Source: an uncultured Methylococcaceae bacterium (GTDB lineage Bacteria > Pseudomonadota > Gammaproteobacteria > Methylococcales > Methylococcaceae). From it: DNA of 39,028 nucleotides. Shown here in pieces: positions 1 to 39,028 of this stretch. The translations under genes and the position numbers were made by a program. Position 1 is the first letter of the stretch; each line of letters begins with the position of its first letter. The notes under the pieces were generated by a model that ran no database searches, was not told where the DNA came from, and worked only from the letters and a program-made list of their open reading frames with translations. The stretch lies in contig CAIODU010000206.1 of NCBI GenBank assembly GCA_903857165.1, forward strand, positions 1-39,028, given 5' to 3'.

Positions 1-97
1 GATGCAGGAATCCAGTGCCATGGACGGTAACTCGCCGTTATGTAAGTGTTTGATTCAAGATACACATCAACCCGCAGATTCACCTCCCTGTGACTGG

Positions 98-120
98 ATT
101 CCGGCAGTCCATGCCGGAAT
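98..120. repeat. Palindromic repeat, ATTCCGGCA class
   Basis: Perfect inverted repeat: ATTCCGGCA, 5-nt loop, TGCCGGAAT. The same palindrome recurs in frame within the NACHT gene at 24094-24116, so it is a dispersed element and not a local terminator. Confidence 0.75.
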
Positions 121-268
121 GACGGGCTTCAACCACTTGTGTATAACGACGAGCGCTCCAGCGTGGGAATGCCTAAAGCGACGCTCCAACGTCGGAAAAC
201 TGACCGCCGGAGCGGGGGCTAGATGGTTTCCCACGCGGGAGCATCACTGCCATTAAGTTAAGCAAAAT

Positions 269-351
269 TGTGGGAGCCGCGCCTCGCGGCGATTGATACC
301 TAAGGCCATTTTATTCGCCTGTTCAGTCGCCGCGAGGCGCAGCTCCCACAA
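269..351. repeat. Long REP/MITE-like inverted repeat
   Basis: The arms TTGTGGGAGC...CGCGGCGA and TCGCCGCGAGG...CTCCCACAA pair over about 24 bp around a 35-nt spacer. It follows the phrase CACTGCCATTAAGTTAAG, which also precedes the palindrome at 22461. There is no T-run, so a terminator role is unlikely. Confidence 0.7.
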
Positions 352-401
352 AAACCTATGCCACCCATCTACTTAGGACATTTACGAGAATGTCTATACC
401 C

Positions 402-448
402 GTAGGGTGGCCTTCAGGCCACCAATGCGCCCTGAAGGACGCCCTACA
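402..448. repeat. GTAGGGTGGCC palindrome
   Basis: The arms GTAGGGTGGCCTTCAGG and CCTGAAGGACGCCCTAC are imperfectly complementary. It lies just downstream of the shortest ABC-ATPase fragment. The same arm is the core of the element at 15526-15657. Confidence 0.7.
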
Positions 449-483
449 ACGGGGGATTTTATTTTCGGAAATCGCCTTAAACT

Positions 484-654
484 TCATGGCAGTGACGCAG
501 GAGCATGGGAACCAGAAAACAGCCGCCGACAGAATGCCTTGCCGCCGCTGGCTATGGTTTTGCCCAAACTATCATACACGAACCGCTGCCCCTGCTGGTC
601 GTGGCGGATCAGGTATTGCTTGCTTATGTTTTCAGCGTGGATGGCGGTGGTCAT
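484..654 (-). pseudogene. Truncated Wzt-like ABC ATPase, copy A (5' fragment)
   Basis: Reads as a 56-residue peptide beginning MTTAIHAENISKQYLIRH, then runs out of frame homology and stops. The first 43 or so residues match copies B, C and D nearby. They correspond to the N-terminus of the polysaccharide-export ABC ATPase family (Wzt/TagH type), ending well before the Walker A motif. Its ATG overlaps the stop of the Rpn gene at 651 in an ATGA arrangement, so it may still be translated by coupling. It cannot be a working ATPase. Family assignment rests on copy C, which keeps Walker A. Confidence 0.75.
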
Positions 655-1619
655 TGTCGCTTTTGCAGCCAGTCGTTTATGTCGTCAAGGTTTCTTGCAT
701 CCAGCAAAACTTCGCTGAATGCCTCCAGTTGCCCCGCGTCCATTTGACGCAACCGCTCCACCAATGGCTCAGGCAAGGTGGCGAAGCGCCGACCCAACAA
801 GCGCAGGATGATCGTCAACTCGCCTTCTTGCCTCCCTTCTTGCCTCCCTTCTTGCTTCCCTTCTTGCTTCCCTTCCTGCCTTCCTTCTTGCTTCCCTTCC
901 TGCCTTCCTTCTTGCTTCCCTTCCTGCCTTCCTTCTTGCTTCCCTTCCTGCCTTCCTTCTTCGTGCCCTTCTTGAAAGACATCCTGATAAAATCGGGTTT
1001 GCTTCAGTTCAATGTCTTGTAATCCGATCATCTGCTTAATCTCCTCTCTTGTCAGTTTAGGAAGCTTGTATACCAAAATCGTTTCGATGATGTCCAGCCA
1101 CTCATTCCTTGGCATGGGCAAAGTGTCTTGATACGTTAAGGCTTCACGAACTTGCTCCTCCGCCTCTTCGTGTGGGCAAACCATCAGGGTCACCAATCGC
1201 ATTGAGGGCGATACGGCGGCGATGTCGCGATAGTCCTCCAGAAATATCCGATGGACTTCGGGCAAGTCCAACAGGCTACGGAAGTGTAGCCCGGCATCCT
1301 TTTCGGTTGCCCTGTCTGGGTAGATGACTACCGCTTGCCAAGGGTGCGGCGGTTTATATTGCCGCAAGTACAGAAATATCTCGCTGAAGAACCGTGCGTA
1401 AAACTTGGCATCGCCTTGTAATTGCGCTTCAACAAATACATAAGGCCGATCCTTGCTTGCTTCTGGCGGGATGAGGATGCCGTCCAACCGAAAGGCGGTC
1501 TGCTTGATTTCTTCTGAACGAAACACATAGCCTTCCGCCGAATAGTCCAAACCCGCCAATTCCAAGGGTAAACCGGGTATGCGCTGAAACAAGCGGTAAA
1601 ACAGGCTGTCGGTTTTCAT
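651..1619 (-). CDS. Rpn-family nuclease/putative transposase (DUF2887 + DUF4351)
   Basis: A 322-residue protein starting MKTDSLFYRLFQ, the usual opening of DUF2887 proteins; ten further in-frame residues upstream lack family support. The PD-(D/E)XK-like core is visible as FRLDGILIPP followed by YVFVEAQLQ (D...E-x-Q). After the core comes a tract of eleven R/K-Q-E-G repeats, then a C-terminal DUF4351 block (ELTIILRLLGRRFATLPEP...). The Rpn family is linked experimentally in E. coli to DNA cleavage and RecA-independent recombination; activity here is inferred. Its stop overlaps the ATG of ABC copy A by 4 bp. The last ~60 codons are nearly identical to the fragment at 4319-4624. No strong ribosome binding site is visible. 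Confidence 0.85.
   Translation of the reverse strand: MKTDSLFYRLFQRIPGLPLELAGLDYSAEGYVFRSEEIKQTAFRLDGILIPPEASKDRPYVFVEAQLQGDAKFYARFFSEIFLYLRQYKPPHPWQAVVIYPDRATEKDAGLHFRSLLDLPEVHRIFLEDYRDIAAVSPSMRLVTLMVCPHEEAEEQVREALTYQDTLPMPRNEWLDIIETILVYKLPKLTREEIKQMIGLQDIELKQTRFYQDVFQEGHEEGRQEGKQEGRQEGKQEGRQEGKQEGRQEGKQEGKQEGRQEGRQEGELTIILRLLGRRFATLPEPLVERLRQMDAGQLEAFSEVLLDARNLDDINDWLQKRQ
822..953. repeat. 12-bp tandem repeat inside the Rpn gene
   Basis: Eleven units of 12 bp encode R/K-Q-E-G on the minus strand. The R/K alternation gives a 24-bp higher-order period. The homologous fragment at 4319-4624 has only two such units and the Rpn2 gene has a related M-Q-K-G tract, so unit number clearly changes. 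It lies in the hinge between nuclease and DUF4351 domains, and because 12 is divisible by 3, slippage keeps the frame. Confidence 0.9.
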
Positions 1620-1649
1620 GGTGGCGTGGTGCCAGGGGTTTTGAGCCAA

Positions 1650-1886
1650 TCATTCATCCCCGGTCGCCTTGCTGGATTTCATTGTGATGTCTTTCAGTGC
1701 CCAAAATTCTTCCTTGTTGGACATTGTGGAACGGGAGGCGAAAGGATGCAATAGCCAATTGCAAAATGCCTTGCCGCCGTTGGCTAGGGTTTCGCCCAAA
1801 TTGTCATACACAAACCGCTGCCCCTGCTGTTCGTGGCGGATCAGGTATTGCTTGCCTAGGTTTTCGGCGCGGATGGCGGTGGTCAT
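1650..1886 (-). pseudogene. Truncated Wzt-like ABC ATPase, copy B
   Basis: Codes for 78 residues, MTTAIRAENLGKQYLIRH through FWALKDITM, then KSSKATGDE and stop. This is the longest undamaged 5' portion of the ABC gene here, but it breaks off just before Walker A, at the point where copy C continues GWASLA/GIIGRNGAGKST in another frame. Its ATG lies 3 nt after the yoeB stop. Between its end and the Rpn gene, about 30 nt resemble the 3' end of another Rpn gene (an M-N-D-W-L-K frame), which suggests an earlier Rpn copy was lost there. Confidence 0.75.
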
Positions 1887-1889
1887 GGG

Positions 1890-2159
1890 CTAGTCGTAAT
1901 GTCCTCTAAACGATGAAATGTCGATTTCGCGTAACGATTCGTATATCGTGTAAATTAGCCGGTCTTTATGGTTTACTCTTCTCGAATAAACTTCTTTCTC
2001 AAAGTAACGCAACCGCTCCGGCTTGCCCGTTCCGCTTCGGGGATTGTTCATGATTTCCCTAACAAGATCGAAGCATTTGATATAGCTGGTCTTGTCATTT
2101 TTGCGCAACCAATCCAAATCCTTCTGTGCATTTTCAAGAATGCGTATCTTGTAAATCAT
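1890..2159 (-). CDS. yoeB: YoeB-family toxin (endoribonuclease)
   Basis: An 89-residue RelE/YoeB-type ribosome-dependent mRNA interferase. The family signatures NPRSGTGKPERLRY, YSRRVNHKDRLIYTIYE and the terminal FRGHY are all present, giving candidate catalytic Glu48, Arg67, His87 and Tyr88. The start at 2159 (MIYKIRI) matches the family length; an in-frame extension upstream lies inside the antitoxin gene. It overlaps the antitoxin by 26 bp, as expected for a co-translated toxin-antitoxin pair. Its stop is 3 nt before the start of ABC copy B. Confidence 0.88.
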   Translation of the reverse strand: MIYKIRILENAQKDLDWLRKNDKTSYIKCFDLVREIMNNPRSGTGKPERLRYFEKEVYSRRVNHKDRLIYTIYESLREIDISSFRGHYD

Positions 2160-2415
2160 AAAATATCTTTTCAACGGATGGAAAATCGGATACCTGTCCC
2201 GCATCACGCTGGCAATGCCCTTCTAATAGGGCATTGAAAGAACGCCTGTCACTCATCAATCGCAATGTCTCCCGCATCGACTCAAATTCATCTTGCGGGA
2301 CCAAAAATACGGTTCCATTTTCCGAAACAATCGCGGCTTCTTCTTGGTCATATACTGCGCGGGCAATAACCTGATCTAAATCAGCGGAAGCCTGTTGTAA
2401 AGTGTAAAATTGCAT
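2134..2415 (-). CDS. yefM: YefM/Phd-family antitoxin
   Basis: A 93-residue protein starting MQFYTLQQASADLDQVI. It has the Phd/YefM N-terminal DNA-binding fold and the typical SENGTVFLVPQDEFESMRETLRLM core, followed by a C-terminal tail that should wrap the toxin. ATG at 2415 is preferred over a GTG two codons upstream because AAAAGG lies 8-9 nt before it. Known YefM proteins neutralise YoeB and repress their own promoter, so a palindromic operator would be expected just upstream; instead the gene begins directly after ABC copy C. Confidence 0.85.
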   Translation of the reverse strand: MQFYTLQQASADLDQVIARAVYDQEEAAIVSENGTVFLVPQDEFESMRETLRLMSDRRSFNALLEGHCQRDAGQVSDFPSVEKIFYDLQDTHS

Positions 2416-2417
2416 TG

Positions 2418-2829
2418 TCACATACCTTTTAATATCGGATAAGTAATCAATCCGACCATTTTTAAATGAAAACCTGTACCCACTTCCAACAGGCTTGTCA
2501 CCCGGCCTTTAATCCTGACTTTTCCGGTGGTGGGCTTAGTGATTCGACTAAGGATTTTTAATAGCGTGGATTTGCCCGCCCCGTTGCGGCCAATGATGCC
2601 CACCCGGTCGCCTTGCTGGATTTCATTGTGATGTCTTTCAGTGCCCAAATTTCTTCCTTGTTGGACATTGTGGAACGGGAAGCGAAAGGATGCAATAGCC
2701 GATTGCAAAATGCCTAGCCGCCGTTGGCTAGGGTTTCGCCCAAACTGTCATACACGAACCGCTGACCCTGCCGCTCGTGGCGGATCAGGTATTGCTTGCC
2801 GAGGTTTTCAGCGGGATGACGGTGGTCAT
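2418..2829 (-). pseudogene. Wzt-like ABC ATPase, copy C (frameshifted, truncated)
   Basis: The longest ABC fragment. It begins at an ATG at 2829 with MTTVI, loses one base around codon 5, and has an AAG-to-TAG change in the GGKAF segment. From about 2640 down, the original frame resumes with GDRVGIIGRNGAGKSTLLKILSRI (Walker A) and GKVRIKGRVTSLLEVGTGFH, the diagnostic region of polysaccharide-export ATPases. It then ends LKMVGLITYPILKGM. Q-loop, signature and Walker B are missing. It lies 37 bp downstream of the Rpn2 stop. Confidence 0.8.
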
Positions 2830-2866
2830 GGCTTATGGTATTTGGGGAAAGTTGACTAATGCGGCC

Positions 2867-3826
2867 TCAATCCCGCAAAACCTCTTCCGCCGAAGCGGCA
2901 TTCAGCAGCCTGTCACTCCACAGCAACAGGGTTTCCGCGTCGGCGGTTTGCAGGCTGTGGCGCATTGCCTCATCCACGCTACCAAAACGTCGCTCCATCA
3001 ACCGCAGCAGCAGCGTCGCCTCGCCTTTTTGCATGCCTTGTTGCATGCCTTTTTGCATGCCCTGTTGCTCCCATTCCTCAGTCCATTCGATAACCCGTTC
3101 TGCCAACATGCTCTTCACCTCTTGCAATTCGTTGAGATTCTCGAAATCCACACCCGGCATCCGCCCCGGCAACAGCACCCGCTTCAGCCACACGGTGAAG
3201 GCCCGTCGCAACGAGTCTTGCCCGGGTGCCTTCAGCCATTCGACCAAGGCGGCCAGCACCTGTCCCACCTCCTGCGGGGTGCTGCTATTCTCCAGGCGGA
3301 ACAGTGCCGCCGCCACGTTGCGCAACGGGGCCAGTTCGCTGTCGGCATAGCGGCCCTCGTCCAGCAGCAGGTAGCTCAGTCGCGGGCGGTAGCGGTCCAG
3401 CCCGCTAGGCGCGGCGGCGATCAGGTCGGCAACCTCTGTTGCCGCCGTCCAGCGCGGCTTGCCGTTGTACAGCACGACCGGCAGCACCGGCGGTAGTTTG
3501 CGTTCCGCCGTCAAGCCCCCGGTGCGGATGATGTCTTGGTAGAGTAGGCCGAGGTAGGCCAGCACCCGCACCGCCATGAACGGGTCAACCTTCGATTGGA
3601 ACTCGATCAGCAGGTAGACGTAAAGCCATTCAGGCCCAAGCCGCACCCGCCAGACGATGTCGTCCAAACGCTCACGCAGGTCGTCAGTGACGTATCCGTC
3701 ACCCGCGCGTTCCAAGGTGGCGAAGTCCAAACCTTTCACCCAGTCCTCATGCACAAAGCCGCGCAACAGGTCTGCGACCATCTCGGGGTGGGAAAACAGG
3801 AGTTTGTAGCTGTGGTCGTGATCCAT
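2867..3826 (-). CDS. Rpn-family nuclease/putative transposase (YhgA-like + DUF4351)
   Basis: A 319-residue protein starting MDHDHSYKLLFSHPEMVADLL, the canonical opening of the YhgA-like/transposase_31 family. The PD-(D/E)XK-like residues appear as RLDDIVWRV and LLIEFQSKVD (D...E-x-Q). A short M-Q-K-G/M-Q-Q-G repeat precedes a C-terminal DUF4351 segment (EATLLLRLMERRFG). The longer upstream reading is the remnant of ABC copy D and was excluded. It is a different subfamily from the Rpn gene at 651, so two independent Rpn acquisitions lie in one locus. A 30-residue N-terminal scrap of a close relative sits at 5906-5995. Confidence 0.85.
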   Translation of the reverse strand: MDHDHSYKLLFSHPEMVADLLRGFVHEDWVKGLDFATLERAGDGYVTDDLRERLDDIVWRVRLGPEWLYVYLLIEFQSKVDPFMAVRVLAYLGLLYQDIIRTGGLTAERKLPPVLPVVLYNGKPRWTAATEVADLIAAAPSGLDRYRPRLSYLLLDEGRYADSELAPLRNVAAALFRLENSSTPQEVGQVLAALVEWLKAPGQDSLRRAFTVWLKRVLLPGRMPGVDFENLNELQEVKSMLAERVIEWTEEWEQQGMQKGMQQGMQKGEATLLLRLMERRFGSVDEAMRHSLQTADAETLLLWSDRLLNAASAEEVLRD

Positions 3827-3903
3827 TCGGGCAGTATAACGCTCGGCGGGGCGGTTGGGAATGTGCTGGGCGGGTCGTCGGCAATTTTCACGATTCATTG
3901 CAG

Positions 3904-4322
3904 CCAATGACGCCCACCTGGTCGCCTTGCTGGATTTAAAAGTTTATGTCTTGCAGCGCCCAAAATCCATCCTTGCTAGACATTGTGGCTACCAGCTTAA
4001 GGCGGGACAGGTTAAGCCGTTCGTGGTGAGCCCTTCGGCTACGCTCAGGAGAGCCTTGTCGAACCATGAACGGCTTACCCACCCGACCACCCCCCTTCGA
4101 CAAGCTAAGGGCGAACGGGTAAGCCTTGTTCGTGTCCCGCCTTAAGTGGGTAGCCGATATTGTGAAGCGGGAAGCGAAAGGATGCAATTGCCGATTGCAA
4201 AATGCCCTGCCGCCGTTGACCAAGCTTTCGCCCAAACTGTCATAGGTGAACCGCTGGCCCTGCTGCTTGTGTCGGATCAGGTATTGCCTGCCCAGGTTTT
4301 CAGCGCGGATGACGGTAGTCAT
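3904..4322 (-). pseudogene. Wzt-like ABC ATPase, copy D, interrupted by a MITE
   Basis: Starts MTTVIRAENLGRQYLIRHKQQGQRF. It matches copies A-C through HPFASRFTI, is then interrupted by a 169-bp repeat element, and resumes as MSSKDGFWALQDINF with an in-frame stop at 3936. Similarity continues untranslated to about 3904, next to the Rpn2 gene. The ATG overlaps the stop of the Rpn fragment at 4319. At DNA level it differs from copy A by roughly one base in five, while the Rpn ends just upstream of each are nearly identical. Confidence 0.78.
3987..4155. mobile_element. 169-bp MITE-like element with 23-bp terminal inverted repeats
   Basis: The left end GGCTACCAGCTTAAGGCGGG and the right end CCCGCCTTAAGTGGGTAGCC are complementary with few mismatches. 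Flanks GACATTGT (3979-3986) and GATATTGT (4156-4163) look like an 8-bp target duplication with one mismatch; the intact sequence in copy C has GACATTGT once. The interior carries the dispersed CTTCGACAAGCT palindrome. No protein is encoded. Confidence 0.75.
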
Positions 4323-4624
4323 TGTCGCTTTTGCAGCCAGTCGTTTATGTCGTCAAGGTTTCTTGCATCCAGCAAAACTTCGCTGAATGCCTCCAATTGC
4401 CCCGCGTCCATTTGACGCAACCGCTCCACCAATGGCTCAGGCAAGGTGGCGAAGCGCCGACCCAACAAGCGCAGGATGATCGTCAACTCACCTTCTTGCC
4501 TTCCTTCTTGCCTTCCTTCCTCTTGCCCCTCTTGAAAGACATCCTGATAAAATCGTGTTTGTTTTAGTTCAATGTCTTGTAAGCCGATCATCTCTTTAAT
4601 CTCCTCCTTTGGTAATAATTTCAT
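4319..4624 (-). pseudogene. 5'-truncated Rpn gene (C-terminal fragment with DUF4351)
   Basis: The readable ORF starts MKLLPKEEIKEMIGLQ and matches the last third of the Rpn gene at 651-1619, including IELKQTRFYQDVF, two R-Q-E-G units (eleven in the other copy) and the whole DUF4351 tail ending INDWLQKRQ. The N-terminal nuclease core is missing; the upstream sequence is the fcl stub, so the ATG is probably fortuitous. The final ~180 bp is nearly base-identical to 651-830, indicating recent duplication or gene conversion. Confidence 0.8.
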
Positions 4625-4703
4625 ACTTTTTCCTTGATTGATAAAGTCTCTTCAAAATTGAATTACCGACTAAACCTTTATGACCAGCAACGAAAATCTT
4701 CAT
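4596..4703 (-). pseudogene. fcl: GDP-L-fucose synthase, 5' stub
   Basis: Starts MKIFVAGHKGLVGNSILKRL, the N-terminal Rossmann GxxGxxG segment of GDP-fucose synthase (WcaG/Fcl). Only about 30 family residues remain before the reading runs into the truncated Rpn gene (KYEIITKGGD then stop). The enzyme normally converts GDP-4-keto-6-deoxymannose to GDP-fucose and usually follows gmd, as here. The catalytic Y-x-x-x-K region is absent, so it is dead. Confidence 0.8.
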
Positions 4704-4740
4704 ACCATTTATCTTATAATGACTTGGATTTGAGTATAAA

Positions 4741-5827
4741 CTACTCTTCATAGTGGTTTGTGTAGTAACCGTGTTGTTTGACGAGTTCATCCCGTTGGGC
4801 GCCCTTCAAGTCTTCTTGCACCATTTCCTTGACCAGATCATCGAAACTGATTTTTGGCTGCCAGCCGAGCTTTGCCTTGGCTTTGGAGGGGTCACCGAGC
4901 AGGGTTTCCACTTCGGTGGGACGGAAATAGCGAGGATCAACGGAGACGATACACTGACCGGATGAATCGTAGCCTTCTTCGTGCAAGCCTTCACCTTCCC
5001 AGCGAATATCAATATCCAACTCCTTGGCGGCGATATTGACGAAATCGCGCACACTATGTTGTATCCCAGTGGCAATGACAAAATCTTCCGGTTGTTCCTG
5101 TTGCAGCATCAGCCATTGCATTTCAACATAATCTTTTGCATGCCCGCAATCACGTTTCGCATCAAGGTTGCCTAGATAGATGCGCTCCTGCAAACCCAAC
5201 TTGATGCGAGATAGTGCACGAGTAATCTTTCGCGTCACGAAGGTTTCCCCGCGCGTTGGTGATTCATGATTGAACATGATGCCATTGCACGCATACATAG
5301 AGTATGCTTCGCGATAATTTACTGTAATCCAGAAGGCATAAAGTTTGGCGACAGCGTTAGGGAGAGCGAGGATAAAAGGGGGTGGTTTCTTTTTGCGGGG
5401 TTTCCTGCACTAGGCCGAAAAGCTCCGATGTGGAAGCCTGATAGAAACGGGTTTTCTTTTCCAACCCAAGGATGCGGATGGCTTCCAGAATCCGCAAGGC
5501 ACCCAGGGCCTCGGAGTTGGCTGTATATTCAGGCACTTCAAACGAAACAGCCACATGACTTTGGGCGGCAAGATTATAAATTTCATCCGGCTGAGTCTGT
5601 TGAATGATGCGGATTAAGCTGGAAGAATCAGTCAGATCGCCATGATGCAAAAAGAAGCGGATGCCTTCTTCATGGGGATCACGATACAAGTGGTCAATCC
5701 AATCGGTATTAAATAACGATGCACGACGTTTAATGCCATGAACAACATAGCCTTTCTCAAGCAAGAACTCGGCTAGATAAGCACCGTCTTGACCTGTGAT
5801 GCCGGTAATTAAAGCAGTTTTTGTCAT
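4741..5827 (-). pseudogene. gmd: GDP-mannose 4,6-dehydratase with a one-base frameshift
   Basis: Two ORFs (5827-5357 and 5298-4741) are the N- and C-terminal parts of one Gmd, which makes GDP-4-keto-6-deoxymannose for deoxyhexose synthesis. The N-part has [23 protein letters not shown] and QASTSELFG; the C-part has [20 protein letters not shown]. Between them the correct reading ([20 protein letters not shown]) is preserved, including the Y-x-x-x-K pair, if one extra base is removed from TT at 5357-5358. Corrected length is about 361 residues, normal for the family. Either a very recent pseudogene or a base-calling error; every other position looks sound. Confidence 0.85.
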
Positions 5828-5905
5828 AATGAGAATTTATGTCAATTTTGTTTTGGGATAAAACTTTCCCGTTCCAACGCTCCATCGCCCTTCATTATAC
5901 ACATC

Positions 5906-5995
5906 TTTCACCCAGTCCTCATGCACAAATCCGCGTAACAGGTCGGCGACCATCCCGGGGTGGGAAAGCAGGAGTTTGTAGCTGTGGTCGTGATC
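5906..5995 (-). pseudogene. N-terminal scrap of a YhgA-like Rpn gene
   Basis: Thirty codons, DHDHSYKLLLSHPGM through FVHEDWVK, match the first 31 residues of the Rpn2 gene at 2867-3826 with two substitutions. The start codon is replaced (K-D instead of M-D) and the reading then diverges. It lies between the end of the efflux operon and gmd, so the Rpn-rich zone extends to this boundary. Confidence 0.75.
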
Positions 5996-6023
5996 CTTGG
6001 ATTCCTCGAATAGTTGCCCTGGT

Positions 6024-7598
6024 TTACTTGCTGACAGTCGGTTCCACCTCCCATCCACCCCCCAATGCCTTAAACAAGGCTATATGCCCGGTGGCCCAGG
6101 CCAATTGGCTTTGCAGCAACTGCTCCTGCACGTCATACCAAACTCGATTGGAATCCAGCACAGCTTGCAATTCAGTTTCCCCTTCCTGATAAATCACCAA
6201 GGCGGCCTCATGGGATGACTGGGCCGAAGTATCGGCGGCGAGTAGGGATTGCTTGCGTTGATATTCGCCATTCAATGCCGCCAAACTGTCTTCCACTTCG
6301 CGAAAGGCAGTCAATACGGTTTTCTCATACGCCTTAAACGCCTCGGCGGCCTTGGCTTCTTGGGTATCAATATTAGCCAGCAATCGACCGGCTTGGAATA
6401 TCGGCAAGGACAGGCGCGGGCCAAAGCCATAAAAACCGCTGGACAAACTTGCCAGTTCACCCAAACTTTGGCTTTGCAAGCCCACCGAACCGGTCAGGGT
6501 GATTTTCGGAAACATCTCCGCCACCGCCGCGCCCACCAGCGCGTTGGCCGAGGCTATGCCGCGCTCCGCCCGCCGGATGTCCGGCCGTCTGCGCAACAAA
6601 TCAGCCGGTGCGCCGACGGGAAGGGTTGGGGGTTGGGGCATGTCGGCCTTTAGGTTTGCCAATTCGCTTTCAAGCGCACCGGCTTGCAGCCCCAGCAACA
6701 AGGCCAGACCATGGCGGGTGTTCTTGATTTGGGCTGCAATGTTAGGCACGGCAGATTCAACTGCCTCCCGTTCGGTTTTGGCGCGTTTGACATCCAAGGC
6801 ATTGGCCAAGCCTTCTTGGTATGCATTAGTGGCAAGGCTGTAAATCTTGCGCTGATTTTCCAAACGGCTCTCGGCAATTTGCAGTCGGCGTTGCAAGGCG
6901 ATCAATTCCAAATAGGTGCGTGCCACTTCGGCCGTCAGCGTTATTTTGATGTCGCGTAGGCTTTCCTCGACAGCGCCGGCGTTAGCTTGCGAGGCTTCCT
7001 GCTGACGCTTGATGCCGCCAAAAATATCCAATTCCCAGGAACTGTCAAAACCGGCTTGAAACAGGTTGAATGGCGTTCCTATCGGGCCGAGTGTGGACAA
7101 CAATCCAGAAGCGGATTCCCCGCCCTCGAAAGCCCCGCTCAATATGCCTTTGAGCGCGTTGGGGCTGAGCCGTTCGCGCTGGTAACCGCCGGAGGCATTG
7201 AGCCTAGGCCAAAGCCCTGCCGCCGTTGCCGCGACTTGGCTGCGGGATGCGCCCAAGCGGGCATCTGCCACTTGCAAATCCAGGTTTCCTTGCAATGCCC
7301 GTTCGATGAGTGAATTGAGCTTCCCGTCTTTGAATCCACGCCACCAGTGGGCCAAGTCAGCAGTATTGCCCTTGGGAGACTGGGTAGGGGGCGGGGTTTC
7401 CACCCAATGGTTCGGTGTTGCAACGATGGGGGGAAGGTAATCCGGGCCCACCCTACAGCCGGGCATGGCGGCGAAAAGGGGAAGAAGGAGGAGGACAGTC
7501 GATCCTACAGGCTGATGACCATTAAGCCCGCCCCTGCAAAATTTAGCGATTGATGTAAAAATGGAATCACCCCTCCTTGACATTGAACCAAACCGCAT
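6024..7598 (-). CDS. RND efflux outer membrane factor (NodT/OprM family lipoprotein)
   Basis: A TolC-like channel of about 510-524 residues, third gene of the efflux operon. A hydrophobic stretch TVLLLLPLFAAMPGC gives a weak lipobox, followed by RVGPDYLPP, the typical mature start of NodT proteins. The duplicated outer-membrane-efflux repeats contain ARTYLELIALQRRL and YEKTVLTAFREVEDSLAAL. The start is uncertain: ATG codons at 7598 and 7583 lie inside the permease gene, while a strong AAGGAGG (about 7572-7578) is placed 9 nt before an in-frame ATT at 7562 that would give a tidier signal sequence. It ends 6024, next to an Rpn scrap. Confidence 0.88.
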   Translation of the reverse strand: MRFGSMSRRGDSIFTSIAKFCRGGLNGHQPVGSTVLLLLPLFAAMPGCRVGPDYLPPIVATPNHWVETPPPTQSPKGNTADLAHWWRGFKDGKLNSLIERALQGNLDLQVADARLGASRSQVAATAAGLWPRLNASGGYQRERLSPNALKGILSGAFEGGESASGLLSTLGPIGTPFNLFQAGFDSSWELDIFGGIKRQQEASQANAGAVEESLRDIKITLTAEVARTYLELIALQRRLQIAESRLENQRKIYSLATNAYQEGLANALDVKRAKTEREAVESAVPNIAAQIKNTRHGLALLLGLQAGALESELANLKADMPQPPTLPVGAPADLLRRRPDIRRAERGIASANALVGAAVAEMFPKITLTGSVGLQSQSLGELASLSSGFYGFGPRLSLPIFQAGRLLANIDTQEAKAAEAFKAYEKTVLTAFREVEDSLAALNGEYQRKQSLLAADTSAQSSHEAALVIYQEGETELQAVLDSNRVWYDVQEQLLQSQLAWATGHIALFKALGGGWEVEPTVSK

Positions 7599-10500
7599 AA
7601 AGGGCGGGCAGGAAAATCAGGGTCAATACCGTGGCAATCGATAACCCACCCATGATGGCCACTGCCATCGGCCCCCAGAACTCGCTTCTTGAAAGGGGGA
7701 TCATGGCCAGGATGGCGGCGGCGGCAGTCAACAGAATGGGGCGCAAGCGGCGGACGGTCGCCTCGGTTATGGCATCCAAAGGGGCGGACCCGGCGGCGAG
7801 GTCATGTTCGATTTGATCCACGAGGATGACCGAGTTGCGCATGATCATGCCGGCCAAGGCGATGACCCCCAGTGTGGCAACAAAACCGAACGGGACTTTG
7901 AATAAGATCAAGAAAGTGGTGACGCCGATCATTCCCAAAGGTGCTGTCAACAGAACCAGCACGGTTTTCCGCACACTTTGCAACTGGATCATCAGCAGGG
8001 TCACCACGGCCACAAGCATCACCGGCATGACGGCATTGATCGAATCTTGCGCTTTCTGGCTGCTTTCCACCGCCCCGCCCAGTTCAATCCGATAACCGTC
8101 GGGCAGCTTGGCGCGTATCGGCTCCAGCAGCGGTTCGATTTGCGCCGTGACATCCGGGGCCTGTGCGCTGTCGCGAATATCGCTGCGTACCGTAAACGTC
8201 GGAAAGCGGTTGCGTCGCCATATAATCCCGTCTTCGAAGCCGGGCCGGGTGTAAACCAATTGGCTTAACGGCACACTTTTGCCACTCCGGGTTTGGATAT
8301 TGATTTCTTCCACCAGTGCCGGGTTTTTGCGCTCGTCCGGCTCTGCACGTCCGATCACCTCGATGAGTTTGTTGTTCTCGCGGTATTCGGTGATGACCAA
8401 GCCGGAAAGCAAGGTGCGTAATGAGAAGGAAATATCCTGTGAACTCACACCCAATACACGCGCTTTGTCCTGATCCACCTCGTGGAAAAGCGCTTTACTG
8501 GGTTCGCCCCAGTCCAGATGGACGTCATGGGTATGCGGGTTTTTACGCACAATGGCGGCGACTTCTTCGGCAATCGGACGAATTTTGTTGATATCGCGCC
8601 CGCTAACCCTAAATTGTATGGGGAAGCCGACGGGTGGCCCGTTTTCCAGTCGATTCAAGCGGACACGCAACAAAGTGAATCCATTGTCGAAAGCCTTCCG
8701 CAAACGCGCCAGCACCCGTTCGCGGGCGAGGGAATCTTTGGTCAGCACAACAATCTCGGCGAAATTGTCATGGTCGAGCTGCTGGTCCAACGGCAGGTAG
8801 AACCTTGGCGAGCCTGCGCCGACATAGCTGACAAAGTGTTCGATATCGGGGTCGTCCTTCAGCAGCGTCTCGGCTTTTTGGGTTTCCCGTTCCGTTGCCA
8901 GGATCGAGGAACCTTGGGGAAGCCAAAGGTCGACTAACAGTTCGGGGCGGTTTGAGAAAGGAAAAAACTGCTGTTCGACGAAACGGAACATGACGATGGA
9001 TAAGACGAACACCAACAGGGTTGTCATGACCACCAACCAGCGGTAGGCCAGGCATTTTTTGACTAACGCCCTAAATTGTGGGTAGTAGCCACGCTGGTAA
9101 ACTTCGGACTCGGTGTGTTTTTCTTTTGGTTTGATGTCGGGCAGTAGTTTAAAGCCTAGATAAGGCGTGAAAATGACGGCGACAAACCAAGAGGCCAACA
9201 AGGCAATCCCAACCACGGCGAACATGCTAAAGCAGTATTCACCTGCGGAGGACTTGGCAAAACCCACCGGCATGAATGCCGCGGCAGTGACCAGTGTGCC
9301 TGTCAGCATGGGAAAGGCCGTGGAGGTATAGGCGAAAGTCGCCGCATTGAAGCGATCCATGCCTTGCTCCATTTTCACGATCATCATCTCCACCGAGATG
9401 ATGGCATCGTCAACGAGCAAACCCAACGCGATGATCAGTGCGCCCAGGGAAATGCGTTGCAAGTCAATGCCGATGACCAGCATGACCAGAAAAGTGATTG
9501 CCAACACGAGGGGGATGGAAAGTGCCACCACCAAGCCCGTGCGGAACCCCAGGGAAAGGAAGCTCACCGCCAGCACAATCGCCACCGCTTCGGCCAAGGT
9601 CTTCATGAATTCGTTGACCGAATGCCGCACCACCTTGGGTTGGTCGGACACCTGATGAATGCCAATGCCTACGGGTATGTTTGCGCTTAGCCTGGCAATT
9701 TCGGCTTTCAGTTCGTTGCCAAGCTCCAAAATATCGCCGCCTTGGATCATTGAAATCGACAAACCGATGGCATCTTCTTGCAGGTAGCGAAATTTTGGCG
9801 TGGGCGGGTCGGCATAAGCACGGTAAATCCGTGCAATATCGCCTAAGCGGAACTGCCGCCCATTGGCCTCAATGCCTATTTCACGGACGGCCTCCACCGA
9901 TTTCAGGTCGCCACTCACTCGCATATGGATTTTGTCGCTGGCCGTTTCGATGCTGCCGGCGGAGTCCATATTATTTTGTTGCTGTAGCGTCCGCACAATG
10001 ATCAATGGATCAATCCCCAGATTCGCCAATTTGCGATGGGAGATTTCGATATAAATTTTCTCCTGCTGAACACCAATGAGATCGACTTTGGCGACACTGG
10101 GAATACGCAGCAACTCTTGGCGCACATCGTCCACAATGTCTTTTAATTCGGCTTGGGAAAACCCGTCGCCGGTGAAGGCGATAATCGTGCCGTAGGTATC
10201 GCCGAATTCGTCGTTGAAATAAGGGCCGGTGACGCCGTCGGGAAGGTCTCCGGTAATATCGCCGAGTTTCTTGCGCACCTGATACCAGGCATTCGGCACG
10301 TCTTTGTTGGGGGTGTAGTCTTTAAGATTTACAAAGATGAAGCTTTTCCCGGGTTTTGAATAACTCTGCACAAAATCCAGCCAAGGGGTTTCCTGGAGTT
10401 TCTTTTCCAACCGGTCAGTGACTTGCAGTTCCATCTCGCGCGCCGTCGCCCCCGGCCATTCGGCACTGACAATCATGGTTTTGATGGTAAAGTCAGGGTC

Positions 10501-10617
10501 TTCCGCACGCCCTAAAGTCAGATAGGCAATGAATCCGCCAATCATGAAAACCGTAACCAGATAGGCGACAAAAGATTGATGGCGCAAGGCCCAAGCGGAA
10601 AGATTCAAGCCACTCAT
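7567..10617 (-). CDS. RND efflux permease (AcrB/TriC-like)
   Basis: A 1016-residue inner-membrane proton/drug antiporter, the normal length for hydrophobe/amphiphile RND pumps. The N-terminal helix (residues 13-35), the two large periplasmic loops and the TM4 motif LGLLVDDAIISVE with the proton-relay pair Asp403-Asp404 are visible. The second half repeats the architecture (VTTFLILFKVPFGFVATLGVIALAGM and the terminal LIFLPALYAVWF). Sequence style (AEDPDFTIKTMIV, WPGATAREME) is that of the TriC/VmeK-like branch rather than AcrB proper. Start overlaps the adaptor stop by 4 bp, so the genes are translationally coupled. Substrate cannot be read from sequence. Confidence 0.93.
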   Translation of the reverse strand: MSGLNLSAWALRHQSFVAYLVTVFMIGGFIAYLTLGRAEDPDFTIKTMIVSAEWPGATAREMELQVTDRLEKKLQETPWLDFVQSYSKPGKSFIFVNLKDYTPNKDVPNAWYQVRKKLGDITGDLPDGVTGPYFNDEFGDTYGTIIAFTGDGFSQAELKDIVDDVRQELLRIPSVAKVDLIGVQQEKIYIEISHRKLANLGIDPLIIVRTLQQQNNMDSAGSIETASDKIHMRVSGDLKSVEAVREIGIEANGRQFRLGDIARIYRAYADPPTPKFRYLQEDAIGLSISMIQGGDILELGNELKAEIARLSANIPVGIGIHQVSDQPKVVRHSVNEFMKTLAEAVAIVLAVSFLSLGFRTGLVVALSIPLVLAITFLVMLVIGIDLQRISLGALIIALGLLVDDAIISVEMMIVKMEQGMDRFNAATFAYTSTAFPMLTGTLVTAAAFMPVGFAKSSAGEYCFSMFAVVGIALLASWFVAVIFTPYLGFKLLPDIKPKEKHTESEVYQRGYYPQFRALVKKCLAYRWLVVMTTLLVFVLSIVMFRFVEQQFFPFSNRPELLVDLWLPQGSSILATERETQKAETLLKDDPDIEHFVSYVGAGSPRFYLPLDQQLDHDNFAEIVVLTKDSLARERVLARLRKAFDNGFTLLRVRLNRLENGPPVGFPIQFRVSGRDINKIRPIAEEVAAIVRKNPHTHDVHLDWGEPSKALFHEVDQDKARVLGVSSQDISFSLRTLLSGLVITEYRENNKLIEVIGRAEPDERKNPALVEEINIQTRSGKSVPLSQLVYTRPGFEDGIIWRRNRFPTFTVRSDIRDSAQAPDVTAQIEPLLEPIRAKLPDGYRIELGGAVESSQKAQDSINAVMPVMLVAVVTLLMIQLQSVRKTVLVLLTAPLGMIGVTTFLILFKVPFGFVATLGVIALAGMIMRNSVILVDQIEHDLAAGSAPLDAITEATVRRLRPILLTAAAAILAMIPLSRSEFWGPMAVAIMGGLSIATVLTLIFLPALYAVWFNVKEG

Positions 10618-11708
10618 GGCTTGGTTTCCTCAAGCAAACGCACCTTCTCCCCTGGCAATAATTTGTGGACTCCCGCCACCACCACTTGGTCGCCCGTTTT
10701 AACCCCATCAAGGATTCGGGCGTTTTCATCTTCGTAACCGCCTAGCGTGACCGGTTGCGGACGAACCGTTTGCGTGGAGGGATCAAACAGCCAAACCACG
10801 GGGTGTTGCCCGCTTTGGGTAATCGCAGTCAGTGGCAGCCTGGCGACGGGCCGTGGCTCTGGCCGACGGACATGGACCGTCGCGGTCATGCCCATGCGGA
10901 CATCATCATCGGGGTTGAGGATGGAAACTTTGACCGTGAAGGTGCGGATCGTGGCATCCACGCCGGGGGATATTTCCCGTACCCTTCCGGTATAATGCAT
11001 GCCGGGCTTGGCCCAAAGGCTGACCTTGATTTCGCTTGCAGATTGCAATTCTTTCAAGTGATTTTCAGGCAAATTGACCACCACCTCCTTTTCTTCGGTC
11101 CTAGCCAGCCGGAAGATGGCCTGCCCTTGTTCAACGACCTGCCCGGCATCCGCCTCGACGGCGGCTATCACACCGGCAGTTTCCGCCCGCAATTCTGCAT
11201 AAGCGGATTTTCGGGCGCTTAAAGCCAATGCCGATTGGGCTTGCGCTGCGCGGGCTTCGGCGGTGCGCACGGCATCTTGGCGTCGTTCGACGCTGGCCTG
11301 GCTGGTCAACTCCTTTTCCAACAAATTGTTGGCATGGAGCAAGTCCTTGCGGGCTTGGCTAAGTTCCGCCTGGGCGGCGTTCAATTGCGCGGCGGCACCG
11401 GCTTCGTTGAATAGGTAGTCGGGCGGGTCTAGGGTGGCAAGCAATTGGCCGGGCTTCACCACTGAACCCACATCCACCAAACGCTTGGCGATCTTGCCTG
11501 GCACCTGAAAGGAAAGCGTGGGTTCGTGGCGCACCCTGACTTCCCCCGAATAGTTGGCAGTGGCCATGGTGTTGGCAAAGTTGACCGTGGCCACCCGCAC
11601 AGGGCGGGTTGGTTCATCAACCGGTTCAGGTTCCGAGCAAGCGTTGAGGAAAAGGCCAAAGGAGCAGCAGACAAGCAATTTAGGCAACCCTAAAAACGGC
11701 TTGGCCAT
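10614..11708 (-). CDS. RND efflux periplasmic adaptor (HlyD/MFP lipoprotein)
   Basis: A 364-residue membrane-fusion protein, first gene of the efflux operon. The signal ends LLVCCSFGLFLNAC, a good lipobox with Cys24 as acylated residue. Then come the barrel-sandwich half (SFQVPGKIAKRLVDVGSVVKPGQLL), an alpha-helical hairpin rich in Ala/Gln (AQAELSQARKDLLHANNLL), the returning lipoyl half (AETAGVIAAVEADAGQVVEQG) and the beta-barrel domain. ATG at 11708 is supported by AAGGA 8 nt upstream. It links the permease to the outer membrane channel. No regulator gene is adjacent. Confidence 0.92.
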   Translation of the reverse strand: MAKPFLGLPKLLVCCSFGLFLNACSEPEPVDEPTRPVRVATVNFANTMATANYSGEVRVRHEPTLSFQVPGKIAKRLVDVGSVVKPGQLLATLDPPDYLFNEAGAAAQLNAAQAELSQARKDLLHANNLLEKELTSQASVERRQDAVRTAEARAAQAQSALALSARKSAYAELRAETAGVIAAVEADAGQVVEQGQAIFRLARTEEKEVVVNLPENHLKELQSASEIKVSLWAKPGMHYTGRVREISPGVDATIRTFTVKVSILNPDDDVRMGMTATVHVRRPEPRPVARLPLTAITQSGQHPVVWLFDPSTQTVRPQPVTLGGYEDENARILDGVKTGDQVVVAGVHKLLPGEKVRLLEETKP

Positions 11709-11847
11709 GGGATAAGTCCTTATCTTTTAAAACCATCAATCATAGAACATTAAGGGATTTTTTTCACGCAACGGCGTAAAGCAATCGGCTAGAATGGCGG
11801 ATTAATTGACAGGGTTGATTTTCATTCCACTGATGAGGGGTATATTC

Positions 11848-11940
11848 ATGCATAAAGATTCTTGGCTATGCTATTGCGCCTTGGCCTTGGCTCTCACGGC
11901 TTATGGCGGCAGCGTTGGGGGCATCGAGCCGGCCGCCACT
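11848..11940 (+). pseudogene. Possible 5' stub of a secreted-protein gene
   Basis: From ATG 11848 (after GAGGGGT) the sequence reads MHKDSWLCYCALALALTAYGG, which resembles a signal peptide, but after about 30 codons it runs antisense into the 3' end of the SGNH hydrolase gene and loses character. Either the first exon-like stub of a truncated exported protein or chance. No family is recognisable. Confidence 0.3.
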
Positions 11941-12632
11941 TATGGCACTAGCGCTTTGCCATTCATCCCCAACGCCTTCAATATCCCCGGCATGACCACT
12001 TGTTGGCATCCCGTCGTACCGGGGTGCAGCCCGTCGGGAACGTATTTGATATACAGGGTTTTATCTTCTCCCAGAATTCGTTCCCAATTGGGATAATGGT
12101 CAATCAGGCCCAGTTTGTATTTTTTGGCAACATCCCGGTACATCTGGTAATAGCCTAAGAATTGGGGTCGGTTTTCGAGGTCTTTGCCAATCGGCGGATT
12201 CATAACCATCAGAAATATTTCCACTTGACGATTGGCCTTGTGAATGCGGGAGACCATGTTTTCGATATTGGCGCTGGCTTGTTGAAGGGTGACATGGCTC
12301 TCCAAATACGCATCATTAATGGCGAACTCGATAAAGACGGTATCTGGCTTCTTGTCAATGACGCGGGATTCAAGATTGTCCACGCCCCAAGTTGACCACC
12401 TGCCGGCTTTTCCGCTGTTGATTACATTGACCAAGCCAGGGTATTGGGTTTCCAGTGCCGTCTTCAATTGGCTTACCCAAACCCCGCCTTCCGTCAGGCT
12501 GGTGCCATAGGCGACAATCGTTTGAGGCATGCCGTGGTTGAGATTGTCGACGAGGCGGCTTTGCCCTGCTGCAATTGCATTGAATGTCAGGAGCAGGAGA
12601 ATCATCGCACAGGCTTTAGTCTTGGAATTCAT
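11940..12632 (-). CDS. Secreted SGNH/GDSL-family hydrolase
   Basis: A 230-residue protein with a signal peptide (MILLLLTFNAIAAGQ). The SGNH blocks are recognisable: block I AYGTSLTEGG (Ser45 nucleophile, GTS instead of GDS), block II Gly in NSGKAG, block III FAINDAYLE (Asn), and block V DGLHPG with the Asp/His pair. These enzymes are esterases or lipases, often acting on acylated polysaccharide. It stands alone between the efflux operon and the fusion flavoprotein. The natural substrate is unknown. Confidence 0.85.
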   Translation of the reverse strand: MNSKTKACAMILLLLTFNAIAAGQSRLVDNLNHGMPQTIVAYGTSLTEGGVWVSQLKTALETQYPGLVNVINSGKAGRWSTWGVDNLESRVIDKKPDTVFIEFAINDAYLESHVTLQQASANIENMVSRIHKANRQVEIFLMVMNPPIGKDLENRPQFLGYYQMYRDVAKKYKLGLIDHYPNWERILGEDKTLYIKYVPDGLHPGTTGCQQVVMPGILKALGMNGKALVP

Positions 12633-12638
12633 CTTAGC

Positions 12639-12770
12639 TGATTCCTGAGAAAGAGCATCCCATGAAGAATCTGATCCGTAGAAAAAAAATAGAGTCCACG
12701 AAAGACACGAAAAGCACGAACAAAAGCAAGATTCGTTCGTGCCCCGCCTTAAGTTGGTAGCCAGCTATTG
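12639..12770. repeat. Intergenic repeat remnants, including a solo MITE end
   Basis: GTGCCCCGCCTTAAGTTGGTAGCC at about 12739-12762 matches the right terminal repeat of the MITE at 3987-4155, and ATTGT follows it as at that site. No left end is present. TGATTCCTGAGAAAG at about 12640 also occurs near 25850. A short stretch of GAAAGACACGAAAAGCACGAA looks like another dispersed scrap. Confidence 0.6.
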
Positions 12771-15404
12771 TCACGCCTTTATCCGTTCCTCGGCTTGCTC
12801 CCGGATGGCCTTGGCCATCATGCTCGATCCAACGCTCAGGCTCTGGAAGTCCTCGCCACCCAGCACGGTCAATTCGCAAGGCGTCAGGCAACGCACGGTC
12901 GCGGTCCGCTTGCTATCTTGCAATAAGGCGATTTCCCCAAAATAATCGCCTTCCCCCAATTCTCCCACTTTCCTCTCATTCTTCAATACTTCCAAACGGC
13001 CCGATTGCACGATATAGGCTGTATCGCCCTGCTCGCCTTGGCGTATGACTTCATCGCCCGGCTCAAAATGGACGCGTTGCAACCGCTCCGTGGCATCGGG
13101 CGTTAGCACGGCGATGTCGGCGCGGAATGGGATATCCAAAATCCAGTCGATCAAAATTCGCAGGTTGCGCTCCAGTCCGGGCAAGGCGGCTAGATTGGTG
13201 ACGCGGGATAGCAACCAAGCCGGTGTCCCGCCGAAAGACAAGGGTCCGATGCGGCAGAGCGAACGACGGCCCATGTTGTAGATTTTCAGCCAGCGATCCT
13301 TGGATTTATGGGGATGGGTCGGGAAACCTTGGGAAGCAGCCCAGGCGTTTTGCCCCGCCGTTTTGCCAAGGTCAACGAAGTCGGCCGTGGTGAGGAATTT
13401 CCGCTCATGTTGCTGCTTTTGCGTTGCCGTCACCCAGATGTGCGGTCGGTCTTTGAACCTGAGATCGTCCTCCATGTCCAGCGGCCAATGGTAGGTATGA
13501 CCGTCAATTTGCATGCTGGGCAGCATGAAAGAGGCGTTGACCACCAAGCCCACGTTTTGCCGTTCGCCGTTGCCCAATACGATCGCATCGCGGGTTATCG
13601 CGGTGATTTCCTTGTCCCGACACAGCGTGACCCCTGCTTTTTCCAATGCGCGGTCGCGATGCGATTGAATGGATTCCTCGAAGTCGCTGAATGGGGCTTT
13701 GCTGTCTTCGTATAAACGGACCTGCCAAGCGTGTTCCTTAAGGATGGGATAGGATGTTTCCACGGTATTCAGCATTTCGCAAATTTCCACCGCCGTGGCA
13801 CAGGAACGCTGTCCGGAGCCGATGACGGCGAAGCTCAACAGTCGTTTTCTCTCGGCGGGGTCGTCGGTCGCTTCGGCCTCTTCCACCAAATCCATGATGC
13901 GTTTGCGAATGTGCAGCGCATCACCCACCGAGTTGATTGGACTTGAGTGAGCCATCATTCCTGGCTTACCCGTCAAGTTCGGTATGGGGAACAATGCCAG
14001 GATCAACTCGTCGTAGGGAAGTTCGGCCAAACGGCCCTTTTGCAACAGGCTAACCGTTTTGCTGCCGGTATCCACCTGGGTGACTTCGCCCAATTTGACC
14101 CTAGTGTTGGGGAGGACCCGCCTTATCGGGTTGACCACGTTGCCGGGTTGCATCGTACCGCCTATCACTTCCGGCAACAGTGGGTAAAACAACATATTGG
14201 GATGAGTATGGACGAGGGTTAATTTCACCCGCGTATAGTGTCCGATCAATCTTTCGATTTTCATTGCGGCATGGATGGCTGCCACCGTTCCGCCAATGAT
14301 GACAATGTTGGCCGATTTGTCTTTTGCTTCAGGCATGTGAAAATGTCCCGCACCGTTGAATAAAAAGGAAAGCATGACACCGTAGTACAGCGCATGCGCC
14401 ATCCAACTCTCAGGCAGCAGTGCTGCGAAGAATAGAAAGGCAAACAAAAAGAACATCGACAAGGGCCGCAACATAACCCCGACGGTGATCAACACGCCGC
14501 AGGTGATTTCGACCAAGGCCATGAACAGGGTGAATTCCCCCGGTGCCGAAGACAAAATGGGCACATCAAACAGGGTGAGGATGCCGAGTGTCAAGTTGGG
14601 CTGGAAAATCTTGAAGACGACCGCAAGGTAAAAAATATTCAGTCCGGTCAGCACACGCATGATGGCTTGCGCCCTTTGCCTAGGCTGGGCGGCAAGCTGG
14701 GTTTGCATGGGCAACAGGCTCGGATCAACCGGCATCTGCACAAAATAACTGCCCGGGCCTTGCAGTAGCAGGTAAATGGCAACGCCCACCAGCGCGCCCG
14801 CATAGGCGAACAAGTCTTGTTGGAACAGCGCCAAACCGGGCAAAGCCAGCAGCATCAGGGCAACCGCCAAAATGCGGACGTAAATCCCGAAAAGAAACCC
14901 TAGGCCAAGCACAAACTCCACCCAGCGCAAGCCTGTCCAACTCCCACCGTATTGATTCAATTCCAGATCCGGGGCGAACAGGGTAGGGGAAGAAAACGGT
15001 TCAACGCCGTAACGGGGTTCGAAGCCAAGGGCCGACGAAATCAGCACCCATGCCAGGCAGAATCTTAGGATAGGCGCAACGGCATCCCCATAGGAACCCA
15101 AACGTGCCTGCAAATCGGGGAACAAGTCCCGGGCGGAGGTGAATCCCAACCGAATCCAAACCACCGCAAACAAGAAAAAACCCGCGATTAGGCTGATGTT
15201 CAAGACTGAAGGCGATGTATACACCGCAGGCTTCAGTTTTGCGTTCCATTCCTCGGCTTGATCCGGGGTTAATATCCAGCGTTCGTGGGCGAAGCTCGCA
15301 TCGGCCCACAGCAAACCGATGGCAATCATTACGAAAAGAAAGACCCCTGCCCGCCAGCGGACGGTCTCGTTTAGGAATGGTTTTTGAGCAAGCCAGGTTG
15401 GCAT
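12771..15404 (-). CDS. Membrane DoxX-like / NDH-2-like flavoprotein / cyclic-nucleotide-binding fusion
   Basis: An 877-residue three-part protein. Residues 1-355 hold a signal-like helix and about eight membrane segments with a DoxX-type pattern (TLFMALVEITCGVLITVGVM). Residues 366-760 resemble type II NADH dehydrogenase/pyridine nucleotide-disulfide oxidoreductases (NIVIIGG, ELPYDELILAL, SFAVIGSG). Residues 770-860 form a cNMP-binding domain with an intact phosphate-binding cassette, FGEIALLQDSKRTATV. The first dinucleotide motif is degenerate (IIGGTVAA where GGGFAG is usual), and the usual ALGS segment reads ALFP, so FAD use is doubtful. A plausible role is a membrane quinone-linked oxidoreductase gated by cAMP or c-di-AMP-like ligands; this is inference. 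Single gene, no partner nearby. Confidence 0.75.
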   Translation of the reverse strand: MPTWLAQKPFLNETVRWRAGVFLFVMIAIGLLWADASFAHERWILTPDQAEEWNAKLKPAVYTSPSVLNISLIAGFFLFAVVWIRLGFTSARDLFPDLQARLGSYGDAVAPILRFCLAWVLISSALGFEPRYGVEPFSSPTLFAPDLELNQYGGSWTGLRWVEFVLGLGFLFGIYVRILAVALMLLALPGLALFQQDLFAYAGALVGVAIYLLLQGPGSYFVQMPVDPSLLPMQTQLAAQPRQRAQAIMRVLTGLNIFYLAVVFKIFQPNLTLGILTLFDVPILSSAPGEFTLFMALVEITCGVLITVGVMLRPLSMFFLFAFLFFAALLPESWMAHALYYGVMLSFLFNGAGHFHMPEAKDKSANIVIIGGTVAAIHAAMKIERLIGHYTRVKLTLVHTHPNMLFYPLLPEVIGGTMQPGNVVNPIRRVLPNTRVKLGEVTQVDTGSKTVSLLQKGRLAELPYDELILALFPIPNLTGKPGMMAHSSPINSVGDALHIRKRIMDLVEEAEATDDPAERKRLLSFAVIGSGQRSCATAVEICEMLNTVETSYPILKEHAWQVRLYEDSKAPFSDFEESIQSHRDRALEKAGVTLCRDKEITAITRDAIVLGNGERQNVGLVVNASFMLPSMQIDGHTYHWPLDMEDDLRFKDRPHIWVTATQKQQHERKFLTTADFVDLGKTAGQNAWAASQGFPTHPHKSKDRWLKIYNMGRRSLCRIGPLSFGGTPAWLLSRVTNLAALPGLERNLRILIDWILDIPFRADIAVLTPDATERLQRVHFEPGDEVIRQGEQGDTAYIVQSGRLEVLKNERKVGELGEGDYFGEIALLQDSKRTATVRCLTPCELTVLGGEDFQSLSVGSSMMAKAIREQAEERIKA

Positions 15405-15525
15405 TTTTCTTCACCCATGGTTTTTATTTTTACATGTGACTCTAAATGAAGCCAAGCGTTCACTTGGGATTGGGATGCCAGGGCTTGGAATACCCCCGCC
15501 CTTGTAAATTTACATTCATATTTTA

Positions 15526-15657
15526 CTGATGTTACGCGGCAAGGGTTGCTGCCTATTGTAGGGTGGCCTTCAGGCCGCCAAATGTTGTCCGAGCTACCTA
15601 CGCTTATCGAAGCGGCCTGAAGGCCGCCCTACAAAGGGCCCCACGCGTAACATCAGT
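15526..15657. repeat. 132-bp MITE-like element (ACTGATGTTACGCG ends)
   Basis: Perfect 14-bp terminal inverted repeats, ACTGATGTTACGCG and CGCGTAACATCAGT, surround an inner GTAGGGTGGCCTTCAGGC palindrome. The same end sequence starts the element at 16839. The remainder of 15405-15846 shows no gene; AT-rich sequence on either side could hold the divergent promoters of dusA and the fusion gene but no convincing boxes stand out. Confidence 0.75.
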
Positions 15658-15846
15658 TACACAGTCATTTTATCATGCTTTGCACCATTCCAAGGGGGGT
15701 ATGCCATGCAGGCGGCCATTCTCAATTTGGCCTGAAGCCACATCATTTTTTTGGCCGTTGGGCTTAAGTCGGCGCAGACGGACGGTACCCCCCTAGAGCC
15801 GCGACGGGATTTCTGGCAGACTGTAGGCGGCCATCCCTAATTATCC

Positions 15847-16842
15847 ATGCTTGAAAATAACTTAATCCCCATCCCGTCAACCTCACCCCACCGCCTCTGC
15901 CTGGCTCCGATGCTGGAATGGACGGATCGGCATTTCCGCTATTTTTTGCGGCAGGTCTCGAAACGGATTTTCCTCTATACGGAGATGGTCACCACCGGGG
16001 CGGTGCTGCATGGCGACCGAGCCCGGCTGTTGCAATACGATGCATCGGAACATCCCGTGGCTTTGCAATTAGGGGGCAGCGATCCTGCGGCCTTGGCCGA
16101 ATGCGCCCGCATCGCGGAGGATTTCGGCTATGATGAAGTCAATCTGAATATAGGCTGCCCTAGCGACCGGGTGCAGAGCGGACGCTTCGGGGCTTGCCTG
16201 ATGGCGGAACCGGACCTAGTCGCCGAATGTGTGGCGGCGATGCGCGGGGCGGTTGCCATTCCGGTGACGGTGAAAACCCGCATCGGTATCGACGAGCGGG
16301 ATTCCTACGCTGAACTGGCCCATTTCGTCCGCACAGTAAGCCATGGGGGTTGCCACACCTTCATCATCCATGCCCGCAAAGCCTGGCTGAAAGGGCTTTC
16401 CCCAAAAGAAAACCGGGACATCCCGCCGCTGCGCTACGATGTGGTGCGGCAACTGAAATTGGATTATCCCCAGCTTGAAATCGTGCTGAATGGCGGCATT
16501 CCGAATCTTCAGGAAAGCTTGGTGCATCTGCAAACCTTCGACGGGGTGATGTTGGGCCGGTCCGCCTACCACAACCCCTATCTATTGGCGGAGGCGGATC
16601 GGTTGCTGTTCAACGACCCCCATCCGATCCCGTCCCGGCATGATATTCTGGATGCCTTTCTGCCCTATGTGGAGCGGGAGTTGGCGCGGGGGGTGCGCTT
16701 GCAGTCCATCTGCCGCCATATCCTGGGGTTGTACCATGGTGCCACGGGGGGTCGCCTGTGGCGGCGTCATCTGAGCGAGAACGCGGTCAAGCCCGGTGCC
16801 GGCGTGGATGTTCTAAGGGCGGCTTGGGAGCTTACACGCTGA
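15847..16842 (+). CDS. dusA: tRNA-dihydrouridine(20/20a) synthase DusA
   Basis: A 331-residue FMN enzyme that reduces U20/U20a in the D-loop of tRNA. The opening LCLAPMLEWTDRHFRYFLR, the catalytic Cys104 in NIGCPSDRVQSG, the FMN-binding VKTRIGID, HARKAWLKGLSPKENR and the phosphate-binding NGGI...MLGRSAYHNPY are all typical of the DusA subgroup; length is normal. It ends within a repeat element: the stop TGA is contributed by the ACTGATGTTACGC-type end at 16839. Confidence 0.95.
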   Translation: MLENNLIPIPSTSPHRLCLAPMLEWTDRHFRYFLRQVSKRIFLYTEMVTTGAVLHGDRARLLQYDASEHPVALQLGGSDPAALAECARIAEDFGYDEVNLNIGCPSDRVQSGRFGACLMAEPDLVAECVAAMRGAVAIPVTVKTRIGIDERDSYAELAHFVRTVSHGGCHTFIIHARKAWLKGLSPKENRDIPPLRYDVVRQLKLDYPQLEIVLNGGIPNLQESLVHLQTFDGVMLGRSAYHNPYLLAEADRLLFNDPHPIPSRHDILDAFLPYVERELARGVRLQSICRHILGLYHGATGGRLWRRHLSENAVKPGAGVDVLRAAWELTR

Positions 16843-17052
16843 TGTTACGCACCGAATCGTGAATGTTTGTCGCCGTACCCACGTCGGCAAAGGGTTGCCG
16901 ACCTACGACATCGGGGGAACCCCATACCCAAGCCGGTGCTTGGGGTTCCCAAACCGTCTGCGTCCCCACGCCGGGGCGTTGGAACGATGAATAAGCCAGT
17001 AGGGCGGCAACCCTTTGCCGCCAACGGTTTCTGTGTCCGTGCATAAGTCAGT
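16839..17052. repeat. ~214-bp nested palindromic element after dusA
   Basis: The outer ends CTGATGTTACGCAC and GTGCATAAGTCAGT are imperfect inverted repeats of the 15526 family. Inside are the arms CGGCAAAGGGTTGCCGACC (16885-16906) and GGCGGCAACCCTTTGCCG (16999-17020), and a third hairpin GGGAACCCCA...TTGGGGTTCCC around 16914-16949. The arm GTAGGGCGGCAACC also occurs at 25867. Confidence 0.7.
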
Positions 17053-17069
17053 TTCTTAAGATTAAGCCC

Positions 17070-17154
17070 CGTAGGAGCGGGCCATGCCCGCGATTGATGC
17101 GAGCCAGCCTCATAATCTTGGACGATCCATCGCGGGCATGGCCCGCTCCTACGG
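17070..17154. repeat. REP-like palindrome (GTAGGAGCGGGCC)
   Basis: The arms CCGTAGGAGCGGGCCATGCC and GGCATGGCCCGCTCCTACGG are perfect over more than 25 bp around a ~30-nt loop. It ends at the base before the TATAAT upstream of folE. No T-run follows, so it is a repeat element and not a terminator. Confidence 0.8.
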
Positions 17155-17160
17155 TATAAT
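17155..17160 (+). promoter_or_regulatory. Candidate -10 box for folE
   Basis: A perfect TATAAT directly abuts the REP palindrome and lies 29 nt before the folE ATG. No TTGACA-like -35 is visible at 16-18 nt; that region is the palindrome arm. If real, the repeat arm occupies the -35 position. Confidence 0.4.
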
Positions 17161-17188
17161 AAAAAGCTCAATTTCTCTGGAAAACACG

Positions 17189-17731
17189 ATGGAAGAGCAT
17201 TTTTCTCAACTCATTCAAGCAATCGGCGAGGATATTACGCGGGAAGGGCTGGTCGATACCCCCAAACGCGCGGCGGCGGCTTTCCGCTTCCTCAATAACG
17301 GTTATCACAAAAGCCTTGATAACGTCCTGAACAATGCGATTTTCGAATCGGACACCGAAGACATGGTCATCGTCAAGGAGATCGAATTGTATTCGCTGTG
17401 CGAACATCATTTGCTGCCTTTCACCGGCAAATGCCATGTGGCCTATCTGCCTAGGGGCAAAGTGCTGGGACTGTCCAAAGTCGCACGTATCGTCGATATG
17501 TACGCCCGCCGTTTGCAAATACAAGAGCGGCTGACCAAGCAAATCGCCGATGCGATACAGGAAGCAGTCAATCCACGGGGCGTCGCGGTGGTCATCGAGG
17601 CCAAGCATTTGTGCATGATGATGCGCGGTGTGGAAAAGCAAAATTCGGTCATGACGACTTCTTGTATGCTCGGCCAGTTCCGTGAGAATATCAGCACCCG
17701 CTCAGAATTCCTCAACCTGATCAATCGTTAA
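17189..17731 (+). CDS. folE: GTP cyclohydrolase I
   Basis: A 180-residue FolE that opens GTP to 7,8-dihydroneopterin triphosphate, first step of folate/pterin synthesis. Zinc ligands Cys71 and His74 ([11 protein letters not shown]) and Cys142 (KHLCMMMRG) are present, as are GLSKVAR and the QERLT substrate segment. The start MEEHFSQ at 17189 gives the family length; the longer frame upstream is read through the REP element. It is followed closely by hemH (18 bp gap), probably one transcript. Confidence 0.95.
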
Positions 17732-17749
17732 CCAAACTGGATTGGCCCA

Positions 17750-18727
17750 ATGAACCAAGCTTTCCCGAAGACCGCCGTGCTACTGGTCAACCTTGGCACA
17801 CCTGAACAACCCACCGCAGCCTCGGTGCGGCGCTATTTGGGGGAGTTCTTGATGGACCCCCGCGTCGTTGAAATTCCCAAGCCCATTTGGTGGCTGATTT
17901 TGCATGGCATCGTGTTGCGGGTGCGTCCGGCCAAATCGGCCAAGGCTTACCAAAGCATCTGGACGGAACGCGGTTCGCCGTTGAAGGTGAACACGGAAGA
18001 TTTGGCGGCAGCGCTACGCGAAGAATTGCAGCAGCGCGGGGTAGGCGATGTGGCGGTGGAAATCGCCATGCGCTACGGCAACCCTTCCATCCAAGACCAA
18101 GTGACCCGGCTTAAGGAATCAGGCATACAGAAGTTCATTGTCTTGCCGCTTTATCCCCAATATGCCGCCGCCACCACGGCATCAATATTTGACAAAGTCG
18201 CCGAGACATTCAGTCGCTGGCGGCATGTGCCGGAACTTAAATTCATCAGCGACTATCACCTGGACGAAGGCTATGTCGCTGCCGTTGCATCGAGCATCGA
18301 ACAATTCTGGCAGGCCAACGGCAAGCCGGATTTGCTGCTGTTCTCTTTGCATGGCCTGCCGGCGGTCAGCCGCAAGCAGGGCGACCCTTATTACGACCAG
18401 TGCGTCGCAACAACCCAGGCCATCGCCGCCAAATTGGGCCTTGATGACAAGGCTTGGAAGCTGGTGTTCCAATCCCGTTTCGGTGCGCAAGAATGGCTCA
18501 AGCCGTATTGCGTTGAAGTGCTGAAGGAACTGCCGGGGCAAGGTGTCAAATCGGTGGATGTGGTTTGTCCCGGTTTCGCCGTCGATTGCCTGGAGACTTT
18601 GGAGGAAATAGCCATCGCCAATAAAGAAATATTCATCGAAACCGGGGGTGAAAGCTACCGTTATATTCCTGCGCTGAACGCCAGTGCCGACCATGCGAAG
18701 GCGTTGGCTGGTTTGGTTTTGTCTTGA
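17750..18727 (+). CDS. hemH: Ferrochelatase
   Basis: A 325-residue HemH that inserts Fe2+ into protoporphyrin IX at the cytoplasmic face of the membrane. Signatures: AVLLVNLGTPEQPT, AYQSIWTERGSPL, the LPLYPQYAAATTAS loop, catalytic His201 in LFSLHGLP, and the C-terminal CPGFAVDCLETLEEI segment with the acidic metal-path residues. Length and spacing behind folE are normal. Confidence 0.95.
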   Translation: MNQAFPKTAVLLVNLGTPEQPTAASVRRYLGEFLMDPRVVEIPKPIWWLILHGIVLRVRPAKSAKAYQSIWTERGSPLKVNTEDLAAALREELQQRGVGDVAVEIAMRYGNPSIQDQVTRLKESGIQKFIVLPLYPQYAAATTASIFDKVAETFSRWRHVPELKFISDYHLDEGYVAAVASSIEQFWQANGKPDLLLFSLHGLPAVSRKQGDPYYDQCVATTQAIAAKLGLDDKAWKLVFQSRFGAQEWLKPYCVEVLKELPGQGVKSVDVVCPGFAVDCLETLEEIAIANKEIFIETGGESYRYIPALNASADHAKALAGLVLS

Positions 18728-18768
18728 AATCCTTTTTAAACTCCCAAAGTCAACAGTGAGAATATAAT

Positions 18769-19311
18769 ATGAAACACTCGATTACTAGATGGGCATGGTT
18801 GCTTGGGGTTATCATGTCGCTGTCATGTGCGGCATCGTTGGCAGAAACCCGAATTTTAATCCTAGATTTTGAGTTGAATGACATTGCTGGAATTACACCA
18901 ACACCACAAGAGGAATTGGAACGTACCGCCTCTCTAGGGCCATTGCTGCGGGATGCCATTGCAAAAAATGCAGGGTATAAAGTATTGCCCACTAATAAAG
19001 ATGAGCAGGCGAAGGCAAATGCGGGCTTCGGTTATCTTCTAGATCACTCCGATGAAGCCGCGAAACTTGGCAAGCAGTCAGGTGCTGACTTTGTGGTAGT
19101 CGGACAGATTCACAAGCCTAGCTTTTTATTCGCTTATTTGAGAGTTCACTTGGTCGATGCCAATAGCGGAAAGCTAGTCGGAAATCATTATGTTGAAATC
19201 AAGGGTAGCACTAAAAAAGTGACTGAAAAAGGAGTGGCGAATTTGGCCAATTATATTGATGAAACTTTAAGGAATCGCGAAAAACTCCGCACTTCGACAG
19301 GCTTTCAGTAG
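18769..19311 (+). CDS. Small secreted protein (DUF2380/DUF3280-like)
   Basis: A 180-residue protein with a signal peptide (WAWLLGVIMSLSCAASLAE). The mature part begins TRILILDFELND and contains GADFVVVGQIHKPS and LRVHLVDANSGKLVGNHYVEIKG. This pattern recalls periplasmic DUF2380/DUF3280 proteins, whose fold resembles the CsgG/TolB N-terminal domain; biochemical role unknown. AT-richer than folE and hemH. A strong terminator follows at 19337. The family call is from memory of the pattern. Confidence 0.6.
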   Translation: MKHSITRWAWLLGVIMSLSCAASLAETRILILDFELNDIAGITPTPQEELERTASLGPLLRDAIAKNAGYKVLPTNKDEQAKANAGFGYLLDHSDEAAKLGKQSGADFVVVGQIHKPSFLFAYLRVHLVDANSGKLVGNHYVEIKGSTKKVTEKGVANLANYIDETLRNREKLRTSTGFQ

Positions 19312-19336
19312 CGTAGGGTGGATTGCCATGAGGGTA

Positions 19337-19382
19337 CGGATAACATCCCTGGGAGGGATGTTATCCGTGGCAGTTTTTTTTT
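19337..19382 (+). terminator. Rho-independent terminator
   Basis: The stem CGGATAACATCCC pairs with GGGATGTTATCCG around a 5-nt loop and is followed, five nt later, by a run of nine or more T. It closes the folE-hemH-18769 transcript before mrcB. Confidence 0.92.
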
Positions 19383-19408
19383 GATTTCAGTAATCGAATA
19401 ATTTTTAA

Positions 19409-21793
19409 ATGCAGAAAAAAAGGATCAGAACTCCCGCCAAATCCAAGCAAAAGCCAATCAAGCCCAGTTTTTCCAGAAAACTGAAAAAGTGGGTTTTTTT
19501 ACTGGCCATTGCGATAATTGTTGTCTTGATCCCCTATGTGTATTACTTGGATTATACCGTCCGCGCACAATTCGAGGGCAAGCGCTGGGCATTGCCGGCC
19601 AGGGTTTATGCCGCCCCGGTGGAATTGTATGCCGGCCTTGCCATGGATGATGCCAGGCTGTCGAAAATCCTCAGCGAATTAAAATACCGGCCCGACCCCG
19701 ACCTGTCCACCCAAGGCAGCTATGTCAGGCTGGGCAGTGAAATCACCCTCAATACCCGCCAATTCAAATTTTGGGACAAATCCGAACCGGCCCGTCATGT
19801 GCGCATTGTTTTTTCGGGTGGCAGCATTGAAACCATCGAAGATGTGGATGAAAGCAAAGAACTCTCCCTGTTGCGTTTGGAGCCGATCCAAATTGGCAGT
19901 TTCTACCCGGCACTCAAGGAAGACCGGATTCTCATCAAGCTGGATCAAGCCCCCAAACCCTTGGTGAATGCGCTGCTGGCGGTGGAAGATAGGGATTTTT
20001 ACGACCATTTCGGCATTTCGCCCAAGGGTATCTTGCGGGCGGCTTGGGCCAATATCCGCGCGGGCGGATTGGTGCAAGGCGGCAGCACCTTGACCCAGCA
20101 ATTGGTGAAGAATTTTTATCTCAACTCCGAGCGCACGTTGGTGCGCAAGCTTAACGAAGTCATCATGGCGTTGATTTTGGAGGCGCGTTACTCCAAGGAC
20201 GCGATTCTCGAAGCCTACATGAACGAAATTTACCTAGGCCAGGACGGGGCGCGGGCGGTTCATGGCTTTGGCTTGGCCAGCCAGTTTTATTTCAGCCGCT
20301 CGCCGGACGAATTGGAACTGCAACATAGCGCCTTGTTAGTGGCCTTGGTGCGGGGTCCGTCATTCTATGACCCCATCAAAACACCAGACAAGGCAAAAAA
20401 GCGCCGCGACATGGTGCTGGATGAAATGGCGGATTTGGGTTACATCACCAAGGCACAGGCAGACCAGGCCAAGGTCAAGCCGTTGGACATAGTCAAGGAC
20501 CCCCACCAAGCCATTAGCCGTTATCCCGCCTTTCTCGATTTGGTCAGGCGACAGTTGCAACAGGAATACCGCAATGAGGATTTGACTTCCGAAGGCTTGG
20601 GCATATTCACCACCTTGGACGTGGAAGCCCAGGACAATCTTGAGGCGGCCATAGAGTCGACTTTGAAGAAGCTGGACAAGCAAACCAAGACTGAGGTTCC
20701 GTTGGAAACGGCGGCCATCTTCACCCGCAGGACCACTGGCGAAATCATCGCGTTTGCCGGTGCCCGCGACCCCACCGCAGCCGGTTTCAACCGCGCTTTG
20801 GATTCGGTGCGGCAGATTGGCTCGCTGTATAAGCCAGTCGTCTACCTGACCGCCTTGGCCAATTCGCAAAAATACACCGTCATCACCCCGGTGCAAGACA
20901 CTGCCTACCGCTTCGCCAGTCCCGGCAGCGAGCCCTGGGTGCCGAAGAATTACGACAACCGGGAGCATGGCACGGTGCCTTTGCACAAGGCTTTGGCCAA
21001 CTCGTATAACTTGGCGACCGTGCGGGTGGGCATGGGCGTGGGTGTCGCCCATACCGTGAAGACTTTGCACAACCTCGGCGTGGATCGATCCATGCCGGTG
21101 TTCCCGTCCACGTTGCTGGGGGTGGGGGAACTCAGCCCGATGGATGTGACGCAGATGTACCAAACCCTCGCCAACGATGGTTTTGTCACCCCGCCCCACG
21201 CCATCCGGTCGGTGGTGGCGCTGGACGGCAAACCGCTGCAACGCTATGGCTTGAATGTGAAGCAAGCGATGGATCCGTCTGCCGTCTATCTGGTCAACAC
21301 CATTTTGCAAGAAGTGGCGAGGGAAGGCACCGCCAAGCCGGTCTATTCCTTCCTGCCGAAAGAGTTCAACGTCGCCGGCAAGACCGGCACCACCAACGAC
21401 ATGCGCGACAGTTGGTTTTCCGGGTTCACCGGCGATTATCTGGGCATCGTCTGGGTCGGGCGGGATGACAACCAACCGGCCAAGCTGACCGGTGCGCAAG
21501 GCGCGTTGCAGGTGTGGGGCGCGGCCATGCGCAAGATCAGCCGTGAGCCTTTAACCTTGGACCCGCCCGAGGATGTCTCCTTGGTTTGGATAGACCGCAG
21601 CAATGGGCTCCGCGCCAGTGAAGCCTGCCCAACGGCAAAGCAATATCCGTTTATCAAAGGTTCGGCCCCCGGTGGATTTTCCGCCTGTACGCAAACCGGG
21701 GAAAGCCCCGCCGACAGCCCGCCTGAAAGTGGGGAAAAGCCAGGCGACAAGCAAGGCGAAAAAGGGGGGTCTTGGTTGAAGGAGTTGTTTTAA
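19409..21793 (+). CDS. mrcB: Penicillin-binding protein 1B (bifunctional transglycosylase/transpeptidase)
   Basis: A 794-residue class A PBP. Basic cytoplasmic tail, one membrane helix (residues 28-48), a UB2H-type linker domain, then GT51 with catalytic Glu193 in EDRDFYDHFGI and QGGSTLTQQLVKN. The transpeptidase domain has Ser472-x-x-Lys (GSLYKP, where GSLAKP is common), Ser532-Tyr-Asn and KTGTT at 658-662. The C-terminal ~40 residues are Gly/Glu/Lys-rich and probably disordered. It polymerises and cross-links peptidoglycan, usually activated by an LpoB-type lipoprotein that is not seen here. It follows a terminator, so it has its own promoter. Confidence 0.95.
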   Translation: MQKKRIRTPAKSKQKPIKPSFSRKLKKWVFLLAIAIIVVLIPYVYYLDYTVRAQFEGKRWALPARVYAAPVELYAGLAMDDARLSKILSELKYRPDPDLSTQGSYVRLGSEITLNTRQFKFWDKSEPARHVRIVFSGGSIETIEDVDESKELSLLRLEPIQIGSFYPALKEDRILIKLDQAPKPLVNALLAVEDRDFYDHFGISPKGILRAAWANIRAGGLVQGGSTLTQQLVKNFYLNSERTLVRKLNEVIMALILEARYSKDAILEAYMNEIYLGQDGARAVHGFGLASQFYFSRSPDELELQHSALLVALVRGPSFYDPIKTPDKAKKRRDMVLDEMADLGYITKAQADQAKVKPLDIVKDPHQAISRYPAFLDLVRRQLQQEYRNEDLTSEGLGIFTTLDVEAQDNLEAAIESTLKKLDKQTKTEVPLETAAIFTRRTTGEIIAFAGARDPTAAGFNRALDSVRQIGSLYKPVVYLTALANSQKYTVITPVQDTAYRFASPGSEPWVPKNYDNREHGTVPLHKALANSYNLATVRVGMGVGVAHTVKTLHNLGVDRSMPVFPSTLLGVGELSPMDVTQMYQTLANDGFVTPPHAIRSVVALDGKPLQRYGLNVKQAMDPSAVYLVNTILQEVAREGTAKPVYSFLPKEFNVAGKTGTTNDMRDSWFSGFTGDYLGIVWVGRDDNQPAKLTGAQGALQVWGAAMRKISREPLTLDPPEDVSLVWIDRSNGLRASEACPTAKQYPFIKGSAPGGFSACTQTGESPADSPPESGEKPGDKQGEKGGSWLKELF

Positions 21794-21836
21794 GGGACTA
21801 AACTTTTGAACAATAATTTTTAATCAAGGCATCAAA

Positions 21837-22376
21837 ATGACCGACGAAGAATTGAAAGGACTGGTCGCAAGCTTGGCCGTCTCTCAACAGGAAACCGCCC
21901 GGCAAATGCAAGAAACGGATAAGCAATTAAAAGAACTGGGCAAGCAAATTGGCGGCTTGGGGGAAAAATTCGGCAGTTTCACCGAAGGTTTGGCCTTGCC
22001 GTCGATGACCAAAATTTTAACCGGGCGTTTCGGCATGGAGGTGGTCAGCCCTAGCGTCCGCGTGAACAAGAAAGGCGAACACATGGAAATCGACGTATTG
22101 GCCTATGCCAACAGCGAAGTGAATGAAGCCTATGTGGTGGAAGTGAAGAGTCATGCGCGAGAGGAATCCATCGACCAAATGCGGTCTATTCTGGAACGCT
22201 TCCGTCGATTTTTCCCTGAACACAAAGACAAAACCGTTTATGGCATTTTAGCGGCGGTCGATTTGTCCGAAGAATTAAGATCGCGAATTTTAAAAGCCGG
22301 TTTTTATGTGGCACGCATTCACGACGAAGTGTTTGAATTGGACGTCCCGGCAAATTTCAGGCCGAAGGCTTATTAA
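21837..22376 (+). CDS. PD-(D/E)XK-like small protein (DUF3782-type)
   Basis: A 179-residue protein. Residues 15-50 form a coiled coil (QETARQMQETDKQLKELGKQ). The rest has the nuclease-like pattern HMEIDVLAY followed by AYVVEVKSH, giving Glu84/Asp86 and Glu102-x-Lys104 as candidate catalytic residues. This matches the DUF3782 type of uncharacterised proteins found in cyanobacteria and gammaproteobacteria. Free-standing, 43 bp after mrcB. A nuclease role is inferred from the motif only. Confidence 0.65.
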   Translation: MTDEELKGLVASLAVSQQETARQMQETDKQLKELGKQIGGLGEKFGSFTEGLALPSMTKILTGRFGMEVVSPSVRVNKKGEHMEIDVLAYANSEVNEAYVVEVKSHAREESIDQMRSILERFRRFFPEHKDKTVYGILAAVDLSEELRSRILKAGFYVARIHDEVFELDVPANFRPKAY

Positions 22377-22460
22377 CAGGTGGGTTGGTAGGGCGGGCTA
22401 GGTGTGCATGGGCAGAATCTTGCCGTTTATGAGCCCGCTTGACCACTGCCATTAAGTTAA

Positions 22461-22509
22461 GGATTTTTCCGTTCGCCCTGAGCTTGTCGAAGGGTGAACG
22501 GAAAAATCC
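22461..22509. repeat. Palindromic element with CTGAGCTTGTCGAAGGG core
   Basis: The arms GGATTTTTCCGTTC and GAACGGAAAAATCC surround the dispersed CCCTGAGCTTGTCGAAGGG motif also present at 35790-35810 and within the MITE at 3987. It is preceded by CACTGCCATTAAGTTAAG as at 245-262. It ends 17 nt before the NACHT gene start. Confidence 0.75.
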
Positions 22510-24088
22510 AACTCATTGGAAGCTGTATGAAGAAAAAAATCTATCTGTCCTCCACTTTCATTGACCTTGAAGAACACCGTGCGGCGGTGAAAACCGCACT
22601 GGAACGCGCCCAGTTTGACATCGAATGCATGGAGAAATACCCGGCCTTTGATGAACGCCCCAAGGATAAATGCCTACTTGATGTAGCCGAATGCGATTAC
22701 TATGTGTTGGCATTGGCATTGCGCTATGGATTTCAGCCAAAAGAAGAAAATCCCAAAAAGCTATCCATCACCCAAATGGAATACTTGGAGGCGATCCGAT
22801 TAAAAAAGCCTTGCCTTGCCTTCCTGTTTTATGAAAAACATCCGTGGCCGGCACTTTATATCGACTCAAACGCCTTGACGACCCGTTCCAAAATCGGCAA
22901 GTTTCGCCAGCTTGTTGGGGATAAGCAGGGTATCCGCAAATTCACCACACCCGACAGCCTAGCCAAAGCGGTACTCGAAGCACTCAGCAAAGAAGAGCTA
23001 CAAGGCAAACCCAAAGCTGCCTTGGCGAATACTCAAGTTCGCCAAGCTTATCTGGATTGGTTGCAAAAATCCTGCGAAAGCGTCGAACTGCTCGGGCTGG
23101 ACTTGAGGGAAAGCCAGAATGTCCGTTTGGGGCAGGTTTATGTCCCCGCCGTCACCACTCCGAAAGCCGAAAAATCCGAAAAAGCCAAGCCGGAAGCTTT
23201 GCGTGAGGAACGCCACGCACTGCTGCTGCACCGATTGGGCGAAGAGTCTTTGTATTTACCCGGTGCGCCGGGTGCGGGCAAGACCACGTTTTGCCGCTGG
23301 CTGGCCTTGGTGGTGGCGACTGGCGCGGTGCCTGACCATGCAATAGGCGTAGCCGGGGAATTCGAGGAAAAACTACCGGGCGAACTGCGCGGGCGGTTTC
23401 CGCTGCTATGCCGATTGCGCGAATGGGCCGGTCACGAAGACTGCTTGCGCGGCAACGGCCACTGGACCCGCGCCGAATTGGAGCAAAGCCTGGCCGCCTG
23501 GATAACCAAAGCTCAACCGGGTGGTTTGACTTGGGCCGCTTTCCATGAAGAACTGCAAGCGGGCCGCGCTTTGTTGATTCTGGATGGCGTGGACGAAGTG
23601 GCGGAGTCCTCGCCCCAGGGCCATCTACCCCGCCGTAATTTGGTGACTGGCTTGGCCGACGCACTGCCCGAGTGGCTCAAACTCGGCAACCGGGTGTTGC
23701 TGACCAGCCGGCCCTATGGCCTATGCAATGACGACCGCCGCAAAATCAATTTATGCATGGCGGAACTGCTGGAACTGCCCGAAGCCCTGCAAGACACGTT
23801 CGTCCGCCGCTGGTACGCCGCCGCCGACCCGCCCAACGCCGAAGAGAAATCCGGCGGCTTGCTGGTCCATCTGCAAGAACGCGAAGACCTTGCCGAACTG
23901 CGCCGCAACCCGATGCTGCTCACTGCGCTGTGTGTGATGTACGACCAAGGCAAGCGGTTGCCGCAGGATTTCTATAGGCTTTACGATGCCGTCGTCGGCC
24001 AGGTGTTGTATAAACGCTATCTGACCGAAAACGAGCGCGACCGCGCCCGCTACCGGCTGGAAGCGGTGGCCTTGGGGATGCATCTAGG

Positions 24089-24195
24089 CCGTCATTCCGG
24101 CATGGACCGCCGGAATCCAGATTTCAGGGATGCCACCGATACTAGCCATCCACGGAGTCCGAGTTCCGTAGCGGCTAACAGGAACGACGGAAGTT
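24089..24195 (+). repeat. Palindromic repeat insertion within the NACHT gene
   Basis: GTCATTCCGGCATGGACCGC (24091-24110) continues into a CGGAATCC arm; the element is of the class seen at 98-120. It is translated in frame as GRHSGMDRRNPDFRD and a Ser/Asn-rich tail that does not look like NACHT helical sequence. Flanking residues ALGMHL and SSALRDTPAAEV resume the protein. The right boundary is uncertain. Confidence 0.65.
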
Positions 24196-24857
24196 GCCTT
24201 GATTCTTCGGCATTGCGCGACACGCCCGCCGCCGAAGTGGACATGGATGAAATCCACTGCCATCTCGTTGCGTATAAGCGCGACGATGCCGCCACCGAAG
24301 GCGGGGCAATGGATGCTGCACAGGCACGGGAAGACCTGTTGTCCAACTCCGGCCTGTTGCTGCCCCGCTCGGACGGGCGGGCTGCCTTCTATCATCTGAG
24401 CTTCCAAGAATTCCTCGCCGCCGTCCGCCTGAAGCGGATCGGCATGTCCGTTGCCGAGGTGTTGGTTGACCACGCCACTATACCGGCTTGGCGGCGAACT
24501 TTGACCTTTCTTTTCTGCACCATTGCCGACAAGGACTCGCCGAAAGCTGCCTTGGATGCGCTGGGCCATTTATTACCGAAACTGGAGCCGGGACTGTTGG
24601 AACAAGACCCGAACCCTGCCTTATTGCTCGCCGATTGTTTGGAAGTGGCGCATGGACGGGGTTGGAACTTGGAGCGTTTCGCCAAACCACTAAGGCAAGC
24701 CTGTGACCATGCCTTGTTGCATCTAAACCCGCCGGAGCGGGCGCATCTGTGGCGGGCATTGGGTCGTCTCGGTTTGGATGACCGGCCAGGGGTGGGTGTC
24801 GTTTACCCCGCAGGGGCGGATTCATTCGCCGAAAATCAAGGCCGGAATCAGCCTGGC

Positions 24858-24902
24858 AAATCCCCCCAACCCCCCTTTGCAAAAGGGGGGCAGGGGGGAT
24901 TT
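24858..24902 (+). repeat. AAATCCCCCC palindrome within the NACHT gene
   Basis: The arms AAATCCCCCCAACCCCCCTT and the complementary GGGGGGCAGGGGGGATTT flank GCAAAA. This is a very widespread bacterial repeat type; here it is read in frame as KSPQPPFAKGGQGGFL between the NACHT helical part and the FGE domain, acting as a linker. Confidence 0.8.
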
Positions 24903-25131
24903 CTTGCGGGCGTTTCGGGCGAACCGGCAGGCCGAATGCCACTTCCCGACATCGACTGGGTGGAAATACCGGAAGGGCCGTTTCTGTATGGCGAGAAAAA
25001 AACCAAAATAACCCTGCCTGCCTTCAAAATCGCCCGTTATCCCATCACCAACAGCCAATTCCAATGTTTCATCGACGATGGCGGCTATGAAGATGATCGC
25101 TGGTGGGCAGGTTTGGCGGGACCCAATAAGA

Positions 25132-25165
25132 ACCCTCTCCCACTGGGAGAGGGCAGGGTGAGGGC
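25132..25165 (+). repeat. CCCTCTCCC palindrome within the FGE domain
   Basis: ACCCTCTCCCACTGGGAGAG followed by GGCAGGGTGAGGGC is another common dispersed palindrome. It is read in frame as NPLPLGEGRVRAKR between WWAGLAGPNK and WNGPNQPRETVSW, where FGE proteins normally have a short loop. Confidence 0.8.
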
Positions 25166-25590
25166 AAAAAGAGGCCGCTGGAACGGTCCCAACCAGCCCC
25201 GCGAAACCGTATCTTGGTATGAGGGTGTGGCCTACACCCGCTGGTTGACGGCCAAGCTGCGCAAGCTGGGCTTGCTGCCGGAAGGAATGACGGTGCTTCT
25301 GCCGACTGAAGCGGAATGGGAAAAGGCGGCGAGAGGCACGGGTGGCCGGGAATACCCGTGGGGGGGGCGGATACTCGTCCGTCCAAGCCAACATCAACGA
25401 GACTTGGGGCAATTCGGGGACGTTGAATCTCGGGCAAACCACCGCCGTCGGGATTTATCCGCAGGGGGTCTCGCCGTATGGTGTGCTTGATATGGCCGGC
25501 AATGTTTGGGAATGGTGCTTGAACGAATACGAGCAGCCGGAACGCAAGGGGACGGAAGGTGAACCCGGTCGGGTCGTGCGGGGCGGTTCT

Positions 25591-25680
25591 TGGCTCGTCA
25601 GTCAAGGCGTCGCCCGCTGTGCCGTCCGCTACAGGACCCAACCTGACTTTCGCTACTACTATTACGGTTTCCGTGTGGTG
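25591..25680 (+). other. Candidate DGR variable region
   Basis: In the frame of the domain, scaffold residues RGGSW, R, A, R, P-D, R and GFR are fixed as in other FGE-sulfatase DGR targets, while the positions between them carry L, V, S, G, V, C, V, Y, T, F, Y, Y, Y, Y. All 14 are encoded by codons ending in C or T (CTC, GTC, AGT, GGC, GTC, TGT, GTC, TAC, ACC, TTT, TAC, TAC, TAT, TAC), as adenine-specific mutagenesis of AAC/AAT or similar template codons would give. No template repeat or reverse transcriptase is in this window. Confidence 0.65.
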
Positions 25681-25765
25681 GTGTTGTGTTCCGCCCCTGT
25701 TCTTTAGCTCTGATCTCTGTCGCTCTGCACTCTGTGTCTCTGAGGGTTCTGCACTCAGAGGGGGT

Positions 25766-25785
25766 GTGGGGGAGACTTCCCCCAC
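25766..25785 (+). repeat. 8-bp-stem, 4-nt-loop hairpin after the variable region
   Basis: GTGGGGGA, loop GACT, TCCCCCAC. GC-rich 7-10-bp stems with tetraloops just past the variable region are required for target recognition in the Bordetella phage DGR. Here the hairpin sits 59 nt after the stop. A second weaker repeat, CTCTGA...TCAGAG, lies at 25738-25760. Confidence 0.55.
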
Positions 25786-25786
25786 C

Positions 25787-25815
25787 GCCGCGTAGCGGCT
25801 CGCGATTTTTTTTTT
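25787..25815 (+). terminator. Probable Rho-independent terminator
   Basis: A short GCCGC-GTA-GCGGC stem is followed by TCGCGA and ten T residues. It would end transcription of the NACHT/FGE gene. Confidence 0.6.
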
Positions 25816-25866
25816 GCGTAAGGCCGGCAAGCCTTTGCCGACTTAAGGTGATTCCTGAGAAAGCGA

Positions 25867-25970
25867 CGTAGGGCGGCAACCCTTTGCCGCCGTTCCTTAT
25901 CGACTCCGCTCCAGGAACGGGCCGTCCGGTGAGCGAAGTCGAACCGTCGGCATGGGGATGCCGACCTACG
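25867..25970. repeat. GTAGGGCGGCAACC / GATGCCGACCTACG inverted-repeat element
   Basis: Ends CGTAGGGCGGCAACC and ATGCCGACCTACG are related inverted arms, the left one shared with 16999-17020. An inner CGTTCC...GGAACG pair is present. It fills the gap between the NACHT terminator and the cysB stop; its outer hairpin might slow transcription leaving cysB, but there is no T-run. Confidence 0.65.
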
Positions 25971-25983
25971 ACTGAATAACGCT

Positions 25984-26880
25984 TTAGCCAAACTCTTTGG
26001 CGGCAATCAGCAACTCTTCAATAAAATGTTGCCCGAACAAAGGAATATAACTATTTTTTAGATACGCGATTTTGGTATATGAGCTGGGTATCAAGTCGCC
26101 TAAATCACGCATCACTAAATCTGAATCAAGTAAAGGATCGTAGGCCATGCCTGCAATGATTCCCACGCCTAAGCCTAAACGCACATAGGTTTTTATTACA
26201 TCGGTATCGGCAGCGGCTAGGACAATATCCAGCGTTAAGTCTGTCGGTTCAAAAGTACGCTCAATGGTTGAGCGCCCTGTAAAACCAAAGCTGTAGGTCA
26301 GTATGGGAAACGTTGCCAAACGTTGCAGCGTAATAGTGCCTGTACATAATGGATGCCCCTCGGGGACTACGATGGCGTGATGCCATTCGTAGCATTTCTC
26401 TATGACTAAATCATTTTCCTCATCGACTTTTTCCGTACAGATCGCAATGTCGGCTTTTCCTGTATTGAGTTGAGTAATAAGCTGTTCAGGTGAAGCCTGT
26501 ACCATGTAGATGCTGACGTTAGGATATTTAGCCCTAAACCGCTGGATTGGTCGGGGTAAAAAATATTTGGCTTGGGTGTGCGTAGTGGCAATATGTAGCG
26601 TACCTTTATCGCTATCCATATAATCGCTGGCAATAACTTGAATATTGTTTTTTGCTTGGTTGATGATGGCAACTTCCTGCATGATGCGTTCTCCTATCAC
26701 GGTCATGCCTACCAGCCTTTTTCCTTGGCGTTCAAATAGGGGCGAGCCGATTTCTGCTTCAAACATCTGTAGCTGCCGACTGGCTGCCGATTGCACAATG
26801 TGCATTTTTTCGGCGGCTTTGGATAAATTTAAATTAGTTTCTTGCAGTACCCGCAATAATTCGATTTGACTTAAGTTCAC
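25984..26880 (-). CDS. cysB: LysR-type regulator CysB
   Basis: A 298-residue LysR regulator. The N-terminal helix-turn-helix (LSKAAEKMHIVQSAASRQLQMFE) has the CysB/Cbl-specific form, and the effector domain contains THTQAKYFLP, TEKVDEENDLVI and GLGVGIIAGMAYDP. It should activate sulfate-assimilation genes with O-acetylserine/N-acetylserine as inducer. Start is GTG at 26880, supported by AAGGAG 10 nt upstream; no ATG fits. It is the last gene of the operon, 24 nt after cysA, so the regulator is co-transcribed with its presumed target. Confidence 0.9.
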   Translation of the reverse strand: MNLSQIELLRVLQETNLNLSKAAEKMHIVQSAASRQLQMFEAEIGSPLFERQGKRLVGMTVIGERIMQEVAIINQAKNNIQVIASDYMDSDKGTLHIATTHTQAKYFLPRPIQRFRAKYPNVSIYMVQASPEQLITQLNTGKADIAICTEKVDEENDLVIEKCYEWHHAIVVPEGHPLCTGTITLQRLATFPILTYSFGFTGRSTIERTFEPTDLTLDIVLAAADTDVIKTYVRLGLGVGIIAGMAYDPLLDSDLVMRDLGDLIPSSYTKIAYLKNSYIPLFGQHFIEELLIAAKEFG

Positions 26881-26904
26881 GAAGGCAAAGCTCCTTTTTT
26901 ATAA

Positions 26905-27948
26905 TTAATGAAACCAATGCACCTGCCGTATGCGTACATCCACTTTATCACCTTTGCGTAATTCGAGTTGTTTAAATGATTCGTTCGACATTTCGGCATA
27001 AACCAGCGTGTTTGTCTCATTATGCGGCAGATTATTCGATAATACGATACGAATCAATGCACCTAGATGTTGCCAGTCTTCTATTATTGCAGACGCGCCG
27101 CTTTCATTCACCGCTTTGGTAATTTCAATATCATGCGGACGCACATGGGCTATTTGAGTTTCCATGGCGGGTCTTAAACCGGTACTTTCCAGCCAGAGTC
27201 TGCTGGGAGAGTCGACATGAAAAACATTGGTTTGTCCAATGAATTTAGATACAAAGGCATTCGCGGGATGATCATAAATGTCACTGGGTGAACCTTGTTG
27301 CTCAATAATCCCTTTGTTTAATACCACAACTTGACTGGCGACTTCCATTGCCTCTTCTTGGTCGTGAGTCACAAAAATACTGGTGACATGTAATTGTGAA
27401 TGCAGATTGCGTAACCAGATTCTTAAATCTTTACGGACACTGGCATCCAAGGCCCCAAAGGGCTCATCCAGCAATAACACCGAGGGTTCCACCGCCAACG
27501 CCCGTGCCAAGGCGATACGTTGGCGTTGTCCACCCGACAATTGATCGGGGTGACGATTATGTAGCCAATCCAACTGCACTAAGTTTAGCAAGTCGTGAAC
27601 TTTTTGCTTGATAATGGTTTCGCTAGGGCGATCACGTTTATGTTTTACGCGCAGACCAAAAGCCACATTATCAAAGACCGTCATGTGGCGAAACAAGGCG
27701 TAATGTTGAAAGACAAAACCAATGCCACGACGACTGACGTGTTGATCAGTCTCATCCACGCCATTTAATATGACCCGCCCCTCATCGGCATATTCCAGAC
27801 CGGCAATAATGCGCAATAAAGTCGTTTTCCCGCATCCTGAAGGACCGAGTAAAGCCACCAGTTCCCCGGCTGGTATTTCGAGATTAATGTTATTGAGCGC
27901 GGAAAATGTGCCATAATTTTTGCTGATATTGTTTAGTAAAATACTCAT
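26905..27948 (-). CDS. cysA: Sulfate/thiosulfate ABC transporter ATPase CysA
   Basis: A 347-residue ATPase starting [21 protein letters not shown]. Walker [11 protein letters not shown]-loop [12 protein letters not shown], signature LSGGQRQR and Walker [12 protein letters not shown] are intact; the C-terminal TOBE-like regulatory domain (HVRPHDIEI) is present. An upstream extension ([13 protein letters not shown]) lacks family support. Energises the CysTW channel. AT-rich, like its cysT/W partners. Confidence 0.93.
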
Positions 27949-27998
27949 GGTTTGCATCCGAGGTTGATATAAAGGTGAAAAATGCAAGCTTGCCTGGC

Positions 27999-28853
27999 TT
28001 ACGCACGGTCATGCGCCTGTTGCCATTCCAGAAAACTTTTTAAAATCAAGGTGACAATTGCCAAGCCTGCTAAAATCGAGGCACTGGCAAAAGCAGCGAC
28101 ACTATTGTATTCGTTATAACTGACTTCGACATGCAAGGGCAGGGTGTTGGTTAAACCACGTATGTGTCCAGATACCACTGATACTGCGCCAAATTCACCC
28201 ATGGCACGGGCATTACATAATAATATCCCGTATAACAAGGCCCATTTAATATTAGGTAAAGTGATGAAAAGGAAAGTTTTCCAGCCGCTGGCACCTAAAG
28301 ATAATGCAGCTTCCTCTTCTTCATTGCCCATTTCCTGCATTAAGGGAATTAATTCACGCGCAACAAAAGGAAAAGTAATAAACAAAGTGACGATGACAAT
28401 GCCAGGGACTGCGAAAATAATTTTAATATCGTGGGCATAAAGCCAGTCACCGAACCACCCTTGTTTTCCAAATAATAATACAAAGATTAAACCTGATATA
28501 ACCGGGGACACTGAAAACGGTAAATCAATTAGCGTTGTCAACAAGCTTTTTCCGATGAATTCAAAACGGGTGATCGCCCACGCGGCAGCAATCCCGAATA
28601 CCGTGTTTAACGGCACGGTTATTAATGCTGTCAATAGTGTTAACTTTATTGCTGACAGAGTGTCATGATCTGTCAATTCTGACCAATAAGCGGACCAGCC
28701 TTTGGCAAAGGCTGCTGTTATTATTAAGAGTAAAGGCAGGCACAAAAATAGCGCTATGAAAGCAAGGGCGATGGCTGTCAAGCTCCAGCGCACCCAAGCG
28801 GCATCCTGTGTTATCTGCGTTTGTAGGCGAATAGTTGATGATAAAGTAGCCAT
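27999..28853 (-). CDS. cysW: Sulfate ABC transporter permease CysW
   Basis: A roughly 284-residue inner-membrane protein with six predicted helices. The ABC permease EAA loop is [21 protein letters not shown], and [25 protein letters not shown] is the CysW-typical segment. ATG at 28853 (MATLSST) is preferred over 28862, three codons upstream. It lies 54 nt after cysT. Confidence 0.9.
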
Positions 28854-28907
28854 AAAATACATCTCAAGTGGGGTGATCAGGCTTTGCCTGACAATTGGTT
28901 GTAAAAA

Positions 28908-29735
28908 TTAAAGTTGCCCAGAACGTTTGCGTATCCACATCTGTAATAAATTAATAAACAACAGAAGCGCGAAAGAAATGACCAGCATGGTTAACGCAAT
29001 GGCGGTTGCCCCTGCGTATTCGTATTGTTCTAACTTCGTCACGATTAACAGCGGCACGATTTCAGAAATGTATGGAATATTCCCTGCAATAAAAATCACT
29101 GAGCCGTACTCGCCAACGCCTCTGGCAAATGCTAAAGCAAAACCTGTCAACAGTGCTGGAAATATATTGGGAAAAATTATTTTAGTAAACACTTGCAGTC
29201 GAGTTGCACCTAAACTGGATGCTGCCTCTTCCATACGTGAATCAAATTCCTGCAATACCGGTTCCACGGTGCGTACCACAAAAGGAATGCTGATAAAAAT
29301 AAGTGCGACTACTATACCTGATGGAGTATAAGCAATGCGCAAATTAAAACTATCGATAAGGAACTTACCTAAAATGCCGCTAGGCTGAAAAATAGTCGCC
29401 AACACAATACCCGCAACCGCAGTCGGTAAAGCAAATGGCAAATCAATCAGCGCATCCATTAGTTTCTTACCTGTAAATGAATACCGCGTAAATACCCATG
29501 CGATAATAAAACCAAAGAAACTGGCAATTGCAGCGGCAACTAAAGCCGTGACAAAACTGACTCGAAAGGCGGCCAGCACCCGGTTATGAGTAATGATATT
29601 GACATAATCTTGCCAACCGAGTTGCAGGCTTTTAAAAATTAGCGTACTCAAGGGAATGAGCACTACCAGCCCTAGATAGAACAGCGTAAAGCCAAGTGCT
29701 GGACGAAACCCTGGCATAATGCGACTTTGACTCAT
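28908..29735 (-). CDS. cysT: Sulfate ABC transporter permease CysT (CysU)
   Basis: A 275-residue inner-membrane permease. Features: LPTAVAGIVLATIF, EEAASSLGATRLQVFTKIIFP (EAA loop) and FARGVGEYGSVIFIAGN, all typical of CysT. AGGAA lies 9 nt before the ATG. With CysW it forms the sulfate channel. The strand is visibly richer in A/T from here through cysA than in the preceding EAL, mop and sbp genes. Confidence 0.92.
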   Translation of the reverse strand: MSQSRIMPGFRPALGFTLFYLGLVVLIPLSTLIFKSLQLGWQDYVNIITHNRVLAAFRVSFVTALVAAAIASFFGFIIAWVFTRYSFTGKKLMDALIDLPFALPTAVAGIVLATIFQPSGILGKFLIDSFNLRIAYTPSGIVVALIFISIPFVVRTVEPVLQEFDSRMEEAASSLGATRLQVFTKIIFPNIFPALLTGFALAFARGVGEYGSVIFIAGNIPYISEIVPLLIVTKLEQYEYAGATAIALTMLVISFALLLFINLLQMWIRKRSGQL

Positions 29736-29781
29736 GGTTTTTTGTTCCTGTTAATGTTTTTCATGACAACGCGGTGCGCCA

Positions 29782-30696
29782 TTACCCACGGTGAATACCT
29801 ATTGGTGTATGGAGGGACTGCCCTTGTGTCTGTCCTGTTTGGGCAACCACAAGGGATTGCCCCCGCGAAATTCTAAATGAGCGAAATTGCTCGTAATAAT
29901 CGCCCTTGACATAGGCTGGACGCAAACTCCCGGCCAATTGCGCATCATTTTCATCCTTGATTCCCTCCACTAAAAGCTCGGTATCCAAACGGTAAATAAC
30001 CGACAATAGGGAGGTTTTTCGTTCGCAAAACTCGTCACTACGGCGCAGTTGGGAAAAAAACCTGCCGTCCAGGCGAACAAAGTCCGGCGTGATGCGCTGC
30101 AGGAATTCGATGCAATAACGTTCAAAAAAGGGTTCGCTGGCTTGTTCGTCGAATTTTATCGCCGTGCTGTAACCCCGCCTTCGATAATTCCTCAACCCCT
30201 CTTGGAGCAGAGTGAATTGGCGGTCATACAGCGGGCTAATCGCCACCGAAATCACCACACGCCGGGGTGACAGGCCGCAGCGGAAGATCACCTCCTCAAA
30301 ATAGGCACCGTGGTCGCGCTTGACTCCCAGCAGATGGCGCGGATGCACATGCAAAAAAAGATTGCCATTCTCATGCGCGATGGGCAGGTAATTCAGCATG
30401 TGCAGGATCCTGCACAGCCGGTCCAAGTTGACAATGTCTGCGGCTTCCGCCAAATGGAAAATCTTGGCTGCAATCGTTTGGCTGGTTTCCGGCGGAAAGG
30501 CCCGCAGCGTGGCATCATGGCCCATGATGACGGAAGGGGTTTTGGCCCTGCGTATGGGGTGGAATTCGGTGGCTAGACGCAATCCCCCCGCACGGCTTTC
30601 CACTTGCCCCTCCCGGACAAACAAAGGCGGTTCGGAAAGGCCCTGTTCCTCGCTGATGCGCTGATTAAAATACTCGGTTAAATCGCGTAATGGCAT
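29782..30696 (-). CDS. Degenerate EAL-domain protein in the sulfate operon
   Basis: A 304-residue protein with the overall order of an EAL c-di-GMP phosphodiesterase but with catalytic positions lost. The EAL signature region reads GHDATLRAF (E-A-L to D-A-T), the N-x-S position is LHVHP, the E-I-T-E segment is VISVAIS, DDFG is KFDEQ, K-I-D is VRLDG; only VEGIKDE keeps its Glu. It is therefore probably inactive as an enzyme and might bind c-di-GMP or a protein partner. It sits between mop (36 nt gap) and cysT (46 nt gap) in the same direction, suggesting co-expression with sulfate uptake. Confidence 0.75.
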   Translation of the reverse strand: MPLRDLTEYFNQRISEEQGLSEPPLFVREGQVESRAGGLRLATEFHPIRRAKTPSVIMGHDATLRAFPPETSQTIAAKIFHLAEAADIVNLDRLCRILHMLNYLPIAHENGNLFLHVHPRHLLGVKRDHGAYFEEVIFRCGLSPRRVVISVAISPLYDRQFTLLQEGLRNYRRRGYSTAIKFDEQASEPFFERYCIEFLQRITPDFVRLDGRFFSQLRRSDEFCERKTSLLSVIYRLDTELLVEGIKDENDAQLAGSLRPAYVKGDYYEQFRSFRISRGQSLVVAQTGQTQGQSLHTPIGIHRG

Positions 30697-30732
30697 GGCT
30701 TTAAAATCCCAATAAAATCTGCGTCTACCGCT

Positions 30733-30954
30733 CTATCCAGTGGGTTTGGCCAAGGCCACCTCGGTGGCCTTGACCACGGCAATTGCCTCAGCACCAATCC
30801 GCAGATCTAAATTCATCAAAGAACTAGTCGTTATCACCGAGGTGATGACACCGGCGGGCGTGTCCAATTCAATTTCGGAGACGGCATCGCCCAGATGGAT
30901 ATATTTGACGATGCCCTTGATCTGGTTCCTGGCATTGATGGCTGAAATGGACAC
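30733..30954 (-). CDS. Single-domain molybdenum-pterin-binding (Mop/TOBE) protein
   Basis: A 73-residue molbindin-type protein: SISAINARNQIKGIVKYIHLGDAVSEI and a LRIGAEAIAVVKATEVALAK ending, the classic Mop fold. Start is GTG at 30954, backed by AAGGAAGG a few nt upstream, 10 nt after the sbp stop. Mop proteins bind molybdate or other oxyanions such as tungstate. In this place it may buffer sulfate or molybdate carried by the same transporter; that is inference. Confidence 0.88.
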   Translation of the reverse strand: MSISAINARNQIKGIVKYIHLGDAVSEIELDTPAGVITSVITTSSLMNLDLRIGAEAIAVVKATEVALAKPTG

Positions 30955-30964
30955 AGTTCCTTCC

Positions 30965-31972
30965 TTACTGTGAATAAATCTGGTCAAACGCCCCGCCGTC
31001 GGCAAAATGGGTGGCGTGCGCCTTGTTCCACCCACCGAATACCTCGTCGATGGTAAACAGATTCAAAGCCTTGAACTGTTTGCCGTATTTCGCCAGGATT
31101 TCGGGGTCGCGCGGGCGATAGAAATTTTTCGCGGCAATGTCCTGTCCTTCCTTGCTGTAAAGGTATTCCAGATATTCCTCGGCGGCTTTTTCGGTTCCAT
31201 GTTTGCTTGCCACCTTGTCGACCACGGCAACCGATGGCTCTGCCAAGATGCTCACCGACGGCACCACCACTTGGTATTTGTCCGCCCCATATTCCTTTAA
31301 GGACAGATATGCCTCGTTCTCCCATGCAATGAGCACATCGCCAATTTCCCGTTCGACGAAGGAAACCGTGGCCCCCCTCGCCCCGGTGTCGAGAACGGCA
31401 ACATTCTTGTAGAGTTTCTTGAGGAAATCTTTTGCGGCATCGTCGGTGCCATATTTCTTCAAGGCATAGCCATAAGCCGCGAGGTAATTCCAGCGGGCAC
31501 CACCCGAGGTTTTCGGGTTGGGCGTGACCACGGAGACACCGGGCTTGACTAAATCATCCCAGTCCTTGATGCCTTTGGGATTGCCCGCCCGCACTAGGAA
31601 AACTGCCGTCGAGGTGTAGGGGGCGCTATTATTGGGCAAGCGGGATTGCCAGTCTTCAGGAATCAGCTTGGCTTTTTGATAAAGCTGGTCCACATCGTAA
31701 GCCAGAGCCAAGGTCACCACGTCCGCATCCAATCCGTCAATGACACTGCGGGCCTGTTTGCCGCTGCCGCCGTGGGATTGCTGGATTTCAACGGTCTGCC
31801 CAGTTGTTTCCTTCCAATGCTTGGCGAAGGCGGCGTTGTACTCCTGATACAACTCCCGGGTCGGGTCATAAGAGACGTTGAGCAGCTTCACATCGGCAGC
31901 TTGGGCTGTCGCCGTGCTGATCAATGCGATGGTTAGCAAGAGCTTCAAAAAGTGTGTGTAAAATGTATTCAC
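30965..31972 (-). CDS. sbp: Periplasmic sulfate-binding protein
   Basis: A 335-residue Sbp/CysP-type solute-binding protein. Signal peptide [16 protein letters not shown], then [19 protein letters not shown], the oxyanion-binding [13 protein letters not shown] and the hinge segments [20 protein letters not shown] and [13 protein letters not shown]. The start is GTG at 31972 with GAGAGG 8 nt before it. It delivers sulfate to CysTWA. It lies 64 nt after the porin stop, so porin and transporter may share a transcript. Confidence 0.94.
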
Positions 31973-32036
31973 AGGTTATACCTCTCTGTTGAATGGTGGA
32001 TTCCAGGCTAAACCCTCAAGCCTAGCCTTCATTAAA

Positions 32037-33734
32037 TTAAAAAGAAACTTGGAAGCGTGTAGAGAACACTTTTTCCATTTGACGGCTCAGGACATTCGTT
32101 GCGGTTCCCGAACCACCATGGAAGTAGGTTTGTTCGTAATCGCTGCGGACTAGGACGTTGCGATTCAGATACCAGTTTATGCCCAAAGCCCAACCTGTCG
32201 CTTGCGTAATCGATTTGCTGGGATCTAGGAATACAAACCGGTTAGCAGCCGTATTGTTAATCCCTTGGTTCTCATAAACAGAGTTATCGATATCCAATTC
32301 TGTGTAACGGGCAGTGAATTGGAGCGCCCCCCAGTTGCCATTGAAAGGATCAAAGGGTTGGCGCGGCTTCACACCTTGGAAGGTGACGTCCTCGCCAGTC
32401 AGCACATAAGATGCCCATACCTGCCACGCTTGGTTGTTCTCGGTAATATGACGAGTCTGAGGATTAGTACCTGCTTTGGTGGCCTGCAATCTCTGTGAAG
32501 ATAAGGCATATTCACCCATCAACCCGAACGGGCCGTAATACCAGTAGAGTTGTGGATAGACGCGATAATGCGTACCATCTGCCGACAGGAAGGCCGCATT
32601 GGCTCCTGGCAGTGAATAATTGACAATCGTGTTCTGACCGTTGGCGCTGACCAAATTGTTGAGCACGGTTGTCGATTGGTTGAGAGACGAGTAACTGCCG
32701 GCCACGCCAATTCCAAGACCTTCGAGTGGCTTTATCCCCGATTTTTGGAAAGGATGGGCGAATATTCGTCCAATAAAGTCTTTGCCGTCTTGGTTTGCGG
32801 TGTCGTTCATGTTAGAGGCGGTGCCATTGTCACCGCTGCCGTTAAACACACCTAACTGATAATTGAAGAAATTTCTGGAATCTATGGGGTTTACGCCACC
32901 ATACACGACTTTCTCGCCTGGTCTGGCAAATGACCCGTGTAGCATGATGCCCACGTCGCGGTTACTGGCCAATTGTGTAGGATAGCCACGTTCCAAGAAG
33001 GTGCCGTCCGAGTCACCTTGCAAACGCTCTAAGCTGAGTGGGGTTTTTTGCTTGCCTATGCTGAGGCTTGCATACGGCAGATAACGCGCATCCAAATAGG
33101 CATACTGCAACAATGTGGAACCTTTCCCCCAATCTGGTAATACATTGAAGTCAAAGTATTTGAACAGCGTACCCTGTACACCGATACGGGCCTGCTTGAG
33201 TTGAAAAGTGTCGGCTAGGTTGATGCCGTTAGGCAGTCCGCCCGGCAGGGTGCTTGGATAGGAACTTGAACCTGCGGTCGGTGTGATCGTAGTGGCTGCG
33301 TTATCGTCCATGAAAAATTTAGCATCTGCTTGGAGAGCAGCGTGCAAACGCACGGTATGATCACCTTCAGGCGAAGTCAATCTCAAGCCTTCCGGGCCCA
33401 TGTCCTCTTTCGAGACTTTCTTGGCGTTATCCGCTGCCACCTCATGGTCCAATTCTAGCTTGCGCTCCAATATTTTAACTTTCTGATCCAATTGCTTGAT
33501 GGCAGGCTGATCCGTCTCGGCCACTTGGGCCGCCGTCGTTTTGGCGGCAAGTTTTTTCCCCGGTTCTTTGCCTTCGTCAAGGGCCAGCCGCTGCTCCAAC
33601 ACCTCCAAGCGCCGCACCAGCGCTTCGATCTGCGCATCCTTGGACGATTTCTTTGCCGCCTCCGCAACTTGGGAATGGCCGCCTAGCAGCCCGCCGACCG
33701 TTGCGGCAATTAACAGTAATTTATGCTTTTTCAT
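32037..33734 (-). CDS. OprO/OprP-type outer membrane porin
   Basis: A 565-residue porin: signal peptide MKKHKLLLIAATVGGLLGG...AEA, a long coiled-coil (residues ~25-95: LVRRLEVLEQRLALDEGK, KVKILERKLELDHEV), then a 16-strand-type barrel with the usual DTFQLKQARIGVQGTLFKYFD, LQYAYLDARYLPYASLSIGKQKTPL and terminal Phe (STRFQVSF). The family is called phosphate-selective. Its place directly upstream of sbp suggests that it passes sulfate; this is inferred. Start at 33734 excludes an unlikely 17-residue extension before the signal peptide. Confidence 0.87.
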   Translation of the reverse strand: MKKHKLLLIAATVGGLLGGHSQVAEAAKKSSKDAQIEALVRRLEVLEQRLALDEGKEPGKKLAAKTTAAQVAETDQPAIKQLDQKVKILERKLELDHEVAADNAKKVSKEDMGPEGLRLTSPEGDHTVRLHAALQADAKFFMDDNAATTITPTAGSSSYPSTLPGGLPNGINLADTFQLKQARIGVQGTLFKYFDFNVLPDWGKGSTLLQYAYLDARYLPYASLSIGKQKTPLSLERLQGDSDGTFLERGYPTQLASNRDVGIMLHGSFARPGEKVVYGGVNPIDSRNFFNYQLGVFNGSGDNGTASNMNDTANQDGKDFIGRIFAHPFQKSGIKPLEGLGIGVAGSYSSLNQSTTVLNNLVSANGQNTIVNYSLPGANAAFLSADGTHYRVYPQLYWYYGPFGLMGEYALSSQRLQATKAGTNPQTRHITENNQAWQVWASYVLTGEDVTFQGVKPRQPFDPFNGNWGALQFTARYTELDIDNSVYENQGINNTAANRFVFLDPSKSITQATGWALGINWYLNRNVLVRSDYEQTYFHGGSGTATNVLSRQMEKVFSTRFQVSF

Positions 33735-33853
33735 GATGTGACACCGTATTTCTAGCTGCAATTGAATGGAGCCGTAAAAATTCAAAGGCTTTCGTTTTCA
33801 GGTTAAATTGTAAATAAACGTTGCACATTAATAAAACGATTGTATTAGATTTA

Positions 33854-33874
33854 TATATCTAAAATTTAGATATA
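33854..33874. promoter_or_regulatory. Perfect 10-1-10 palindrome upstream of the porin
   Basis: TATATCTAAA-A-TTTAGATATA, 120 bp before the porin ATG in an AT-rich tract. The perfect symmetry suggests a dimeric regulator site or a strong AT-rich promoter element for the porin-sbp-cys operon. It does not resemble a typical CysB site clearly enough to name the regulator. Confidence 0.5.
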
Positions 33875-33897
33875 CAGACGATGATCGATTTTGTTGA

Positions 33898-34110
33898 CGG
33901 CAAGGTGAGGGTTGTTTTGGCACTGCCCGGCCCTGACTAGGGCGGGCTCCGCTTCGCTGAAGTCGCGGCCTACGATCCTACGATCCTTTTCGCAAACCCA
34001 GGCCCGCTTCGTTAATCCATTTTGATAATTTAGCAACCGTGAGGAAATAATCTAACGGTGAAATTTTGGCTTTACAGTTGTTATAAAGCCATCTATTATG
34101 CGGGTTCGGA
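33898..34110. other. Gene scraps and repeat remnants
   Basis: Contains a GGGCGGGCTCCGCTTCGC repeat fragment. On the minus strand, about 45 codons (PHNRWLYNNCKAKISPLDYF...) look like a true protein C-terminus cut off from its gene, but I do not recognise the family. Upstream of it the frame fails at the fragment on the opposite strand. Confidence 0.35.
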
Positions 34111-34114
34111 TTGG

Positions 34115-34254
34115 CCCGCAGTACCACGCCGGACAAGGTGATGGAGGTGCTGAAAGGGTTCGGCGGCAAGATTCTCCAGACTTCGCTGTCCCGAGAGGGC
34201 GAGGACAAGCTGCAAGCCGCGCTGGATGCACAACCGGAACCGGCCCAAGCCGTA
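34115..34254 (+). pseudogene. C-terminal fragment of a DUF1269-like gene
   Basis: In the plus frame, TTPDKVMEVLKGFGGKILQTSLS and REGEDKLQAALDAQ resemble the conserved end of DUF1269 membrane proteins (a ...GGxxLxTSLS... segment followed by an acidic helix). The rest of that gene is absent; a foreign join lies at about 34110. The reading continues through repeat-like sequence to a stop at 34365. Confidence 0.5.
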
Positions 34255-34374
34255 GTGGAGAGTAGGGTTTTTCAAGGAGGGGGTGCATCAAAAGCGCACC
34301 CATCCTGTTCAGGTTTGCCATGCGGTGACGTGGCGACAGTCACTCGTGGATACTTATCTCATTAGGTTTTGCTT

Positions 34375-35682
34375 ATGATTCGGCCTTGGCCGGTTTTGCT
34401 GGCCGTCATCATCCTAACCGGTTGTCAACCGCCGCAGCGCTTGATGCCCGCGCCCATCGTGTTCACCACGGGGGAACACAGCCCCTTCACAGTCAACCAA
34501 ACGCTCGAAAAGACCAACCAACTACAGATTTTCTATGCGACCAACCGATACCCGCTAGGTCCGCGCGGTTCAGGCATCTATACGATCCTGCCCAGCACTA
34601 CCTTGCATCTTGGCCTCGCGTCGGTTCGAATCGGCCCCGAGGGGAAACCTTGGGAATCCCTTTACGCGTTGTCAACGAATCCGTACGAGGGCGACCGGCC
34701 GGTGTTGAGCTTGGAGTCGTTAAAGGAAATTGCCCAGATGGAAAGCAAGGAAGGAACCGAATGGGCATCGCAAGAAGCGCAGGGCTTTTTCAACCTCATC
34801 AACGAGGCGCTTGCGCAGAGCCTTGACAAGGATCTGACGATTTATGTCCACGGCGTGAACACCAGCGTCGAGGCGGCTGCTGCCCAAGCGGCCCAATATC
34901 GTCATTTCACCGGACGCAATTCCGTGGTTCTGGTTTTCATGTGGCCTTCGACGGCCAATCTCCTCCGCTATCTGACCGATGTCGCGAACACCCGCCTTTC
35001 CGTACCACTGTTCGCGCGGCTAATCGAATCGCTCGCCCGGCACACGGCGGCCGAACACATCAACGTGCTGGCTTACAGTGCCGGAGCCCAGATTGTGACC
35101 CCCGGACTCGCCAGTCTTGGCGTGGGAAGCAAGGGTGATGGCGGCAAAAGCTTGCGGCTAGGAGAAATCTATTTCGCCGCCCCTGACGTCGCCTTCAAGA
35201 CCTTCGTCGATCAGTTGCCAAGCTTCATCGGCATGGCGCGTCGAATCACGGTGGCGGTGAACCTTAACGATTCGATGCTCTGGCTTTCGAGATTAGTCAA
35301 TGGGGTTTCGCGCCTCGGCAGGCCCAATCCGTCCGAACTCTCCGAGGAGGCGACGAACTGGCTGATTGACGCTTCCACACACTTGGACTACGACACGATA
35401 TGGGTCCAGCCAGACGTGCTTCCCGGACTCTTGCGCCGTTCGCATTCGTTTTGGTATGACCACCCGTGGGTCAGCAGCGACGTGCTGATCAAGTTCCTCT
35501 TCCACGTCCCGCCCTCCGCCCGCGGACTGGACCGGAACCTGCGAGAGGGCGGATTTCAGTACTGGACATTCCCGCCAGACTACGATGCCCGCGTGGTCGA
35601 AGTCATGCGCCAGCTTCGTGCGGACAGGTTGGGTTCGCCGCCTGCGGCAGCCGTCGGCGGTGGCTCCCCGCCTCAACCTTAG
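34375..35682 (+). CDS. Lipoprotein alpha/beta hydrolase (DUF900-type)
   Basis: About 435 residues. Signal with lipobox (LLAVIILTGC), then FYATNRYPLG, the DUF900 entry motif. The hydrolase core has the oxyanion segment IYVHGVNTSV, strand VVLVFMWPS, and the nucleophile elbow VLAYSAGAQ (A-Y-S-A-G, Gly-to-Ala at the first position of G-x-S-x-G). LGEIYFAAPDVAFKTF supplies a likely acidic residue. Function unknown; related proteins are esterase-like. ATG at 34375 fits better than the TTG two codons earlier. Downstream lies a repeat element. Confidence 0.8.
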   Translation: MIRPWPVLLAVIILTGCQPPQRLMPAPIVFTTGEHSPFTVNQTLEKTNQLQIFYATNRYPLGPRGSGIYTILPSTTLHLGLASVRIGPEGKPWESLYALSTNPYEGDRPVLSLESLKEIAQMESKEGTEWASQEAQGFFNLINEALAQSLDKDLTIYVHGVNTSVEAAAAQAAQYRHFTGRNSVVLVFMWPSTANLLRYLTDVANTRLSVPLFARLIESLARHTAAEHINVLAYSAGAQIVTPGLASLGVGSKGDGGKSLRLGEIYFAAPDVAFKTFVDQLPSFIGMARRITVAVNLNDSMLWLSRLVNGVSRLGRPNPSELSEEATNWLIDASTHLDYDTIWVQPDVLPGLLRRSHSFWYDHPWVSSDVLIKFLFHVPPSARGLDRNLREGGFQYWTFPPDYDARVVEVMRQLRADRLGSPPAAAVGGGSPPQP

Positions 35683-35707
35683 GCGAACAAGATTTCCGCT
35701 TGGACAA

Positions 35708-35820
35708 GCCGGGTAGAAGGGTGGGCAAACGGCTCCATCGTTTGCCCACGCGGAACTGTGCCGCAATCGGTGGGCAACAAAAAAGCCTGTCCTGAGCTTG
35801 TCGAAGGGACGTTGCCCACC
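35708..35820. repeat. GGGTGGGCAAACGGCTCCATCG repeat, copy 1
   Basis: Begins CCGGGTAGAAGGGTGGGC, includes inverted GTGGGCAAAC/GTTTGCCCAC arms and ends TTGTCGAAGGGACGTTGCCC. A second copy at 38661-38896 is split by a 125-bp insertion. No coding function. The remaining sequence to 35940 becomes AT-rich toward the restriction gene. Confidence 0.85.
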
Positions 35821-35976
35821 GGCTCATCAACGACACCCGGCAGCGCGTCGGCCCTCTGGCGAGCCGCAGCTAACCGCATAACAAAACGGGAGTGCTACCT
35901 TGAGCCAAAATATAAAAAAATATCTTAGAAAGCTTGCCTTTTGACGGATACATTTATCAGTAAAATAAGGAAAAAA

Positions 35977-36975
35977 ATGCCCACTGACCACCGGAGGCTT
36001 CCCAAGCTTCCACCATTACTAGAGCGTAAGATTTACAAAACCGGTCAAACACGCGGTGCTGATGATGATGAAATATATCAAAATCGTGTTGCGAGTACCA
36101 GTACAGTACTTATACCATATACTGTATGGGATCGATTTGTATTATTATCAGAAAATAATATTAATTTCGAAAAAGGCTTTATAGTGTTAGTTTCACCAAC
36201 AGAGTATTTTTCTAATAATAGAATTAGTGAAGAACTAAATGATAGAGGTTTATTTTTAGGTAAAAATACTTTGGTTTTTTATGAAACGCGGGAACAGTGG
36301 AATGCTAATAATCCTGATACACTCAGATGGAATCCCGCACAAAGCCGCGTTTATCCATTTGGAGGGCAGTACGTTGCGCGTATCTCGGCGACGACATCCA
36401 TTGCTAATGGAGGAAAGATAATTCGTGGATTTAACACAACCTCCAACAAAGGAGCAGGTATTAGAGTATATGAATACGCTAGTTCTGATACTATAAGAAA
36501 ATGTCGATTTCAGCTTGAAGCAATTATATGGCTATGTTCAGATTCTGAAGTTGTCGCAAGAAATAATGGCATGATAAATTCTGACATTGTGATGCGAAAA
36601 AATTCAATTTTTGACATTTGCGAAAGCATGGGATTGCTTGATATGGAAAAGTTTGTTTATGTTCGTATTCTCAATAAGAGCGGAAAAACGATTTGCCCTT
36701 TTTGTCTCGATGAGCTATCAGCGCAAGGCTTCTTTAATAGAATGGAGCAAGCAGAAGGACGAGACGTTCTCGATCTTACTGTTACTCAGTTAAACTTGTT
36801 TCATATCCAAGAATTGAGGATGGGTATTTTTAATCATGCACCGTATAACCTTGGATGGGGACATCATCATTGCAACACTGTTGTCAAAGATTCTGGTATA
36901 AGAGAAACTTTACTTTGGATAGCCTCAGTTTTAAAGAGAAATATTGATGCAGGATATGACTTAAATATAGGTTAA
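35977..36975 (+). CDS. Type II restriction endonuclease, BstXI-like (HNH-type)
   Basis: A 332-residue protein. It starts MPTDHRRLPKLPPLLERK, with AAGGA six nt upstream, clearly better than the earlier TTG. It resembles the BstXI family (recognition of an interrupted palindrome CCAN6TGG) in KIYKTGQTRGADDDEIYQNR. Near the C-terminus, CPFC (residues 240-243) and GWGHHHCN (294-301) form an HNH/beta-beta-alpha-metal-like nuclease site with a zinc knuckle. It converges on the methyltransferase gene with a 4-bp overlap of the two stop codons. The block is strongly AT-rich relative to neighbours, indicating transfer. Site specificity is inference. Confidence 0.72.
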   Translation: MPTDHRRLPKLPPLLERKIYKTGQTRGADDDEIYQNRVASTSTVLIPYTVWDRFVLLSENNINFEKGFIVLVSPTEYFSNNRISEELNDRGLFLGKNTLVFYETREQWNANNPDTLRWNPAQSRVYPFGGQYVARISATTSIANGGKIIRGFNTTSNKGAGIRVYEYASSDTIRKCRFQLEAIIWLCSDSEVVARNNGMINSDIVMRKNSIFDICESMGLLDMEKFVYVRILNKSGKTICPFCLDELSAQGFFNRMEQAEGRDVLDLTVTQLNLFHIQELRMGIFNHAPYNLGWGHHHCNTVVKDSGIRETLLWIASVLKRNIDAGYDLNIG

Positions 36976-38087
36976 TCTACTAGACTAAATATCGAAATTT
37001 GGCTGTTGTTTACTGTATTTTTTGGGTTTATTGATAATTCTCTTGTAAATTCATTTATTTCTCTTTTTTGTGGTGCGCCTTGCAATTCAAGGCGAGTAGC
37101 GATTACTTCAACCCATTTTTGATCTATTTCTAAAGATATAGTACGCCTACCTAATTTTAGTGCGGCGAGAGCCGTGTTTCCAGAACCAGCAAAACAATCA
37201 AGGATTATATCACCTTGAAAGCTTGTTGCTTCTATTGCATGTTCAAGCATTTCAATAGGTTTTTCTGCTGGATGTTTTCCTTTGTATGGACGAACAGACG
37301 GGAATGTCCAAACATCAGTAAATTCTTTTTTTGAGTCCATCATAAAGGGTCTAACTGCATCCTCATAAGGTGGCATTGATTCTATTTTTCCCGTAGCCAA
37401 AAATGCGTCACAAATTTTTTTATATTGTTCACGGCTAGGAACATTTCGACCAGCTTCCCAGTTACAGGCTGCACCACCATGATTTATCTTACCGTATGCG
37501 CCTATAATCTCACATAGGCCATGGGTACTCATACCAATTATTAGTCTAGTATTTTTTAGAAAATCACCAAAAGGTGAGCGATTTAAATTACCATCACAAG
37601 CAGGTTCAGAAAATATAATACGTTCAGTATGTGGATACCATTGCCTGAGCGATTCCTTTTTCATTTTTTGCTTCCAACCATCAAAGCCAGGTTCATTAGG
37701 TTTTGTCCAAACAATTTGTGATAATACATTAAAATCTTTTAAAAACATAACTTCGAGACGTGCTGCCATCTCGGATGCACAAAAACAAAACAATGAACCA
37801 TTTTTTTTTAAAACACGTTTCCATTCAATGGCATATTTTGTCATCCATTCTAAATAATGCTGATCTTCCTTAAAAGCTGTGTCACCATAAATATTATTTT
37901 TTTTTGTTGCGTGGTAAGGTGGATCAGTAAGTATTACGGATACACTATGGTTAGGCATTTTACGAAGTAAATCAAGAGAGTCACCTTCTGCAAGGATTGC
38001 ATTTTTTGCCGTGGCTCGTATCGACGATCCGAAAGCCGCCTGAATTTTTGCAAAGTCTTGATCTCTAGTGGTCATCAGGTTTTTCAT
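36972..38087 (-). CDS. DNA adenine/cytosine-N4 methyltransferase (beta class)
   Basis: A 371-residue modification enzyme. Motif IV DPPY (residues 55-58, SVILTDPPYHA) precedes motif I ILDCFAGSGNTALAAL near residue 305, the beta-class order, and KHPAEKPIEMLEHAI is motif X. A variable target-recognition section lies between. It should protect the site cut by the convergent endonuclease; DPPY fits N6-adenine or N4-cytosine methylation. It starts 1 nt after the stop of the HTH gene, so it is coupled to it. AT-rich like its partner. Confidence 0.88.
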   Translation of the reverse strand: MKNLMTTRDQDFAKIQAAFGSSIRATAKNAILAEGDSLDLLRKMPNHSVSVILTDPPYHATKKNNIYGDTAFKEDQHYLEWMTKYAIEWKRVLKKNGSLFCFCASEMAARLEVMFLKDFNVLSQIVWTKPNEPGFDGWKQKMKKESLRQWYPHTERIIFSEPACDGNLNRSPFGDFLKNTRLIIGMSTHGLCEIIGAYGKINHGGAACNWEAGRNVPSREQYKKICDAFLATGKIESMPPYEDAVRPFMMDSKKEFTDVWTFPSVRPYKGKHPAEKPIEMLEHAIEATSFQGDIILDCFAGSGNTALAALKLGRRTISLEIDQKWVEVIATRLELQGAPQKREINEFTRELSINPKNTVNNSQISIFSLVD

Positions 38088-38088
38088 T

Positions 38089-38295
38089 TTATTGAATATG
38101 TTTGATTTGTTTCAGTAAATCATCGAGTTCTTGGCGGTTATATAACCTATATCCATTAACAGGATGTCTATACGGTTTCAGCTTTCCCTCTTTATCCCAA
38201 TTACGAAGAGTTGACTTTGATACACCGAGAGTCATAGCGGCATCGCCTACTGTCAGGTAGCCAGCTAAATTTAAGGTTTTGGTCTCATTTATCAT
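38089..38295 (-). CDS. MerR/HTH_17-type small regulator of the R-M system
   Basis: About 68 residues from MINETKTLNLAGYL, alternative start five codons earlier. YLTVGDAAMTLGVSKSTLRNWDKEGKLKPYRHPVNGYRLYNRQEL is the winged helix of MerR/excisionase-type DNA-binding proteins without an effector domain. Position directly before the methyltransferase, in the same direction, suggests that it controls modification (and perhaps restriction) timing, a task usually done by an XRE-type C protein. Confidence 0.78.
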   Translation of the reverse strand: MINETKTLNLAGYLTVGDAAMTLGVSKSTLRNWDKEGKLKPYRHPVNGYRLYNRQELDDLLKQIKHIQ

Positions 38296-38565
38296 AACTA
38301 TACCAAACATTGTTAAACATTGTCAACACATATCAATCAATTTCTAACATTCTACCACGCTGAACACATGCCCACACTAAGCCTGCAATCCCGCCCGGAC
38401 AATTGACAAATTTTCATCGCGCTCCTAAGCTGATGTCGCAAAGGGCGTGAATGCCCGTTGAATTCAATGTTTTTTTATTTTACGAATACTCCAAATCCGG
38501 TTGTCCTTACGCTTTGCTTTGGTTTGCGGGGCATCGCACGGGAACTTTCAACAAGGGCTTTTCTC

Positions 38566-38661
38566 ATGGAACTGCAAGACGGCATCCTCCACATACAATC
38601 ATTTCTCGCCGTCACCATTGGCATCATCGTGTTGTTTGTCGGCAAGCGGATCAACGGGTAG
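38566..38661 (+). pseudogene. gltS: Sodium/glutamate symporter, 5' stub
   Basis: Thirty-one codons, MELQDGILHIQSFLAVTIGI followed by IVLFVGKRING, match the first membrane helix of GltS and are preceded by AAGGG. The stop TAG is supplied by the repeat that begins at 38661. The rest of the ~400-residue transporter is not in the window. Confidence 0.6.
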
Positions 38662-38896
38662 CCGGGTAGAAGGGTGGGCAAACGGCTCCATCGGTTGCCC
38701 ACGCGGAACCGGCGCAATCGGTGGGCAACAAAAAGCCTGTCCTGAGCGAAGTAAGCCCCGCGCGCGTGGCATGGCGTTGCCAAGAAACGGCTATTACTGG
38801 TGCTGTTTGATGACTTTTCGACAATTTACAAGTCATTGTTTTAATTGCCATAAAATAGCTGTTTCTTGAGAGCTTGTCGAAGGGACGTTGCCCACC
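38661..38896. repeat. GGGTGGGCAAACGG repeat, copy 2, with nested insertion
   Basis: Matches 35708-35820 on both sides but is split between CCTGTCCTGAG and CTTGTCGAAGGG by about 125 bp (38748-38872). The join with the gltS stub is immediate. Confidence 0.8.
38781..38868. mobile_element. 88-bp MITE-like element
   Basis: The terminal inverted repeats CAAGAAACGGCT and AGCTGTTTCTTG (one mismatch) bound an AT-rich core with no coding capacity. It lies inside the nested insertion of repeat copy 2, so insertion order can be read: gltS broken, repeat present, then MITE. Confidence 0.6.
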
Positions 38897-39028
38897 CTTG
38901 TATGATTATTTTTTAAGCACGTTTAGCCGGAAACCGCTAAGCTTTAACCGTTCATTGGGAGGCCGCCCCACCCTGAGGACTGGGTTATCCAGAGCCTGTT
39001 GGTAGATTGGCCCCCGCCCTATTCACCC
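38897..39028. other. No recognisable feature
   Basis: I see no gene or clear repeat in the last 130 bases. A CCGGAAACCGC/GGGAGGCCGCCCC GC-rich stretch may be another repeat scrap that continues past the window. Confidence 0.4.

Follow-up and report, generated by a model that had tools for sequence, protein, structure and literature searches.

In the window, the whole 39,028-nucleotide stretch of DNA from an uncultured Methylococcaceae bacterium that we analyzed, four truncated 5' copies of the sugar-export ABC ATPase gene wzt stand in a row on the minus strand, with ATGs at 654, 1886, 2829, and 4322. Each copy lies directly 3' of a different module: a DUF4351 remnant, a Transposase_31 Rpn gene, a YefM-YoeB pair, and a DUF2887-DUF4351 Rpn gene. 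Our analysis demonstrates this array, its orthologues in other genomes, the recurrence of its architecture at other genes, and the mixed type of the gene in array slot 5. The account we favor, with slightly better than even confidence, is that the array was built by successive displacement at the wzt 5' end via one-sided homologous recombination. The array looks like a fossil record of transposase-free gene spread in a methane-eating bacterium.

The wzt array and its orthologues

All features of the array lie on the minus strand. Slot 1 is a DUF4351-only frame (4319-4624; Pfam), an orphan RpnS-like frame with an internal ATG at 4591-4589 behind GGAGGAG. The wzt stub that adjoins it (3896-4322) is cut at wzt nt ~250 and contains an inserted block at ~3989-4175. 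Slot 2 holds the Transposase_31 (Rpn) gene (2867-3907; Pfam), with a DUF4351 tail of 26.6 bits (cut-off 25); no counterpart of this gene was seen in the orthologous arrays of the congeneric genomes G001 and G003. Its wzt stub (2467-2829) retains Walker A in a broken frame and is cut at nt ~365, identically to G001. The YefM-YoeB module of slot 3 (1890-2421; YefM 2134-2421, YoeB 1890-2207; Pfam and NCBIfam) exceeds the NCBIfam cut-offs (TIGR02116, 60.1 vs 51.8; TIGR01552, 23.1 vs 20.8), with YefM slightly under the Pfam PhdYeFM cut-off (29.1, cut-off 29.8), and is followed by a stub cut at nt ~228 (1661-1886). The DUF2887-DUF4351 gene of slot 5 (651-1649; Pfam and NCBIfam) passes the curated Rpn model TIGR01784 (74 bits, cut-off 52.1), by which it is a member of the Rpn family. 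The last stub (530-654, ATG 654-652) ends after ~125 nt and gives way to unrelated DNA. PADLOC, run on seven proteins, returned a single weak match, 'putative invertase' (E 0.0015).

Two further features lie upstream of the array. A GDP-mannose 4,6-dehydratase gene directly upstream is split into two frames (4741-5298 and 5357-5827, minus strand), and is probably broken or affected by a sequencing error. Beyond it, a 97-bp remnant of a Transposase_31 gene (5900-5996, minus strand) is 93% identical to 3728-3824.

An orthologous array is present in G001 and G003, downstream of the ABC-2 permease gene wzm. The last gene of the G001 array encodes a full-length, 429-residue ATPase carrying both ABC_tran and Wzt_C domains, from which we named the gene wzt. 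Both arrays carry a nucleotidyltransferase-HEPN-like pair that is absent from the window array, and YefM-YoeB is missing from G003. We refer to the pair as MNT-HEPN, a putative reading, as MntA (type VII MntA-HepT) scores 15.9 bits against a cut-off of 60 and the partner has no model. The base at which wzt is cut is common to the window and G001 at YefM-YoeB, to G001 and G003 at MNT-HEPN, and to all three genomes at the last DUF2887 gene. The junctions recur across these separate assemblies, at 84% identity between the window and G001 and 97% between G001 and G003. Because these cut points are common to the genomes, the array predates the split of the window genome, G001, and G003. Modules have been lost since that split and the MNT-HEPN pair was perhaps gained; recombination between stubs would do this in one step.

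Despite the common slots, stubs resemble those of their own genome: over wzt nt 4-120, identity is 81-92% within the window vs 76-86% to the G001 and G003 copies. The wzt copies thus seem to exchange with each other, in concerted evolution. The last wzt is itself cut after ~125-135 nt in two of the three genomes, at different points (293-427 at locus L040, G003:C288; 530-654 in the window). At a further locus (L039:3071-3772), wzm begins within a GTGA overlap with a Uma2 gene, and a DUF4351-only frame immediately precedes this pair; no stub was seen there, and the tight packing is like that of modules at the partner gene wzt.

Exchange within the array is also suggested by a near-identical patch at the Rpn ends. 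An earlier note on this DNA had described almost identical Rpn ends in front of clearly diverged ABC copies, and this description is borne out. Positions 651-829, from the DUF4351 domain to the ATGA overlap, differ from 4319-4497 by 2 mismatches in 179, and the adjoining ABC starts (530-650 vs 4198-4318) by 23 mismatches in 121 (19%). Both Rpn frames finish in an ATGA overlap, with the ABC ATGs at 654-652 and 4322-4320 (junctions ..GCGACAATGAC..). Alignment across the ATG, the check proposed in that note, gave a sharp step, with mismatches at 822 and 728 upstream and then at 649, 644, 638, 627, and 625 inside the ABC sequence. Beyond the 12-bp repeats, which encode four-residue repeats (823-966, minus strand; 13 units in slot 5 by the pattern used vs 4 in slot 1), Rpn identity is ~82-93% in windows of 40-60 columns and is therefore not uniform within the gene.

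The slot-5 Rpn gene is of mixed type. Its N-terminus is 92-97% identical to the G001 orthologue over the first ~180 bp and 83-90% identical to upstream-slot copies, and its middle part agrees badly with that orthologue (45-77%). By its C-terminal domain it belongs to the upstream-Rpn type, with 98-100% identity to the copy upstream in the window, 87-90% to the corresponding copy of G003, and 50-60% to the G001 orthologue. This mixture points to exchange of Rpn ends (the DUF4351 domain) within the array, and the near-identical 179 bp probably passed between slots 1 and 5, in either direction. Of the two readings put forward at the outset, homogenization of the Rpn ends is thus the better one, while insertion guided by the ABC sequence is unsupported, with unrelated modules at the same ATG. 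The sharp step has a possible simple reason, namely that the wzt copies are homologous to one another only from about the ATG onward. Homology between wzt units starting at the ATG can explain such a step, and exchange among wzt copies would reset identity downstream of it. Two more ABC starts, at ATG 1886 behind YoeB and ATG 2829 behind the Transposase_31 gene, lie beyond the pair considered earlier, and neither homogenization nor ABC-guided insertion accounts for four ABC stubs.

The same layout at other genes

The arrangement of gene stub, module, and gene also occurs at ruvB, rpe, a gene with a weak fn3 match, a CmcI-type gene, a Uma2 gene, and an MqsA-like gene. At ruvB of G002, a stub is followed by YefM-YoeB, which overlaps the intact gene by ATGA. 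A comparable upstream repeat element stands directly before ruvB in G000 without a module, and we take this as the empty site of the G002 case. In G001, a module comes after rpe, as it does after the weak-fn3 gene (19.7 bits, cut-off 25), and behind each module the 3' end of the respective gene recurs as far as its stop codon. In G036, which belongs to another genus, the order is a CmcI-type gene, a DUF4160-DUF2442 pair, a 3' stub, a second such pair, a second stub, and a HEPN pair that runs into the start of a Polysacc_synt gene, by our reading a putative flippase. Pfam was applied to the first of these DUF4160-DUF2442 pairs, where both domains are over cut-off; one pair falls under the curated DhiT-DhiA cut-offs (DhiT, 92 vs 100; DhiA, 17 vs 200). 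Copies of the gene start also lie across a DUF4160-DUF2442 pair at a Uma2 gene of G004, with an 88-bp flanking repeat that is 98.9% identical, and at a weak-MqsA gene of G000 (20.3 bits, cut-off 30). Similarity between stub and intact gene ends at the start codon (within ~8 nt; 19 nt for Uma2) or at the stop codon.

These cases come from scans of 207 loci centered on toxin-antitoxin (TA) or Rpn genes (147 + 60, not all distinct), together with larger stretches. In the 60-locus scan, any flanking match was found at 14/60 TA/Rpn loci and at 0/60 control loci, a weak control drawn from two core genes only (ruvB and rpe) with conserved surroundings. The 147-locus scan, at looser settings and without a matching control, gave a match at 48/147, in many cases to a repeated module or a non-coding repeat. 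Few of the 207 loci carry a stub, so the layout is recurrent but confined to a minority. From the 14 loci we kept L285 and L304 (one locus, the CmcI array), L288, where the DUF4160-DUF2442 pair is named by likeness, and L305. L326 and L332, with Transposase_31 in G006:C304 and in G028, were set apart, the target itself being an Rpn gene.

The remaining loci (L287, L290, L298, L306, L311, L320, L334, and L337) were left uncounted, judged on their match lines; L334, in G015, was examined further and rejected as a stub case, being a tangle of Rpn repeats. G000:C152, G004:C294, L190, and L166 were likewise rejected as flanking duplications, the repeats beside their modules reading as non-coding or scattered elements. 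A dispersed repeat of ~120-160 bp occurs on both strands in many copies on many contigs of G004 and G006. When empty sites of the Uma2 case were sought, most matches were Uma2 paralogues or dispersed repeats. At 30 Uma2 loci, several flanking repeats were neighboring Uma2 copies, and no locus showed a clear gene stub. Each of the seven congeneric genomes has 14-37 Uma2 genes. Finally, at L217 in the single-contig genome G028, a Transposase_31 gene, a HEPN-like gene, a Transposase_31 3' fragment, and a second, 97%-identical Transposase_31 start stand in a row.

Displacement and its alternatives

In the mechanism that we propose, the incoming DNA would carry a small module (Rpn, YefM-YoeB, or MNT-HEPN) attached to the 5' end of a related wzt. 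Homology to the resident wzt would let this piece recombine at its gene end, and its other end would be joined without homology. The resident wzt 5' end would then stay upstream as a stub, leaving the module between stub and gene. Repeated events would yield a series of stub, module, stub, module, and gene, in which the newest module adjoins the gene. Stubs and Rpn tails may later recombine mutually, deleting modules and homogenizing copies. The one-sided recombination, the time order, the direction of exchange, and the antitoxin role of the DUF4351 domain are what we infer in this account.

The main rival is long target duplication, in which a module inserts within a gene and ~90-530 bp of target is duplicated, so that one copy remains intact and the other becomes the stub. 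This predicts the same layout, and the array and stub junctions, which fit one homologous and one non-homologous end, would be left by target duplication as well. It is on record for restriction-modification genes, with duplications of ~100 bp, in the available portions of PMC1643837 and PMC3874152. The grouping of wzt stubs by genome and the Uma2 flanking repeat also speak for it. A test of decay bears on the choice: if a stub is a fresh duplicate that decays, amino-acid changes should be frequent. With a model omega of 0.55, equal times, small counts, and no correction for multiple tests, 6/9 stub-intact pairs show a deficit of amino-acid changes much too large for a decaying duplicate (P 4e-5 to 0.004). 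These are wzt a (4e-5), wzt b (1.2e-4), ruvB (9e-4), the weak-fn3 gene (0.004), CmcI stub 1 (0.0015), and CmcI stub 2 (0.004); the two wzt pairs are not independent, since they belong to one array that itself undergoes exchange. The other 3/9 fit neutral decay, as duplication would have it (wzt c, 0.12; rpe, 0.3; Tnp31, 0.25), and six stub-stub pairs inside the window show no departure from it (P 0.14-0.77). The rpe stub is decayed, and module-region DNA follows rpe in G003, G006, and G000 too, so this gene does not distinguish the two models. The 81-bp ruvB stub of G002 matches its own intact copy at 61/81 positions, ruvB of G006 and of G001 at 68/81 each, two genomes of other genera at 67/81 and 66/81, and G000 and G004 at 57/81. 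By these values the intact copy beside it is not its closest relative, and since the stub is about as near to other genera as to G006 and G001, no donor is singled out. A search of the intact G002 ruvB for a foreign 5' half gave no clear mosaic. Duplication also offers no DNA-level reason for repeat edges at or near the start or stop codons of unrelated genes, although selection for an intact, translated gene may explain these limits in part. Under displacement such limits are expected, as donor and recipient shared only the gene. The synonymous excess, the ruvB stub values, and the codon-edge limits favor two functional alleles joined by recombination, although the excess could also come from later allele exchange at the intact gene. 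Against displacement, no event has been observed, no donor is in hand, the intact ruvB shows no clear mosaic, and the 98.9% identical copies of the young Uma2 case are what plain duplication gives. On balance we judge long target duplication less likely than displacement, though a serious contender.

The other explanations fare much worse. Site-specific entry in which the ABC start guides an Rpn element, as the earlier note had envisaged, would agree with several modules ending within a few nucleotides of the same ATG, and independent rpnC insertions at one locus are known (PMC5350276, in part). YefM-YoeB and MNT-HEPN, unrelated to Rpn, nevertheless arrive at the wzt ATG in the same way, and such modules are placed alike at ruvB, rpe, Uma2, and other genes with no relation to ABC, which makes such guidance very improbable. 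Equally hard to credit is tandem duplication of a single Rpn-ABC unit followed by divergence. It has been proposed for rpn arrays in a preprint (PMC10327210, as far as its text was available), and a DUF4351 tail is common to two of the four window modules; yet the remaining modules between the ABC copies are unrelated, and the wzt cut points differ (~125, 228, 250, 365, and 396 nt). An assembly artefact from mixed strains might be suspected, given that the window's assembly comprises 428 contigs and that the G001 and G003 records are MAGs, but the same junctions recur in separate assemblies and a similar gene-module-stub case occurs in the single-contig genome G028; we give it the smallest chance of all.

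Relation to known systems and features of the DUF4351 domain

Extending displacement beyond wzt, we tentatively suggest, at somewhat less than even confidence, that small TA/Rpn modules spread without a transposase by riding the homologous recombination of any abutting gene, each transfer leaving a stub of the recipient, so that arrays are time-ordered records. If this is true, TA/Rpn modules act as a class of mobile genes that needs no transposase. For rpn, the accessible text of the preprint describes neither inverted repeats nor target-site duplications as present and suggests 'recombination or hitchhiking' (PMC10327210), and autonomous movement vs import by stimulated recombination was left undecided in the portion seen of PMC5350276. 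Stubs beside modules offer a readable trace of transfer. Comparing the stub with the intact gene and with empty sites makes the question of rpn and TA movement testable in existing genomes. The array further shows unrelated modules using the same door, one gene start.

Each ingredient is already known in some form. For effector-immunity modules of the V. cholerae type VI secretion system (T6SS), sequential displacement by homology-facilitated illegitimate recombination has been proposed (Kirchberger 2017, PMC5361080, here known from part of its text). There, as we propose here, recombination is anchored on a conserved gene and older pieces are pushed outward. The T6SS leaves arrays of orphan immunity genes, with anchor and target inside the T6SS cluster, whereas genes as unrelated as wzt, ruvB, rpe, and the CmcI-type gene would act as anchors here, and the remnants are an anchor-gene stub plus DUF4351-only frames. 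Long target duplication (Nobusato 2000, as cited in the available parts of PMC1643837 and PMC3874152) similarly places a selfish module between long direct target repeats, and the sections of toxin-antitoxin reviews consulted apply the term to restriction-modification systems. The modules here, in contrast, are TA/Rpn, and the flanking copies, many of which diverged long ago, stop at or close to start or stop codons. At panC-panD, independent rpn arrivals at one locus resemble our case, but the portion of PMC5350276 at hand reports neither a gene stub nor unrelated modules at the site, both of which are present here. A literature search that covered few subscription papers found no stub trace for TA/Rpn modules at ordinary genes and no report of unrelated modules stacked at one start codon, and these two features are what appears new.

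The Rpn genes of the array share several features with the Rpn/RpnS system. According to the available text of PMC10327210, Rpn proteins are toxins, and translation from an internal start additionally yields their C-terminal part, RpnS, which inhibits the toxin. The same text notes that standalone RpnS genes carry the annotation DUF4351 in some species and that the four-residue repeats vary and determine specificity. The likeness extends to an Rpn-family N-terminus, a DUF4351 C-terminus, variable four-residue repeats, separate DUF4351 genes, and a candidate internal start. The N-terminal domain here is DUF2887, of which no mention was found in the text seen, and a literature search on DUF2887 returned nothing. 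That text also describes no target duplications and puts arrays down to tandem duplication, unlike our reading.

DUF4351 (PF14261) lies at the C-terminus of 651-1649 and forms the separate frame 4319-4624, which would be an orphan antitoxin, a putative role for this RpnS-like domain. In the slot-5 gene, the candidate internal start for a C-terminal, RpnS-like product is the ATG at 1031-1029 (GAGGAG-N9-ATG). Among 22 motif sites, which are distinct but related sequences from the loci read, an ATG or GTG stands 8-9 codons before the LKxTRFYQ-type motif in 21, and the remaining site starts at the locus end. In 19 of the 22, GAGGAG ends 9 nt before an ATG located eight codons ahead of the motif; in 11 long window ORFs, 30% of the Glu codons are GAG. 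At the sequence level, this pattern marks a candidate internal translation start ahead of the DUF4351 domain. A model of the domain, built from a 5-row alignment only, is helical with a mean pLDDT of 72; it has no PDB match at E <= 0.001, and no convincing sequence match to the solved RpnA antitoxin domain was found. In the seven congeneric genomes, 23 of 76 DUF4351 matches fall in frames of <150 residues, counted without regard to contig ends.
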